From NCBI GenBank assembly GCA_024699055.1, contig JAILQG010000053.1, forward strand, positions 23,636-87,635: a DNA stretch of 64,000 nucleotides. The letters are read 5' to 3'. This DNA comes from Bacteroidales bacterium. GTDB taxonomy: Bacteria; Bacteroidota; Bacteroidia; Bacteroidales; UBA932. This document shows, in pieces, positions 1-64,000 of the stretch (the stretch's first letter is position 1; each line of letters starts with the position of its first letter). The notes beneath the pieces are model-generated. The model was not told where the DNA came from. It worked only from the letters and a program-made list of their open reading frames with translations, and did no database searches. A program made the position numbers and the translations under genes.

Positions 1-1001
1 TCAAGTTCGTCTTCATAGACCCGAAGATGGTGGAATTCAGTTCATACAACACGCTGCTGCACCACTATCTGGCAGTCCTTCCCACCGCCGGGGACGAAGA
101 CGAGGAAAGGCGTAAGGCCATAGTCAAGAGCCCCAAGGACGCCGAAAAGGTGCTCCGCAGCCTCTGCACCGAAATGGACGAGCGCTACAAGCTTCTCAGC
201 GAAGCCGGCACCCAGAAGATAACCCAGTACAACGAAAAGTACAAGGCCCGCAAGCTCCGTCCCGACAAAGGCCACAGGTTCCTGCCGTACATAGTCACGG
301 TGGTGGACGAGTTCGCCGACCTCACCATGGTCATCGGAGCTTCGCCCGAAGTGCGCGCCGCTTCCAAGAGCATCAGCAATTCCATCATCCGCCTTGCCCA
401 GAAAGGCCGTGCCGCCGGTATCCACGTGATCCTGGCTACCCAGAGGCCTTCGGTAGACGTCATCTCCGGCCTCATCAAGAGCAACTTCCCGATGCGCATC
501 GCATTCAGGGTAGCTTCGAGGATAGACTCCCAGACCATCCTGGACGCTCCTGGCGCTGAAAAGCTGATAGGCCGCGGCGATATGCTCTGGAGCGCCGGAC
601 TCGATACCGAACGTATCCAGTGCGGTTACGTGAGCGGTGAAGAGATAGACTCCGTCACCGATTTCATCGGCGAGCAGCAGGGCTACAAGAAGAGCTACAA
701 CACCCCCTATTATCTGCCCGACGTGAGCGAGAGCTCCGAAGGCGGCGGTGCTGGCGGCGGCAGTCTTGGCGAGCTGGACGAGCGTTTCGAGGAGGCAGCC
801 AAAATGGTAGTCACCACCCAGAGGGGTTCCACCAGCGATCTCCAGCGTAAGTTAGGCATGGGCTACGCCAAGGCAGGGCGCGTCATGGACCAGCTCGAAC
901 AGGCCGGAATCGTCGGTCCGCAGGAAGGCAGCAAACCTCGCACGGTTCTTGTATCTACCCTCGAAGATCTCCAGACTATCCTGGATCAAATCGGAAAATG
1001 A
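1..1001 (+). CDS. ftsK: DNA translocase FtsK/SpoIIIE, C-terminal part (5' end outside window)
   Basis: Frame open from window start (KFVFIDPKMVEFSSY...); VDEFADL, ILATQRPSVDVI motifs; C-terminal gamma winged-helix (DLQRKLGMGYAKAGRVMDQLEQAGIVGPQEGSKPR). Confidence 0.95.
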   Translation, partial: KFVFIDPKMVEFSSYNTLLHHYLAVLPTAGDEDEERRKAIVKSPKDAEKVLRSLCTEMDERYKLLSEAGTQKITQYNEKYKARKLRPDKGHRFLPYIVTVVDEFADLTMVIGASPEVRAASKSISNSIIRLAQKGRAAGIHVILATQRPSVDVISGLIKSNFPMRIAFRVASRIDSQTILDAPGAEKLIGRGDMLWSAGLDTERIQCGYVSGEEIDSVTDFIGEQQGYKKSYNTPYYLPDVSESSEGGGAGGGSLGELDERFEEAAKMVVTTQRGSTSDLQRKLGMGYAKAGRVMDQLEQAGIVGPQEGSKPRTVLVSTLEDLQTILDQIGK

Positions 1002-1510
1002 GGAAGTCAGTCATAATCGCAGCCTGCCTGCTGCTCGGAACGGCGGCATGGGGCCAGAACACAATCAGGGACATCGTTGCCATAATCCGCGGCAAAGACG
1101 TGGTCAGCTGTTCCTACACTTACACGATGCGGGGCTCCATGCCCGTCAAGGCCAGCGGAACCGCAGAGATGCAGGGGCACAGGTACCATACCACTGCCGA
1201 CGGCGGGCTTGAAACCTGGTGCGACGGCACCACCTGCTGGATTGTCGACCGAAAGGCGAAGGAAGTCCTCATCGCCGAAGCCGGCGAGAGCATGGTCTCC
1301 CATCTCGACGAGTACATAGGCTACGTCCATATCTCCCGCTTCGACGGCAGCAACCTTGCCTGCACCATAGTCAGGGAAGACCGGGACGTCGACCTCGACT
1401 TCAGCGCCTCCGGCATCACCCTTACGGAACCCTCTCCCTCGGACGATTCCCGCTTCGTCTTCGACGTTTCCACCCTCGATTCATCATGGATTGTGACTGA
1501 TCTGCGATGA
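998..1510 (+). CDS. LolA-like outer membrane lipoprotein carrier family protein
   Basis: 170 aa, signal peptide, LolA-like small secreted protein directly after ftsK (4-nt overlap). Confidence 0.7.
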   Translation: MRKSVIIAACLLLGTAAWGQNTIRDIVAIIRGKDVVSCSYTYTMRGSMPVKASGTAEMQGHRYHTTADGGLETWCDGTTCWIVDRKAKEVLIAEAGESMVSHLDEYIGYVHISRFDGSNLACTIVREDRDVDLDFSASGITLTEPSPSDDSRFVFDVSTLDSSWIVTDLR

Positions 1511-4326
1511 CCGGATTTCTCAGACAAGTCGCACGACAATACTACACAGGCGGTCACGATTTCAGCCGCCTGTGTTTCGTCTTTCCCAGCAAAAGGGCCA
1601 TCCTGTTCTTCAGGAAACACCTGGCCGAAGAAGTGAAGAAAGACGGGCGTACCAGCATGGCTCCCGCCTGCTGCACCATGAACGACTTCTTCTACCGAAT
1701 CACCGGTGGCCACAAGGCCGACCGCATCCTGCAGCTCATCCGGCTGTACGAATGCTTCTGCCGCCTCGTGAAAGACCCCGAGCCCCTCGACGACTTCCTC
1801 TACTGGGGCGACGTCATGCTGTCGGATTTCAACGACGTGGACAAGTACCTGGCCGATCCCGACAGGCTTTGGAAAAACGTGGACGAGTTCAAGGGTATGC
1901 AGGACCTTTCCTTCCTGGAAGAAGACCAGCGCAGGGCCATTCTCGAGTTCCTCGGCCATTTCGACCGCGAAGGCGAGATCAAGCGCGGTTTCCTGCGCAT
2001 CTGGAACATCCTCCTCCCCCTCTACAAGGACTTCAATGCCGGTCTGGCGGCGGAAGGTCTGTCCTACGAGGGCATGATATACCGCACCCTGGCCGAGAAC
2101 CTCGACCGCGAAAGCGTCACCGACATCCTCGACCGCCATTTCGAACCGGGTACGCTCTTCGTGTTCGCCGGGCTCAATGCCCTCAACGAATGCGAGAAAA
2201 AGCTGCTGCGGAAAATGAAGGACGCCGGCCGCGCCCAATTCTGCTGGGACTGGTTCAGCCCCGAGATTAAAGACCGCGGAAACATGGCCTCCTTCTTCAT
2301 GGCCGGCAACGTGGAGCTTTTCGGGCAAGACCTCAAAACCGGGGAGCTGAACAGGCAAAGGCCGGAAATCAACATTCTCAGCGTTCCGTCTTCCGTGGGC
2401 CAGGCCAAGCAGCTGCCGGGCATTCTACAGCGTATAGGCGGCCACCACGACATCCGCACCGCCGTCATCCTTCCCGATGAAGGGCTGCTGGTACCCTTGA
2501 TAAACAGCATTCCAGAAGACATCGACAAGATAAACGTCACCATGGGCTATCCCATGAAAGGGAGCGAGTGGCTGGGACTTCTGGGTATGCTTTCCGCCCT
2601 GCAACTCGGCATACGCGAGCTACCGGACGGACCGGCTTTCTACCACAGGCAGGTGCGGGGCATTTTCTCGAACGGACTGTTCCGCAGCGTCATCTCACCT
2701 GAGGAAAAGGAAACCGTCGAAAAGCTCAAGACCGCCGGAAAAATCTACATCCCAGTTTCGGATTTCGCCTCAGGAGACATTCTGCAGGCCATTTTCTGCA
2801 AGGCCGGGGACAAGGCGTCTTACCTGAAAGACATCATCCTTCGCATCGCCCATGCCATACGCGAGGACAAGGCGCATGCGATGGAGCTGGAGTTCGCCAT
2901 GCACAGCTACAAGGCCGTCACGCGGCTCGGCGAACTCAACCCGGCCGTGAGCGACAAGGCATGGTGGAAGCTGTTCATGCAGCTGCTCTCCGGAGATACC
3001 GTCCCCTTCGAGGGCGAGCCGCTCGAAGGGATGCAGATAATGGGGCCGCTGGAAACCCGCGCCCTCGACTTCGACAACCTGGTCATCCTCTCTTGCAACG
3101 AAGGCATGTTCCCGCGGAAGTCGGTGGCGGCGTCGTTCATTCCACCCGAGCTTCGAAAGGGCTTCGGACTCCCCACCTATGAGTTCCAGGACTCGATATG
3201 GGCATACTATTTCTACCGCCTCATCCAGAGGGCAGAGAAAGTCTGGCTGGTCTTCGATTCCCGCACCGAGGGCATACGCCAGGGCGAGGAAAGCCGCTAC
3301 ATCAAACAACTCTCGCTCGTTTACGGCTTCAAGCTCAACCGCTATGTGGTGAGTTCACCGGCAAAGGGCGTTGAAGTGCCCGGAAGCATCCCCAAGACCC
3401 AGGAAGACCTCGCCGTCATGGCATCCCCGGATTTCCATCTCAGCGCATCCTCGATGAGGCAGTACCTGAACTGTCCGGCAGCCCTGTATTACAGCAGCAT
3501 CAAGGGCCTCAGGCAGCCTGACGAACTAGAGGAGAACCTCGACCCGGGAATGCTCGGGAGCGTACTCCACACCGTCATGCACGCCCTTTATTCCACCAAT
3601 CCGTCCGAAAAGGAAGAAAAACGGCTCAGGCCGCTCGAACAGGTTGGCGCAAGCTATCTGAAAGCACTGCTGAAGGATACCGAGGGCCTTGCGAAACAGG
3701 TGCGCATGCGCATCATCCAGAAACTGGGAAACGTCCCGGAGGTTACCGGACGCAACCTGGTCTACGAGGATATCGTCTGCCGCTACGCCCGCAAGATTCT
3801 CGAATGCGACCTCGCCCTTCTCGAGAGCAAGGGTCTCCCCTCCTTCAAGATATTCGGCCTGGAGGAATACAGGGAAACGGTGATAGGCGGATTCCGTTTT
3901 ATCGGGTACATCGACAGGCTCGACTGTTTTGAGCCCGGAACGATCCGGGTCGTGGACTACAAGACCGGGAAAGTCGAAGACAGCGAGATGGAAATCACCG
4001 ATGACAACGCATCCAAGGTGATCGACATTCTCTTCGGCAATGACAACAGCAAGAGGCCGGGCATCGCCCTGCAGCTCTACATCTACGACCGGTTCATGGA
4101 TGGCGGAACCGGCGGCCGCACTGTTCTCAACAGCATCTACCAGACCCAGCGTCTGTTCACCGAAGGGGTGCGCACAAGCGCGCTGAGCAGGGTTTTCCTC
4201 GAAGGGATGGAGCCCCGCCTGGTCGAAAAGCTGGAAGAACTGCGCAATCCCGAAATTCCGTGGCAGCGCACTTCCGAGGCCAAAACCTGCGAGTATTGTG
4301 ACTTCAAGAATATCTGCGGAAGATGA
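1507..4326 (+). CDS. AddB-like PD-(D/E)XK nuclease / inactivated helicase
   Basis: 939 aa; nuclease motif VVDYKTGK; Cys cluster YLNCPAALYY...CEYCDFKNIC typical of AddB-type Fe-S nuclease. Confidence 0.85.
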   Translation: MTGFLRQVARQYYTGGHDFSRLCFVFPSKRAILFFRKHLAEEVKKDGRTSMAPACCTMNDFFYRITGGHKADRILQLIRLYECFCRLVKDPEPLDDFLYWGDVMLSDFNDVDKYLADPDRLWKNVDEFKGMQDLSFLEEDQRRAILEFLGHFDREGEIKRGFLRIWNILLPLYKDFNAGLAAEGLSYEGMIYRTLAENLDRESVTDILDRHFEPGTLFVFAGLNALNECEKKLLRKMKDAGRAQFCWDWFSPEIKDRGNMASFFMAGNVELFGQDLKTGELNRQRPEINILSVPSSVGQAKQLPGILQRIGGHHDIRTAVILPDEGLLVPLINSIPEDIDKINVTMGYPMKGSEWLGLLGMLSALQLGIRELPDGPAFYHRQVRGIFSNGLFRSVISPEEKETVEKLKTAGKIYIPVSDFASGDILQAIFCKAGDKASYLKDIILRIAHAIREDKAHAMELEFAMHSYKAVTRLGELNPAVSDKAWWKLFMQLLSGDTVPFEGEPLEGMQIMGPLETRALDFDNLVILSCNEGMFPRKSVAASFIPPELRKGFGLPTYEFQDSIWAYYFYRLIQRAEKVWLVFDSRTEGIRQGEESRYIKQLSLVYGFKLNRYVVSSPAKGVEVPGSIPKTQEDLAVMASPDFHLSASSMRQYLNCPAALYYSSIKGLRQPDELEENLDPGMLGSVLHTVMHALYSTNPSEKEEKRLRPLEQVGASYLKALLKDTEGLAKQVRMRIIQKLGNVPEVTGRNLVYEDIVCRYARKILECDLALLESKGLPSFKIFGLEEYRETVIGGFRFIGYIDRLDCFEPGTIRVVDYKTGKVEDSEMEITDDNASKVIDILFGNDNSKRPGIALQLYIYDRFMDGGTGGRTVLNSIYQTQRLFTEGVRTSALSRVFLEGMEPRLVEKLEELRNPEIPWQRTSEAKTCEYCDFKNICGR

Positions 4327-7124
4327 TAGACGTCAAGAAAGCATCCGCCGGTTCCGGCAAGACATACACCCTGGCCCACACCTACATCGACCTGCTCGCC
4401 GACGAACTCGCGTACCGCCATATCCTGGCCGTCACCTTTACCAACAAAGCCACGGCCGAGATGAAGGACAGGATACTGAATTACCTTGCCGAAGATCCTG
4501 AAAAACGGAGCAAGCTCGTCAGGATCCTGCACGACTACAGCGCCTTCGCGGTAAGCACCATCGACCGCTTCTTCCAGCGTGCCCTCAAGTCGTTTGCAAG
4601 GGAGATCGGCCAGATGGCCGACTATCAGGTGGAACTCGACCGCGATTCGCTCATAGCCGAGGCGATGGACCGCATCCTGGACTCGCTCACCGGCGAGGAG
4701 TCCCAGAAGGAGATTCTGGGCTGGCTCCGAGAGAACGTCGCCGACAAGCTCGAGAGCGGAGGCCGGCCTTCCATAGACAATACGCTCTACGAAATGGGCA
4801 AGAAGCTCGGGAGCGAGGAGCGCAGGCGGCTCCGTGCCGCACATGGCGTCACCGACGACGAATTCTCAAAGGAACGGCTCGCCAAGGTGCGGAAAAGCTG
4901 CCGCGAAATTATCAGGAAATTCGCCTCCGACGTGAGGGAAGCGGCGCTCGCCCTGCCGGTCCTTGACGACAAAACGGCCGAAGGGCATCGGCAGCAATAC
5001 ACGAAGGTCGTCTGGTTCAAGCAGATAACGAAGCCGTTGAAAAAGCTTTCGGCCGCAGCCGAGGGCACTCCTTTCATGGCCCTTTTCGAAAAGCCTTTCG
5101 TCGTATACAACACCGCAAGGATAGTGGAGGCCCAGGTGTTCAGCCTCGGGCTCGCAAGGGAGTTTTTCAGGGAGTTCGAAGCTCTCATGCACGAGAAGAA
5201 CGTCCTCCCCCTCGACGACTCCAACACGCTGCTGGCCAGGATTATAGCCGGCAGCGACACCCCGTTCGTATATGAAAAGCTCGGAGTCCGCTATGAGAAC
5301 TTCCTGCTGGACGAATTCCAGGACACCTCCGTCATCCAGTGGGAGAACTTCCTCCCGCTCCTCCGCGAGAGCGACTCCAACCACAAGCGCTCGCTCATAG
5401 TGGGCGACGTGAAACAGAGCATTTACCGCTGGCGAGACTCCGACTGGACGCTGCTCGCGGAAAGGGTGCAGGCTGAGTTTCCCGGAGCGGTGGTCGAGCC
5501 CCGCAGGGAGAACTACCGCAGCTGCAGGGAAATCGTGGAATTCAACAGCGAGTTCTTCCCCTATGCAGCAAATACCCTCGGCCTGCAGGACCTCTATTCC
5601 GACGCAAAGCAGGAGGTAAAGACCGGGGACGGGCAGCAGGGACACGTCCAGGTGTCTTTCTGCGCCGCAGAGGATGAGATCCCCAAAGTGATGGAATCCA
5701 TAGAAACGGCGCGGGCCGCGGGCGCCCGCTTCAGCGACATCGCCATCCTGGTCCGAAACAACAAAGACGGCTTCGAAATCGCATCGAAACTGCTTGCCGG
5801 CGGGTATCCGGTCGTCTCGGACGACTCCCTCAAGGTAAACGCCTCAGGTACGGTACGCAAGCTGGTGAGCCTGCTCAGCTGCCTGGAGAACCCCCTCGAC
5901 ACCATCAACGCATTCATCATCCGCGATGCTAAAGTGCAGTTCCCGCAGGAATACCACTCGCTTGTGGGGCTCTGCGAAGATCTGCTCGCCCAGCTCAGGG
6001 AAGCCGATCCGGACGTCTTCGAAGGCGAAACCCTGTTCATCGAAGCCTTCATGGACGAGCTCCGCGAGTGGACGGAAGTGAACGGCAACAGCCTCCGCTT
6101 CTTCCTTGAGTATTGGAACCGGAAACCCCGCTATATCAGCTCACCCGAGAATTCAGATTCCATCACGATCCTTACGGTCCACAAGGCGAAAGGACTTGAA
6201 TTCCCCTATGTCATCTTCCCCTTCGCCGAAAAAGTGGAGATTTTCAGGAAAGAAGACCGGTGGTGCTGGCTGGACGTCTCCGGCACGCCCTTCGACCCTG
6301 CAGTTTCCGGCATCTATTCCGTAACGATGAGCTCCGTATGCGAAGATTCCCTTTTCGCCAGGGAGTATGAGCTGGAGAAACGCATGCAGTGCGTGGACAA
6401 CCTGAACATTTTCTACGTGGCGCTCACGAGGGCCGTCTGCTGCCTGCACGTGATTGCATGCAATCCCCCCAAGACTCACAAAAAAGGCGAGGCGAAAGCG
6501 ATCTCGCATATACTCTGGGACTTCTGCGATTCAAACCAGGAGTTTTCGCGAGGCTCCATGTATGATTTCTCCGCACTCCGCCGGGAAAGCGGAAAGTCGG
6601 AGATGTCTTTCCCCGCCGGATATCCCATCATTCCGGCTGGCGGCAGGCTCACGCCGTCCACCGACGCCTTCGACTTCTTCGGCCCCGACGGCGAAGTGGG
6701 TATCGATGCGTCTCCGCGTCGCAACGGCGTGGTGCTCCACGGCATAATGGCCGGAATCAGGAGCGCAGGCGACCTCGAGGGGGCAGTTCGCGAAGCGGTA
6801 CTCAGCGGCACGCTCGACTCGGCCCAGGCGAAAGACGCCCTAGCACTGCTGTCGAAGCGGATCACCGCGCATCCCGAATTCTTCGGCGGAGGCGGATACA
6901 ATGAGGTTTCCATAATAGCCCCGGACGGCAGGGACCGCCGCCCCGACAGGGTGATTGAAAGCGGAGGGAAGGTCACGGTGATAGACTACAAATTCGCCAG
7001 GCCATGCAGCGAACATCGCCGTCAGGTGCGCGAGTACATGGACCTATACCGGAGCATGGGCTACCGGGAAGTCGAGGGCTTCCTGTGGTACGTCTTTCCC
7101 GACAGGATAGAGGCCGTGGATTAG
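4323..7124 (+). CDS. UvrD/AddA-like helicase-nuclease
   Basis: 933 aa; Walker A KASAGSGKT, DEFQDTS, VGDVKQSIYRWR, LTVHKAKGLEFPYV, C-terminal VIDYKF nuclease motif. Confidence 0.9.
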   Translation: MIDVKKASAGSGKTYTLAHTYIDLLADELAYRHILAVTFTNKATAEMKDRILNYLAEDPEKRSKLVRILHDYSAFAVSTIDRFFQRALKSFAREIGQMADYQVELDRDSLIAEAMDRILDSLTGEESQKEILGWLRENVADKLESGGRPSIDNTLYEMGKKLGSEERRRLRAAHGVTDDEFSKERLAKVRKSCREIIRKFASDVREAALALPVLDDKTAEGHRQQYTKVVWFKQITKPLKKLSAAAEGTPFMALFEKPFVVYNTARIVEAQVFSLGLAREFFREFEALMHEKNVLPLDDSNTLLARIIAGSDTPFVYEKLGVRYENFLLDEFQDTSVIQWENFLPLLRESDSNHKRSLIVGDVKQSIYRWRDSDWTLLAERVQAEFPGAVVEPRRENYRSCREIVEFNSEFFPYAANTLGLQDLYSDAKQEVKTGDGQQGHVQVSFCAAEDEIPKVMESIETARAAGARFSDIAILVRNNKDGFEIASKLLAGGYPVVSDDSLKVNASGTVRKLVSLLSCLENPLDTINAFIIRDAKVQFPQEYHSLVGLCEDLLAQLREADPDVFEGETLFIEAFMDELREWTEVNGNSLRFFLEYWNRKPRYISSPENSDSITILTVHKAKGLEFPYVIFPFAEKVEIFRKEDRWCWLDVSGTPFDPAVSGIYSVTMSSVCEDSLFAREYELEKRMQCVDNLNIFYVALTRAVCCLHVIACNPPKTHKKGEAKAISHILWDFCDSNQEFSRGSMYDFSALRRESGKSEMSFPAGYPIIPAGGRLTPSTDAFDFFGPDGEVGIDASPRRNGVVLHGIMAGIRSAGDLEGAVREAVLSGTLDSAQAKDALALLSKRITAHPEFFGGGGYNEVSIIAPDGRDRRPDRVIESGGKVTVIDYKFARPCSEHRRQVREYMDLYRSMGYREVEGFLWYVFPDRIEAVD

Positions 7125-7161
7125 CCGATATTGGGAGGAATTGTTTATTTTTGCATGATAT

Positions 7162-8271
7162 ATGGGTAGCGACGACTTCTCACGGCTTGAACTGAGTTTG
7201 CCTGCGGCACAGGCGAACTACAGGTATTTCCGTTCCCTGCTCGAGCCCGAAACCAGGCTTCTTGTTCTGGTCAAGGCCAATGCATACGGGCACGGAGCCG
7301 TCGAATTCGCCAGCATGATGCAGCAGGCCGGAGCCAATTATCTCGCAGTTGCGCTTCCGGTTGAAGGCATCGAACTCCGCAAGGCCGGTATCTCCATGCC
7401 AGTCATGGTGCTCACTTCCGGCACCGATTTCTTCGAAGAGATGGTGGATTACCGCCTTGAGCCCTCCATTCCCAACCTGTCAACGCTCAAACAGCTGGTG
7501 GACGTGCTTCAGAAACGCGGAGTCACCGGCTTCCCCATCCATATCAAACTCGACACCGGCATGCACCGCCTCGGCTTCATGACCGACGAGCTGCCGCAGC
7601 TGTTCAGTTTCCTTTCCGGATGCACCAGCGTACGCGTGGTATCCTGCTTCTCGCACCTTGCGGCGGCGGAAGACCCCGACGCGGACGACTTCACCCTCGG
7701 GCAGATAAAGCTGTTCGAGCAGAACGCGACGGCACTGGGCAAAGCCCTGGGATACAAACCCATGTGGCACATCCTCAATTCCGCCGGCATCGAACGCTTC
7801 CCGCAGTATCAGTGGGATATGGTGCGCCTGGGAATAGGCATTTACGGAATCAGCGCACTGCCCGGAGTCAGTCTGGAACCGGTCGCTTCGCTTAAGGTCA
7901 AAGTGCTGCAGGTCAAGCATCTGAGGCAGTCTGACGGCGCCATAGGTTACGGCCGCATGGGCGGCATTGCAGACGGAGGCACCACCATAGCCACCATCCC
8001 GTGCGGCTATGCCGACGGGCTCGACAGGCATCTTGGCCGGGGAAACGCTTCATTCGCGATCAACGGTCACCGCGCCCCTACCATAGGCAACATCTGCATG
8101 GACATGTGCATGCTCGACGTGACCGGCATCCCCTGCAAGGTAGGCGACACGGTTACCATCTTCGGGGACGATCCGACAGTCACGGAACTTGCCGGCATAC
8201 TCGGCACCATTCCGTACGAAATCCTCACGAGCGTACCGCGGAGGATAGAAAGAATTATCGTGAGAAAGTAA
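7162..8271 (+). CDS. alr: alanine racemase
   Basis: 369 aa; VKANAYGHGAVEFA PLP-lysine motif; GYADGLDR; GNICMDMCMLDVT. Confidence 0.95.
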   Translation: MGSDDFSRLELSLPAAQANYRYFRSLLEPETRLLVLVKANAYGHGAVEFASMMQQAGANYLAVALPVEGIELRKAGISMPVMVLTSGTDFFEEMVDYRLEPSIPNLSTLKQLVDVLQKRGVTGFPIHIKLDTGMHRLGFMTDELPQLFSFLSGCTSVRVVSCFSHLAAAEDPDADDFTLGQIKLFEQNATALGKALGYKPMWHILNSAGIERFPQYQWDMVRLGIGIYGISALPGVSLEPVASLKVKVLQVKHLRQSDGAIGYGRMGGIADGGTTIATIPCGYADGLDRHLGRGNASFAINGHRAPTIGNICMDMCMLDVTGIPCKVGDTVTIFGDDPTVTELAGILGTIPYEILTSVPRRIERIIVRK

Positions 8272-9283
8272 GGTCGGGCTCTTCGCGCTTTTCCACCAGC
8301 ACTTCAAGCAGCAGAGTGCCCTTTTCGAGCGGCACCAGATAGAATTCTTCGCATTCGGAGGGCACGAGCACAACTTCTCCCTCCTTTACCTTTACGTGAT
8401 TCCTGCCGCCGTCATTGCCTTCCCCTGAAGACTGAAGGGCCATGGCGCCGCGGGCGCAAACGTAAGCCACGCAGGACCCGCCTTCGCCGGCAGTGATTTT
8501 CAGGGCCTCTTCGAGGTCGATGACATTGCTTGAGAACTGGGGCAGATGCACCATCCGCACCACGTTCGCGGGATCTTCGGGACGGCGGTCTTCCAGGCTG
8601 AATCCCATCAGGTTTTCGGCTGGGAACCTGTCGTATGAAATGAAGTCGAGCGCGTCGGCCAGGCCCAGCGAGATGCCCATGGATTCATCTTCGGGAAGGG
8701 TCTCGCCCCAGCCGCAGAGTCTGAAATCGAGGGCGGAGGATTCACTTATCTCTATTACCGAAAGCTTTCCGCGGAGAGCGTGGGGAATGCCGGGCGGGAT
8801 ATGGAAATACTGCCCCGCCTTCACGGGTACGGCGTTCATGAAAGAAGCGGGGTTCCCTTCGGTGCAGGCGGAGAAAAACGCGGAGACCTCCACTTTTTTC
8901 CGGAAACCCAGGAGCAGGCTCGCACCGGGTTCAGCCTTCTGCACATACCAGAGTTTTTCCTTCCCGAGGGAGTCGTAGCGCGCCCTTGCGTCTTCGTCGG
9001 AGGGGCACACGGTAAGGGGCATCGCCCCGTTTACACGGAGCATTTTCACCTGGAAGGGAAACTGCCTGCCGTACCAGTCGAACACATCGTCCCCCACCAC
9101 ACGGTCGAGATAGGTTTCCATGATCTCACCGAGGGCATTGCCGGCAAGCCATCCGTCCCTCACGGCAGTGTCGCGCCAACCCAGGTCGGCAAGCATCCAT
9201 TCCTCTTTTCCCCAGGCGAAAACGTCTTCCACGGGGCAAAGCCGGAAGGGGTACAATTTCTTTTCTTCTTCCATTATTTTCAC
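8255..9283 (-). CDS. manA: class I mannose-6-phosphate isomerase-like protein
   Basis: 342 aa; FHIPPGIPHALRGKLSVIEISESS cupin-type PMI motif. Confidence 0.8.
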   Translation of the reverse strand: MKIMEEEKKLYPFRLCPVEDVFAWGKEEWMLADLGWRDTAVRDGWLAGNALGEIMETYLDRVVGDDVFDWYGRQFPFQVKMLRVNGAMPLTVCPSDEDARARYDSLGKEKLWYVQKAEPGASLLLGFRKKVEVSAFFSACTEGNPASFMNAVPVKAGQYFHIPPGIPHALRGKLSVIEISESSALDFRLCGWGETLPEDESMGISLGLADALDFISYDRFPAENLMGFSLEDRRPEDPANVVRMVHLPQFSSNVIDLEEALKITAGEGGSCVAYVCARGAMALQSSGEGNDGGRNHVKVKEGEVVLVPSECEEFYLVPLEKGTLLLEVLVEKREEPDLTFSR

Positions 9284-9319
9284 TATCTTTACAAACGCGA
9301 AGATACTTATTTTTTCGGT

Positions 9320-9898
9320 ATGAAAGGAATCTACATTTTTCTTGCGGACGGCTTCGAGGACGTAGAGGCCCTCGGCACCAACGACGTCCTGCGCAGGGCA
9401 GGTCTGAGGACCGAACTCGTAGCAATCGGCGAAGAACCGTTCGTGTGCTCATCCCATGGCGTCACCGTAGGCACCGACAGCTGCCTCGAATTCCTGGATG
9501 TCAGCCATGAAGGCACCACTCAGGAAGACGTGCTCATCTTCCCGGGAGGCATGCCCGGCACCCGCAACCTGGCAGCCTGCAGGCCGCTCATGAAGCTCAT
9601 GCAGGAGCATTACGACGCCGGAGGCACCGTAGCCTGCATCTGTGCTGCGCCAGGCCTGGTTCTCACACAGCTGAAAGGCATAGCAGGAAGCGCTGTCACG
9701 TGCTTCGACGGGTTCGAAAAAGAGCTGGAGGCAGCTTCCCTCAGGTTCGAACCGCGTCCGGCCATAACCAGCGGACGGGTCATCACCGGCCGCAGTGCAG
9801 GCCATGCCTTAGCCTTCGCGCTCGAGATAGTCGCCAAGGTGCGTCCCGATAAATGCGCCGAAGTAAGTCATCATCTCTACCTTCAGACCGACCTGTAA
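9320..9898 (+). CDS. DJ-1/PfpI family protein
   Basis: Internal ATG of ORF 8780..9898; MKGIYIFLADGFEDVEALGTNDVLRRAG..., CICAAPGLVL nucleophile elbow. Confidence 0.85.
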   Translation: MKGIYIFLADGFEDVEALGTNDVLRRAGLRTELVAIGEEPFVCSSHGVTVGTDSCLEFLDVSHEGTTQEDVLIFPGGMPGTRNLAACRPLMKLMQEHYDAGGTVACICAAPGLVLTQLKGIAGSAVTCFDGFEKELEAASLRFEPRPAITSGRVITGRSAGHALAFALEIVAKVRPDKCAEVSHHLYLQTDL

Positions 9899-10281
9899 TG
9901 GACGAGAGGATAGACAAATACCTGTGGTGCATCCGCGCTTTCAAGACGAGGAGCGAGGCTACCGAAGCCTGTCACGGCAATAAAGTGCAGCTGAACGGGG
10001 TGAACGCCAAGCCATCCAAGCTGGTGAAGCCTGGCGATGAAATCTCGGTCCGCCGCGGCCCGGCGGTCATCAGTTACCGTGTGAGGCAGGGGCTCGACCA
10101 CCGCGTGGGGGCAGCCCTCGTCCCGGATTATGCCGAAAACATCACCCCCGAAAGCGAGCTTGCCAAATTTCACGCTCCCGCCGAGACTTTCTTCGTCCGC
10201 CGCGACAAGGGCGCCGGCCGTCCTACAAAGAAGGACCGTCGCACCCTGGATGCCCTGTGGGACGGCTTCGATGAGGAATAG
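9898..10281 (+). CDS. S4-domain RNA-binding protein (Hsp15-like)
   Basis: MDERIDKYLWCIRAFKTRSEATEACHGNKVQLNG... S4 fold; TAATG overlap with upstream gene. Confidence 0.85.
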   Translation: MDERIDKYLWCIRAFKTRSEATEACHGNKVQLNGVNAKPSKLVKPGDEISVRRGPAVISYRVRQGLDHRVGAALVPDYAENITPESELAKFHAPAETFFVRRDKGAGRPTKKDRRTLDALWDGFDEE

Positions 10282-10290
10282 AGGGTAAAA

Positions 10291-10319
10291 GAAAAGCGCC
10301 CGTTATTCGAGCGCTTCTC
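10291..10319. terminator. possible bidirectional hairpin between convergent genes
   Basis: GAAAAGCGC...GCGCTTCTC inverted repeat at the convergent 3' ends. Confidence 0.4.
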
Positions 10320-11868
10320 CTTCAAGATTCAGAAATTCATACTGCAGGATGGAGTTGGCCGAGCTTTCGACCAGCTTCAGTTTGCATCTGTACTTGCGCC
10401 GCCACTTTGCGACGAACGAGTTCCACCCGCGTGACAGATAGGCCCCGAGAATGGGGCTGGTGCGGAGCATGAGGGACCTTACGCCCTTGTCGATGACGAA
10501 GTACGACAGCTTGCGCTCTATCTGTTCGTCGATAATTACCGTCGAGGCGATCTTGCCCGTGCCGTGGCACAGGGGACATTGCTCGGAAGTGTTGATTTCC
10601 GTAGCCGGACGGATCCGCTGGCGGGTAATCTGCATGAGGCCGAACTTGGTGAGCGGCAGCACGTTGTGCTTCGCCCTGTCTCCTTCCATCTGCGCCTGCA
10701 TATATTTGAACAGGGCATTCCGGTGTTCCACGTTCTCCATGTCGATGAAGTCGACGATGATGATACCACCCATATCGCGCAGCCTCAGCTGACGCGCAAT
10801 TTCCTCGGCTGCGAGCTTGTTGACCTCGAAGGTGTTTTCCTCCTGATCGGTCGTTTTGGCCCGTATGCCGCTGTTCACATCCACGACGTTGAGGGCTTCG
10901 GTGCTTTCTATCACGAGGTACGCGCCCTGTTTCATGGGCACTACCTTTCCGAAGGAGCCTTTGATCTGCCGGGTTACCTCGAAATGGTCGAAGATGGGTT
11001 CCCGGCCGTCATAGAGATGGACGATCTTTTCCTGTTCGGGGAGAATGAGGGAAATGTACTTCCGGATTTCCTCGCAGGTGTTGGCGTCGTTCACGTAAAT
11101 ACCCGTGAACGAATCGTTCAGAAGGTCCCGAAGGACCGTGGTGGTCTTGGAGTACTCGGTGAAAAGGAGATCGACGCCTTTGTCTTTGGCTATCTTCTTC
11201 CATGAGCCTTCCCACTTTTCGATGAGGGACTTGGTCTCGGCCACCAGCACCGAGGCGTTCTTGCCTTCGGCGGCGGTGCGGATGATGGCCCCGTAGTTGC
11301 GCGGGAGGATGCTCTTTACCAGGGTCTCCAGTCTTCTCTTTTCTTCGTGAGAGGAGATTTTCTGGGAGACGCTTACCTTTTCGGCGAAAGGCAGCAGTAC
11401 AATGTTGCGTCCTGCCAATGAAATTTCCGCAGTGAGCCTGGAGCCCTTCGTGGAAATCGGTTCCTTGACAATTTGCACCACCATCATCTGGCCGGCCTTG
11501 AGATTGTCCTCGATGCGTCCTTCTTTCTCCAGCGGCTTGCCGAGCTTGATGCCGGCGTACAGGCTGCGGAGGTTCTTGTTGGGATTGCTCTCCCGGACGA
11601 ACTGGTCGTAGGCCCCGAAATAGAGGCCCAGGTCGAGATAATGGATGAATGCTTCCTTGCTGTCACCTATGTCCACGAAAGCGGCATTCAGGGAAGGGAG
11701 TATCTTCTTGACCCTGCCAAGATATACGTCCCCGACGGAGAAACTGCGGTCCTGGCTCGACTCGTTGTTGTACTCGATAAGCCTGTGGTTTTCCATCAGG
11801 GCTATCTTGACTTCTTTCGGCGAGACATCGACCACAAGGTTCTTTTCCTGTGCTTTCTGTTCTTCCAT
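10303..11868 (-). CDS. rng: Rne/Rng family ribonuclease (RNase G)
   Basis: 521 aa; S1-like N-terminus VGDVYLGRVKKILPSLNAAFVDIG; GGIIIVDFIDM; CPLCHGTG zinc link. Confidence 0.93.
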   Translation of the reverse strand: MEEQKAQEKNLVVDVSPKEVKIALMENHRLIEYNNESSQDRSFSVGDVYLGRVKKILPSLNAAFVDIGDSKEAFIHYLDLGLYFGAYDQFVRESNPNKNLRSLYAGIKLGKPLEKEGRIEDNLKAGQMMVVQIVKEPISTKGSRLTAEISLAGRNIVLLPFAEKVSVSQKISSHEEKRRLETLVKSILPRNYGAIIRTAAEGKNASVLVAETKSLIEKWEGSWKKIAKDKGVDLLFTEYSKTTTVLRDLLNDSFTGIYVNDANTCEEIRKYISLILPEQEKIVHLYDGREPIFDHFEVTRQIKGSFGKVVPMKQGAYLVIESTEALNVVDVNSGIRAKTTDQEENTFEVNKLAAEEIARQLRLRDMGGIIIVDFIDMENVEHRNALFKYMQAQMEGDRAKHNVLPLTKFGLMQITRQRIRPATEINTSEQCPLCHGTGKIASTVIIDEQIERKLSYFVIDKGVRSLMLRTSPILGAYLSRGWNSFVAKWRRKYRCKLKLVESSANSILQYEFLNLEGEALE

Positions 11869-11940
11869 TGGATGATTCGGACAGTTTTTTACTTATTAAA
11901 AGAGGCTCGCCGGATCCCCCGTACGAGCCCCCCTCGACAA

Positions 11941-12030
11941 TTATTTCTTCTTATGTCTGTTGAGGCGCAAGCGCTTTTTACGCTTGTGCGTAGACATTTT
12001 ATGTCTCTTTCTCTTCTTTCCGCTAGGCAT
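11941..12030 (-). CDS. 29-aa very basic mini-protein, AURKAIP1/COX24 (DUF1713)-like, putative small ribosome-associated protein
   Basis: Hand translation: MPSGKKRKRHKMSTHKRKKRLRLNRHKKK*; absent from the ORF track (too short). Confidence 0.75.
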   Translation of the reverse strand: MPSGKKRKRHKMSTHKRKKRLRLNRHKKK

Positions 12031-12045
12031 AATGATGAATATTAA

Positions 12046-12321
12046 TTATTTTTTGAGATCGGCAATGAAGACCTTTGCAGGCTTGAAGGCCGGAACATCA
12101 TGTGCAGGAATAACAAGGGTTGTCTTGGCGGTGATATTGCGGGCGGCCTTCTGGGCACGGTGCTTTACTATGAAACTGCCAAAGCCACGAAGATAAACCG
12201 GGTTGCCTTTTGCAAGAGATTTCTTGATGGACTCCATGAAGGCTTCAACCACTGATTGAACCTGAATTTTCTCGATGCCGGTCTGCTTGGCGATCTCGTT
12301 TACGATTTCAGCTTTTGTCAT
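12046..12321 (-). CDS. HU/IHF family DNA-binding protein
   Basis: 91 aa; MTKAEIVNEIAKQTGI...YLRGFGSFIVKHRAQKAARNITAKTTLVIPAHDVPAFKPAK. Confidence 0.93.
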   Translation of the reverse strand: MTKAEIVNEIAKQTGIEKIQVQSVVEAFMESIKKSLAKGNPVYLRGFGSFIVKHRAQKAARNITAKTTLVIPAHDVPAFKPAKVFIADLKK

Positions 12322-12419
12322 GATTTAAGAGTTTTTAATTGAGTTCTTTCCTTTTGGGAGCACAAAAGTAGATATAATTTTTTAATAATCAAACGCCTAC
12401 GATGAGTTTTTCTGAATCT

Positions 12420-12450
12420 TTTGCAGTGGCACGGAGATTGACTATATTTG
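12420..12450 (+). promoter_or_regulatory. Bacteroidetes-type promoter of lon
   Basis: TTTG 12420-12423, 19-nt spacer, TAtaTTTG 12443-12450. Confidence 0.6.
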
Positions 12451-12497
12451 GAACACAGGGGAAGTACGCCCCTATACTGACAATTTGACAGAGATAT

Positions 12498-14903
12498 ATG
12501 AAAGAAAACAAAGAATATGCATTCCCGGCAGGAGCCGAAGTCAGCATCATACCGGTCATGCAGGGTGAAGAGATCAGGGAAGTGAACGATTCCGAACTCC
12601 CCGATACCCTGCCTGTACTGGCTCTCAGGAACGCCGTCCTGTTCCCCAATGCGGTGTTCCCGGTGACTATCGGCAGGGAAAAGAGCATCAGGCTCATCAA
12701 AGAGGCCGAAGCCCACGGTTTCTTCGTGGGTTGCGTTCCCCAGACTGACGTCACCATCGAAGATCCGAAAGAAAAGGACCTGTACCCGTACGGCACCGTC
12801 GCAAAGATTATCAAGAGTCTCGAGATGCCGGACGGCACCATCACCGCCATACTCCAGGGCATCAAGCGTTTCTCGCTCGACGCCATCCTCGACTACGAGC
12901 CATTCCTCACGGCCAGGATCCACTATCTCGATGACTTTCTGGCAGACAAGGACAGCGCTACCGTGAAGGCCATAGCCGACTCCCTCAAGGACAACGCCAT
13001 CCAGATCGTGCGCAACACCTCTATGGCATCGCGCGAGGCGATAGCTGCCATCAGGAGCATCTCCGACTTCAAGTTCCTGGTGAACTTCATCGCGACCACG
13101 GTCGAAGTGGACGATTTCTCCGACAAGATAGAGCTCCTGCAGTATGACGACATCCGTGCGCGTGCGATGAAGCTCCTGAGCCTGCTCAACATGGAAATCG
13201 AGCTTTCCAAGATCAAGCAGGACATCAACCAGAAAGTCAAGAGCGAGATCGACCAGCAGCAGAGGGAATACTACCTCAACAACCAGCTCAAGACCATTCA
13301 GGAAGAGCTCGGAATGGACGAAGGCGAGGACTATGACAAGCTCAAGGAGCGTGCATCCAAGAAAAAATGGTCCAAGGAGACCGGAGAGGCCTTCGAGAAG
13401 GAGCTGAACCGCCTTCAGAAGTATTCCCCCAACTCCCCCGACTACAGCGTGCAGTACAATTACCTGGACTTCATGCTGAATCTTCCGTGGGACGAGATGT
13501 CCGAGGACAACCTCGACCTTTCCAATGCCCAGAAGGTGCTGGACGAAGACCATTACGGCCTCGAGACGGTAAAGGACAGGATTATCGAATACCTTGCCGT
13601 GCTCAAGCTCAAGGGGAATATGAAGTCGCCCATCCTCTGCCTCTACGGCCCTCCGGGCGTCGGCAAGACCAGTCTCGGCAAGAGCGTGGCCAAAGCGCTC
13701 GGGCGCAAGTACGAACGCATCTCCCTGGGCGGTCTGCACGACGAGGCGGAAATCCGCGGTCACCGCAAAACCTACATCGGAGCCCTTCCGGGCCGCATCC
13801 TGAACGCCATCGCCCGCGCCGGCAGCTCCAATCCCGTGATAGTGCTCGACGAGATAGACAAGGTTGGCGCCGATTACAAGGGCGATCCGTCCTCGGCGCT
13901 GCTGGAAGCCCTCGACCCCGAGCAAAACGCCACGTTCCACGACAACTACCTCGACCTCGACTACGACCTCTCGCACGTCCTGTTCATCACGACGGCAAAC
14001 GGTATATCCAGCATTCAGCCGGCGCTCCTCGACAGGATGGAGGTCATCAACGTTACCGGCTACCTGGCTGAGGAAAAGGCCGAAATCGCAAAGCAGTTCC
14101 TGATGCCCAAGCAGCTGGAAGCCCATGGAATAGGGCGCGACGACCTCAAGATAGAGCCTTCCGCAATACGCGAGATAATCGACCAGTACACGCACGAATC
14201 CGGCGTCCGCGGCCTTGAAAAGCAGATTGCCAAAATCGCCCGCGTCACCGCAAAGAAGATAGCGCTCGGCCAGGAGCATCCCGCCGAAATAAAGATTGAG
14301 CATCTCAAGGAGTATCTGGGCCTGCCTACCGCCTTCCACGACAAGCAGAAGGGCAACGAAGGCCCCGGCGTGGTTACCGGACTCGCCTGGACGGAGCTGG
14401 GAGGCGAAATCCTCTTCGTGGAGAGCAGCGTTTCCGGAGGCAAGGGCGTGCTCACCATGACCGGCAACCTGGGAGACGTGATGAAGGAATCCGCAACCAT
14501 CGCCTACCAGTACATCAAGGCGCATCCCGAAATGGTAAAGATGACCAGCGAGCAGTTCGCCGCCAAGGACGTCCACGTGCACGTTCCCGAGGGAGCTGTC
14601 CCGAAAGACGGTCCTTCGGCCGGCATCACCATGGTGTCTTCCATGGTGTCGGCCTACCGGGGCGAAGCGGTTAAAAAGGGCATCGCCATGACGGGCGAGA
14701 TGACCCTGCGCGGCCGGGTACTTCCCGTAGGAGGCCTTAAGGAAAAGGTGCTTGCGGCCAAGCGCGCCGGAGTTCACACCATCCTCCTGAGCGAACAGAA
14801 CCGCCGCGACATCGAAGACATCAAGGAGATTTACGTGAAGGGCCTCACCTTCGTGTATGTCAAGGAAATAAAGGACGTCATAGACTTCATCTTCGAGAAA
14901 TGA
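12498..14903 (+). CDS. lon: endopeptidase La (Lon protease)
   Basis: 801 aa; [15 protein letters not shown] Walker [11 protein letters not shown] Ser-Lys protease motif. Confidence 0.97.
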
Positions 14904-15568
14904 ACGTAAAGATAGAAGGATCCTGGCGGCAAGCCCTGCAGAGTGAGTTCGACAAGCCTTACTTTGCGGGGCTTGTCTCTTATCTGCATGCCGAAAAGGA
15001 AAAGGGACAGACCATCTATCCTCCCGGGAACCGCATTTTCAGGGCCTTCGAGCTCACTCCGGTACAGGACGTAAAAGTGGTAATTCTCGGTCAGGACCCT
15101 TATCACAATCCCGGGCAGGCGATGGGCCTGAGCTTCTCGGTGCCCGACGGCATGCCCGCTCCCCCGTCGCTCGTGAACATATATAAGGAAATAGAAAGCG
15201 ACCTGGGAATCAGGATGGGCAGGACCTACAACCTCGAACCCTGGGCAAGGCAGGGCGTGCTGCTCCTGAACTCCATACTCACGGTACGCGCCGGACAGGC
15301 GGCATCCCACGAGAGGATAGGATGGGAAGAATTCACCGACGCCGTCATAAAATACATCTCAGACAACTGCGACGGGGTGGTATTCATGCTCTGGGGAAAC
15401 TTCGCCCGCGGCAAGGCTCCGCTCATCGATGCCCGTAAACATCTGGTTCTCCAGGCGGCGCATCCCTCCCCCCTCGCCCGCGGCGCGTTTTTTGGATGTA
15501 GACATTTCTCGAAAGCAAATAATTTTCTTACCTTTAAAGGCAAAACACCCATAAATTGGCAACTGTAG
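14900..15568 (+). CDS. ung: uracil-DNA glycosylase
   Basis: 222 aa; VVILGQDPYHNPGQAMGLSFSVP; HPSPLARGAFFGCRHFSKAN. Confidence 0.96.
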   Translation: MNVKIEGSWRQALQSEFDKPYFAGLVSYLHAEKEKGQTIYPPGNRIFRAFELTPVQDVKVVILGQDPYHNPGQAMGLSFSVPDGMPAPPSLVNIYKEIESDLGIRMGRTYNLEPWARQGVLLLNSILTVRAGQAASHERIGWEEFTDAVIKYISDNCDGVVFMLWGNFARGKAPLIDARKHLVLQAAHPSPLARGAFFGCRHFSKANNFLTFKGKTPINWQL

Positions 15569-16029
15569 CTTTATTCCCTGGATCCTTCGATCCCTTTACC
15601 GCCGGCCATCTGAACATCCTGCAGAGGGCGCTCACCATGTTCGACGAAGTGGTTGTAGCCATAGGCATCAACCAGGACAAGAGAGGTTTCTTTACGACCG
15701 AGCAGAAGGTGGACATCATCAAACAGGCCACCAAGGGGCTCAAAGGCGTGAAGATAATCCATTATGAAGGCCTTACCGCCGATGCCTGCAAAGAGCTGGG
15801 AATCAAGCATATAGTCCGTGGTGTAAGGAACTTCATGGATTTCGAGACAGAGCAGAGCAACGCCGATGCGAACCGCCGGCTCAATCCCGATGTCGACACC
15901 ATCATCATCCCTACCGCACAGGAGTTCTCCCACATATCGTCCAGCGCGGTACGCGACATAATCCGCCACGGAGGAGATATCAGCACTTTCATGCCCAAGG
16001 GCGTAAACCTCCCCAAATTGAATGTTTAA
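15556..16029 (+). CDS. coaD: pantetheine-phosphate adenylyltransferase
   Basis: 157 aa; LFPGSFDPFTAGHLNIL; TTG start overlapping ung by 13 nt. Confidence 0.95.
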   Translation: MATVALFPGSFDPFTAGHLNILQRALTMFDEVVVAIGINQDKRGFFTTEQKVDIIKQATKGLKGVKIIHYEGLTADACKELGIKHIVRGVRNFMDFETEQSNADANRRLNPDVDTIIIPTAQEFSHISSSAVRDIIRHGGDISTFMPKGVNLPKLNV

Positions 16030-16834
16030 GAAGTTTCTGCTGCTGCTCTGCCTGCTGCCCGGAGTCATCATCTACGCAAGCGGCCAGGACCTCTATGAGA
16101 AGCTGGACAGCCTCATGGAAGTCTACGTGCAGAGCATACGCACAGAAGACGAGGAGAGCAAGGCGGGCGAAGCCGACTATATGATAGGCGCCGCCTCCGA
16201 TTCCGCCACAAGGCAGCATGTCGCCCTGTGGCTCTTCGACTACTACAAAGAATCGCGCGTAATGGGCGAGGAGGCTGTCGCCATCCACATCTACGACAAA
16301 TGGTTCGCCGACGGTACCGTCCCGATGCGCAGCGAATTCGACGAAATGGACGCCAAACTCTTCGCCGACTTCAACAGGAACTCCCTCATAGGCATGCAGG
16401 CGCCCAAGATAAGCCTGTTCAAACCGTGCCGCGGCCACAAAACCGTTCCCGAAGACGGAAAGGCGGCGATGCTCTGGTTCTTCGACACCTCCTGCGGAAA
16501 GTGCAAGGTGGAGGCGGAAGTGCTTCCGGCCGTACTGGAAAAGGAGGCGGTGCTGCCCGTCGATTTCATCGCGGTGTATGCCGGACAGGACAAAAAGTCG
16601 TGGAGACAGTTCCGCCGCAGCTTCAAAGTGAAGAACCCGAATGTGAAAGTGATTCACCTGTGGGATCCCGAAATCGACAGCGACTACCTCCGCCTGTACG
16701 GAGTCATTTCGACCCCGAAACTGTATATGGTATCTTCCCGCGGAGAAATCATAGGCCGGCGCCTGGAGGTGGAGAATCTCCACGAGATGTTCGGCCTCGC
16801 GAAGATTATCGAAGATTATTTGAATAATGAATAA
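16022..16834 (+). CDS. DUF5106-like, thioredoxin-fold secreted protein
   Basis: 270 aa; signal peptide; WFFDTSCGKCKVE CxxC motif; ISTPKLYMV cis-Pro. Confidence 0.75.
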   Translation: MFKKFLLLLCLLPGVIIYASGQDLYEKLDSLMEVYVQSIRTEDEESKAGEADYMIGAASDSATRQHVALWLFDYYKESRVMGEEAVAIHIYDKWFADGTVPMRSEFDEMDAKLFADFNRNSLIGMQAPKISLFKPCRGHKTVPEDGKAAMLWFFDTSCGKCKVEAEVLPAVLEKEAVLPVDFIAVYAGQDKKSWRQFRRSFKVKNPNVKVIHLWDPEIDSDYLRLYGVISTPKLYMVSSRGEIIGRRLEVENLHEMFGLAKIIEDYLNNE

Positions 16835-16866
16835 TTACAAGAATATCTAAATATTTTAAATTTTTA

Positions 16867-16896
16867 TTGTAAATCAATAAATAATTATTATCTTTG
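16867..16896 (+). promoter_or_regulatory. Bacteroidetes-type promoter of M16 peptidase gene
   Basis: TTG 16867-16869, 19-nt spacer, TAtcTTTG 16889-16896. Confidence 0.6.
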
Positions 16897-16922
16897 CACA
16901 AAGCATTAATTTATTAGTGATA

Positions 16923-19733
16923 ATGAAAAAGTTATTTGTATTCATCGCCGCAAGTTTCGCGGCTCTGAGCCTCAGCGCCCAGGGGAACCCCATGATGCAG
17001 GCCCTTCCGAACGACCCCGCAGTCCGCGTCGGCAAGCTTGAGAACGGCCTCACCTATTATATCCGCCACAACGAGCTTCCTAAAGACAGGGCGGAATTCT
17101 ATCTCGCCACCAACACCGGCGGTATCTACGAGACCCCCGACCAGGACGGCCTCGCCCACTTCCTCGAGCACATGTGCTTCAACGGCACCGAGCGCTTCCC
17201 CGGAAAGGGCATCCTGAATTACCTTCAGAGCATAGGTGCTGAATTCGGCCGCAATATCAACGCCTCGACGGGCTTCGAGGAGACGCAGTACATGCTCAAC
17301 AACATGCCGGTAGAACGCCCGACCGTGGCCGACTCCTGCCTCCTCATCCTCAGCGAGTATGCCCATTACGTCACCAACTCCACCGAGGAGATAGACCTTG
17401 AGCGTCCCGTCATCATAGGTGAGAAGCGCCAGCGCAACACTGCCCAGTGGCGTACTCTCGAGAAGAGTCTCCCCTACTATTTCGGCGATACCAAATATGC
17501 TACCTGCACCCTTATCGGCAGCCAGGAGAGCCTCGAAACCTTCGCTCCCCAGAGCCTCCACAATTTCTACGCTTCCTGGTACCATCCCGACAGGCAGGCC
17601 GTGATAGTCGTCGGTGATATCGATCCCGACCGCATCGAGGCCAAGATCAAGGAGTACTTCGGCCGCATTCCCAAGTGTGAGAATCCCGAGGCCAAGCCCG
17701 AGATTCCCTTCCCGGCGAACAAGGAGCCCGTCGTAGGCATCCTCACCGACCCCGAAACCACCAACGCCACCATTGAAATGGCATGGAAGAGCGAGGCCCA
17801 GCCCGAGGAAATGAACGCCACCATCATCGGCCAACTCAACGACCTCATGAAGTCGCTGGTAGGCCGCATCATGAGCGAGCGTTTCACCGACATCACTTCC
17901 AAACCCGGCGCAGCCTTCCTCGATGGCAGCCTTTATATCGGCGATTTGATTTACGAGAGCATCGATGCCGTGGACGGCGAGGTGACTCTCCGCGAAGACA
18001 ATATCATCGAGGGCTTCCGCGCCTTCTACACTGAGCTCGAACGCATGAAGCGCTACGGCTTCACCCCCGAGGAGTACAACCGTGCAAAGGCCGAAATCAT
18101 CTCCTGGCAGGAAGCTGCAGTCGAGCGTGCCGCAACACGCAAGAGCCCCGAATTCATCCGTGAGCTCCTCAATCATTTCTTCGATCAGAAGAGCTATCTC
18201 GAGCCCGCCATGGAAAAGCAGATCGTCGAAGCCCTGCTCGGACAGATCAGCGTGGACCAGCTCAACCAGATCGTTCCCCAGCTCATCACCGACGAGAACC
18301 TTGTGGTGATCTACAGCGGCCCCGAAAAGGAAGGCTATCCCACTCCCACCAAGGAGCAGATACTCAAGGTCATCGAAGAGGTGAAGGCTTCCGACATCGC
18401 AGCTCCCCAGGGCGAAGAAGTGGCTGCAGAGCTGCTCAATGCCGCGAAACTCAAGGCCGGAAAGGTCAAGAGCAGCGCTCCCGCACAGTACGGCTCCACC
18501 AAATGGACGCTCAGCAACGGCGTCGAAGTTTACCTCCTTCCCACCGATTACCGCAAGGACCAGATACTCTTCAATCTCTGGCGTGAAGGCGGCGAGACGC
18601 TCATCGCCACCGAAGACCTCCCGTCCTTCGACAGCAACGTCATTTCCATGTTCCAGCAGAATTCCGGTGTTGCCGGCTTCTCCGGAACCCAGCTCAAGAA
18701 GATGCTCACAGGCAAGAACGTCAACATGATGCCTTATGTGACCACTCTCACTCACGGCATCTCCGGTTCATCCACCAAGAAAGACCTCCAGACCGCATTC
18801 GAACTGATGTACCTCCTGTACACCAATCCGCGTTTCGACGCCGACGAGTACCAGGTAGGCATCGACCAGCTCCGCGCCATGCTCCCGGGCCTTTCCGAGA
18901 ATCCTCAGTATAAGCTCCAGAAGAAGCTCTTCGAAGTGGCGTACGGAGGCAATCCCCGCAATACCATGCTTTCGGAAGAAGTTCTCAACAAGGCTTCGAT
19001 AGCCACTGTGGAAAGGGTCTACAAGCAGCTCTTCAACGGCACCAAGGGCCTCAAGCTCCAGATCACCGGTGACTTCAACCCCGATGAGATCAAGCCTCTC
19101 GTCGAGAAGTATGTCGGCAGCATCAAGAAGGGCGGCAAGGTCACCGCATGGGCTGACAACACGCCCAATTTCGTGAAGGGCGACGTCCGCGTGATGGATC
19201 CCGTCAAGATGGAAACTCCCCAGAGCACTGCCGTTATCCTTTATCATGCACCCATGGCCTACAACCAGACCAACAAGGCCGCGCTGGACGCAGCGAGCTA
19301 CATCCTCGACATGCGTTACACCGCCAGCCTCCGCGAAGATATCGGCGGCACCTACGGTGCAAGCGCACCCTCCAACCTCCAGGATCTTCCCGTCGAACAG
19401 GGATTCGTGCAGGTCATCTTCCAGTGCGACCCCGAAAAACGTGAGATTCTCGTGAAGACCGCCGAAGAGCAGTTCGCCGATCTCGCCACCGCGGGCCCGA
19501 CCAAGGAAGAGTTCGACATGACAGTCCTGAACCTCAAGAAGAACGTGCCCGAGAAGAGGCTCAACAACAGCTACTGGCAGAACCTCATCAAGAGCTACGT
19601 CATGAAGCAGGTCGAGGTCGACAAGGCTTATGAAGATGCCGTGAACAACCTCACCGCCGAAGACATCAGGAAGGCTGTCGCCGAGATTCTCAACTCCGGC
19701 AACATAATCGAATTCGTACAGATTCCCGAATAG
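16923..19733 (+). CDS. M16 family metallopeptidase (two-module insulinase-like), secreted
   Basis: HFLEHMCFNGTERF (HxxEH) motif; signal peptide; second inactive M16 half. Confidence 0.93.
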   Translation: MKKLFVFIAASFAALSLSAQGNPMMQALPNDPAVRVGKLENGLTYYIRHNELPKDRAEFYLATNTGGIYETPDQDGLAHFLEHMCFNGTERFPGKGILNYLQSIGAEFGRNINASTGFEETQYMLNNMPVERPTVADSCLLILSEYAHYVTNSTEEIDLERPVIIGEKRQRNTAQWRTLEKSLPYYFGDTKYATCTLIGSQESLETFAPQSLHNFYASWYHPDRQAVIVVGDIDPDRIEAKIKEYFGRIPKCENPEAKPEIPFPANKEPVVGILTDPETTNATIEMAWKSEAQPEEMNATIIGQLNDLMKSLVGRIMSERFTDITSKPGAAFLDGSLYIGDLIYESIDAVDGEVTLREDNIIEGFRAFYTELERMKRYGFTPEEYNRAKAEIISWQEAAVERAATRKSPEFIRELLNHFFDQKSYLEPAMEKQIVEALLGQISVDQLNQIVPQLITDENLVVIYSGPEKEGYPTPTKEQILKVIEEVKASDIAAPQGEEVAAELLNAAKLKAGKVKSSAPAQYGSTKWTLSNGVEVYLLPTDYRKDQILFNLWREGGETLIATEDLPSFDSNVISMFQQNSGVAGFSGTQLKKMLTGKNVNMMPYVTTLTHGISGSSTKKDLQTAFELMYLLYTNPRFDADEYQVGIDQLRAMLPGLSENPQYKLQKKLFEVAYGGNPRNTMLSEEVLNKASIATVERVYKQLFNGTKGLKLQITGDFNPDEIKPLVEKYVGSIKKGGKVTAWADNTPNFVKGDVRVMDPVKMETPQSTAVILYHAPMAYNQTNKAALDAASYILDMRYTASLREDIGGTYGASAPSNLQDLPVEQGFVQVIFQCDPEKREILVKTAEEQFADLATAGPTKEEFDMTVLNLKKNVPEKRLNNSYWQNLIKSYVMKQVEVDKAYEDAVNNLTAEDIRKAVAEILNSGNIIEFVQIPE

Positions 19734-19754
19734 CAGGAACTAGCCAATACGCAA

Positions 19755-19782
19755 AAGAAGGCGGCCGATCGGCCGCCTTCTT
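19755..19782. terminator. 28-nt perfect palindrome between convergent genes, probable bidirectional terminator
   Basis: AAGAAGGCGGCCGATCGGCCGCCTTCTT. Confidence 0.75.
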
Positions 19783-19783
19783 G

Positions 19784-19820
19784 TTTGACGGGGGCGCTTA
19801 TTATTTTTGACGGGGGCGCT
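19784..19820. repeat. 15-nt direct repeat pair TTTGACGGGGGCGCT (19784-19798 and 19806-19820)
   Basis: Exact match, 22-nt period. Confidence 0.8.
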
Positions 19821-19839
19821 GTCCGCCGCGGCTAACCCG

Positions 19840-21351
19840 CTATCCGCAATGGAAGTACTTATTGACGAGCTCGGCCACCTTCTTGGAATTGCCCTCGATG
19901 TCGTGGCGCAGGGTGCGGTCGTTGTAGCTGCGGAGTTTTGCGATCGTACCGTCGATCGCCCTCTTGTCGAACACGCCCATGGCTTCGTAGAAGCCGCGTT
20001 GCTTTTCGAGGCATTCGGCAGATGCCATGCAGCTGTCGGGAAGGCTGTCGAGCTGCGCGAGGCGCGCTGCGTTTTCTTCCTTGTGGATATCCACGTCCAC
20101 GAAGGTTTTCCTGGCCTCGGCGAGGCCGTCTTTCATTTCAAGCCCGAGCCTGATGCCTACGCAGAGCGCAGCCATAAGCAGATAGGCGTTCGCGCTGCCG
20201 TCGGGAGAGCGCATCTCGAAGGTTTGCTTGAACGAGCCGTCCGAAGACTTCTCGTCTTCCTGCGGATTGGCCGCGGCGCACATGTCGGTCTTGCTCGTCC
20301 AGCCAAGGGGCACGCGGACGAGGGCGGAACGGTTGCTGTAGCCCCAGCAGATATTGGTCGGAGCCTCCTGATGCGGCACGAGTCTGAAATAGGCTACCGG
20401 AACGGTGTTGCCGAATGCGGTGATGGAGGGGGCTATGAGCATGAGGCCGGCGATGGCTCTCTCCGCCGTTTCTGACAGCTTGCCGTCGGCTACGGTAATG
20501 CTCTTGCCGTCCTTCATCAGGCGCATGTGGATGTGCATGCCGGAGCCCGCCTTGCCCACGGTAATCTTGGGAGCGAAGGAGACGTCCAGGTTGCGCTTCC
20601 ATGCAAGGGTGCGGATAACCCATTTGGCAAGGGTCAGCTGGTCGGCGGCATCTTCGGCGTTCACCGGGAGGAATTCGATTTCGTTCTGTTCGTAATTCTT
20701 GCCGTCCTGCGTGAAGTTGCCCACTTCGCTGTGGCCGTACTTGATGCGTCCGCCCGTCTGCGCTATGAGCTGCATGCACTCGGTGCGGAAGGAGTTGTAT
20801 TTCGCGAAAGGCTGGGATTCGTGATATCCGTGCTGGTCTTCTGCCTGGAATGCGGGATCGAGATTGGAGATCACGTAGTATTCCAGTTCGCCCATGGCCT
20901 GGAAATCGATTCCGAATTCGTCGTGCAGGGCCGTGCAGGCCTTGTGGAGGGTGAAGTCCGGGGAGGTTTCGAGGCGTTTGCCGTCACGGTCGAAATAGGC
21001 GCAGAGCATGGTGAGCGTGGGTATTTCGGCGAACGGATCCACGAATGCGGTGCTAAAGCGGGGAACCACGTAAAGGTCGGAGCGGCCGGCTTCTATGAAC
21101 GGGAAAAGGCTGGAACCGTCGACACGCTCGCCATAGGTAAGGATGGTGTCGAGGTAGCTCTCGTCGTTGATTACGAAATTCAGGGTCTTTATGCGGCCGT
21201 CACCAGCAGGGTACATGAAATCCACCATCTGGATACCGTTTTCCTTGATGAAACGGATGATGTCCGACTTGGTGAAAGTGGCGGGAGACTTCTGGAGATA
21301 GGCAATTACTTTGTTGGCGTTCAGCGAGAACGTCATTTCTGGATTGGTCAT
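19840..21351 (-). CDS. glutamine synthetase family protein
   Basis: 503 aa; KAGSGMHIHMRL, NRSALVRVPLG, EMRSPDGSANAYLLMAAL motifs. Confidence 0.9.
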   Translation of the reverse strand: MTNPEMTFSLNANKVIAYLQKSPATFTKSDIIRFIKENGIQMVDFMYPAGDGRIKTLNFVINDESYLDTILTYGERVDGSSLFPFIEAGRSDLYVVPRFSTAFVDPFAEIPTLTMLCAYFDRDGKRLETSPDFTLHKACTALHDEFGIDFQAMGELEYYVISNLDPAFQAEDQHGYHESQPFAKYNSFRTECMQLIAQTGGRIKYGHSEVGNFTQDGKNYEQNEIEFLPVNAEDAADQLTLAKWVIRTLAWKRNLDVSFAPKITVGKAGSGMHIHMRLMKDGKSITVADGKLSETAERAIAGLMLIAPSITAFGNTVPVAYFRLVPHQEAPTNICWGYSNRSALVRVPLGWTSKTDMCAAANPQEDEKSSDGSFKQTFEMRSPDGSANAYLLMAALCVGIRLGLEMKDGLAEARKTFVDVDIHKEENAARLAQLDSLPDSCMASAECLEKQRGFYEAMGVFDKRAIDGTIAKLRSYNDRTLRHDIEGNSKKVAELVNKYFHCG

Positions 21352-21410
21352 AGTGTTATTCGGTCATTAAAAGTACGCAAAGATACGCTTTTTTAATGAC
21401 CGTTGCAATA

Positions 21411-21638
21411 TCAGAACAGGGTCGGATGATTCTCGTCGAGTTCTTTGAGCACGTGTTCCATGGTGGCCTGCCTGATAAGGCTGCTGAGCGACCTGGTACC
21501 GAACTTCCTGCGGTACTCGTCGACGGCGGCAAGCTCACGCTTGTTGAAGAAGACCGACTTGCGGATGGTGCGCTTCAAGGCCGCTTTTTCTTTGTCCTGA
21601 TAGCGGATGTCCACTCCGCCGTTTTTCTTTCTTGCCAT
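21411..21638 (-). CDS. conserved 75-aa protein, possible ribbon-helix-helix-like
   Basis: MARKKNGGVDIRYQDKEKAALKRTIRKSVFFNKRELAAVDEYRRKFGTRSLSSLIRQATMEHVLKELDENHPTLF; internal ATG of ORF 21411..21722. Confidence 0.6.
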   Translation of the reverse strand: MARKKNGGVDIRYQDKEKAALKRTIRKSVFFNKRELAAVDEYRRKFGTRSLSSLIRQATMEHVLKELDENHPTLF

Positions 21639-21690
21639 AACCCTTTGATATTCAGTCTTACAAATATACGAAATAATCAGGTAAAAGCAA

Positions 21691-23301
21691 TTACTGCCGT
21701 CTTCGGATGAGCAGCAAGACAATCAGCCAGGCGAAGAGGAGCAGGAAGCCCAGGGTGCACACGCGCCCGGTGATGTCTCCGTATTCCACGAAGAAAGTAC
21801 GCCTGTCGCTGAGGTTGACCTTGCCCGACAGCGTGGTCCTTTCCCACCAGGGGGTCTCGGAAAGATACTCACCCCGCTGGTTGATGATTCCCGAAATGCC
21901 GGTATTGCCGCAGCGGGCGATATCCCTGCGGAGTTCTATGGCCCTGAGCGACGCATAGCTGGCATGCTGCCTGTAGCCGGGGGTATCGCCCCACCAGGCA
22001 TCGTTGGTGATGATAGTCATGAACCTTGCGCCAGCTTTAACATAACCGGTGCAATACTCCGGATAAACCGACTCGTAGCAGATGGCGCAGCCGAACGGGA
22101 CCGACGTGGAATCGCTCCCGACGTAATTGAGGGCGGTAATTTCGGGCTGCCCGATGCAGCGCCCCATGAGGCCGCCGAGTTTGTCGTCGATGGGCACGAA
22201 GAGCTTCGGATACGGAGTCATCTCCACACCCACAACCAGTTTGCTCTTGTGGAAGAGGTCATAACGACCCGTGCCGTCAGTGCAGAATGCAGTATTCCGG
22301 TTTTCGAGCCAGCCGCTTCCGAACTTGCGCGCCAGGATGGACGGAGCTTCCGTCTGATTGAAGAACTCGTACGTGGAAGCGCCGAACAGCAGGTTCGCCC
22401 CGGGACGGGTCTTCAGGAACTGCGAGAATGCCGTCCAGGTTTTGGAATCGCCTATGTCGTTCAGGAAAATGTCGCTGGTAAACGTCTCAGGGCCAATGAG
22501 AAGCCCTTCGAACGAAGGACCGGCCGCCTCGGAGAACTGGCCGATAAGCACCTCGTTCTGCTGCTCCTGCGTCATCGACTTGAATTTCTGGTAAGGGTCG
22601 AAATTCGGTTGGGCGATGACTACGTTCACTGTCCCTTCGGACTCCTCGGAGAAATGATGCCAGATATGGGCGGAAGCGGCATAAGGCAGCGCGATCACCA
22701 GCACCGTAGCAAGTACAGACGCCCATTTGGCGAAGCGCTTCCAACGGAACCAGGAGCCTTCCAGCACGCTGACCATGATCCAGAAGATACCGAGGTTGGA
22801 CAGCCAGATCCAGAGCGAGCCGCCCAGGGTGCCGGTAAACTCGTACCATTGCACGCTCCTGATGCTGCGGGCGAAGGCGTTGCCCAGCACCAGCCAGGGC
22901 CACGATATCTGCGCCTGCACCATGTACCAGCGCTCCCAGGCAATCCAGAAGAACATCAGGAACAGATATGGCAGGATGCCGCCGAAACGCTTTTTGGACA
23001 GCCGGAAGAAGCCGAAGATGACCGACATCTGCAGAGAGTTGGCGAGCACCGCGAAGATGCCGCCTCCTATCGTGGCGTTGCATACCCAGAAGGTGGTGGC
23101 GGCGTTCCAGAGCACGAAGGCGCTGTAATGCCATATCCAGAAACGGCGCACTTCATTCTGCTGGGCGACCCTTTCTGCCGCAAGCAGGGGCACGAAGCCG
23201 ATGAGTGACAGGAAGCCCAGATGTGGCACAAGCCACGGGAGGCTCATCAGTGCGGCGAAAATCAGCACCAGTATCCAAAGTGTTCCGTAGGGTTTACGCA
23301 T
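21691..23301 (-). CDS. lnt: apolipoprotein N-acyltransferase
   Basis: 536 aa; polytopic N-terminus plus nitrilase domain (IGPETF, CAICYESVYPEY, TIITNDAWWGDTPGYRQH). Confidence 0.93.
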   Translation of the reverse strand: MRKPYGTLWILVLIFAALMSLPWLVPHLGFLSLIGFVPLLAAERVAQQNEVRRFWIWHYSAFVLWNAATTFWVCNATIGGGIFAVLANSLQMSVIFGFFRLSKKRFGGILPYLFLMFFWIAWERWYMVQAQISWPWLVLGNAFARSIRSVQWYEFTGTLGGSLWIWLSNLGIFWIMVSVLEGSWFRWKRFAKWASVLATVLVIALPYAASAHIWHHFSEESEGTVNVVIAQPNFDPYQKFKSMTQEQQNEVLIGQFSEAAGPSFEGLLIGPETFTSDIFLNDIGDSKTWTAFSQFLKTRPGANLLFGASTYEFFNQTEAPSILARKFGSGWLENRNTAFCTDGTGRYDLFHKSKLVVGVEMTPYPKLFVPIDDKLGGLMGRCIGQPEITALNYVGSDSTSVPFGCAICYESVYPEYCTGYVKAGARFMTIITNDAWWGDTPGYRQHASYASLRAIELRRDIARCGNTGISGIINQRGEYLSETPWWERTTLSGKVNLSDRRTFFVEYGDITGRVCTLGFLLLFAWLIVLLLIRRRQ

Positions 23302-24349
23302 CTTCCATTTCCTCCTGCGGCATGTTGCCGCTGTATTTGCGCCATTTGTCCAGCAGGGCCGTCATGTCCTGCGGAAGCGGCGTGTCGAACTGTATCCATT
23401 TGCGCGTGCGCGGATGGACGAATCCAAGCGTCTTGGCGTGAAGTGCCTGCCTTGGGCATATTTCGAAGCAGTTGTGGATGAACTGCCTGTATTTCGCATA
23501 GATGGTGCCCTTCCTGATAGTCGCGCCGCCGTACTTTTCATCGTTGAAGAGCGGATGGCCGATGGACGCCATGTGCACCCTGATCTGGTGGGTGCGGCCC
23601 GTTTCCAGAGAGCATTCCAGCAGGGTTACGAAACCAAAGCGTTCCAGCACCCGGAAATGTGTGACGGCCCGTTTGCCGTCTTCGGAATTCCTGGCCACCC
23701 TGAAGCGGGTGCGCTCGGACGGATCCCTTTCGAGGTTTGCATCCACCGTGCCTTCGTCTTCCTTTACATCCCCCCAGACCACGGCCTGATACCTGCGGTC
23801 GATGCTGTGCTCATAGAACTGGTGGGACAAGCTCATCTGCGCCTCGTCGCTCTTGGCCACGACCAGAAGGCCACTGGTGTCCTTGTCTATCCTGTGGACC
23901 AGCACCCCCAGGCGATCGTCGTCGGGAGACTCCGGAGAAAGGTGAAGGTAGAAAGCAAGGGCGTTTACGAGGGTGGCATCATAGTGTCCGTGGCCGGGGT
24001 GGACCACCATGCCGGCGGGCTTGTTTATGACGAGGACATCTTCGTCCTCATAGAAAATGTCGAGGGGTATATCCTGCGGGATGACTTCCACGCCGCGCCG
24101 CTCGTAGGGCATCACGAAACGGATGACGTCGCCGGGGCGGACGAGCTGGTTGGCCTTCACCGCCTTGTCCCCCACTTTCACGTAACCTTCCTTGATTGCA
24201 AGCTGGATGCGGTTGCGGGAGGTCTTCTCGAGATGGGTGGCCATGTACTTGTCCACCCGCACGGGCTCCTGGCCGGCGTCGACGGTGAGCCGGAAATGTT
24301 CGAACTGGGGTTCCTCTTCCTCTATGCTGTCAATCCATTCTTCTTCCAT
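23294..24349 (-). CDS. rluD: RluA family pseudouridine synthase
   Basis: 351 aa; S4 domain; VHRIDKDTSGLLVVAK; ETGRTHQIRVHMASIGHPLFND. Confidence 0.93.
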   Translation of the reverse strand: MEEEWIDSIEEEEPQFEHFRLTVDAGQEPVRVDKYMATHLEKTSRNRIQLAIKEGYVKVGDKAVKANQLVRPGDVIRFVMPYERRGVEVIPQDIPLDIFYEDEDVLVINKPAGMVVHPGHGHYDATLVNALAFYLHLSPESPDDDRLGVLVHRIDKDTSGLLVVAKSDEAQMSLSHQFYEHSIDRRYQAVVWGDVKEDEGTVDANLERDPSERTRFRVARNSEDGKRAVTHFRVLERFGFVTLLECSLETGRTHQIRVHMASIGHPLFNDEKYGGATIRKGTIYAKYRQFIHNCFEICPRQALHAKTLGFVHPRTRKWIQFDTPLPQDMTALLDKWRKYSGNMPQEEMEDA

Positions 24350-25152
24350 TACCTGGACGGGATTTTTCCTTCTTCGGTGGTGAGGAGAATGGAGACGCCG
24401 GCCCCCATGGTGAGGGGTACCTGGGAAGCGGCGGGATGCTGTTCGTAAACCACGGCATTCAGGGAATCGGAATAGTCGCGGACACCCTTGTCAAAGGTTA
24501 CCTTGGTGACGTTCAATGAATTGTCATGAATGGCGTCGACGGCACGCAGATACTTCATGCCCACTACGTTGGGCGCATAGGTGCGGGACTCCTCCGAGCT
24601 GAGTCCGACCATGAGGTCGATGACTGCACCGCTCTCGATGAGGGTTCCGGCCTTTATCTCTTTGTTTTTGTACAGTTGACGGAGGACGTTGTTGGTGGCT
24701 ATGTCGTTCACGTAGATGAGCCTGCCGAGCGTAAGGCCGCGGGAGGTGAGTTCCGCCTTTGCCTGGCGCATGGAATAGCCCTCCAGCAAGGGCATCATGA
24801 CCTTCTTGGGTACAACCGCGTTGATTGTGAGCAGGACCCTCCGGCCTTTCTTGACCTTACTGCCAGCCACCGGATTCTGGGAGAAGACCGCCCCCCTCTG
24901 CATGCGGCGCACGTACACCGAATCGACCACCTTCACCTTCACGCCCGCATGCTCTGCGGTATATTTGGCTTCGGAGAAGGTCATATTGGTGAAATCGGGA
25001 ACGGAAAACTCCTTCCCGTGCTGGGTGATGACGGAAAGGAGTATGTTTATCACGAGAACCAGGCCGACGATGAAGACGACGGCCCAGATAAGATTCTTTA
25101 CTATCCAGTTGCTGAGGAAACCCTGTTTCTTCTTTGGTGATTCTTCTTCCAT
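24349..25152 (-). CDS. membrane-anchored PASTA domain protein
   Basis: N-terminal TM helix, three PASTA-like repeats (VPDFTNMTFSEAKYTAEHAGVKVKV...; MMPLLEGYSMRQAKAELTSRGL; APNVVGMKYLRAVDAI). Confidence 0.88.
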   Translation of the reverse strand: MEEESPKKKQGFLSNWIVKNLIWAVVFIVGLVLVINILLSVITQHGKEFSVPDFTNMTFSEAKYTAEHAGVKVKVVDSVYVRRMQRGAVFSQNPVAGSKVKKGRRVLLTINAVVPKKVMMPLLEGYSMRQAKAELTSRGLTLGRLIYVNDIATNNVLRQLYKNKEIKAGTLIESGAVIDLMVGLSSEESRTYAPNVVGMKYLRAVDAIHDNSLNVTKVTFDKGVRDYSDSLNAVVYEQHPAASQVPLTMGAGVSILLTTEEGKIPSR

Positions 25153-25186
25153 AAGACACAAAGATAGTAATTATTTCGGAGAATCA

Positions 25187-28045
25187 CTACCTTCTGGGAG
25201 GACCGCCGGGACCGCGCATGTTGCTGCGGTCCATGTTGCCGAAGCGGTAAGTGAGCGAGAAGATGATATACCTGCCGAGCGTGTTGGTGAGCCTCTCCTG
25301 ATGGTAGTTGTCGGAGTCGGTGACACTCAGCTGCTTGGCCTGCCCGAGGATGTCATAGCATTTGACGGCGAAAGTGACCTTTTTGTCGAAAAGGAGTTTC
25401 TGGATTTCAGCGTTGAGCACGTACTCATCATCCTGCGGCGTGGTGTAGCCGGCGTACCAGTTGTAATTTCCTTCGCCCTTGAAAGTGAGGCCCGGCTGAT
25501 CCCAGGTCCAGTTGGCGGTAAGGCGCACCTGATTGTTCCAGGTGGTCGTCACATTTCCCGAGAGAGTGTTTCTGGAATTGTTGAGACGGGTGCGGCCGCC
25601 GACGGTCAGCTCGAGGGCATCGGTCCTGTAAGTGACGCGCAGGCGCTCGGTGAGGTTCAGCGCCCTGATCGTATTGACGTTGAAGTCGAGCTCATCCGCA
25701 TCCCACTTCTTGAGGAACTCGTCCATGAAAGCGTAGTAGCCCTTGTCGTTATAGGTGGACATATCCACGTTGCTGCCTATGTAGGACGACGACTTGTTCC
25801 AGTTGCCCCAGAACATGTTGGAAATGGAGAAGTTCGACTTGCCGATGGGAATGTTTGCGAAGGAGTTGAGGCCGGCGTTCGCGGCGTCGGGGCCGTTCAT
25901 CGGGATCGAGAAAGCGGAACCGTTGTTGTACCAGATGGCGCTGACGATGGGATCCTGGGTGTAACTGGCATTCATGCGCACCATCACCGAAGCGAAAGTC
26001 TTCTTGTTGTTGTAACGGAACATTCCGTTGAGACTGTGCGAGAAGTAAGGTTTCAGCGACGGGTTACCGAACGAGACGTTCAGGGGGTCGGTGTTGTCGG
26101 GAACCGGCATGAGCTGCTTGGTGCTGGGCTGACCGGAATTACCCCTGTAGAACAGCCTGGCGTTGGCATTTTCGCTGAAATCCCACCAGATCATGGCGGA
26201 GGGGGCGAATTTCCAACGGAAATCGTCGTACTCCTTGGGGGAATAGGAACCGTCCGTGGAATCGTACTTCGTGGTGCTGTTGTATGTGCTTACGGGTATG
26301 GCCGAGAAGCCCACCTGTACGCGGGACTTCTCTTTCTGGTACATGAGGTTGACGCCTATGTTCTGCTGGTTCGTCTCGTTCACTATGTCGTTGGAATAGA
26401 CGGGGTCCAGCGGACTGCCCGCGAGCAGATTATTGTAGGTACTCTTGTTGGAATTCGACCTTGACCAGCTGTAGCTGTAGTTCCCCTCCAGGAACAGGTT
26501 CTCCATGAGCGGCTCGGTGTAAGTGGCACGGCCCCAAAGAGAATAGCTCCTGCTCTTCTGGTCTATGTTCTGGTCCACCCTCGTATTCTCATCGCCCACC
26601 CAGGTGTCGGACGCGTTGAACGAGTTCATGATATTGTTCGAAAGAGAGTACCTTCCCATGACGGTGAGGGTGCGGCCGGGCTTGCCCAGGCGCTGCCGCA
26701 GAAGCGCGAAGCCGCTGGCGGAGAAATTCCTGTTCGAGCCGGTTTCGCTGCTGTTGCCCCGGTTGGTGAGTTCGGGGGAACTGCCGTTCAGATAGTCGGT
26801 GAGGGTGGTATAATTGTCTGTCTCGGAATAGCTTCCGCGGCCGAATTCAATTCTGGGTTCGAACAGGATGGAGGTATTCTTATTGAAGACGTGGTCGAGC
26901 CTCACGCCGAAACGATGGCCGTTGGATATGGTGTTGTTCGTGCCTTCGTTGTTGTATATGAGGTTGGAATTCTCGAGATAAGTGGTTTTCTCACTTTCGG
27001 AAATGATATCCCTGCCGGTATGGTTGAAGAGATAGTTGGCGCCCAGGTCCATCTTGTCCTGGAAGAGGGTCCATGCGCCGTTTGCGCCGGCCATGTAGGA
27101 CGTGGTGATGCCGTTTCCGAAGAAGCCGCCCCTTCCGCCTCCGCGCATATTACCCATCATGCTGCCGGAGAGGTCATTGAAGCCGCGGTTGTTGGTATTG
27201 TTGGCATTGAGGATTATGCTCAGCTGCCTCTTTTCGGTAAAGTTGCCGATGAAACCGGCCCCCTGATAGCGCCAGTCGTCCGCGAGGCCCTCCGAAGCGG
27301 GGATGTCATGTCCTGCGCCAGCCATGAGGTTACCGAACGCGCCGTTCAGCATGCCCTTCTTTACGGAAAGGTCGATGACGGTTTCCTCCTCGCCGTCGTC
27401 GATGCCGGTGAATTCAGCCTGCTCGCTCTTCTTGTTCACCACCTTGACGCTGTTGATTATCTTGGCGGGGATATTCTTGGATGCAAGCTGGGGATCGTCC
27501 AGGAAGAAGGTTTTGCCGGCTATTGTTATCTTTTTGATAGTCTGGCCGTTGGATGTGATGGTACCGTCGTCGTTCACTTCGATTCCGGGAAGCTTCTTGA
27601 GAAGGTCTTCCAGCACGTCGTTGTCGGTGGTCTTGAACGAGGAGGCGTTGTATTCCACCGTATCCTTCTTGACGATGATGGGATTGCCGACGTCGGTCAC
27701 CTTCGCGCCCTCCAGCTGCATGGCGTCGGGTTCCATCTTCAGGGTTCCGAGCTCAAGGCTCTTCCCCTCCATCTTTATGGTCTGCTTAAAGTTTTTATAG
27801 CCAAGCAGTTCTGCCTTCAGCTCATAAGTGCCGTTTCGCACTCCGTCGAACTTTACGTCACCGTCGCTCCCGCTGAGGACGTATTTATAAACCTTGGAAG
27901 CCCCTTCGCGGGTAAGGGAAACGGTCGCGAAACTCACGGGCTCGCCGGTCTGGGAATCAGAGAAGATGGCGGTAACAACGTTCTGCGCGGAAAGGCTTAA
28001 ACTACATAAGAAGCAGCAGAACAAAAGGCAGATTCTGTATCTCAT
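25187..28045 (-). CDS. TonB-dependent receptor-like outer membrane beta-barrel protein with carboxypeptidase-regulatory-like domain
   Basis: 952 aa; signal peptide, CarboxypepD_reg-like N-term, plug-like region, C-terminal barrel. Confidence 0.88.
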   Translation of the reverse strand: MRYRICLLFCCFLCSLSLSAQNVVTAIFSDSQTGEPVSFATVSLTREGASKVYKYVLSGSDGDVKFDGVRNGTYELKAELLGYKNFKQTIKMEGKSLELGTLKMEPDAMQLEGAKVTDVGNPIIVKKDTVEYNASSFKTTDNDVLEDLLKKLPGIEVNDDGTITSNGQTIKKITIAGKTFFLDDPQLASKNIPAKIINSVKVVNKKSEQAEFTGIDDGEEETVIDLSVKKGMLNGAFGNLMAGAGHDIPASEGLADDWRYQGAGFIGNFTEKRQLSIILNANNTNNRGFNDLSGSMMGNMRGGGRGGFFGNGITTSYMAGANGAWTLFQDKMDLGANYLFNHTGRDIISESEKTTYLENSNLIYNNEGTNNTISNGHRFGVRLDHVFNKNTSILFEPRIEFGRGSYSETDNYTTLTDYLNGSSPELTNRGNSSETGSNRNFSASGFALLRQRLGKPGRTLTVMGRYSLSNNIMNSFNASDTWVGDENTRVDQNIDQKSRSYSLWGRATYTEPLMENLFLEGNYSYSWSRSNSNKSTYNNLLAGSPLDPVYSNDIVNETNQQNIGVNLMYQKEKSRVQVGFSAIPVSTYNSTTKYDSTDGSYSPKEYDDFRWKFAPSAMIWWDFSENANARLFYRGNSGQPSTKQLMPVPDNTDPLNVSFGNPSLKPYFSHSLNGMFRYNNKKTFASVMVRMNASYTQDPIVSAIWYNNGSAFSIPMNGPDAANAGLNSFANIPIGKSNFSISNMFWGNWNKSSSYIGSNVDMSTYNDKGYYAFMDEFLKKWDADELDFNVNTIRALNLTERLRVTYRTDALELTVGGRTRLNNSRNTLSGNVTTTWNNQVRLTANWTWDQPGLTFKGEGNYNWYAGYTTPQDDEYVLNAEIQKLLFDKKVTFAVKCYDILGQAKQLSVTDSDNYHQERLTNTLGRYIIFSLTYRFGNMDRSNMRGPGGPPRR

Positions 28046-28078
28046 AATAGATATTGGATGCGAAAAGGGGACGGAGGT

Positions 28079-28633
28079 TTACTTCACCCTGTCGGGATTT
28101 TCGGCGATGAATTTTTTCCACGACGACGAGCCGCCCTTCCCCTTGAGCGGGCTTGTCAGGGAGTAGAAATGACACATGGCTATCGCCAGTGCGTCGGTAG
28201 CATCGAGGAACTTGCTCTCGATGTTGATTCCGAGGGTTTTCTCCACCATGAGAGCCACCTGCTCCTTCGAGGCCGCGCCGTTCCCGCAAATCGCCATCTT
28301 GGCTTCGCGGGGGGCGTATTCGTGGATCGAAATGCCATGTGCTGCGGCGGCGGTCATGGCCGCTCCCTGGGCCCTTCCGAGCTTGAGGATAACCTGGGCG
28401 TTCTTGCCGTAGAAAGGTGATTCGATGGCAAGGTCGGTGGGGTGATGCAGGTCGCATAGGGCGTTCACCTTCTCGTAGATGCACTCAAGCTTGTCGTAGG
28501 GGTTCGCTATGCGGCGGAGGTCAAGCACTCCCATGTCCATGAAGGAAGGCTTGCCGGAGGCATCAGCACGGACGATCCCGAAACCAAGGATATTGGTTCC
28601 GGGATCGATGCCGAGGATGGTGCGGGGCTCCAT
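28079..28633 (-). CDS. ruvC: crossover junction endodeoxyribonuclease RuvC
   Basis: 184 aa; ILGIDPGTNILGFGIV; AIESPFYGKNAQ; DATDALAIAMCH. Confidence 0.95.
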   Translation of the reverse strand: MEPRTILGIDPGTNILGFGIVRADASGKPSFMDMGVLDLRRIANPYDKLECIYEKVNALCDLHHPTDLAIESPFYGKNAQVILKLGRAQGAAMTAAAAHGISIHEYAPREAKMAICGNGAASKEQVALMVEKTLGINIESKFLDATDALAIAMCHFYSLTSPLKGKGGSSSWKKFIAENPDRVK

Positions 28634-29908
28634 CTACCGAATGATGTCGAAGCCCGTGTAGGGACGCAGCACTTCGGGGATGACGATTCCGTCCGGAGTC
28701 TGGTTGTCTTCGAGCAGAGCGGCCACCACTCGCGGAAGTGCGAGGGAAGAGCCGTTGAGAGTGTGCGCGAGCTGCGGCTTGCCGTTCTCGTCGCGGTAGC
28801 GGAGATGCAGCCTGTTCGCCTGGTAGGTCTCGAAATTGCTCACCGATGAGATTTCGAGCCAGCGGCCCTGTGCGGCGCTCCAAAGCTCGAAGTCGTAGGT
28901 GATGGCCGAAGTGAAGGACATGTCCCCGCCGCAGAGGCGCAGGATATGATATTTCAGACCGAGGTCCCGTACGAGGCCTTCCACATGGGCTATCATCTCG
29001 TCGAGGGCGGCGTAACTGTTTTCGGGCTTCTCGATGCGGACGATCTCCACCTTGTCGAACTGGTGCAGGCGGTTCAGACCCCTTACGTCCTTGCCGTACG
29101 AACCGGCTTCACGGCGGAAGCACGGAGTATAGGCTGTAATCTTCTGGGGCAGCTGGTCGCCCTCGAGGATAACGTCACGGTAGATGTTGGTGAGGGGCAC
29201 CTCAGCGGTGGGCACCAGATAGAAATCATCGAGCCCGACGTAGTACATCTGGGCCTCCTTGTCCGGCAGCTGGCCGGTGCCGAATCCCGATGCGGCGTTG
29301 ACCACCACGGGAGGTTCGGTCTCGCTGTAGCCGGCAGCCGTGTTACGGTCGAGGAAGAAATTGATGAGCGCGCGCTGGAGCTTTGCACCCTTGCCCTTGT
29401 ACACGGGGAAGCCGGCGCCGGTTATCTTGACACCGAGGTCGAAGTCGATGAGATCGTACTTCTTGGCGAGTTCCCAATGAGGAAGGGCTCCTTCGGGAAG
29501 ACGCACTTCTGCGGGGCCTCCTTCCTTGACCACCAGGTTGTCGGCAGCGCTCTTACCCTCCGGGACAAGGCTGCACGGCAGGTTCGGAAGCAGGACCAGA
29601 TTGTCCTGCAGTTCATTCGCGGCCTTTTCGCCCTGCTCCAGGAGTTCTGCGCTCTTGGTCTTGAGCTCAGCCACCGCGGCCTTCGCAGCTTCGGCCTCTT
29701 CCTTGAGGCCCTGCTTGAGCAGGACTCCGATCTCCCCTGCGCGCTTCTTCTGTTCTGCGAGCAGATTGTCGCTCTGCTGCTGCAGCGAGCGGCGGAGGGA
29801 ATCGAGTTCCAGCACTTTGTCAACTATCGGCTTGGCGTCGAAGTTCTTAACCTTCAGGCGGTCGATGACCTGCTGCGGGTCATCGCGGAGCATTTTGAGT
29901 GTAAGCAT
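28634..29908 (-). CDS. serS: serine--tRNA ligase
   Basis: 424 aa; MLTLKMLRDDPQQV; TAEVPLTNIYRD; CFRREAGSYGKDVRGLNRLHQFDKVE. Confidence 0.97.
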   Translation of the reverse strand: MLTLKMLRDDPQQVIDRLKVKNFDAKPIVDKVLELDSLRRSLQQQSDNLLAEQKKRAGEIGVLLKQGLKEEAEAAKAAVAELKTKSAELLEQGEKAANELQDNLVLLPNLPCSLVPEGKSAADNLVVKEGGPAEVRLPEGALPHWELAKKYDLIDFDLGVKITGAGFPVYKGKGAKLQRALINFFLDRNTAAGYSETEPPVVVNAASGFGTGQLPDKEAQMYYVGLDDFYLVPTAEVPLTNIYRDVILEGDQLPQKITAYTPCFRREAGSYGKDVRGLNRLHQFDKVEIVRIEKPENSYAALDEMIAHVEGLVRDLGLKYHILRLCGGDMSFTSAITYDFELWSAAQGRWLEISSVSNFETYQANRLHLRYRDENGKPQLAHTLNGSSLALPRVVAALLEDNQTPDGIVIPEVLRPYTGFDIIR

Positions 29909-29922
29909 ATCTCGTTTAAATC

Positions 29923-29960
29923 AAAAAAGGACCCTTCACTTATCTCGAAGCGGGGGTCCT
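29923..29960 (-). terminator. Rho-independent terminator/attenuator between rpmA and serS
   Basis: Minus strand AGGACCC...GGGTCCT followed by T6. Confidence 0.65.
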
Positions 29961-29984
29961 GTTCATTATTCTCTGCCTTCGGGA

Positions 29985-30245
29985 TTAGTTCTCAAAAGGA
30001 AGGACGGAGACGTAAGACTTGTCTTCTCTCTTGCGCTTGAAGACGACGGTGCCGTCGACGAGGGCGTAAAGGGTGTGATCCTTGCCCATACCGACGTTCT
30101 TGTCGGGGTTGTGCACGGTGCCCCTCTGGCGTACAAGAATGTTGCCGGCCTTTACTGTCTGACCTCCGAACTTCTTGATGCCCAAACGGTTGCTGTGACT
30201 GTCACGACCGTTCTTAGAACTGGATTGACCTTTCTTGTGTGCCAT
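29985..30245 (-). CDS. rpmA: 50S ribosomal protein L27
   Basis: [43 protein letters not shown]. Confidence 0.98.
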
Positions 30246-30250
30246 AGTGC

Positions 30251-30562
30251 TTAAGCGATTTCGTTGATCTTGATTTTGGACAGTTTCTGGCGATGGCCGT
30301 TGAGGGTCTGGAAGCCCTTGCGACGGATCTTCTTGAAGACTAACACTTTGTCTGCCTTTGCATCGTCATCGAGAACGGTGGCTTTCACCACTGCGCCTTT
30401 TACATAGGGAGTACCGACTTTGACCTTGCCTTCGTTGTCTACGAGAAGGACCTTGTCAAACTCTACGTTTGCGTCTTTGGCCTGGGCAAGGCGCTGCACG
30501 AAAATCTCGTTTCCAGCCTCGACCTTGAACTGCTGGCCTGCAATGTCTACGATTGCGTACAT
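30251..30562 (-). CDS. rplU: 50S ribosomal protein L21
   Basis: Internal ATG of ORF 30251..30739; [25 protein letters not shown]... 103 aa. Confidence 0.97.
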
Positions 30563-30654
30563 AAATAAAAACTTATTAAAAGTTTTGACCGGAGGCGTCA
30601 GCCTTGAAAAACTGCTCTTTAAGGGCCCCGCAGCCTTCTGCAAAAATTGGGATG

Positions 30655-30685
30655 CAAAAGTAGCAATTTTTTGATTATCTGCAAA
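30655..30685 (-). promoter_or_regulatory. rplU promoter
   Basis: Minus strand TTTG (30682-30685), 19-nt spacer, TActTTTG (30655-30662). Confidence 0.65.
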
Positions 30686-30702
30686 ATAATTTGTTAAATT
30701 TG
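30670..30702 (+). promoter_or_regulatory. promoter of ATPase/sirtuin pair
   Basis: TTTG 30670-30673, 21-nt spacer, TAaaTTTG 30695-30702. Confidence 0.6.
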
Positions 30703-30714
30703 CGAAGAACAAAA

Positions 30715-31884
30715 ATGTTACCAGAGATGGACGGACCATTCATCTACAGCAAATACGTCACCGGCAAGCACTACATCGGCCGCAAGAGCGAGGCCCTCAT
30801 ACTGGGGAATCTGCTCTCGAAGGGCGAGAACGTTGTGATCTACGAACCCCCGAAGACCGGCAAGATGTCGCTCGTTAGGCAGACTTTCTACAACATGCGC
30901 ATCGCCGGAGGGCAGTTCGAAGTGGCGGAATTCTCGCTGCTCGGGGTCCGGAGCGCCGACGCTTTCATGCTCAAGTTCGGCAGCACCGTCCTGCGCCTGT
31001 TCTGCACTACCCCGTCGGAATACGCCGCCGCCGTGGACAAGTATCTTCCCGGAACGCACTTCGTCTTCGACAGCCGCGCTTTCGCAACTCAGGACCAGGT
31101 GCTTTCCCTCGGCTGGAGCACCGACGAAGCTGACCTGAGGGCGGTCATCTCCCTGCCGCTCCGTATGGCCAGGGACTTCGGAAAACGCTGTTACATACTC
31201 CTGAACGAGTTCCAGGACATCGACCTCTTCGAGGGCGGAGACGGCATCTGCCGCGTCTTCGACTCCGAGATGAAAGCGCTGACGCCCGAGGACAGGCTGC
31301 TCTGCTCCTTCATCTTTATAGGCTCGCAGGTAAACGCCATGAAGGAACTTTTCGAGCGGCGCACGCTGTTCACCAGGAGCGTCGAGCACCTGCCTGTCAA
31401 CCCCATCGATACCAAGGACATTATCGACTACACCGTCAAGGGTTTCCTCGTAAGCGGAAAGGTCATCGAAAGGGACCTCATGCTCGGAGTGTGCAAGCTC
31501 TTCAAGGACAACATCTGGTACATCAACCATTTCGCCGCCATCTGCGACTCCCTCAGCAAGGGTTATATCATGGAACCGGTGCTGCTGGAAGCCCTGGACA
31601 TACTCATTTCCATACACCAGCCGCGCTTCATAGCCTATATGGAAGGGCTCACCATTTTCCAGGTCAGTCTGTTCAGGGCCATCCTGGAAGGGCACAAGAA
31701 GTTCAGTTCGGCCGGGGTCATCGACCACTACGGCCTCAACTCCTCCGCCAACGTAAGGCGCCTGAAGGACGCCCTGTGCAAAAAGGAGATCATCACCTTC
31801 GACGAAAAGGACGAGCCCGTCGTGCTGGATCCTCTCTTCGAATACTGGGCAAAGAAATATTATTTCGAGATAAAAGATGAATAA
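30715..31884 (+). CDS. ATPase_2/archaeal-ATPase-like P-loop protein with degenerate Walker A (EPPKTGKM) and Walker B (LLNEFQ)
   Basis: IYSKYVTGKHYIGRKSEALILGNLL...VVIYEPPKTGKMSLVRQ; CYILLNEFQDI; C-terminal winged-helix-like region. Confidence 0.8.
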   Translation: MLPEMDGPFIYSKYVTGKHYIGRKSEALILGNLLSKGENVVIYEPPKTGKMSLVRQTFYNMRIAGGQFEVAEFSLLGVRSADAFMLKFGSTVLRLFCTTPSEYAAAVDKYLPGTHFVFDSRAFATQDQVLSLGWSTDEADLRAVISLPLRMARDFGKRCYILLNEFQDIDLFEGGDGICRVFDSEMKALTPEDRLLCSFIFIGSQVNAMKELFERRTLFTRSVEHLPVNPIDTKDIIDYTVKGFLVSGKVIERDLMLGVCKLFKDNIWYINHFAAICDSLSKGYIMEPVLLEALDILISIHQPRFIAYMEGLTIFQVSLFRAILEGHKKFSSAGVIDHYGLNSSANVRRLKDALCKKEIITFDEKDEPVVLDPLFEYWAKKYYFEIKDE

Positions 31885-32590
31885 GAGGATCGCCGTGCTC
31901 ACCGGGGCCGGCGTAAGCGCCGAATCCGGGCTTGGGACCTACCGTGACAACGGGGGCCTCTGGGACAACTACGACCCCATGGAAGTAGCTTCCATCGAGG
32001 GTTGGTACCGCAACCCGAAAAAGGTCCTGGAATTCTATAACATGGAGAGGGAGAACCTCAGGAAAGCCCAGCCCAATGAGGCCCATAAACTGATCGCCTC
32101 CCTTGAAAAGGATTACAGGGTGGACGTGATAACCCAGAACGTGGACAACCTGCACGAGCGCGCAGGCAGCACACACGTGGTGCATCTCCACGGCGAGGCC
32201 ACGAAAGTGCGGCCCGAAAACACTTTCAACGACAGGGACGGCTTTTCCGAAAAGGAAGTCTTCGACGTCGGCTATTCGGCAGTCCATCTCGGCGACAAAG
32301 CCCCCAACGGGGTTCAGCTGCGCCCGCACATAGTATTCTTCGGAGAAGCCGTTCCCAAGATGGAAATGGCTATCGACATAGTCTCCAGGGCCGATATCGT
32401 GCTCATCGTGGGCACTTCGCTGAGCGTCTATCCGGCCGCCGGGCTCTACCGTTACGCTCCCGCTGATGCACCGGTCTACATCATCGACCCGAAACCCGTC
32501 GGCCTGGCCGACAAACGCCTGCATCCCATACAGGCCGTGGCCACCGAAGGCATGAAATTGTTCATCAAGGAAATAGAGGGCATCAAATAA
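31877..32590 (+). CDS. Sir2-family NAD-dependent deacylase lacking zinc-ligand cysteines
   Basis: LTGAGVSAESGLGTYRDNGGLW; TQNVDNLHERAGS..VHLHG; IVGTSLSVYPAAG; no Cys in the protein; overlaps upstream gene by 8 nt. Confidence 0.9.
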   Translation: MNKRIAVLTGAGVSAESGLGTYRDNGGLWDNYDPMEVASIEGWYRNPKKVLEFYNMERENLRKAQPNEAHKLIASLEKDYRVDVITQNVDNLHERAGSTHVVHLHGEATKVRPENTFNDRDGFSEKEVFDVGYSAVHLGDKAPNGVQLRPHIVFFGEAVPKMEMAIDIVSRADIVLIVGTSLSVYPAAGLYRYAPADAPVYIIDPKPVGLADKRLHPIQAVATEGMKLFIKEIEGIK

Positions 32591-32618
32591 AAAAACCGGC
32601 TGTCCGAGCCGGTTTTTT
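32589..32618 (+). terminator. Rho-independent terminator after sirtuin
   Basis: aaaaaaACCGGCTgtccgAGCCGGTtttttt. Confidence 0.8.
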
Positions 32619-32636
32619 AATGCCATAAGGAACCTG

Positions 32637-33002
32637 TTATTCAGCAGGCGCCTCTTCCTTCTTTCCGCCGAAAAGGCCCTCCAGGAAGCTGCCGGCGTTC
32701 TCGAGAGCGCCCTTGACATCGTCAGTTGCCCTCTGGGTGAACTTACCTACGATCTTGCCCTGAATGGTGGCAAGCTCGCTCTTGAGTTCATCGGAAAGCT
32801 TGATGGACTTGACTTCTTCGCAGAGCTGCTGATACTTCTCGCTTGCCTCTTTCCACTGATCCTGGGTAAGGTTGTCGTAGTTCTTGTCGAGGTATTCGTA
32901 GAAGGACTGGAATTTCTGCACGGCGGCCTTTCCGGGATCGCACGAGGTAACGATCAATGCCGATGCCACGAAGGCAAGCATCATGAGGATGATCTTTTTC
33001 AT
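32637..33002 (-). CDS. small predicted lipoprotein (DUF6565-like)
   Basis: 121 aa; MKKIILMMLAFVASALIVTSC lipobox; helical low-complexity remainder. Confidence 0.65.
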   Translation of the reverse strand: MKKIILMMLAFVASALIVTSCDPGKAAVQKFQSFYEYLDKNYDNLTQDQWKEASEKYQQLCEEVKSIKLSDELKSELATIQGKIVGKFTQRATDDVKGALENAGSFLEGLFGGKKEEAPAE

Positions 33003-33057
33003 AATCGCTTGAAATTTAAGAGTTGATAATTAATTCTGAACGCAAAGTTAAAGAATA

Positions 33058-33088
33058 TTTGTAAATAACAGAAAAAACCTTACCTTTG
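33058..33088 (+). promoter_or_regulatory. rpsU promoter
   Basis: TTTG 33058-33061, 19-nt spacer, TAccTTTG 33081-33088. Confidence 0.65.
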
Positions 33089-33102
33089 CATCCCCAAAGA
33101 AA

Positions 33103-33113
33103 AAGGAGGTGAT
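33103..33113 (+). promoter_or_regulatory. extended Shine-Dalgarno of rpsU (AAGGAGGTGAT)
   Basis: 11-nt complement to the usual bacterial 16S 3' tail, 6 nt before ATG 33120. Confidence 0.85.
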
Positions 33114-33119
33114 AAAAGC

Positions 33120-33314
33120 ATGATTATAGTACCGGTTAAAGATGGTGACAACATCGAACGCGCTCTCAAACGTTTCAAACGCAAGTTCGAAAAGACAGGG
33201 GCCATCCGTGAGCTCCGCGCCCGCAAGAATTTCGAGAAGCCGTCCGTAAAGAAGAGAATGGCCAGGGAAAAAGCCATCTACGTTCAGCATCTCCGCGACA
33301 TGGAAGAGAACTAA
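33120..33314 (+). CDS. rpsU: 30S ribosomal protein S21
   Basis: MIIVPVKDGDNIERALKRFKRKFEKTGAIRELRARKNFEKPSVKKR. Confidence 0.97.
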   Translation: MIIVPVKDGDNIERALKRFKRKFEKTGAIRELRARKNFEKPSVKKRMAREKAIYVQHLRDMEEN

Positions 33315-33335
33315 TTATCTTTCAATCAATAAATT

Positions 33336-33363
33336 AAAACCGGCTCGAGCGAGCCGGTTTTTT
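33336..33363 (+). terminator. terminator after rpsU
   Basis: AAAACCGGCTCGAGCGAGCCGGTTTTTT. Confidence 0.8.
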
Positions 33364-33375
33364 GTTATCCACTTG

Positions 33376-33457
33376 TGCGGGTGGAGGGGTTCGAACCCTC
33401 ACGTCTTTCGACACAGGATCCTAAGTCCTGCTTGTCTGCCAATTCCAACACACCCGC
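33376..33457 (-). tRNA. tRNA-Leu (anticodon TAG)
   Basis: Minus: GCGGGTGTGTTGGAATTGGCAGACAAGCAGGACTTAGGATCCTG...GGTTCGAACCCCTCCACCCGCA; 7-bp acceptor stem, long variable arm. Confidence 0.93.
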
Positions 33458-33469
33458 CGGAATGTCTTC

Positions 33470-35110
33470 CTAGAACTGCTTGAAAAAGTCGTTCCCCTTG
33501 TCGTCCACCAGGATGAAAGCAGGGAAGTCCTCGACGGTTATCTTCCAGATGGCCTCCATGCCCAGCTCGGGATACTCCACGCATTCGATGCTGCGGATGC
33601 TGTTCTGCGAAAGCACCGCGGCCACGCCGCCTATGGTCCCGAGATAGAACCCGCCGTGCTTCTTACACGCGTCGGTCACGACCTGGGTGCGGTTGCCTTT
33701 GGCTATCATCACGAGCGATCCGCCGTGCGACTGGAATTCATCCACATATGGATCCATGCGGTTGGCCGTGGTGGGGCCCATGGAGCCGCAGGGGTATCCC
33801 TCCGGAGTCTTGGCCGGGCCTGCGTAAAGGATAGGATGATCCTTGAAATACTGCGGGAGGTCCTCTCCGGAGTCTAGGCGCGCCTTCAGTTTCGCATGGG
33901 CGATATCGCGGGCCACTATGATGGTGCCCTTGAGGTTCACGCGCGTGCTCACGGGATATTTACTGAGTTCGGCGCGGACGGCATCGATACCCTTGTCGAG
34001 GTCGATTTCTATGCCCTTCGGGCCTTCGCCAGGCCTGCGGTATTCTTCGGGAATGAGTTCGGAAGGATTGACGTCCATCTTCTCTATCCAGACACCGTCC
34101 TTGTTTATCTTGCTTTTGATATTGCGGTCGGCTGAGCAGCTGACGCCCATGCCGATGGGACAGCTGGCGCCGTGGCGCGGGAGACGGATGACCCTGATGT
34201 CGTGGGCCAGGTACTTGCCTCCGAACTGGGCGCCCAGGCCAATCTTCTGTGCTTCCTCCAGGAGCTTTTCCTCAAGGTCGATGTCGCGGAAGGCGCGGCC
34301 GGTCTCGTCGCCCGTGGTGGGCAGATTGTCGTAGTATTTGATACTCGCCAGTTTCACCGTGAGCAGGTTCTTTTCGGCCGAAGTGCCGCCGATGACGAAC
34401 GCCACGTGGTAGGGCGGGCAGGCCGCAGTGCCGAGGCTCTTCATCTTTTCCACCAGGAAGGGCAGCAGAGTACCCTCGTTCTGGATGGTGGCCTTGGTCA
34501 TGGGATAGAAATAGGTCTTGTTGGCGCTGCCGCCGCCCTTGGCTACCATAATGAAGCGGTACTCATCGCCCTGAGTGGCCTCGATGTCTATCTGGGCGGG
34601 CAGGTTGCACTTGGTGTTGACCTCGTTGTACATGTCCAGCGGGGCGTTCTGGCTGTAACGGAGATTCTCCTGCGTGTAGGTGTTGAACACGCCCAGGCTC
34701 AGGGCCTCCTCGTCTTCGAAATCGGTCCAGACGCGCTGCCCCTTCTCGCCGTGGATGATGGCGGTGCCGGTGTCCTGGCAGAACGGAAGCACGCCTTTCA
34801 CGGCAGTCTCGGCATTGCGGAGGAACTGCAGGGCCACATATTTGTCGTTCTCGGAAGCCTCGGGATCGCTCAGGATTTTGGCGACCTGCTCGTTGTGGGC
34901 GCGGCGGAGCATGAACTGGCAGTCGTGGAAAGACTGCTGCGCCACAAGCGTGAGCGCCTCGGGGCTCACCTCGAGGATGGTTTTGCCTCCGCAGCCGCAG
35001 TGGCCGCCGAACTTGGAGGTCTTTACCAGTTTCTCCGATCCCGGAATCCTGTAATACTCAGTTTTGTCCTCGCCCAGCTGGAACATGGGGGCGTACTTGA
35101 ATTCTGCCAT
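33470..35110 (-). CDS. class I (iron-sulfur) fumarate hydratase
   Basis: 546 aa from [78 protein letters not shown]. Confidence 0.95.
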
Positions 35111-35216
35111 AATTGATAAAGGGTTAGTCTTACAAAGATAACCATTCCCTCGCACCTCTGCAAATCTTTTCAAAAAGCCCTTTTGTTTATCAGGAGAAAA
35201 GTGATTATATTTCGTC

Positions 35217-36080
35217 ATGCATACCTACGAGACCATTGACCTGAACGAGTACGTTCGCACCGGAGAAGGCGGAACCGCCGTTTCCTATACGCATAAGACC
35301 GGAAATACCATGGCCAAGCTCTATAATCCCGGCTTTGAGGCCGACAGGGCTGCAGCGGAATTCCTCACCGCCCGCACCGTCTTCGAGATGGGCGTCCCAA
35401 CCCCCGAGCCCTACAGGCTGGTGACCGATGGGGAACGTTTCGGCGCAGAATATGAGCTCATCAAAGGCAAGCGCTCCTTCACCCGGATTATCTCCGAAGA
35501 GCCCGGGCGCCTGGAGGAAATCTCCCTGGCCTTCGCACAGGCCGCCCGTGAACTCCACGACAAAAAGGCCGATACCACCCGGCTCCGCTCCTACAAGGAG
35601 GTTCTAATTCAGTTTTATCGGGAGAAAGACCTTGTACCGGAAGATTATAAACGGCGCGCCCTGACATTTCTGGAGAAAGTGCCGGAAACGGATACCTGCC
35701 TCCACGGAGATTTACAGATAGGAAACATCATCACCGACGGAAAGCGCACGCTCTGGATTGACGTAGGCGAGTTCAGTTACGGCGTCCCCCAGTGGGATAT
35801 ATCCATCCTGTGGACAATGGCTCACAATATGGGAGCCGATCGCACGGAGAGCCTTTTCCACATCACTCCCGAAACCTTCAAAAAGCATTGGAACATCTTC
35901 CTTCCCGCCTACTTGGGAACAACGGACCCAGATGCACTGGAAGCCTATACCAGGAGCATCTTCCCCTATTATGCCGCCAAGGTACCCTATGTCTTTGACA
36001 TGGCCTACCATACTTCCATTCCGGCAGAAGGCCTGCAGAAAATCATTCAAATGCTACCGGGAAACTCAGTTCTGCATTAA
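35217..36080 (+). CDS. aminoglycoside-phosphotransferase/kinase-like protein (TIGR02172-like)
   Basis: 287 aa; [35 protein letters not shown] kinase motif. Confidence 0.8.
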
Positions 36081-37133
36081 GAAAGATTTCATGAAGCGGT
36101 CGAGGTCGCCGTCCAGGACGCCCTGGGTGTCGGCGGTTTCTTCGCCGGTGCGCAGATCCTTGACCATCTTGTACGGATGGAGCACGTACGAGCGGATCTG
36201 GCTGCCCCACTCGATTTTCTTCTTCTGGCCCTCGAGCTCCGCCTGCTTTTCCTGGCGTTTCTTGAGCTCGATGTCATAAAGGCGGCTCTTGAGGATGCGG
36301 AGAGCGTTCTGGCGGTTGTCCTGCTGACTGCGGGTTTCGGTATTCTCCACCATGATGCCGGTGGGGATGTGCCTCACGCGCACGCCGGTCTCCACCTTAT
36401 TGACATTCTGCCCGCCGTGACCGCCGCTGCGGAAAGTGTCCCATTCGATGTCTCCGGGGTTGATTTCGATGTTGATGGTATCGTCCACCAGAGGATACAC
36501 GAACACGGACGAGAACGTTGTCTGGCGTTTTCCCTGCGCGTTGAAGGGAGAGATGCGGACCAGCCGATGCACGCCGTTTTCGGCCTTGAGCCAGCCATAG
36601 GCGAAATCGCCTTCGAACGAAATGGTGCAGCTCTTGATACCGGCCTCATCGCCCTCGATGAGTTCGGTGACGGTGGTCTTGAATCCGCGGCGCTCGCCCC
36701 AGCGCAGATACATGCGCATGAGCATGGCGCTCCAGTCGTTGGCCTCGGTGCCGCCGGCGCCGGAGTTTATGGTAAGGACGGCCCCAAGGTTGTCGCCTTC
36801 GGCGCCGAGCATATTCTTGAATTCGAGGTCTTCCAGCCTGGCGACGGCTTCGGCATAGGCCTTGTCGATATCCTCCCCTTCTGGCTCCAACTCGAAGAGC
36901 ACGTCCACGTCGGCCGCGGAGCTGCAGAGGGCGTCATATTCGGTAACCCAGGACTTGACTCCGTTCAGCTCCTTTAGGAAAGCCTCGGCCCCCTTCGGGT
37001 CGTTCCAGAAATCGGGCGCCTGGCTCTGTGCGGTCTTTTCCTCCACCTCCTTCCGGCGTTCATCTATTCTCAGCACCTTCTCGAGCGTAGCGGCACGCTG
37101 CCTGAGCTCTTTAATCTGTTCCTGCGTTACCAT
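36066..37133 (-). CDS. prfB: peptide chain release factor 2
   Basis: 355 aa continuous frame; SGAGGTEANDW; RSGGHGGQNVNKVETGVRVRH. Confidence 0.96.
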   Translation of the reverse strand: MVTQEQIKELRQRAATLEKVLRIDERRKEVEEKTAQSQAPDFWNDPKGAEAFLKELNGVKSWVTEYDALCSSAADVDVLFELEPEGEDIDKAYAEAVARLEDLEFKNMLGAEGDNLGAVLTINSGAGGTEANDWSAMLMRMYLRWGERRGFKTTVTELIEGDEAGIKSCTISFEGDFAYGWLKAENGVHRLVRISPFNAQGKRQTTFSSVFVYPLVDDTINIEINPGDIEWDTFRSGGHGGQNVNKVETGVRVRHIPTGIMVENTETRSQQDNRQNALRILKSRLYDIELKKRQEKQAELEGQKKKIEWGSQIRSYVLHPYKMVKDLRTGEETADTQGVLDGDLDRFMKSFLMQN

Positions 37134-37202
37134 GAGTACGCAAAAGTAGCTAATTTCTCAGAATTTTTGCTATATTGGCACCACATTAAAATCTAAATCA
37201 CC

Positions 37203-37874
37203 ATGAAAAAGTACTTTGCAGAATGCATCGGCACGTTCGTGCTCACGTTCCTCGGCTGCGGAACAGCAATGTTCCTCGGCTGCACCACTCCCGCAGGAGT
37301 TGTAGGTACCGCCATCGCATTCGGTCTGGCCGTAGTTGCCATGGCCTATACGATCGGTGAAATCTCCGGCTGCCATATCAACCCGGCCATCACCCTCGGC
37401 GTCGCACTCAGCGGACGCATGAGCTGGAAAGACGCTGTCGGCTACTGGTGCGGCCAGATTATCGGCGGTATCATCGCAGGCGCCCTGCTCCTCCTCGTAG
37501 TGAATGTTACCGGCGCAACCGACCTTACCGGCGGCCTGGGCACCAACGGCGTAGCCAATGCCGGCGGCCCGTGGGGCGCATGCCTCGTGGAAGTGATTGC
37601 AACCTTCATCTTCGTCCTCGTAGTGCTCGGCACCACCGACGCCAAGAAGGGAGCCGGCAAGCCCGCCGGCCTTGCAATCGGTCTCAGCCTCATTCTCATC
37701 CACCTCGTGTGCATCAACCTCACCGGCACATCCGTGAACCCCGCCCGCTCCATCGGTCCCGCCATCTTCGCAGGTGGCCAGGCCCTGAAGGACCTCTGGG
37801 TGTTCATCGTTGCCCCGCTTGTTGGCGGCGCACTCGCAGCCCCCGTCTGGGCTTGCCTCAGCAAGGAGAAATAG
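37203..37874 (+). CDS. aqpZ: MIP family channel (aquaporin Z-like)
   Basis: 223 aa; CHINPAITLGVAL and SVNPARSIGPAI (two NPA boxes). Confidence 0.95.
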   Translation: MKKYFAECIGTFVLTFLGCGTAMFLGCTTPAGVVGTAIAFGLAVVAMAYTIGEISGCHINPAITLGVALSGRMSWKDAVGYWCGQIIGGIIAGALLLLVVNVTGATDLTGGLGTNGVANAGGPWGACLVEVIATFIFVLVVLGTTDAKKGAGKPAGLAIGLSLILIHLVCINLTGTSVNPARSIGPAIFAGGQALKDLWVFIVAPLVGGALAAPVWACLSKEK

Positions 37875-37894
37875 CTCCGCTGCTGCGCAAATCT

Positions 37895-37929
37895 AAAGAG
37901 GACGGCCTCCACGGTCGTCCTCTTTTTTT
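37895..37929 (+). terminator. Rho-independent terminator after aquaporin
   Basis: AAAGAGGACGGCCtccacGGTCGTCCTCTTTTTTT. Confidence 0.8.
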
Positions 37930-37946
37930 GCGAGTGCGGCGGAGTC

Positions 37947-38112
37947 GGTAGGCAGCAGTCGCCTCTGAGAGGCGTGTCCACCCCCGGACACGGGCAGGGG
38001 GATGGGGCCCGTCGGCAGCAAGTTATCGCGCAGCGATGACGAAGATGACGATGGGAGGGGCCGGAGCGAACGGAGAGAGCGGAGTCCTCGAAGAGGCGAG
38101 CTACTGCCTGCC
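37947..38112. repeat. inverted-repeat-bounded multi-hairpin element of unknown class
   Basis: GGTAGGCAGCAGTCGCCTC (37947-37965) pairs with GAGGCGAGCTACTGCCTGCC (38093-38112); at least four short internal hairpins. Confidence 0.6.
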
Positions 38113-38135
38113 GCGAAGCCGCGGCGGACAAGCAA

Positions 38136-39542
38136 CTAGAAGAGGTAGCCGGTGTTGATGTAGAAGGCGCCGGTACCGTCCTGCCCCTTCAGGGGCCCGC
38201 CGAAGGCCGTAACGGGAGCGCCGTATTCGAAGGCGATGATGAAGTTCTCGTTCATGATGAACCTCAGGCCCGAACCGACCGTGATATGCGGACGGTCCTT
38301 CTCCAATCCCTGCGAAATGTACTTGTCGTAGCCCGGCACCGGGGACGGAGCAAGATCATCAAGCACCTGCTTGTCGGTGGTCGGGGCAGTCGGAGTATCG
38401 ACATGCAGCGACATATCCCTGTTCCTCGTGACCATCGAGCCGTCACTGAAGAACGTGAGTCCGAAGGCGATGTTCTGCTTCCAGAGCACGAATTTGACGA
38501 ACCTCCAGCGGAACTCGGCCGTCCACGTGGCCATGTCGAGCCCGACCACCCTGTCGCGCATAATGCCGCGCACGGTGTCGAAACCACCCATGCCGTCCTT
38601 GTCGAAATCCCTCTCCATGCGGGTGAGATACGGAAGGATGTAGAACGGAGCCGAATCCCCGAAAGTCCCCTGATAGTTCAGGCGGTAGGCGAAGGTCAGG
38701 ATATCATTGTCTATCAGTGGGAAATACTGCCTCCAGGTAGCTGAATAGCGGTAGAACGGGTTCTTGGTGCCCAGCCACTTCGGCGCTAGAATCATGTGCG
38801 CCTCGGCCCAGATTCCGCGCGTGGGCGCACCTTCCTTGTCGCGGGTGTCGTACACCATACCCATGCGAACGGCGGAAGAAAAGCCTCCCCCGCTCTCATC
38901 GGCCCCGATCAGCCCCCATTTCACATAATCGTCGTACAGGGTCGACTCTTCATTGAAGACACCGAGCCCCTCCTTGCCCTTGTTGATGCTCTCGCGGTTT
39001 ATGCTCTGGATGCGGAAATAAGAGGGATGATATCCCAGCTCCCACTTAACATGATCGGTGATGTTGCCGGTGAAATCGAGCGCTCCCAGTATCTGGACAC
39101 GGTCAAGCCTGTAATACGGCGAGAAATAGGAGGCCGTCGGGTTCTCGCCATTGCCGGCGTCGACTCTGACGGCGTCATAGAAGGATTGGTATCCTCCGAA
39201 ACCGTAGAAGTCCATGGCCTTGTCGATGTTGGCCGTGGCACCGGCGAAGATACGCACCCCCGGGATGAGGGTCTTGTTATCGTGATAGAGCGTAAACAGC
39301 TTGGAACCCTTGCTGAAGAACGACGCCTCAACATAGGTATTGGAGTTGTAATTGGGGTAATTGCTGCCGTCGCCGAAATCGTAAAAATTGCAGAGCGCGC
39401 CGAGCTGGAAGCCCTTGTCGGCATCGAAAGCGATTGCGGGAACAGGGCCGAGGCTGAGCCCTGTCTTGACTTCGTCCGCCGTCTGCGCATATGCTGAAAC
39501 ACCCGCAAGCGCGAGCGCCCCGATCAGGAGAGACTTCCTCAT
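38136..39542 (-). CDS. BamA/Omp85-family surface antigen-like outer membrane protein
   Basis: 468 aa from MRKSLLIGALALAGVSAYAQ; RGMVYDTRDKEGAPTRGIWAEAH; barrel ending in GYLF. Confidence 0.8.
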   Translation of the reverse strand: MRKSLLIGALALAGVSAYAQTADEVKTGLSLGPVPAIAFDADKGFQLGALCNFYDFGDGSNYPNYNSNTYVEASFFSKGSKLFTLYHDNKTLIPGVRIFAGATANIDKAMDFYGFGGYQSFYDAVRVDAGNGENPTASYFSPYYRLDRVQILGALDFTGNITDHVKWELGYHPSYFRIQSINRESINKGKEGLGVFNEESTLYDDYVKWGLIGADESGGGFSSAVRMGMVYDTRDKEGAPTRGIWAEAHMILAPKWLGTKNPFYRYSATWRQYFPLIDNDILTFAYRLNYQGTFGDSAPFYILPYLTRMERDFDKDGMGGFDTVRGIMRDRVVGLDMATWTAEFRWRFVKFVLWKQNIAFGLTFFSDGSMVTRNRDMSLHVDTPTAPTTDKQVLDDLAPSPVPGYDKYISQGLEKDRPHITVGSGLRFIMNENFIIAFEYGAPVTAFGGPLKGQDGTGAFYINTGYLF

Positions 39543-40534
39543 GCCTGTGCCTTCTTTGCCGCCCTGCGGTCCTTCAGGTTGAAGCAGCCGGCTACAGTGA
39601 GACCGGCGATGATGTGCCAGATGCCCCACCATGCGGTGATGACCAGCATGCCGCCGGGGATGCCGTTGGGATACTCGGGCATGAAGTTCGCGAAGATCTG
39701 GTTGGCTCCGAGCATGAGCGCCAGGCCGAGACCACTGTTCTGGATACCGGTTTCGATGGTCATGGTGCGGCGGTCGCGCTCACCCACCTTGAAAGTACTG
39801 CCGACAGTGTACCCTATGCACAGGGCCAGCAGGTTATGTATGAATACGATCAGGAAAATGTACTTGACGCACTGCAGGAAGGCCTCGATGTTACCCATGA
39901 ACGAAAGCACCACCATTGCCAGGAAGAAGATGATGCTGAACCACTGGAAGGGCTTCTTCATCTTTTCCGCAGCCTTGGGGAAGAAATGCGCGGTGAGAAT
40001 ACCGAGCGTGAGCGGAATGCCGAGCAGGATCACGATGGTCTTGAACACATCCCAGAAAGGAATGTGCAGGTTGGGCACCGCGCCCACGAGGGTGGAGAGG
40101 TCGGCCACCTTGATGTAGAGGTTGCCGTAGGCCCAGAAATTGAACGGCGTCATAATCATGGCAAGGGCCGTGGAGATGGCGGTGAGGCTCACCGAAAGCT
40201 CGATATTGGCCTTGCTGAGGCTTGATATGAAGTTGCTGATATTGCCGCCGGGGCAGGATGCGACCAGAATCATGCCCATTGCCATCGAGAACGAGATGGC
40301 AGGACCGAGCGCCCATGCGAGCAGGAAGGTGAAAAGCGGCAGAAGGACCAGCTGGCAGAGCATTCCGAGCAATACCGACTTGGGTTTCTTGAAAACTTCA
40401 ACGAAAATCCGGGGCTTGATGCCGAGGGCCACTCCATACATGACGAAAGCCAGGATAATGTTGATGGTGTTCATGCCGCCCGCATTGAGCGTTACGACGA
40501 TGGAATCAATTTTCTGAACGATTTCAGGTGCCAT
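39539..40534 (-). CDS. bile acid:sodium symporter (BASS) family transporter
   Basis: 331 aa polytopic; SCPGGNISNF; ETGIQNSGLGLAL. Confidence 0.9.
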   Translation of the reverse strand: MAPEIVQKIDSIVVTLNAGGMNTINIILAFVMYGVALGIKPRIFVEVFKKPKSVLLGMLCQLVLLPLFTFLLAWALGPAISFSMAMGMILVASCPGGNISNFISSLSKANIELSVSLTAISTALAMIMTPFNFWAYGNLYIKVADLSTLVGAVPNLHIPFWDVFKTIVILLGIPLTLGILTAHFFPKAAEKMKKPFQWFSIIFFLAMVVLSFMGNIEAFLQCVKYIFLIVFIHNLLALCIGYTVGSTFKVGERDRRTMTIETGIQNSGLGLALMLGANQIFANFMPEYPNGIPGGMLVITAWWGIWHIIAGLTVAGCFNLKDRRAAKKAQA

Positions 40535-40568
40535 AGGTTTAAGGTTTTAAGCCCCGCAATTTAGCGAT

Positions 40569-40587
40569 TTTTGAGGAAACCTCAAAA
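40569..40587. promoter_or_regulatory. 8-bp perfect inverted repeat in the divergent BASS/O-antigen intergenic region
   Basis: TTTTGAGG-AAA-CCTCAAAA. Confidence 0.5.
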
Positions 40588-40626
40588 TAATGGACAAGTC
40601 AATATTTTTATGTATATTTGTGAGAT

Positions 40627-41700
40627 ATGCAAAATTTGTTTGAAGGGAAAAGGGTTCTCATTACCGGACATACCGGTTTCAAGGGTTCGTGGCTGGCGAT
40701 ATGGCTTCACCGGCTGGGCGCCGAAGTGACCGGCGTCGCCCTCGATCCCGGCACGCCCAGGGACAACTTCGTCCTCAGCGGAATCGGCTCCAGGATCAAG
40801 GAGGACATACGCGCCGACATACGCGACAGAGCAGCCCTGGAAGATATCTTCCGCCGCTGCAGGCCTGAAATCGTCTTCCATCTCGCAGCTCAGCCCCTGG
40901 TAAGGCTCAGTTACGACATTCCGGCCGAAACCTACGATACCAACGTAATGGGTACCGTCAACGTGATGGAGGCCATCCGCGCCGCCGGCAGCACAAGGGT
41001 CGCGGTCATGATTACCAGCGACAAATGCTACGAGAACAGGGAGCAGGCCCGCGGATACAGCGAGGACGACCCGATGGGCGGCTACGACCCCTACTCCAGC
41101 AGCAAGGGTGCCGCCGAGATAGCCATCGCCTCCTGGAGGCGCAGCTTCTTCAACCCGGCAGACTTCGGCATCAAGCACAATACAGCCATAGCCAGCGCCA
41201 GGGCCGGCAACGTCATCGGCGGGGGCGACTGGGCCAAAGACCGCATCCTTCCCGACTGCATCAGGGCTCTCGAAGCCGGAAAGCCCATTCCCATACGCAA
41301 CCCTAAGGCGGTCCGCCCGTGGCAGCATGTGCTGGAGCCGCTCGGGGGCTATCTGCTCCTTGCAGAAAAGATGTGGGAGCATCCTTCCGAATACTGCGAA
41401 GGCTGGAATTTCGGGCCGGAAGCAGACAGCATCCGTACAGTCAGCGAAGTGGCCGGAAAAGTGGTGGACCATTACGGCTCCGGCTCCATCGAACTCGCTA
41501 CCGACAGCGCCGCCCCACACGAGGCACAACTGCTTACCCTCAGCATAGACAAAGCCAGCGAACGCCTCGGCTGGAAGCCTCGCATGGACCTGGACCGCTG
41601 CATTGGCATGACTGTTGACTGGTACAGGCGATACCGTAGCACCGACGTTTACTCCCTGTGCGCGGAGCAGATAGACGAATACACTTCAATACGTCCATGA
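40627..41700 (+). CDS. rfbG: CDP-glucose 4,6-dehydratase
   Basis: 357 aa; VLITGHTGFKGSWLAIWLHRLGAEVTGVALDP; SDKCYEN; YDPYSSSKGAAE. Confidence 0.93.
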   Translation: MQNLFEGKRVLITGHTGFKGSWLAIWLHRLGAEVTGVALDPGTPRDNFVLSGIGSRIKEDIRADIRDRAALEDIFRRCRPEIVFHLAAQPLVRLSYDIPAETYDTNVMGTVNVMEAIRAAGSTRVAVMITSDKCYENREQARGYSEDDPMGGYDPYSSSKGAAEIAIASWRRSFFNPADFGIKHNTAIASARAGNVIGGGDWAKDRILPDCIRALEAGKPIPIRNPKAVRPWQHVLEPLGGYLLLAEKMWEHPSEYCEGWNFGPEADSIRTVSEVAGKVVDHYGSGSIELATDSAAPHEAQLLTLSIDKASERLGWKPRMDLDRCIGMTVDWYRRYRSTDVYSLCAEQIDEYTSIRP

Positions 41701-43037
41701 GCAAGAAAGAAGAACTGAAAGCCAGGATCCTGGAACTCACCAGGGAATACTACCGCGAGGTGCACGCCCCGGAAAAGGATGTTTTCGTTCCCGGAAAGAC
41801 TAAGATCAACTACGGCGGCCGTTTCTTCGACGACAAAGAGATGGTGAACCTCGTGGACGCATCGCTTGACTTCTGGCTCACCGCCGGGCCATGGGCCGGC
41901 AAGTTCGAGCGCAACTTCGCCGAATGGCTGGGAGTGAAATACTGCGCCCTCTGCAACTCCGGTTCCTCTGCCAATCTGCTCGCCTTCCACGCCCTCACAT
42001 CCAAAGAGCTGGGAGACAAGAGGATACGCAGGGGCGACGAAGTAATAACGGTGGCCGGAGGCTTCCCCACCACCGTGTCTGCAATACTCCAGTTCGGAGC
42101 GGTGCCTGTGTTCGTGGACATGACCATCCCCGAGTACAACATAGACGTCACACGCCTCGAAGAGGCTCTCAGCCCCCGCACAAAGGCCGTCATGCTCGCC
42201 CACAGCCTCGGCAACCCCTTCAACCTGCAGGCGGTGACGGATTTCTGCCGCGCCCACGGGCTCTGGCTCATCGAAGACAACTGCGACGCCCTGGGTTCGG
42301 AATACAGGATAGACGGGGAATGGAAGAAGACGGGCACCATAGGCCACATCGGCACCAGCAGCTTTTATCCCCCGCATCACATGACCATGGGCGAGGGCGG
42401 AGCGGTCTACACCTCCGATCCCCTGCTGTACAAGATAGTCAGGTCGCTGCGCGACTGGGGCCGCGAATGCTGGTGCGTCGGCGGAGTGGACAACACCTGT
42501 GGCCGGAGGTTCACCGGCCAGTTCGGGGATCTTCCCCAGGGCTACGACCACAAATATGTCTACAGCCACATGGGCTTCAACCTGAAGGCTACCGACCTGC
42601 AGGCCGCCATCGGCTGCGCGCAGCTGGATAAGCTCGATGCCATAGTGGCGCGGAGGCGGGCCAACTTCGAATTCCTCCGGAGCAGGCTGGACGGCGCCCG
42701 CGGCCTCATCCTCCCCGTGCCCGAAAAAGACTCGGTCCCGAGCTGGTTCGGCTTCCTCATCACAGTGGAAAAGGATGCCGGATTCACCCGCACCGAACTC
42801 ACGGAATTCCTCGAAAACAACAAGATACAGACCCGCAACCTGTTTGCGGGCAACCTCGTCAGGCATCCCGCGTTCGAGGAGTACAGGGAAGGCGTGGATT
42901 ACCGCGTGGTCGGAAAACTCAGCGTCACCGACCGCATCATGAACGACACGTTCTGGATAGGGCTTTACCCCGGCATGACCGAAGAAAAGCTCTGCTATAT
43001 GGCAGACAAGATTATAGAATTCACAAACTCACGATAA
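41697..43037 (+). CDS. rfbH: CDP-4-keto-6-deoxyglucose-3-dehydratase (E1/RfbH)
   Basis: His replaces PLP-Lys in FYPPHHMTMGEGGAVY; CWCVGGVDNTC (C-x-C-x7-C) iron-sulfur motif. Confidence 0.93.
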   Translation: MSKKEELKARILELTREYYREVHAPEKDVFVPGKTKINYGGRFFDDKEMVNLVDASLDFWLTAGPWAGKFERNFAEWLGVKYCALCNSGSSANLLAFHALTSKELGDKRIRRGDEVITVAGGFPTTVSAILQFGAVPVFVDMTIPEYNIDVTRLEEALSPRTKAVMLAHSLGNPFNLQAVTDFCRAHGLWLIEDNCDALGSEYRIDGEWKKTGTIGHIGTSSFYPPHHMTMGEGGAVYTSDPLLYKIVRSLRDWGRECWCVGGVDNTCGRRFTGQFGDLPQGYDHKYVYSHMGFNLKATDLQAAIGCAQLDKLDAIVARRRANFEFLRSRLDGARGLILPVPEKDSVPSWFGFLITVEKDAGFTRTELTEFLENNKIQTRNLFAGNLVRHPAFEEYREGVDYRVVGKLSVTDRIMNDTFWIGLYPGMTEEKLCYMADKIIEFTNSR

Positions 43038-43038
43038 T

Positions 43039-43836
43039 ATGAAAGTCGTCCTTCTTGCAGGCGGTTTCGGCACCCGCATCAGCGAAGAAAGCCAGTTCAA
43101 GCCCAAGCCGATGATAGAAATCGGCGGGAAGCCGATCCTGTGGCACATCATGAAAGAGTATGCCGCTTACGGCCATACCGAATTCATCATCTGCGCCGGA
43201 TACAGGCAGGAATACATCAAGGAATGGTTCGCCAACTACTTCCTCCACAACAGTGACGTAAGCTTCGACTTCCGCGACGGAAAGAATGAGATGACCGTCC
43301 ATTCGAGCCGTTGCGAGCCATGGAAGGTCACTGTGGTCGACACGGGCTACAACACCATGACCGGAGGCCGCATCGCCCGCATCCGGGATTATGTGGGAAA
43401 CGAGCCCTTCTTCATGACCTATGGCGACGGGGTATGCGACGTCGATATCGACAAGTTGCTGGCTTTCCACAGGAAGCACGGCAAAATCGCCACTCTCACG
43501 GCAGTTAAGCTGGCCCAGGAGAAAGGCGTCCTCAACATAGGCGGAGATTTCGCCGTCACTTCGTTCCGCGAAAAGAGCATTGGCGACCGCGCCCCCATCA
43601 ATGCAGGCTACATGGTCTTCCAGCCCGAAATCTTCGATTATCTGGGCGGGGACGACTGCGTGCTGGAGCGCGAGCCCCTCGAAAGGCTCGCCGCCGAAGG
43701 GCAGCTGATGTCCTATGTCCACGAAGGCTTCTGGCAGTGCATGGACAACCTCCGCGAAAAGCAGAAGCTGGAATCCCTCCTCAAGGCAGGAATGGCCCCG
43801 TGGAAAAAGTGGGAACAGGAAGTTCCGAACATCTGA
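43039..43836 (+). CDS. rfbF: glucose-1-phosphate cytidylyltransferase
   Basis: 265 aa; MKVVLLAGGFGTRISEESQFKPKPMIEIGGKPILWHIMK. Confidence 0.95.
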   Translation: MKVVLLAGGFGTRISEESQFKPKPMIEIGGKPILWHIMKEYAAYGHTEFIICAGYRQEYIKEWFANYFLHNSDVSFDFRDGKNEMTVHSSRCEPWKVTVVDTGYNTMTGGRIARIRDYVGNEPFFMTYGDGVCDVDIDKLLAFHRKHGKIATLTAVKLAQEKGVLNIGGDFAVTSFREKSIGDRAPINAGYMVFQPEIFDYLGGDDCVLEREPLERLAAEGQLMSYVHEGFWQCMDNLREKQKLESLLKAGMAPWKKWEQEVPNI

Positions 43837-44753
43837 TGCAGAACGTAATCATAAGCGGCGCCGACGGTTTTGTCGGCAGTTATACGGTACAGGAGTTCCT
43901 GGACAGGGGGAAGCGCGTGCTTGCCCTGGACATGGCTCCCTCGCCGTCAAGGCTCAAGGCCCACCCCAACCTGCAGTACGTGCAGTGCGACATAGCCGAC
44001 ACCGTGGCCCTGCTTGCCCTGGCGGAGCACGGCCCCTTCGACACCTTCGTCCATTTCGCATGGGCGGGTTCCGCAGGACCGGCAAGGGCCGATTACGACT
44101 TGCAGATGCAGAACGTCAGGAACACCGTGGAGTGCCTTAAGGCCTCGAAGGAACTGGGTTGCACCAGATTCGTAGGCGCCGGCAGCATAATGGAATACGA
44201 GGTGGAGGGTTCCGTACACGGACAGGGCGCCACGCCCTCCCCGGCAAACATCTACAGCCTCGCCAAATTCCTTGCCCACGGCATGTGCAAAGTGGCGGCG
44301 GCGGAAACCGGCATCGAGCTCGTCTGGCCGATAATCACCAACGCATACGGCGTCGGGGAGCTGTCCCCGAGGTTCGTGAACACCACGCTCAGGAAAGTCA
44401 TCGCGGGCGAGCCGCTCGAATTCACGTCGGGCACGCAGAACTACGACTTCGTGTATGTCAGCGACGTAGCCAGGGCGTTCTTCCTGGCCGCAGAAAAGGG
44501 CCGTCCCTTCTGCGAATACGTAATAGGCAGCGGCAGCGCCCGCCCGCTCAAGGAGTTCATCATGGAGATGCTGTCTTCCTGCGCCCCCGAAGCCACGCCT
44601 CACTTCGGAGACGTGCCTTTCACGGGCACTGACCTCCCGCTGTCGGCATACGACGCCTCTCCCTTGCTTCACGACTGCGGCTTCAAGGTTGGCATCGGCT
44701 TTGCCGAAGGCACGAAAAAAACAATGGACTGGCTTAAAACCATAGAAAAATGA
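43836..44753 (+). CDS. SDR-family NAD-dependent epimerase/reductase, candidate CDP-dideoxyhexulose reductase
   Basis: MQNVIISGADGFVGSYTVQEFLDRGKRVLALDM Rossmann start; starts internally to ORF 43737..44753. Confidence 0.8.
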   Translation: MQNVIISGADGFVGSYTVQEFLDRGKRVLALDMAPSPSRLKAHPNLQYVQCDIADTVALLALAEHGPFDTFVHFAWAGSAGPARADYDLQMQNVRNTVECLKASKELGCTRFVGAGSIMEYEVEGSVHGQGATPSPANIYSLAKFLAHGMCKVAAAETGIELVWPIITNAYGVGELSPRFVNTTLRKVIAGEPLEFTSGTQNYDFVYVSDVARAFFLAAEKGRPFCEYVIGSGSARPLKEFIMEMLSSCAPEATPHFGDVPFTGTDLPLSAYDASPLLHDCGFKVGIGFAEGTKKTMDWLKTIEK

Positions 44754-45286
44754 CCGTCAGGGAAACACCATTCGAAGGGCTGTACATTCTTGAGAACAAC
44801 GTTTTCAGGGATGCACGCGGATGCTTCGTGAAGCCCTTCACAAAAGATTTGTTCCTGGAAAACGGGCTGGAGACCGGTTTCTGCGAATTCTACTATTCCG
44901 TGAACCGGAAAAACGTCCTCAGGGGCATGCATTTCCAGATTCCCCCGTCCGACCACACCAAACTGGTGTATGTCAGCAGAGGCTGTGTCCTCGACGTCGT
45001 CATGGACCTGCGGAAGGCCTCCGGAACGTATGGCAGGTTCTTTTCCATGGAACTCGACGCAAAGGGCGGCAACTGCCTCTACATTCCCAAAGGCTTCGCA
45101 CACGGCTTCCTCTCGCTCAAAGACGGCAGTATCTGCAACTACGCCCAGACTTCCGTTTATGACAGGGAGCGCGACTCGGGCATAGACGCCTTCTCGTTCG
45201 GATTCGACTGGGGCATAAGCTCTCCTGTCCGCTCCGGACGCGACCTCACCTTCCCCAAACTGAAAGATTTCGTATCCCCATTCTGA
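44750..45286 (+). CDS. RmlC-like dTDP-4-dehydrorhamnose 3,5-epimerase family protein
   Basis: 178 aa; NVLRGMHFQIPPSDHTKLVYVSRGCVLDVVMDLRK; YIPKGFAHGFLSL. Confidence 0.92.
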   Translation: MTVRETPFEGLYILENNVFRDARGCFVKPFTKDLFLENGLETGFCEFYYSVNRKNVLRGMHFQIPPSDHTKLVYVSRGCVLDVVMDLRKASGTYGRFFSMELDAKGGNCLYIPKGFAHGFLSLKDGSICNYAQTSVYDRERDSGIDAFSFGFDWGISSPVRSGRDLTFPKLKDFVSPF

Positions 45287-46701
45287 TGCCCCGGACGAAC
45301 ATAGACATATCCAGGAAAGACATTGCATGGAGCTACACGGCCAAGTTCTTCTCTCTGGCCACGAGCCTCATCATAATGCCCTTCGTCCTGCATATGCTGT
45401 CGCCGGAAGAGGTGGGCATGAACTACCTCATGGCCACCGTGAGCAGCATCGTGATGCTCATTGACTTCGGTTTCGGGCCCCAGTTCGGACGCAATTTCTC
45501 GTACGTGAGCAGCGGCGCCCAGACTCTTTTGAAGGAGGGAGTGGAGCACAATGAAAGCGGCGAGGTGAATTATCGCCTGCTGGCGGTGCTGCTGAAAACT
45601 GCCAGGAAGGTGTACAGCCGACTGTCCCTGGCCGCCCTGGCCATCATGCTCACGGCCGGAACCGCGTATATTTATTTCGTCACCGACGGCTTCGTGACCG
45701 TGTCCGGCTCGCTGTGGATATGGCTCATCTACTCGGTTTCGGTCTTCTTCAACTTCTACTATTCCTACTACACCACCCTGCTCACCGGAAGCGGCATGAT
45801 AGCGGAATCCAGCAAGGCCACCATACTTACGAGAGTGGTGCAGATCGTGCTCAACGTCACCATGCTCTACATGGGCATGGGCCTGTTCTCGGTGGTTATC
45901 GCGAACCTGCTCGCCCCGTTCGTGCAGCGTTTCTACTGCTACAAGGTGTACTTCACTCCGGAGCTGAAGGCCAAAACCGCCTTTGAAATCACAAAGGAAG
46001 AGATTTCCGAAACCTTCCGCACCATCTGGTACAACGCCCGCAGGATGGGCATCAACCTGGTCGGTTCTTATGCCATAAACAAGCTCGGACTCTTCCTGGT
46101 CGGGCTGTTCCTTCCCCTGGCGGTATCGGGCAGCTTCGGCCTGCTCATACAGCTGTCCACCATCATTTCGGGAGTCGCGGTCATACTGGCGAATTCCTAT
46201 ATGCCCGTATTCTCCAATTACCGGGTGACCGGGCAGACCGAAGAGCTGAAAGGGCTGTTCTCGTTCTCCATGCTCGTCTACTGGGTGATAGTCATCGCAG
46301 GCACCCTTGCGGTGGTATTCCTCGGAGAGCCGGCGCTCTCGCTCATCCATTCCAAGACTCACCTGCCGGCCGCATCGCTCTGCGCCGTCTATCTGATAAT
46401 AGTCGCCCTGGAAGGCAACCACGGGCTCTTCGCAACCCTGATCACCACCAAGAACCAGGTGCCTTTCGTGGAGGCGGGGCTCATCAGCGGCGGGGTCATC
46501 GCCCTGCTCACCTTCCTCTCGCTCAAGTTCACGTCGCTGGGGCTGTGGGGAGTCGTGCTCGTCCAGGGCATAGTGCAGCTCTGCTACAACAACTGGTACT
46601 GGCCGCGCTGGGTGCTGAAAGACCTGGACGTAAGCCTTCCGCGCTTCGTCCAGTACGGATTCAACCATCTTAAAACACTGAAGAATGGAAAAGGTCATTA
46701 A
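45286..46701 (+). CDS. wzx: oligosaccharide flippase (Wzx-like)
   Basis: 471 aa, about 12 hydrophobic segments, polysaccharide biosynthesis protein family features. Confidence 0.85.
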   Translation: MPRTNIDISRKDIAWSYTAKFFSLATSLIIMPFVLHMLSPEEVGMNYLMATVSSIVMLIDFGFGPQFGRNFSYVSSGAQTLLKEGVEHNESGEVNYRLLAVLLKTARKVYSRLSLAALAIMLTAGTAYIYFVTDGFVTVSGSLWIWLIYSVSVFFNFYYSYYTTLLTGSGMIAESSKATILTRVVQIVLNVTMLYMGMGLFSVVIANLLAPFVQRFYCYKVYFTPELKAKTAFEITKEEISETFRTIWYNARRMGINLVGSYAINKLGLFLVGLFLPLAVSGSFGLLIQLSTIISGVAVILANSYMPVFSNYRVTGQTEELKGLFSFSMLVYWVIVIAGTLAVVFLGEPALSLIHSKTHLPAASLCAVYLIIVALEGNHGLFATLITTKNQVPFVEAGLISGGVIALLTFLSLKFTSLGLWGVVLVQGIVQLCYNNWYWPRWVLKDLDVSLPRFVQYGFNHLKTLKNGKGH

Positions 46702-47707
46702 GTGGCTCATGACCCCGCACGACAACTTCGCGCGTTACTCCGGGACCCCTTCCATTCCAGTGTGCGGCACTCCCGTGCCCCATAAGGTAACTATAGCCAT
46801 TCCAACATACAAACGCACCGTCACCCTCAGGGCAACAGTGGAAAGCGCCCTGGCCCAGAAGGGTTTCGACGATTACGACATACTCATCTGCGACAACAAC
46901 CCCGAGCGCGGCGATGAGACGGAGGCCTACGTGAGCTCCCTCAGCTCCGACAGGATAGTCTATTACAAACACTCCGAAAATCTTGGGATGACCGGCAACT
47001 GGAACCGCATCGTCGAGCTCTGCAAGAGCGAATACCTCGCGATGGTGCACGACGACGACCTGCTTCATCCCGAATTCCTTTCCAGATGCATGCGCATATT
47101 GTCGGACAAGCCAGATATCGACTGTCTTTACCCGAAAAAGCTGCGTTTTTCGGAGGACGTCCCCGAATATCCAACGCTGAAGGCGGAGCCCGTCTTCAGG
47201 CTTCGCATGCGCGATTATCTCCCGGGCAATCCCGATGCCCCGACAGGCGTGCTGTTCCGCAGGGACGCAATCCTCAGCCTCGGCGGATGGAAGGAGGAGG
47301 CCTATCCTTCGGCTGACTACTATTTCAACGTGCTCGCCGCGCAGAAGTTGCGGGTGTACCGTTACGAAGCGCCGCTTTGTATGTACCGCTGGAGTGTCAA
47401 CGAATCGCAAAGATTGGAGACCCTCCTGGCCTTCATGCGGTCCTGCCAGCCGCTGAAAGAATGGATCGGGACGCGGATGCATCTGCCTGGCTGCTGGAAA
47501 AAGGCATTCGTAAGGCAGTTCAACGCTTTCATCAGGGACAAGATAAAAGAAAACTACGGCGCCGAGTTTCCCAGCGTGGATTTCAGCGGTCTGGAACTTC
47601 CCCGCGACGGGCGCGAAGCCGCCGCAGACAGCCGCATCACACATACACTCGGACGCCTCATAAGCGCCACACATTTTTTTGACAGAAGATTATGCAGACG
47701 ATACTGA
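46685..47707 (+). CDS. glycosyltransferase family 2
   Basis: KVTIAIPTYKRTVTLRATVESAL...DYDILICDNN; MVHDDDLLHPEFL. Confidence 0.88.
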   Translation: MEKVIKWLMTPHDNFARYSGTPSIPVCGTPVPHKVTIAIPTYKRTVTLRATVESALAQKGFDDYDILICDNNPERGDETEAYVSSLSSDRIVYYKHSENLGMTGNWNRIVELCKSEYLAMVHDDDLLHPEFLSRCMRILSDKPDIDCLYPKKLRFSEDVPEYPTLKAEPVFRLRMRDYLPGNPDAPTGVLFRRDAILSLGGWKEEAYPSADYYFNVLAAQKLRVYRYEAPLCMYRWSVNESQRLETLLAFMRSCQPLKEWIGTRMHLPGCWKKAFVRQFNAFIRDKIKENYGAEFPSVDFSGLELPRDGREAAADSRITHTLGRLISATHFFDRRLCRRY

Positions 47708-48621
47708 TATTAGGCGGAGCCGGATTCATCGGAGCCTCACTGGTAAAGAGATTCCTCGGCGACAACGGCTGGAGGGTAGTGATACTCGAACCCGAAACGG
47801 CCGACCTCTCGAGACTGGAGCCGTTCACCGGCAGGTTCGAGCTTGTCCGCGGCACGCTCTACGACACCGCCCTGATCGCGGACGTCATCGACCGCTACGG
47901 AGTCGACGTCGCCGTGCATCTGGTTTCCACCCTGATTCCCGGCAGCTCCCTCGAGCATTTCCTGAAAGAGACCGAACGCATCATCAATCCCTCCGCAAGC
48001 CTGTTCAGGCTTTGCGCCGAAAAGAAGGTGAAACTCGTCTTCTTCTCTACCGGCGGAGCGGTATACGGAAACAGCGGAGGCCGTCCCCACCGCGAGGAGG
48101 ACAGGCGCGAACCCGTATCCTATTACGGCCTATCCAAGAGCATCATGGAAGACCTGATAGGTTTCGAGCACCGCCGTTCCGGGCTGGACTACCTTATCCT
48201 GCGGCCGTCCAACGCCTACGGCCCGGGGCAGAGTCCCGACGGAAAGCAGGGGCTCATCGCAGTCGCCGCCGGCAAGGCCCTCCGGGGAGAGGTGCTGCAG
48301 ATATGGGGCGACGGCAAGGCCGTGAGGGACTACATCTATGTGGAAGACCTCGCGGATGCGGTGTTCCGGCTCATAGGTAGCGGCCTCTCCTGCGAGACGG
48401 TGAACGTCGGCAGCGGAAAGGGCTACCAGGTGAACGAGGTCCTCTCCATCCTGGGCTCGCATCTTGACAGCCCTCTCAAGGTGGAATATGTCGGGAAACG
48501 GAACGTCGACGTGGATTCGATCGTGCTCGACTGCACCAAGATCGGCACCCTCATCGATTTCCATCCCATCGGGCTCGAAGAGGGCATAAAGAGATTCGCA
48601 GATTCAATCAAAAAGAAATGA
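47692..48621 (+). CDS. NAD-dependent sugar epimerase/dehydratase
   Basis: MQTILILGGAGFIGASLVKRFL; YYGLSKSIME; LRPSNAYGPGQ. Confidence 0.9.
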   Translation: MQTILILGGAGFIGASLVKRFLGDNGWRVVILEPETADLSRLEPFTGRFELVRGTLYDTALIADVIDRYGVDVAVHLVSTLIPGSSLEHFLKETERIINPSASLFRLCAEKKVKLVFFSTGGAVYGNSGGRPHREEDRREPVSYYGLSKSIMEDLIGFEHRRSGLDYLILRPSNAYGPGQSPDGKQGLIAVAAGKALRGEVLQIWGDGKAVRDYIYVEDLADAVFRLIGSGLSCETVNVGSGKGYQVNEVLSILGSHLDSPLKVEYVGKRNVDVDSIVLDCTKIGTLIDFHPIGLEEGIKRFADSIKKK

Positions 48622-49547
48622 AGGAAGGTCTGAAACTGTCCATATGCATACCCTCCAACGGCACGGTCAGGTGGGCCCTGTCAGCGCTGGAAGGCATTTA
48701 TTCCCAGGATTGCGATCCCGACTGCTTCGAGGTGGTCATGACCGACAACGGTCCTTCGGACGAGCTGGAGAAAGCCGTCGCGGGGCTTGATTACCCAAAC
48801 TTCACCTACCGCCGCACTACTTCTCAGGGATTCCTCAACATCATAGATTCCGTAAAACTCGGCCGCGGACAGCTGTGCAAGGTGCTGAATCACCGCGAGG
48901 TGCTTCTGCCGGGAGCCATTCAGCACTGGCTCGACCTGGCGGAGAAGTACAAGGACGAAAAGCCCATTATCTATTGTTGCGCCGGCCTGTTGAAAGGCGG
49001 TCCGCTGATCGAGTGCGAGAACTTCGACAGCTTCGTGGCCAGCATGTCGTACTGGTCCAGCTGGATGGCAGGCATATGCGTATGGGACATCGACAAGCCC
49101 GCGCTGGAATCGATACAGTACGACAAGATGTTCCCCAACACTTCCCTGCTCTTCGAGATGAGGCAGGAATCCCGCTATGTAATCGACAACGTCCCGTTCG
49201 CCACACGGCCGGACGACAGGGGGAAGGGTGGATACAATATCTTCCGCACCTTCGCCATCGACTATCTCGACATTCTCAACGCCCTCAGGAAGAAGGGCAG
49301 GATTAGTCTGGACACATTCATTAAGGTCAAAGGCGAGCTGTACGGCTGGCTCACAGACCTCTACTACAAGGAAGTGTTCACCAAATCGGTCCACACCTAC
49401 GATCTCACCGATATCGACCGCTCCATGGAGGTGTATTTCACCAGGGCCGAGTACCGCAAAATGAAGCTCATGGCCCCGTGGCTGTACGTTAGGAGACGCT
49501 GGATAAAGTACACGGGAATGCTCAGCAAACTGTTCAGGAAAAAGTGA
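48618..49547 (+). CDS. glycosyltransferase (GT2-like)
   Basis: LKLSICIPSNGTVRWALSALEGIYSQDCDPDCFEVVMTDNGP. Confidence 0.75.
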   Translation: MKEGLKLSICIPSNGTVRWALSALEGIYSQDCDPDCFEVVMTDNGPSDELEKAVAGLDYPNFTYRRTTSQGFLNIIDSVKLGRGQLCKVLNHREVLLPGAIQHWLDLAEKYKDEKPIIYCCAGLLKGGPLIECENFDSFVASMSYWSSWMAGICVWDIDKPALESIQYDKMFPNTSLLFEMRQESRYVIDNVPFATRPDDRGKGGYNIFRTFAIDYLDILNALRKKGRISLDTFIKVKGELYGWLTDLYYKEVFTKSVHTYDLTDIDRSMEVYFTRAEYRKMKLMAPWLYVRRRWIKYTGMLSKLFRKK

Positions 49548-50374
49548 TAGCGGCAATAGTCATAAACTACAAGAGCGAGGAGAAGACCATCGCTTTCGTG
49601 AGGGAGGAGCTGAGCAAGATCTCCGCCCCGCACGAGGTCGTGGTGGTGGACAACGGCTCCACGGCAGAGAGCGCCGCAGCCCTGCGCAAGGGCCTCCCGG
49701 AAGGCTGCAAAGTGCTGGAAATGAAAGGGAACGCCGGCTTCGCGAGAGGCAACAACGCCGGGGCCGCCCTTTTCCCCGAGGCGGATTTCTATCTCTTTGC
49801 GAACAACGACATAGTGTTTACCAGCTCCTCCGTGGTCGACGACATGGCCGCCAGGCTTTCCGGGCTTCCGGATTTCGGCGTGATAGGTCCGCGCGTGACC
49901 GGTACGGACGGCAAGCAGCAGAGCCCGCATCCCTACAGGACTTTCTGGCACAGACACGTGGCAATCTACTGGAGCAACCTGTTCATGTCGAAGGCAAAGC
50001 ACAAGGCCAGGTTCGAAACGGTTCCGGACAGCCCGGAGGGCCCCTGCTACCTGGTGTCGGGCTGTTTCTTCATGGCAAGGGGCGAAGACTTCCGCGCCTG
50101 CGGCGGCATGGACCCCGCAACTTTCCTCTATGCCGAGGAAGCGATACTCGCCGAGCGCATGAAAAGCATAGGCCGGGGTGAGTGGTATCTCCCCTCGGTG
50201 AGCGTGCTCCACGAGCATGAGGCGACCACCGCCAGGTACTTCGACGCCCTGAAGCGGAGGCAGATGGCCTTCGAGAGCGACTGCTACTACTATCGCCACT
50301 ACATGGGCACTCCCGCATGGCAGATAGCATTTGCGAAGTTCACCTATTTCCTGAAAAAACTCTTCCGCAGATGA
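49544..50374 (+). CDS. glycosyltransferase family 2 (rhamnosyltransferase-like)
   Basis: GTG start; IAAIVINYKSEEKTIAFVREEL...VVVDNGST; FARGNNAGAAL. Confidence 0.88.
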   Translation: MIAAIVINYKSEEKTIAFVREELSKISAPHEVVVVDNGSTAESAAALRKGLPEGCKVLEMKGNAGFARGNNAGAALFPEADFYLFANNDIVFTSSSVVDDMAARLSGLPDFGVIGPRVTGTDGKQQSPHPYRTFWHRHVAIYWSNLFMSKAKHKARFETVPDSPEGPCYLVSGCFFMARGEDFRACGGMDPATFLYAEEAILAERMKSIGRGEWYLPSVSVLHEHEATTARYFDALKRRQMAFESDCYYYRHYMGTPAWQIAFAKFTYFLKKLFRR

Positions 50375-51315
50375 CCCTGAGCATAATCATACCGGTCTTC
50401 AACACCGAAGCCTACCTGGAGAAGTGCGTGCTTTCCTGCCTGGGAGGCGACTCCGAGATTGTCATCGTGAACGACGGCTCCACCGACGGCAGTCCCGCCC
50501 TTGCACGGAAACTGGCCGGGGAGCATCCGGGCATCACCGTGATCTCGCAGGAGAATGCCGGCCTGAGCGCCGCCAGGAACGCCGGCCTGCGGGTGGCGAA
50601 GGGCGATTACGTATGGTTCGTCGATTCCGACGACTCCCTCACCGAGGGGTCGGCGGAATGGGCCTGCACAACGATTAAGGACCATCCCTGCGACTACATT
50701 TCCGTCGCGGCCAGGAACAACGGCACCGGCCCTCTCAGGAACGTCCTTCCCGAAGGCGGAAGCCCCGCGGAAGTCTTCCGCTCCCTCAAATGGCTCGACT
50801 GCGCCACCATGTACATCTGGCGCAGGGGCTTCCTTCAGGACAAAGGCCTCAGCTTCATGGAAGGAATCTTCTTCGAGGATTCCGAACTCATTCCCAGGGC
50901 CCTTTTCATGGCGGACAGCTGCCACGTCTCCAACCGGCCCTCATACGACGTGCTGGTGCGCGAGGGCAGCATCACCCGTTCCAGAAACACCAGGAAGGCC
51001 TATGACCGCATCAAGGTCGCGGATTCGCTGCTCTCTTTCCGCAACGAAAACGCCTCGGAAGATGCCGACCGCGCCGTTTTCGAACAGCGCATATGTGTGA
51101 TGGTGAACCGGGCCCTGCTGGACATAAGCCCCTTCGGACAGCAGGAGAAGCGCGGATTCAACGTCTTTCTCTCCGGCAAGAAAGGGCTGCTGGAGGTTTT
51201 CCGCCGCAGCCACATCGCCCGCTACAGGTTCGAATACTTCCTCTTCCGCCTGCTCGGAGGAAACTATGTGGCGGCATTCCGTTTACTAAACGTTTTCAAG
51301 GGCCTGAAAGCCTGA
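50371..51315 (+). CDS. glycosyltransferase family 2
   Basis: MTLSIIIPVFNTEAYLEKCVLSCLGGDSEIVIVNDGSTDGS; WFVDSDDSL. Confidence 0.92.
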   Translation: MTLSIIIPVFNTEAYLEKCVLSCLGGDSEIVIVNDGSTDGSPALARKLAGEHPGITVISQENAGLSAARNAGLRVAKGDYVWFVDSDDSLTEGSAEWACTTIKDHPCDYISVAARNNGTGPLRNVLPEGGSPAEVFRSLKWLDCATMYIWRRGFLQDKGLSFMEGIFFEDSELIPRALFMADSCHVSNRPSYDVLVREGSITRSRNTRKAYDRIKVADSLLSFRNENASEDADRAVFEQRICVMVNRALLDISPFGQQEKRGFNVFLSGKKGLLEVFRRSHIARYRFEYFLFRLLGGNYVAAFRLLNVFKGLKA

Positions 51316-51337
51316 AATTGACTATATTTGTACTGCC

Positions 51338-52096
51338 ATGGCGATTATCGGCATAATGGATTCGGGAGTCGGAGGTCTGAGCGTTTTCCATGAGATACGC
51401 AAACTCCTCCCCCAGGAGCACTACATCTACTTTGCCGACAACGCCCACTGTCCTTACGGCGAAAAAACGCCGGAATATATCCAGGACAGGCTCCGCCGCA
51501 TCACCAACTATTTCCTCTGGAGGGGCGCAGATGCCATGGTGCTTGCGTGCAATACCGCCACTGCCGCAGCCATCGAAACGCTGAGGGCGGAGTATCCCAT
51601 TCCCTTCATAGGCATGGAACCGGCCGTCAAGCCCGCGGCGCTCGGCACCGAAACGGGCGTGATAGGCATCCTGGCCACCGCCGGCACCCTCAAAGGCAGC
51701 AAGTATCTCACGACCAAAGGCCGCTTCGAAGGCGAAGTCCGCATCGAAGAACGGGTGGGCAACGGATTTGTGGAACTGGTGGAAAATGGGGAACTCTCCG
51801 GGCCTCATGCCGAGCAGGTCGTCCGGGCTAGCCTCGCTCCCCTGCTCGACGAGGGAGCCGACCGCATCGTCCTGGGCTGCACTCACTACCCCTTCCTGCT
51901 GGATACTCTTCGCAAAGTAGCGGCCGAAGACGGCCATCCCGACGCGCGTTTCATAGATCCCGCCCCTGCAGTCGCCAGGCGCCTCGCCGATGTCATGGCC
52001 GAAAACGGCATTCCGGCCGGAAAAAGCGAACCCGGAGTCGAGTATCTCGCCTCCGGGTCTGCGGATAATCTTTTAAGGATGTCCCTTATTTCATAA
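51338..52096 (+). CDS. murI: glutamate racemase
   Basis: 252 aa; IGIMDSGVGGLSV; LACNTATAAAIETLR; LGCTHYPFL. Confidence 0.96.
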   Translation: MAIIGIMDSGVGGLSVFHEIRKLLPQEHYIYFADNAHCPYGEKTPEYIQDRLRRITNYFLWRGADAMVLACNTATAAAIETLRAEYPIPFIGMEPAVKPAALGTETGVIGILATAGTLKGSKYLTTKGRFEGEVRIEERVGNGFVELVENGELSGPHAEQVVRASLAPLLDEGADRIVLGCTHYPFLLDTLRKVAAEDGHPDARFIDPAPAVARRLADVMAENGIPAGKSEPGVEYLASGSADNLLRMSLIS

Positions 52097-53552
52097 CTAC
52101 GGTGTTATCCTGGAGCTGGCCGAGGACCTCGAAGTACGGAACTCCGTCGGTTACCGTCATGCGGTAGATGGTGTCGTCAACCTTGTAGTAAAGGTTGTTG
52201 TCGGCCAGTTTTACAGTCTCGTAGTCGTCGGGGAGGGCCTTGATGAGAGCTCCTGCGGGGGGAACTATCACCTTGTATTCTCCGTCGCCGCCCTTGATGA
52301 AGAACACTCCGTCGTCGTAGTAGTACTCCTGGCTTGCAGCCGCATAGCTCTGGACGAGTCCGAGCCTGGTAGCAAGGTTGTAGGATTCGAGGCTCCTGAG
52401 GGCGTTGATATCCTCAACCTGCGGAGTTGCGGCCCCGATATGTGCGGGAGTTGCCTGCTGTGCCGCGATCATTGCATTCTGCGCCGCGATGATGGCGTTG
52501 TTCTCGGCAATGATACGGTTCTGCTCGAGGATGGTGTCGTAGTTGCTGTTGATAATATGATAGGAACGGTAAACGTTGTTGTAGTAGGCGAACCTGATCA
52601 CGTCAAGCTCGAGATGGTACAGGTCATGGGCGAATCCTATTCCGTAGGGAGGCCTGCAGATCACATAGTGACCGAGATAGTACCTATACCAGATGTCGTT
52701 GTAGAAGTAGTAGTCGATACCCCAGTATCTTACCCTTCTGTAGTGGGGCAGGTAACGGACCCTGTACCCGAAGTAGTGGGGGGCTCCTCCGTAGAAGTGG
52801 CCGGGACGGTCCCAGTCCATGAAAGGACGGTCGTGCGGATGTACGCGCTTGCCGTGGTCGTCGAAGCGGACTTCGTTGGAGGGAGGACCCTGGGTCTGGC
52901 GGTTGTAGCTGTCACCGGTGTTGTAGCCGCGGGAGGACGAACCTACCCCGTAGTTGCGGCCGCTGGTGCTGGTGGTGACGGAACCCCTGTTATCGTCGCT
53001 TGAGGACTTGGAGGGCTTTGCATTCTGGACGCTCTCGCCCCTGGTAAGGCCTGAGTTGCCGGAAGTGCCGGAGGATCTGGTGACGGAGGTGCCGCCGTTG
53101 CGTGAGCTGGAGCTGGAAGATCCCCTGCTGGCGGTGCTGCCGCTGCTGCGGGTGCTACTGCTGCTCTTCCCGGTCACGTCGGAACCACGGGAAAGGCCGC
53201 TGGTGCTGCTGGAGCTCCTCGAGGAGCTTATGGTGCCGCCCTGGGCCCTGGTAGTGCTCTGGCTGCCCCTGTTCACCTGAGGTGAGGAGGAACGTGAGAC
53301 GCTGCCGGATGAACGGGAAGCGCTGGACGAGCTGGAGATGCTGCCGGACGAACGGGTGGGAGCGCTTGAGCGGGAAATGCTTGCGGAAGAACTGCCCGAG
53401 CTGGAGCGGGAAACACTGCTGCTGGAAGAACGGCTGCTCGAACCGCTTCGGGAGCTGCCTCCCCCGCGAGACTGGGCACTGAGATCAACGGAAGAAAGTG
53501 CAAGGGCTGCAGCTGCTGCAGCGGTCAATGCGAGTTTGAAGAATGTTCTCAT
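52086..53552 (-). CDS. secreted Ser/Arg-rich protein with DUF6515-like C-terminus
   Basis: Signal peptide; ~170-aa SRSS-rich region; YYDDGVFFIKGGDGEYKVIVPPAGALIKALPDDYETV C-terminal domain. Confidence 0.75.
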   Translation of the reverse strand: MRTFFKLALTAAAAAALALSSVDLSAQSRGGGSSRSGSSSRSSSSSVSRSSSGSSSASISRSSAPTRSSGSISSSSSASRSSGSVSRSSSPQVNRGSQSTTRAQGGTISSSRSSSSTSGLSRGSDVTGKSSSSTRSSGSTASRGSSSSSSRNGGTSVTRSSGTSGNSGLTRGESVQNAKPSKSSSDDNRGSVTTSTSGRNYGVGSSSRGYNTGDSYNRQTQGPPSNEVRFDDHGKRVHPHDRPFMDWDRPGHFYGGAPHYFGYRVRYLPHYRRVRYWGIDYYFYNDIWYRYYLGHYVICRPPYGIGFAHDLYHLELDVIRFAYYNNVYRSYHIINSNYDTILEQNRIIAENNAIIAAQNAMIAAQQATPAHIGAATPQVEDINALRSLESYNLATRLGLVQSYAAASQEYYYDDGVFFIKGGDGEYKVIVPPAGALIKALPDDYETVKLADNNLYYKVDDTIYRMTVTDGVPYFEVLGQLQDNTVVMK

Positions 53553-53623
53553 GGTGCTCATGTTTTTAGTGTTCTTTATTCTATAGACGATAAATCATGC
53601 TAAATGTAAAAATTATCCGGGAA

Positions 53624-54901
53624 TTATTTTTTGCCGTATTCGTATTTAATGGTCCGGGGGATGAATGCCGTCACCGTGATGGTGGCAATACAGCAGATCA
53701 TCACCAGCACGAAGAACCCGGTATAGCCGAGGCTTTGCTGGAGCCAGCCGGCGAAGAATCCGGGGATCATCATGCTCATGGCCATGAAGGCCGTGCACAG
53801 GGCATAATGGGAAGTCTGGTACTCGCCCTCGCTGAAATACATCATGTACAGCATGTAGGCCGTAAAACCGAAACCGTAGCCGAACTGGTCGAAGGCCACG
53901 CAGACATATATCTTCCAGAGTTCCGCCGGCTGGGCAATGGCCATGTACAGGTACACCGCACACGGGAGGGCAAGGCTCAAAGCCATGGGCCACAATGACT
54001 TGCGCAAGCCCACACGGGCTGCGAAAAGACCGCCGAGGATGCCTCCGATGGTAAGGGCGATGACGCCCACCGTCCCGTACACCAGACCGCTCTGCGCAGT
54101 TGTGATGCCAAGGCCGCCTGCAGACTGTGGATCCAGCATGAAGGGAGTGAGCATCTTGACGGAAAGGGCCTCCGGCAGACGGTACAGAAGCATGAACGCG
54201 ATGGCCAGCCACACCCCCGGCTTTTTGAAAAAGCTGCTGAATGCACCGGCGAAATTGCGCTTTTCGGCGGCAGTGCCGGCCTCTGCAGGCCTTTCCTCCG
54301 ACGGGAGCGCGAAAGTATGCCACAGGGTTATGAGCAGAAGCAGCAGCGACGACCCGAGGAGAGTGTAGATCCACGCCCGCGGGATGTTGCCGTACCTGGT
54401 CTCGAGCAGTCCCGCGACTACCACGATGACGCCCTGGCCGAACACGCTGGCAATCCTGTAAAACGTGCTGCGTATGCCCACGAAAAGGCTCTGCCTGTGG
54501 TCGTCCAGCGCAAGCATATAGAAGCCGTCGGCGGCTATGTCATGGGTGGCGGAAAGCATGGCGGAGATGTAGAAGATGACCAGCGCCGGCACGAACGCCC
54601 CGACCGGTTTCCCCACTTCGCGGGGAAGCGACAGCGCGAGCGCAGCGAAACACACGGTCATGGCCGCCTGCATCACGAGTATCCACCAGCGCTTCGACTT
54701 TACCACATCCACCAGGGGGCTCCAGAGCGGCTTTATCACCCATGGCAGATACAGCAGCGACGTGAGCGCCGCCAGGGAGGCGTTGTCCATGCCCAGCCGC
54801 TTGAACATGGTGACCGACACCACGTTTACCAGAAAATAGGGTATCCCCTCCGCAAAATAGAGCGTAGGAACCCACATCCATGGAGATCTGTCCTTACTCA
54901 T
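53624..54901 (-). CDS. MFS transporter, AmpG-like
   Basis: 425 aa; WVPTLYFAEGIPYFLVNVVSVTMFKRLG; LPWVIKPLWSPLVD typical of AmpG family. Confidence 0.85.
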   Translation of the reverse strand: MSKDRSPWMWVPTLYFAEGIPYFLVNVVSVTMFKRLGMDNASLAALTSLLYLPWVIKPLWSPLVDVVKSKRWWILVMQAAMTVCFAALALSLPREVGKPVGAFVPALVIFYISAMLSATHDIAADGFYMLALDDHRQSLFVGIRSTFYRIASVFGQGVIVVVAGLLETRYGNIPRAWIYTLLGSSLLLLLITLWHTFALPSEERPAEAGTAAEKRNFAGAFSSFFKKPGVWLAIAFMLLYRLPEALSVKMLTPFMLDPQSAGGLGITTAQSGLVYGTVGVIALTIGGILGGLFAARVGLRKSLWPMALSLALPCAVYLYMAIAQPAELWKIYVCVAFDQFGYGFGFTAYMLYMMYFSEGEYQTSHYALCTAFMAMSMMIPGFFAGWLQQSLGYTGFFVLVMICCIATITVTAFIPRTIKYEYGKK

Positions 54902-56960
54902 GGCTTCCGTTGATTATGGCTCCGGGGTAATAATGAGCCAGGATTCCGGCGCAGTCAATGCCCTTCGAGGCCATTACCGCCGCGCCTATCTGGCAGAGAC
55001 CAACGCCGTGTCCCCATCCGCGACCCCGAAGTATACATTCGTCGCCATCCCATTCCACGTCGAAGGCGGAACTCTTGAGATGGCTTTCACTGAGGGCGCG
55101 CCTGATGGCTAGTTCCTTGCCTATCACTTCGGTCTTTTTGCTGCCGGAAATGCGCAGATACTTGATGCGGCCGGAAGGTCCCCTCTTGACGGCTTCCAGG
55201 GCCTTTATTTCCCCGAAATCGATGCCGGTGCGGCGCTTCACCAGGTCGGAGAGGGCGGCACGGGAGTAGCGGGCGGTCCAGCTGAGGAAATCGTCCGTGG
55301 CCAGATCGTAGTCCTGCAGCACTTTCCGCAGGATTTCCGGGGTGGCCGCGGCGCAGTATTCATCCTCCACGCTGGGCAGATACGGATAATCCTTGTCTTC
55401 CCAGCAGGTGCTGAACAGCTCCGTGCGGCCGCCGCAGCACTTGGAATAGCGGGCATCGCAGATTTCGCCGCCGTAGGTGAGGAGCTGTCCCCATGTCTGG
55501 TCTATCGCATCCCTCACGGTAGGGCCTGCGGCGCGGTCAAGCCCCTGGTAACGCTGGCAGTGGTCGTCAGCGCACACGTCGAAGCCCTCGTGCGAGCGTA
55601 GGTTGCGCATGAGCCAGCTGCGCGAGATGATGGCGTGCGCCTTGAGGAATTCGAGGGGAGCCTCGGAGAGCATCTCGCTGGAAATGACGCTGAGCAGATA
55701 ATCTTCCACACCTATGGTGTTCACGGCGCGTATCTTGTCGCCTTCCACGATGAAGCTGAGACGTCCTGCGAAGCGGCGGGTGATCTTCTGCTGCCAGTGG
55801 AAATCGATGCCGATGGGCATGTCGTGCAGGATGAAGGTGGGCTCGGCGAAAAGGGTAGAACGGGTGACCGCGTCGAAAGTAAGGGTGTCGTAAAGGGCCC
55901 CGTTGTAGTTTATGCGGCCGTCGGACCAGGAAACCCGCTGCGGGCCCGCCCCGTCGGAAATGATTTCAAAGCTGATTTCCGTGGCCGCCATGATGCCCAC
56001 GTCGATGAGGGGCTGGGTGCGGGTAAGGCGCCAGACGACCATCTTCTCCTGTTCGGCGCTGATCGACACTTCATCCATCATTTCTTCCAGGAGGGTGCCG
56101 GTCAGTTTGTCGAAGTCTTCCTTCCTGGGAGCGATGAACATCCCGGCCATCTCTGTGGCGCCGGGGCTGATGGTGAGATGATCCTCACCCTTGCTGGAAT
56201 AATGATGGCTCCGGTATTTCGAGCGCAGCACCACGATGGTGCGGAATTCATTGTCCCTGTACCAGCAGTAGAGGTTGAAACGGGGTTCATTCTCCCCTTC
56301 CGTCCTGGGCGAACATTCGAGCAGGCGGTAGCAGAGCTTCGCCATGCTCTTCTGGGTGCCGGCCTTGAGCGCAAACACTCCCCTGGTGAAGCCGTCGAAT
56401 TTATAGAGAGACGCATCCTGCGTAACCGCAAGGGGCTTTCCCGGGTTGTCCAGGAAGGCGTCCACCTGATCTTCGAGAGGAAGGCTCCTGCGGGGACAGG
56501 CCTGGAAATGCAGGTGATCGGGAGCGGAAGCGCCGCTCGCCGGACCGTTGTAGAAGGCCGTAAAATCGGGATACATCCTGCAGAACAGCAGCATATCCGG
56601 GAAATGATGCCAGATGGTCTGCGGCATATGTTCCGCGCGGACTATGACCAGATGTCCCCTGAAGATGGGGAAGGGATTCACCTGGATATTGTACATCCTC
56701 CCCTTTTTGCCTTCGTACTTGAGATGGAACTGTTCTTTCGGGCGGTTGTGGGCACAGAGGAAACACTTGCGGGCGGCTATCGTCTCGGGATCGGTCTCCG
56801 CGGTGGAAGACGCGATGCGGCAGGGATTGAGCTGCGCCTTGACCCTGAGGCCCCCGACGGTGAATTCCCTGTATTCAGAATTCTTTACGGCCCTGAAATT
56901 GGCGGCTGCCAGGGGCCATACCGAAAGCTGGTCTTTTATGAATTTGTCGATATCGCTCAT
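54894..56960 (-). CDS. DUF4922 (HIT/GDP-galactose-phosphorylase-like) - SpoIID/LytB fusion protein
   Basis: 688 aa from MSDIDKFIKDQLSVWPLAAANF; HLHFQ motif; SpoIID region VEDYLLSVISSEM..., GRGWGHGVGLCQIGAAVMA. Confidence 0.85.
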   Translation of the reverse strand: MSDIDKFIKDQLSVWPLAAANFRAVKNSEYREFTVGGLRVKAQLNPCRIASSTAETDPETIAARKCFLCAHNRPKEQFHLKYEGKKGRMYNIQVNPFPIFRGHLVIVRAEHMPQTIWHHFPDMLLFCRMYPDFTAFYNGPASGASAPDHLHFQACPRRSLPLEDQVDAFLDNPGKPLAVTQDASLYKFDGFTRGVFALKAGTQKSMAKLCYRLLECSPRTEGENEPRFNLYCWYRDNEFRTIVVLRSKYRSHHYSSKGEDHLTISPGATEMAGMFIAPRKEDFDKLTGTLLEEMMDEVSISAEQEKMVVWRLTRTQPLIDVGIMAATEISFEIISDGAGPQRVSWSDGRINYNGALYDTLTFDAVTRSTLFAEPTFILHDMPIGIDFHWQQKITRRFAGRLSFIVEGDKIRAVNTIGVEDYLLSVISSEMLSEAPLEFLKAHAIISRSWLMRNLRSHEGFDVCADDHCQRYQGLDRAAGPTVRDAIDQTWGQLLTYGGEICDARYSKCCGGRTELFSTCWEDKDYPYLPSVEDEYCAAATPEILRKVLQDYDLATDDFLSWTARYSRAALSDLVKRRTGIDFGEIKALEAVKRGPSGRIKYLRISGSKKTEVIGKELAIRRALSESHLKSSAFDVEWDGDECILRGRGWGHGVGLCQIGAAVMASKGIDCAGILAHYYPGAIINGSHE

Positions 56961-57520
56961 AGCAGTGAGAACAAAGTGTCCTTTATCTGGCTGTACTCCT
57001 GTTCGAAGTTGGGAGTGAGCAGGCCCGAGCCCATGACGTCGCGGATCTCTTCGTCCGTCCACCAGCGGCCTTCGGTAACCTCGAAGCCGTCGGGTTTCGG
57101 GGTCTTGGAAGAAATGGCCGCATAAACGCCTATGAGCTCCCTCTCGTTCTTTCCCTCGAACTCGTAAACTTTGATGAGTACGGGATTGAAATGCCGGAAA
57201 TCCAACTCCTCGGCCGCCTCCCTGTAAAGCGCCTCCTCCATCTGCTCGCCATAGGCCACATGCCCGCCTACCGCGGTGTCCCAAAGGCCCGGATAGAGCT
57301 TTTTCTCCAGCCCGCGCCTTTGCAGGTAAATCTTTGACTGTCTGTTGATTATATGCAGATGCACCACTGGATGCAGCAGCAGGCTTCCACCGTGGATGAA
57401 ATCCCTGCAGGCCCTTCCCACGACGAGCCCCCCGGGCTCGGTCACGGGCATCATTTCGGCGTTGTTCACCATGGTGCCCAGCAGCGGCGCCGGTTCGGAG
57501 GGATAAACGAGGGAAAACAT
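56957..57520 (-). CDS. NUDIX hydrolase (IPP-isomerase-like subfamily)
   Basis: 187 aa; GGHVAYGEQMEEALYREAAEELDF Nudix box. Confidence 0.93.
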   Translation of the reverse strand: MFSLVYPSEPAPLLGTMVNNAEMMPVTEPGGLVVGRACRDFIHGGSLLLHPVVHLHIINRQSKIYLQRRGLEKKLYPGLWDTAVGGHVAYGEQMEEALYREAAEELDFRHFNPVLIKVYEFEGKNERELIGVYAAISSKTPKPDGFEVTEGRWWTDEEIRDVMGSGLLTPNFEQEYSQIKDTLFSLL

Positions 57521-57523
57521 TCG

Positions 57524-58396
57524 CTAGTAGTTTATGATGCGGAGTTCCTCCGGGGTGTAGAGTATGGAATCGATGAAGTCGGGCGCAACATGGACCAGCA
57601 GCATGAACACCGCGAGGGCTACTGCGGCCACCAGCACGACGATCAGCGGAGCGAGCCACACCCACTTGTTGATGTGGATTTTCGTCTTAGTCTTCGGGCG
57701 CGAATACTCCTTTCTTTTGACCTTGGCCTCGGGAGACGAGTATTCCTTGCGCTTGAGCGCGGCCGTCGGCGCGACGTATTCGGGCTTCTTTACACTTATG
57801 GCCGGCTCGGCGTATTCCGTCCTGGCGGCCAGTTCCTCCTGTACTTCGGCAGCCTCTTCCCGCACTTCAACCGGCTCTTCCTGAACTTCAACCGGCACTT
57901 CCTGCGATTCTGCGGGCTCTACCAGGATGTCGGCCAGGGACGACACCACATGGTGCACTTCGGCGGGCGTTTCCTCGTGATTCTTGAGGCTGATGGGCCG
58001 GAGCCCGAAGCCGTCGGGGTAGATGTCGAGGGTTTCGTCGGTAATGAAGAAAAAGTTGTTCTCGCGCGTGGCCCTCAGGCGGCCCAGCCCCGGAAACACC
58101 ACCGTCTTGCGGTCCATGAGCACCTTCTTGGTGCTCTCCAGGAAATGCTGGATGATGGCTTTAGACTGATCGGGGTCGATGTCGTTGCTACGGGCATACA
58201 GCTGCACGAGGGAATCGTCCTGCGCCTTGCCCGGAACGAAAGTGACACGCCTGTAAGGCGGATTGATGGTATAGCCTCTGTCGGAGAAACTGGCGGGAAC
58301 GAACTCCGATATGAAGGTCCCGAGCCCCGGGAGCCCAACCTCCTGGTGGTCCATGACCAGTTCTCCAATCATTTTGGACAGAAGTTCTATATCCAT
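57524..58396 (-). CDS. HU-CCDC81-type domain protein with a TM helix
   Basis: GLPGLGTFISEFVPASFSDRGYTINPPYRRVTFVPG... two HU-like N-terminal repeats; C-terminal TM. Confidence 0.75.
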   Translation of the reverse strand: MDIELLSKMIGELVMDHQEVGLPGLGTFISEFVPASFSDRGYTINPPYRRVTFVPGKAQDDSLVQLYARSNDIDPDQSKAIIQHFLESTKKVLMDRKTVVFPGLGRLRATRENNFFFITDETLDIYPDGFGLRPISLKNHEETPAEVHHVVSSLADILVEPAESQEVPVEVQEEPVEVREEAAEVQEELAARTEYAEPAISVKKPEYVAPTAALKRKEYSSPEAKVKRKEYSRPKTKTKIHINKWVWLAPLIVVLVAAVALAVFMLLVHVAPDFIDSILYTPEELRIINY

Positions 58397-58430
58397 ATCG
58401 TACAAAGATAGCAAAAAACCCTTAAAAAAT

Positions 58431-58461
58431 TTTGTACAATTACTTTTTTGTACTACCTTTG
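58431..58461 (+). promoter_or_regulatory. promoter of tRNA-Asn
   Basis: TTTG 58431-58434, 19-nt spacer, TAccTTTG 58454-58461. Confidence 0.6.
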
Positions 58462-58492
58462 CTGTCCCGAATCGCTACGGCGTCAGGGAAAT

Positions 58493-58566
58493 GCCTCTTT
58501 AGCTCAGTTGGTTAGAGCATCTGACTGTTAATCAGGGGGTCGTAGGTTCAAGTCCTTCAAGGGGCG
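58493..58566 (+). tRNA. tRNA-Asn (anticodon GTT)
   Basis: GCCTCTTTAGCTCAGTTGGTTAGAGCATCTGACTGTTAATCAGGGGGTCGTAGGTTCAAGTCCTTCAAGGGGCG; cloverleaf fits except a T-stem mismatch. Confidence 0.9.
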
Positions 58567-58571
58567 CAAAC

Positions 58572-58606
58572 AAAAGCAACGCGTTGAAATTCAACGCGTT
58601 GCTTTT
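58572..58606. terminator. 17-bp perfect hairpin, bidirectional terminator
   Basis: AAAAGCAACGCGTTGAA-A-TTCAACGCGTTGCTTTT followed by T/A runs. Confidence 0.8.
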
Positions 58607-58622
58607 TTATTTCCGTGCCTGG

Positions 58623-59267
58623 TCAGTCGAGGTTCTCGCGGCGGAGCATGAAGAACGGGCTCTGCAGGAGGGTGCCGTTCTTGATGTCGATGAAGCTTTC
58701 GGGGTCGAAAGAGTGGCCGCAATAGAGGGTCTCGAAATGAAGATGCGGACCTGTGGAGCGGCCGGTGGAGCCGCTGAGCCCGATGAGTTCTCCGGCCGAC
58801 ACGATGTCTCCGGATTTCACCTTGCGTTCGGAAAGATGCGCATATGCCGTTTCGAGGCCGTTGGAATGCCTTACGATAATAATGTTGCCGTAGCCCCTGT
58901 GGTAGGTGGACAGGCGCACCACGCCCGGGAACGCGGAAACCACCTCGGTACCGGGAGGTACCGGGATGTCCACTCCGTTGTGGTTGCGGCCGCGCCGCCT
59001 GCCGTAATGCGAAAACACATTCTTGCCGTAAGGGCAGCTGAAACCGTCTTCGAGACGTATCAGAGTACGTTCGGGCAGGCTGTCCAGGGGAATATTGTAT
59101 GAATTGAGTTCGGTCGTGGACCAGTAGCCTTCAACTACCTCGGTCGAAGCCTCAAGCGAGACGAACTCGATGGGCCTCGGCGCCTCGATGGCGGGATACT
59201 CCACCTCGATGCCGTTTTCTCCAAGGAACAGGAACAGTCCTACCGCAAGTATCTTTGCAATAATCAA
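58623..59267 (-). CDS. M23 family metallopeptidase
   Basis: 214 aa; GRNHNGVDIPVPPGTEVVSAFPGVV; STGPHLHFET. Confidence 0.93.
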   Translation of the reverse strand: MIIAKILAVGLFLFLGENGIEVEYPAIEAPRPIEFVSLEASTEVVEGYWSTTELNSYNIPLDSLPERTLIRLEDGFSCPYGKNVFSHYGRRRGRNHNGVDIPVPPGTEVVSAFPGVVRLSTYHRGYGNIIIVRHSNGLETAYAHLSERKVKSGDIVSAGELIGLSGSTGRSTGPHLHFETLYCGHSFDPESFIDIKNGTLLQSPFFMLRRENLD

Positions 59268-59292
59268 AACAGTCAGTCTTTAATGTGCCGGC

Positions 59293-60663
59293 CTATGCAA
59301 GAGTGCCGGCGAAGTTGTTCACAATAAGTTTGGTAGCCTCGTCAATCTTCTGCTTCAGGAGCTCGTCGGTGGTAGCCTCGCAGATGAAGCGGAGATAAGG
59401 TTCGGTATTGGACGGACGCACGTTGAACCACCACTGCGGGAACTCGAGGCGGTATCCGTCGAAATCCATCACCTTTTCGGGCTTTTCACCGGCCTCGAAA
59501 TGGGCCTTGAGAGCCTCCATGGCGCCGGCCTTGTCTTCCACGCGGAAGTTGATCTCGCCGGAGTTCCTGTATTTGACGAGGGAGTCGATCTCTTCGCTGA
59601 AGCGGATGCCCTTCTTCTTGAGCGCGGAAACTATCCTGAGCACTATGATGCTGGAGAGCATACCGCTGTCGGAATAGAAGAAATCCTTGAAATAATAGTG
59701 GCCGGCGAGCTCTCCGCCCCAGAGACCGTCGATCTCGCGCAGCTTGGGCGCCGCGAAAGCGCGGCCCACGCGCCAGGTGTGCACGTCGGCCTTGTAATTC
59801 TTTTCGAGGAACTCGCCCACGGCCTTGCTGGAGCGGATCTCCTGCAGCACGCGGGGATTCTTCTCTCCCCTCTCGTCGCAGAAATACAGCGCCATCATGG
59901 CTATGATGAGGTCGGGAGCCACGAAACGGGCCTTGTCGTCAACGAACATCACGCGGTCGGCGTCGCCGTCGTAAATCACGCCTATGTCGGCACGCGACTC
60001 GGCGACAAGCTTCTTGAGGGGCTCCACGTTCTTGGCGACCAGCGGGTTGGGTTCGTGGTTCGGGAAGCTGCCGTCCATGACGTCGAAGAGGTATTCGGCG
60101 TTCTCGCCCGCGAAAATGTCCTTCGCGAAAAGCGTAGCCATGCCGTTCGAGAGGTCGAAGGCTATCTTGAGATTGGAGTAATCACCCTTGAATTTGCGGA
60201 GGAAAGCCTTGTAGTCGGGCTTGATGTCTATCTCCTTCACAACGCCCTTTTTGGCTGCAACGGGAGTGGGACGGCCTTCGTCGATCCACTGTTTGATCTG
60301 GCCCAGGCCGGTGTCCAGACCCACGGGAAGCGCATTCTCACGGCTCACCTTCATGCCGTTGTACTCCCTGGGGTTGTGGCTGGCGGTAATCTGTACGGAA
60401 GCCTTGTACCCGTAATTGGCGGTGCCGAAGTACACCAGCGGAGTGCTGCTGTAGCCGATGTCGTCCACGTCGGCGCCTGCGTCGGTGATACCCTTGATCA
60501 GATAATCGTGAATCTCCTGGCCCGAAAGACGGCAGTCGCGGCCCACGAGGACCTTGTCGGCTTTCAGCAGTTCGGGCAGGAAATAACCTACCTTGTAGGC
60601 GGTATCTTTATCGAAATCAACGTTGTAGATTCCCCGGATGTCGTATGCGTGAAATGCTCCCAT
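59293..60663 (-). CDS. manB: phosphomannomutase/phosphoglucomutase
   Basis: 456 aa; VQITASHNPREYNGMKVS; IYDGDADRVMFVDD; VRPSNTEPYLRF. Confidence 0.96.
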   Translation of the reverse strand: MGAFHAYDIRGIYNVDFDKDTAYKVGYFLPELLKADKVLVGRDCRLSGQEIHDYLIKGITDAGADVDDIGYSSTPLVYFGTANYGYKASVQITASHNPREYNGMKVSRENALPVGLDTGLGQIKQWIDEGRPTPVAAKKGVVKEIDIKPDYKAFLRKFKGDYSNLKIAFDLSNGMATLFAKDIFAGENAEYLFDVMDGSFPNHEPNPLVAKNVEPLKKLVAESRADIGVIYDGDADRVMFVDDKARFVAPDLIIAMMALYFCDERGEKNPRVLQEIRSSKAVGEFLEKNYKADVHTWRVGRAFAAPKLREIDGLWGGELAGHYYFKDFFYSDSGMLSSIIVLRIVSALKKKGIRFSEEIDSLVKYRNSGEINFRVEDKAGAMEALKAHFEAGEKPEKVMDFDGYRLEFPQWWFNVRPSNTEPYLRFICEATTDELLKQKIDEATKLIVNNFAGTLA

Positions 60664-60753
60664 AAAACTGTATTAATTAATAAAAAATTTTACAAAGGTA
60701 TAAATATTTCTTCATGACGCCAAATCGTCATGCCTGTTATATCACCCGCCGCG

Positions 60754-63072
60754 TCAGTAGGCGAAGACTGCACGGACATAAAAGTCGTTCTCCTTTTCGT
60801 ACCTCGAAAAATTACCTAAGTAGAAATCGTAGTCCCACACTATTCCGCTTTCTTTAGACTTCTCCGAACTACTCCAATAGGGGTAGGACTTCAATGCTGT
60901 ATTACCGCAGGCAGCATTAATGGCTGCACGCAACGAACTGGCATCATAGGCATCACCATCCTTATAGTAATACATTTGGCCACGAACACCTAACGGGTCG
61001 TTGGGAGTAGCATTACTGCTGTAAATGGTATTGCCGTACTCGGCAGTAATCGTCAGCCCAGCCTTCTGCCGGCCAAGTCCGTCGAAGATGTATCGCCAGT
61101 CGGTCACGCTCGGCAGTCGCCAGCCCTTCACCACGCCCGCTGTGCGGGTGGCGGAGGTGGCGTTCACGTCGTCGGCCACTTGGTCATAGAAGGCACCTCC
61201 GATAGCATCGCTGTTGTAGTTCGTTCCGCCGATGTAGATGGCGTGACTGTCTGCGAAAGTGCCGACAGCCGTATGGGCATCGGCCCATTCATAATAGTTG
61301 ACGTCCGCATCCTCTATCGCGATGGCGAGGAACTTGTCGAAGTAGTTCGGCACGCTGCCCACGTAGGCTATCACGGCGCGGGCTTCGGTTCCGGCAGCGG
61401 AGGCTTGGGCGGCATTGGCGTAGATATTGCCGTCGGCGGCCAGCACCTTGCCGATATCAATAGAAGCGATATCGGCTGCTGCCAAAGGATAGCGCTCACA
61501 GAACACAGGACGAAGGGACCGTCCGCCGCAACGTGGATAGATGTTGGCGCGGTCCACGACATCTGATCTGAAGAACATTGCCCATGGGCAGGACGAGTAT
61601 CCATCGTAAAGGGTGGAAGACCAGTAGGTGCCGCGGACGCCCGCATAGTCGAGGCTGGTACCGTTCCGGACACCGCCCGTAGGAAGGAAGATACTGTTGC
61701 CCGAGCAGGGGCCGGTGTTGTCTTTGCGTGTCACAATCCTGCCAGAGTGGTTGGAGCCGTCGCCTAGATAATCGTCCGTCCATACCCAATCGTAGAGGGC
61801 ATCATCGCGCAGAGCCGTCCATTCTGCGTCCGTGGGGACGCGCCAGTCGCCGCCCCAAATCTGGCGGGCAGCATCGTCGGCATAATCATAGTCTGCAAAC
61901 GAAGTCTTGCCGTCGCCGATGAAGTTTCCGCCGTTGTCATACCAAATGCCGACAGTCTTTCCGTCGGCGTAAGTGTACTTGGTAATGTAATCCCAGTCGG
62001 CCTGTCCTGCCTGCATGAAGGGGTAGTTGGCCCAGTCGTAATTTGTCTGGGTGGCGGTTGCGCCCCAGGCGTAGTAGTCGCCATAGTCCCAGGGATTGTC
62101 CGCTCCGATGTTGCAGGTGGCCCAGTAAAGGTGCTTCGTTACGCCGTTGATATCCACCTCGCCCATATCAACGTAGTCGTGGACGATCTGCATCACGGCT
62201 TCGCCGCCGGGCAAATCAGTCCCGGCAGTCCAGTCGGAGACCTCTACGGAGCCCAGTTCCACCTTGTCCTTGCCTACGACCAGGCCCATGGTGGTGTATT
62301 TCCCGCTCTCCAGCGGGATGTCGGTAGCGGACTTATACACATATGTCTTTCCGGCGATAGTCACGGTGACGGTGGTCACGCCGCTCTGCGGCACCTGCAG
62401 GCCGCTGAAGCCTAGGGCATAGCCCGTGGCGGCGGTGGCCGTTGCGGGAATGTCAACCTCCGAAGCGTCTCCCGTAGCGGTGACGGCCTTGGTAAGGTAA
62501 TTCACCGTGGCAGTCTTCTTTGCCTTGACAGTGACGCCGATTACCGTGGGCGTTCCGCCGAATTCGCTGCGGAACTTCAGGTTCACGTTCAGCTTGGCCA
62601 TGGCATGCGTGAAGGTCAGGTCCACGGGCGCAGCCGAGGGCGTGATGCCGTCCAGGCTGGTGGCAATGAGCAGGTCACTGGCGGTATAATCCGCCGGATT
62701 AAGCGTGTAAGGATCGGCTGTGAAGTCGCTTACCGCGGCGACGGGCATGATGCCCAGGAAGTAGTGAGCCTTGGTGAGTCCGTCCCACTCCATCGGATTG
62801 GCGGGAGTCCAGGCCGTGCCGTCGAAGGTGTTAACCTCGCCGTTCACCACGCATTTGGCGGGGACCTGGGCGGCGCTGCCCGTCCAGGCATAGACCGCAA
62901 TCCGGTCCCCGACGGTGAAGCTGGTGGTATTGCCGTCGTAGGAGACCTTGGTCATGGTGCCGATGGACGCCTGCACGGTGATTCCGCCCGCACCCTCCGG
63001 AGCCATTCCCCTTTCGCAGCCCGCCAGCGCCAGCAGCGCCGCGGCCATGGCATATATGTTAAACTTTCTCAT
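60754..63072 (-). CDS. fimbrillin-like lipoprotein with two Fib_succ_major/DUF1566-type lectin-like modules
   Basis: 772 aa; lipobox MAAALLALAGC; fimbrillin-like N-terminus; ATCNIGADNPWDYGDYYAWG...WRVPTDAEWTALRD...YWSST and KGWRLPSVTDWRYIFDGLG...YWSSSE...YVRAVFAY. Confidence 0.8.
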   Translation of the reverse strand: MRKFNIYAMAAALLALAGCERGMAPEGAGGITVQASIGTMTKVSYDGNTTSFTVGDRIAVYAWTGSAAQVPAKCVVNGEVNTFDGTAWTPANPMEWDGLTKAHYFLGIMPVAAVSDFTADPYTLNPADYTASDLLIATSLDGITPSAAPVDLTFTHAMAKLNVNLKFRSEFGGTPTVIGVTVKAKKTATVNYLTKAVTATGDASEVDIPATATAATGYALGFSGLQVPQSGVTTVTVTIAGKTYVYKSATDIPLESGKYTTMGLVVGKDKVELGSVEVSDWTAGTDLPGGEAVMQIVHDYVDMGEVDINGVTKHLYWATCNIGADNPWDYGDYYAWGATATQTNYDWANYPFMQAGQADWDYITKYTYADGKTVGIWYDNGGNFIGDGKTSFADYDYADDAARQIWGGDWRVPTDAEWTALRDDALYDWVWTDDYLGDGSNHSGRIVTRKDNTGPCSGNSIFLPTGGVRNGTSLDYAGVRGTYWSSTLYDGYSSCPWAMFFRSDVVDRANIYPRCGGRSLRPVFCERYPLAAADIASIDIGKVLAADGNIYANAAQASAAGTEARAVIAYVGSVPNYFDKFLAIAIEDADVNYYEWADAHTAVGTFADSHAIYIGGTNYNSDAIGGAFYDQVADDVNATSATRTAGVVKGWRLPSVTDWRYIFDGLGRQKAGLTITAEYGNTIYSSNATPNDPLGVRGQMYYYKDGDAYDASSLRAAINAACGNTALKSYPYWSSSEKSKESGIVWDYDFYLGNFSRYEKENDFYVRAVFAY

Positions 63073-63100
63073 ATCGTACGAGTCTGATGGGTGCTAAGGG

Positions 63101-64000
63101 TCAGTAGGCGAAGACGGGGCGGACATATAAGCCGTTCGTCTTATAGTCGAAAAAGAATGCACTGGAGTTGAAACCGTAGAACCACGCGCGGGCGCTACCT
63201 CCAGAATACTCCGAACTAGTCCAGTAGTAAGACAGCGGCAATGCTGTATTACCGCAGGCAGCATTGATAGCATCACGCAACGCACTGGCACCATTGGCAT
63301 CACCATCATTATAGTAGAACATATAGTATTCGACACCTAACGGGTCGGTGGGCGTAGCATTACTACTGTAAACGGTCGTACCATTTTTAGCCGTCAGCGT
63401 CAGCCCGGCCTTCTGCCTGCCAAGTCCGTCGAACACATAGCGCCAGTCGGTCACGCACGGCAGGCGCCAGCCCTTCACGACGCCCGTTGTGCGGGTGGCG
63501 GAGGAAGCGTTCACATCGCTGGCCACTTGGTCGTAAGAAGTTGTCCCGACGGCATTGGTGTTGTAGGGCGTTCCGCCAATGGTAATGGCGTGGCTTCCGG
63601 CGTAGGTGCCAACAGCCGTCTGGGCATCGGCCCAAGAATGATAGGAGTCGTCCACATCCTCTATCGCGATGGCGAGGAACTTGTCAAAGTAGTTCGGCAT
63701 GCTGCCCACGTAGGCTATCACGGCGCGGGCCCCGCCGCCATTCGCATTGGCAGAGGCGGCATCGGCGTAGATATTGCCGTCGGCGGCCAGCACCCTGCCG
63801 ATATCAATAGAAGCAACATCGGCCGCAGCCAAAGGATAGCGCTCACAGAACACAGGACGAAGGGACCGTCCGCCGCAACGTGGATAGATGTTGGCGCGGT
63901 CCACGACATCTGATCTGAAGAACATTGCCCATGGGCATGACGATGATCCATCGTATAGGGTGTAAGATCAGTAGGTGCCGCGGACGCCCGCATAGTCGAG
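63101..64000 (-). pseudogene. tandem paralog of the preceding gene with an in-frame TGA (63968-63970); N-terminus lies outside window
   Basis: Frame continues past the TGA (LDYAGVRGTY*SYTLYDGSSSCPWAMFF versus LDYAGVRGTYWSSTLYDGYSSCPWAMFF in the 60754 gene). Confidence 0.7.

Follow-up and report, generated by a model that had tools for sequence, protein, structure and literature searches.

Positions 37936-38122 on the + strand of the window (the whole stretch of 64,000 nucleotides that was analysed) hold one copy of a dispersed structured repeat, delimited by its outermost complementary GCGGC and GCCGC. The repeat family was previously unlisted and is scattered through one family of gut Bacteroidales. 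Judged by covariation, a long self-complementary stem holds together a core that folds like an RNA pseudoknot. We consider it probable that the feature is one copy of a selfish palindromic element that is non-autonomous, is dispersed within this one Bacteroidales family and has its fold maintained on the + strand. This reading is based on the occurrence in many genomes and contexts and on covariation that far exceeds both kinds of control, shuffled and slid, also in the pseudoknot, which lay outside the search model. It is further based on in-frame copies in both orientations, element-free orthologues, an excess of G.U over A.C pairs in the closing stem, co-occurrence with Y1 transposases and the lack of Rfam, plasmid or phage matches. 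An earlier, sequence-only reading of this locus had proposed a structured RNA or, alternatively, a mobile repeat of the non-autonomous kind. What it observed is confirmed, and its interpretation was right in outline, in that we find a dispersed, structured and probably mobile repeat: it is multi-copy and its fold covaries, pseudoknot included. It is not a classical MITE, though, and two of the proposed internal hairpins had to be replaced. A single copy and an absence of covariation had been named as findings that would speak against the proposal, and neither was found.

The window copy and its fold

The copy lies between two converging genes, a major intrinsic protein (MIP, aquaporin) gene at 37203-37874 (+) and an Omp85-family gene at 38136-39632 (-), which had earlier been termed BamA-like. 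In agreement with the location first described, it adjoins the latter and begins just past the terminator-like hairpin of the aquaporin gene, an inverted repeat followed by T-rich DNA (37895-37925, +; inverted-repeat search and sequence) that belongs to the neighbour and lies outside the element. The strings quoted in the sequence-only reading are all present in place, with GGTAGGCAGCAGTCGCCTC starting at 37947 and its partner ending at 38112. With the covariance model the copy scores 146.8 bits, and 157 of 157 model positions are matched. A fold check had been suggested, and the + strand of 37920-38140 indeed folds with -102 kcal/mol (z = -3.42), a value that none of 200 shuffles equals. For a palindrome a good fold of the - strand is likewise expected, and it was obtained (z = -3.23).

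Four parts make up the fold, all given here on the + strand: the long stem P1 on the outside, the H-type pseudoknot of P2 and PK, an arm made of P3, J and P4, and the hairpin P5. A covariance model, likewise suggested at the outset, yielded many copies, and the fold covaries strongly. In an alignment of 41 sequences, 89.8% of the paired cells are standard, with 450 two-sided changes versus 71-120 when the partners were slid. For 67 copies from many subfamilies the values are 95.0% and 930 versus 122-178; this second alignment was fitted to the model and hence leans to the model helices, while the pseudoknot is outside the model. The following values refer to the 67 copies. P1 (37947-37973 with 38086-38112) varies in sequence between copies, has two-sided changes at 23 of 23 pairs and is paired in 93% of cells. 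Further outward, the complementarity of GCGGC and GCCGC that had been noticed is present as an outer helix P0 (37936-37940 with 38118-38122), assigned by fold and sequence, without covariation as a basis. P2, the first stem of the pseudoknot, is the hairpin GTGTCC-ACCCCC-GGACAC (37974-37991), with 98.7% of cells paired and two-sided changes at five of six pairs. Its loop contains CCCCC (37981-37985), which pairs with GGGGG (37997-38001) to form PK. Here 98.1% of cells are paired, one pair occurs as C-G, U-A, G-C and A-U, and the variants include CCCUC/GAGGG, CCCGC/GCGGG, UCCGC/GCGGA and CCCGU/ACGGG. P3 (CCCGTCG, 38008-38014, with CGATGGG, 38049-38055) and J (AGC, 38017-38019, with GAT, 38044-38046, including a purine mismatch) together show two-sided changes at 8 of 10 pairs; in J the outer pairs covary and the middle pair is often non-standard. 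P4, GTTATCGC-GCA-GCGATGAC (38022-38040), is variable in length, paired in 96.6% of cells and changed on both sides at all 8 of its 8 pairs, and is absent from some copies (L093/L105). P5, CCGGAGCGAACGGAGAGAGCGG (38061-38082, helices 6-8), is also of variable length and is paired in 95-98% of cells.

Comparative data thus bear out the long closing inverted repeat (P1), the GTGTCC-accccc-GGACAC hairpin (P2) and the ATCGC-gca-GCGAT hairpin, which lies within P4. Two further hairpins proposed from the single sequence did not hold. The CGGGC...GCCCG hairpin is not conserved in other subfamilies and was rejected; CCCGNNG pairs there with CNNTGGG, that is as P3. The GCCTCtgaGAGGC hairpin is unsupported by the comparison and competes with P1. 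The pseudoknot pairing and P5 had not been seen in that reading.

A G.U pair is common in P3 and a U.G pair in P4. For P1, scored without preference for either, G.U outnumbers A.C by 53 to 18, which suggests that it is the + strand that folds; with arms partly related by descent, the p value of this bias is no more than indicative. A loop of one base that spans a stem of five pairs is typical of A-form pseudoknots of the H type, and for this reason an RNA form appears likelier than a DNA cruciform. Small bacterial palindromic repeats are usually described by their sequence; the present family is recognisable mainly by its fold.

Distribution and copies inside genes

The own genome of the window copy (1.87 Mb, 112 contigs) contains one diverged copy in BLAST (C44:5228-5390, 76% identical) and two or three copies in all. 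The proposed BLAST search for relatives was productive beyond this genome, too, with matches in 63 of 101 genus genomes, often several in each. A 36-base core pattern has exact matches in 116 stretches of GTDB contigs, and among the matches listed (116 in total) 80 of 80 titles name a Bacteroidales or Bacteroidia MAG, many from ruminant or horse gut. The covariance model R1, built from 41 copies, finds the element, about 115-200 bases long across copies, in 50 of 61 genus genomes. The number varies from 0 to 37 between species, with the maximum in the near-complete genome G016 and none in several other near-complete genomes. A sample of the family gave copies in 30 of 100 genomes and 9 of 26 genera. 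Outside this Bacteroidales family the model found 0 copies in 149 order genomes and 297 phylum genomes, searched with strict filters that may miss weak relatives and in samples that do not include Rickettsia. No Rfam family matches at curated score, and a riboswitch or known ncRNA was rejected on this ground. An origin from phages or plasmids was likewise rejected, since the core pattern has no exact match in IMG/VR and the element no BLAST match in PLSDB or INPHARED.

Copies are found between genes and also in frame within genes, some of them essential, in both orientations. Open frames cross copies in murB, dnaX, rfbB, mtaB, hutI, a MATE transporter gene, yggS-like, comF-like, aminotransferase and ygiQ-like genes and others; only open-frame cases were listed, and the counts say nothing on how often insertions break genes. 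Most gene names come from sequence recognition, the MATE assignment from Pfam, and RfbB and MurB from solved homologues. In-gene copies add about 40 residues, located in loops: compared with the solved homologues, RfbB of L424 has approximately 43 and MurB of L173 approximately 36 extra residues at the insertion. Element-free orthologues exist for yggS and hutI. A self-splicing intron was rejected, as copies within genes lie in either orientation and leave the frame open. Insertion at the centre of a host palindrome was considered for yggS (L267) and hutI (L094) and dropped, the element-free orthologues having no convincing palindromes. The addition of tens of residues to enzyme loops, as in MurB and DnaX, across a gut bacterial family opens two questions to direct test, how well in-frame insertions are tolerated and which enzyme mobilises the element.

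Other inserts occupy the same places. The hutI linker of different species (L317, L321, L322, L327, L351) contains other short palindromes of CGTC-REP type (GTCATTC...GAATC), and the hutI loop is an insertion-tolerant hot spot. In an endonuclease-like gene (L397, G045:C18:16100-17000) a different structured in-frame insert lies in the same gene loop as in L130/L143. Its core is unrelated and is enclosed by an outer stem of 21 bp that pairs perfectly; the insert possibly represents a second family of such elements.

Known repeats and the candidate mobiliser

By analogy, the element works like RPE or MITE, to which it is likened in behaviour. RPE have been described as inserted in frame within protein genes of Rickettsia (PMC10969869, PMC3733652). 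By description they resemble our element as dispersed palindromic repeats of approximately 150 bases that often lie in frame inside unrelated protein genes and whose mobiliser is unknown; the copies found here also sit in frame in unrelated protein genes that stay open. In contrast to RPE, the present element belongs to another phylum, occurs in both orientations and has a covarying pseudoknotted core and copy-variable arms. With MITEs such as ERIC, RUP, NEMIS and QMITE (70-300 bases; PMC10969869) it shares being noncoding and intergenic, with transcripts predicted to fold. MITEs are derived from insertion sequences and carry conserved terminal inverted repeats and target duplications (PMC10969869). 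The arms of our element differ between copies, although a few subfamilies share them, and because the arms are not conserved and no clean target duplication is shown, it is not a classical MITE. Its distinguishing features are the covarying pseudoknot and the copy-specific arms. Between the sister genomes G016 and G060 one site was found that is filled in the former and lacks the element in the latter, its flanks being 96% identical. AATG stands at both ends of the stretch that differs, and some unpaired sequence is also gone, so that a deletion is here as likely as an insertion.

Spread of the selfish element would proceed by copying via an enzyme encoded elsewhere that reads the folded single strand, either DNA or RNA, and insertions would survive only where they are harmless. 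Y1 (HUH) transposases are the leading candidate for the putative mobiliser. With this mobiliser named, the selfish element would be a REP/REPIN-like element moved by Y1 transposases of RAYT type that recognise hairpins of single-stranded DNA, a possibility that we entertain tentatively and would not favour. Like REP/REPIN-RAYT systems (PMC3733652), the element is palindromic and dispersed, is also found in genes and has a similar GAGCGAAGCGAA hairpin; this hairpin, P5, is similar to short palindromes that are also inserted in these loops of hutI and mtaB. Among genomes with at least five copies, 28 of 29 have Y1_Tnp, versus 17 of the 32 others, and across these 61 genomes its presence tracks copy number (Fisher p 5e-4, Spearman 0.53), a correlation taken over the genomes as they stand, shared ancestry included. 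REPs have a length of 20-40 bases, are tagged with GTAG or CGTC and are located on the flanks of RAYT genes (PMC3733652). The present element, in contrast, measures about 115-200 bases, is not a tagged palindrome of 20-40 bp, bears neither of these tags, and no common tag was found at the outer end of its copies. Nor does it flank the Y1 genes examined: a flanking position was sought at 24 Y1 loci, of which only one has a strong copy near, approximately 3 kb off, and the palindromes seen beside the genes examined are different ones. The pseudoknot and the G.U bias, suggestive of RNA, also speak against recognition of a DNA hairpin. The genome of the window has no Y1 match and only two or three copies; these copies, including that in the window, are therefore probably relics. 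Among the genus genomes, L372-L391 include several divergent Y1_Tnp-like genes of approximately 300 residues, each with its own short flanking palindromes.

Copy-specific arms and less likely readings

The outer arms comprise approximately 22-35 pairs, often match perfectly and are variable among copies. Within one genome the P1 arms of different copies are unlike, yet complementary within each copy. In G449 several copies have a nearly identical P2/PK core and strongly different arms that are still complementary, and three copies of one MAG (L055, L072, L103) behave in the same way. Other subfamilies (G016, G037) have the same arms in many copies. At an orthologous site in mtaB (L079 versus L089) five neighbouring P1 pairs are changed on both sides, while in other orthologous pairs at most one such change is seen. 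Fold selection, hairpin-templated correction, gene conversion between copies and arms made at insertion could all contribute to this complementarity. For the selfish element we suppose that fold selection would keep the arms complementary, perhaps aided by hairpin-templated (quasipalindrome) correction. That copies with unrelated arms pair almost perfectly implies site-by-site selection, or hairpin-templated repair with a measurable trace. Arms that are inverted copies of the target were suggested by hutI L094 and by L433 of G449; the RfbB copy L424 gave no support and this origin is not claimed.

Arms that are maintained at single sites could, as a counterpoint to the selfish reading, mean function at each site. 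The element could be a family of functional RNA genes, each copy transcribed and active, for instance in regulation or by binding a protein, and its dispersal a duplication of useful genes. Such a family would fit the paired changes at the one orthologous mtaB site and the retention of the fold in almost all copies (95% of cells); covariation should be diluted where dead copies are present (PMC11234323). We nevertheless regard it as unlikely, given the copies in both orientations within unrelated genes, the numbers ranging from 0 to 37 between species with several near-complete genomes having none, and the position of both copies in the genome of the window outside gene terminators.

Slightly more doubtful is that the element represents the end structure of an IS1182-type insertion sequence, with single copies as solo ends or miniature derivatives. 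In L100 and L167 an IS1182-like transposase gene (PF13751) lies between two inverted copies, which are candidate ends of this insertion sequence, and in L101 the same inverted pair stands 89 bases apart without this gene. The window copy resembles the right-end type (GCCTCTGAGAGGCG). Most copies are single, however, without transposase or partner copy, those in genes among them, and the arms lack the conservation to be expected of terminal repeats. Equally improbable is a SINE-like element of bacteria, a mobile RNA with a pseudoknot that, in its folded form, would be the substrate of an enzyme acting in trans; if true, rebuilding or proof-reading of the long stem at each site would give every copy its own nearly perfect arms. 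Least probable is that the folded RNA is itself the mobile intermediate and, in the manner of a bacterial SINE, is reverse-transcribed in trans. The G.U bias, the + strand specificity and the H-pseudoknot of RNA type, whose one-base loop crosses the deep groove, imply that an RNA form is of importance, but a target-primed signature or a 5' truncation pattern is not established.

Some copies are part of, or host to, other mobile DNA. In L168 (G093:C74, approximately 278-1540) a transposon-like insert of approximately 1.28 kb with two IS3-like frames lies inside P2/PK of one copy. In G016, more than 10 copies of one subfamily (L238-L251) are contained in a larger dispersed repeat with conserved flanks and look as if amplified as a bigger unit.
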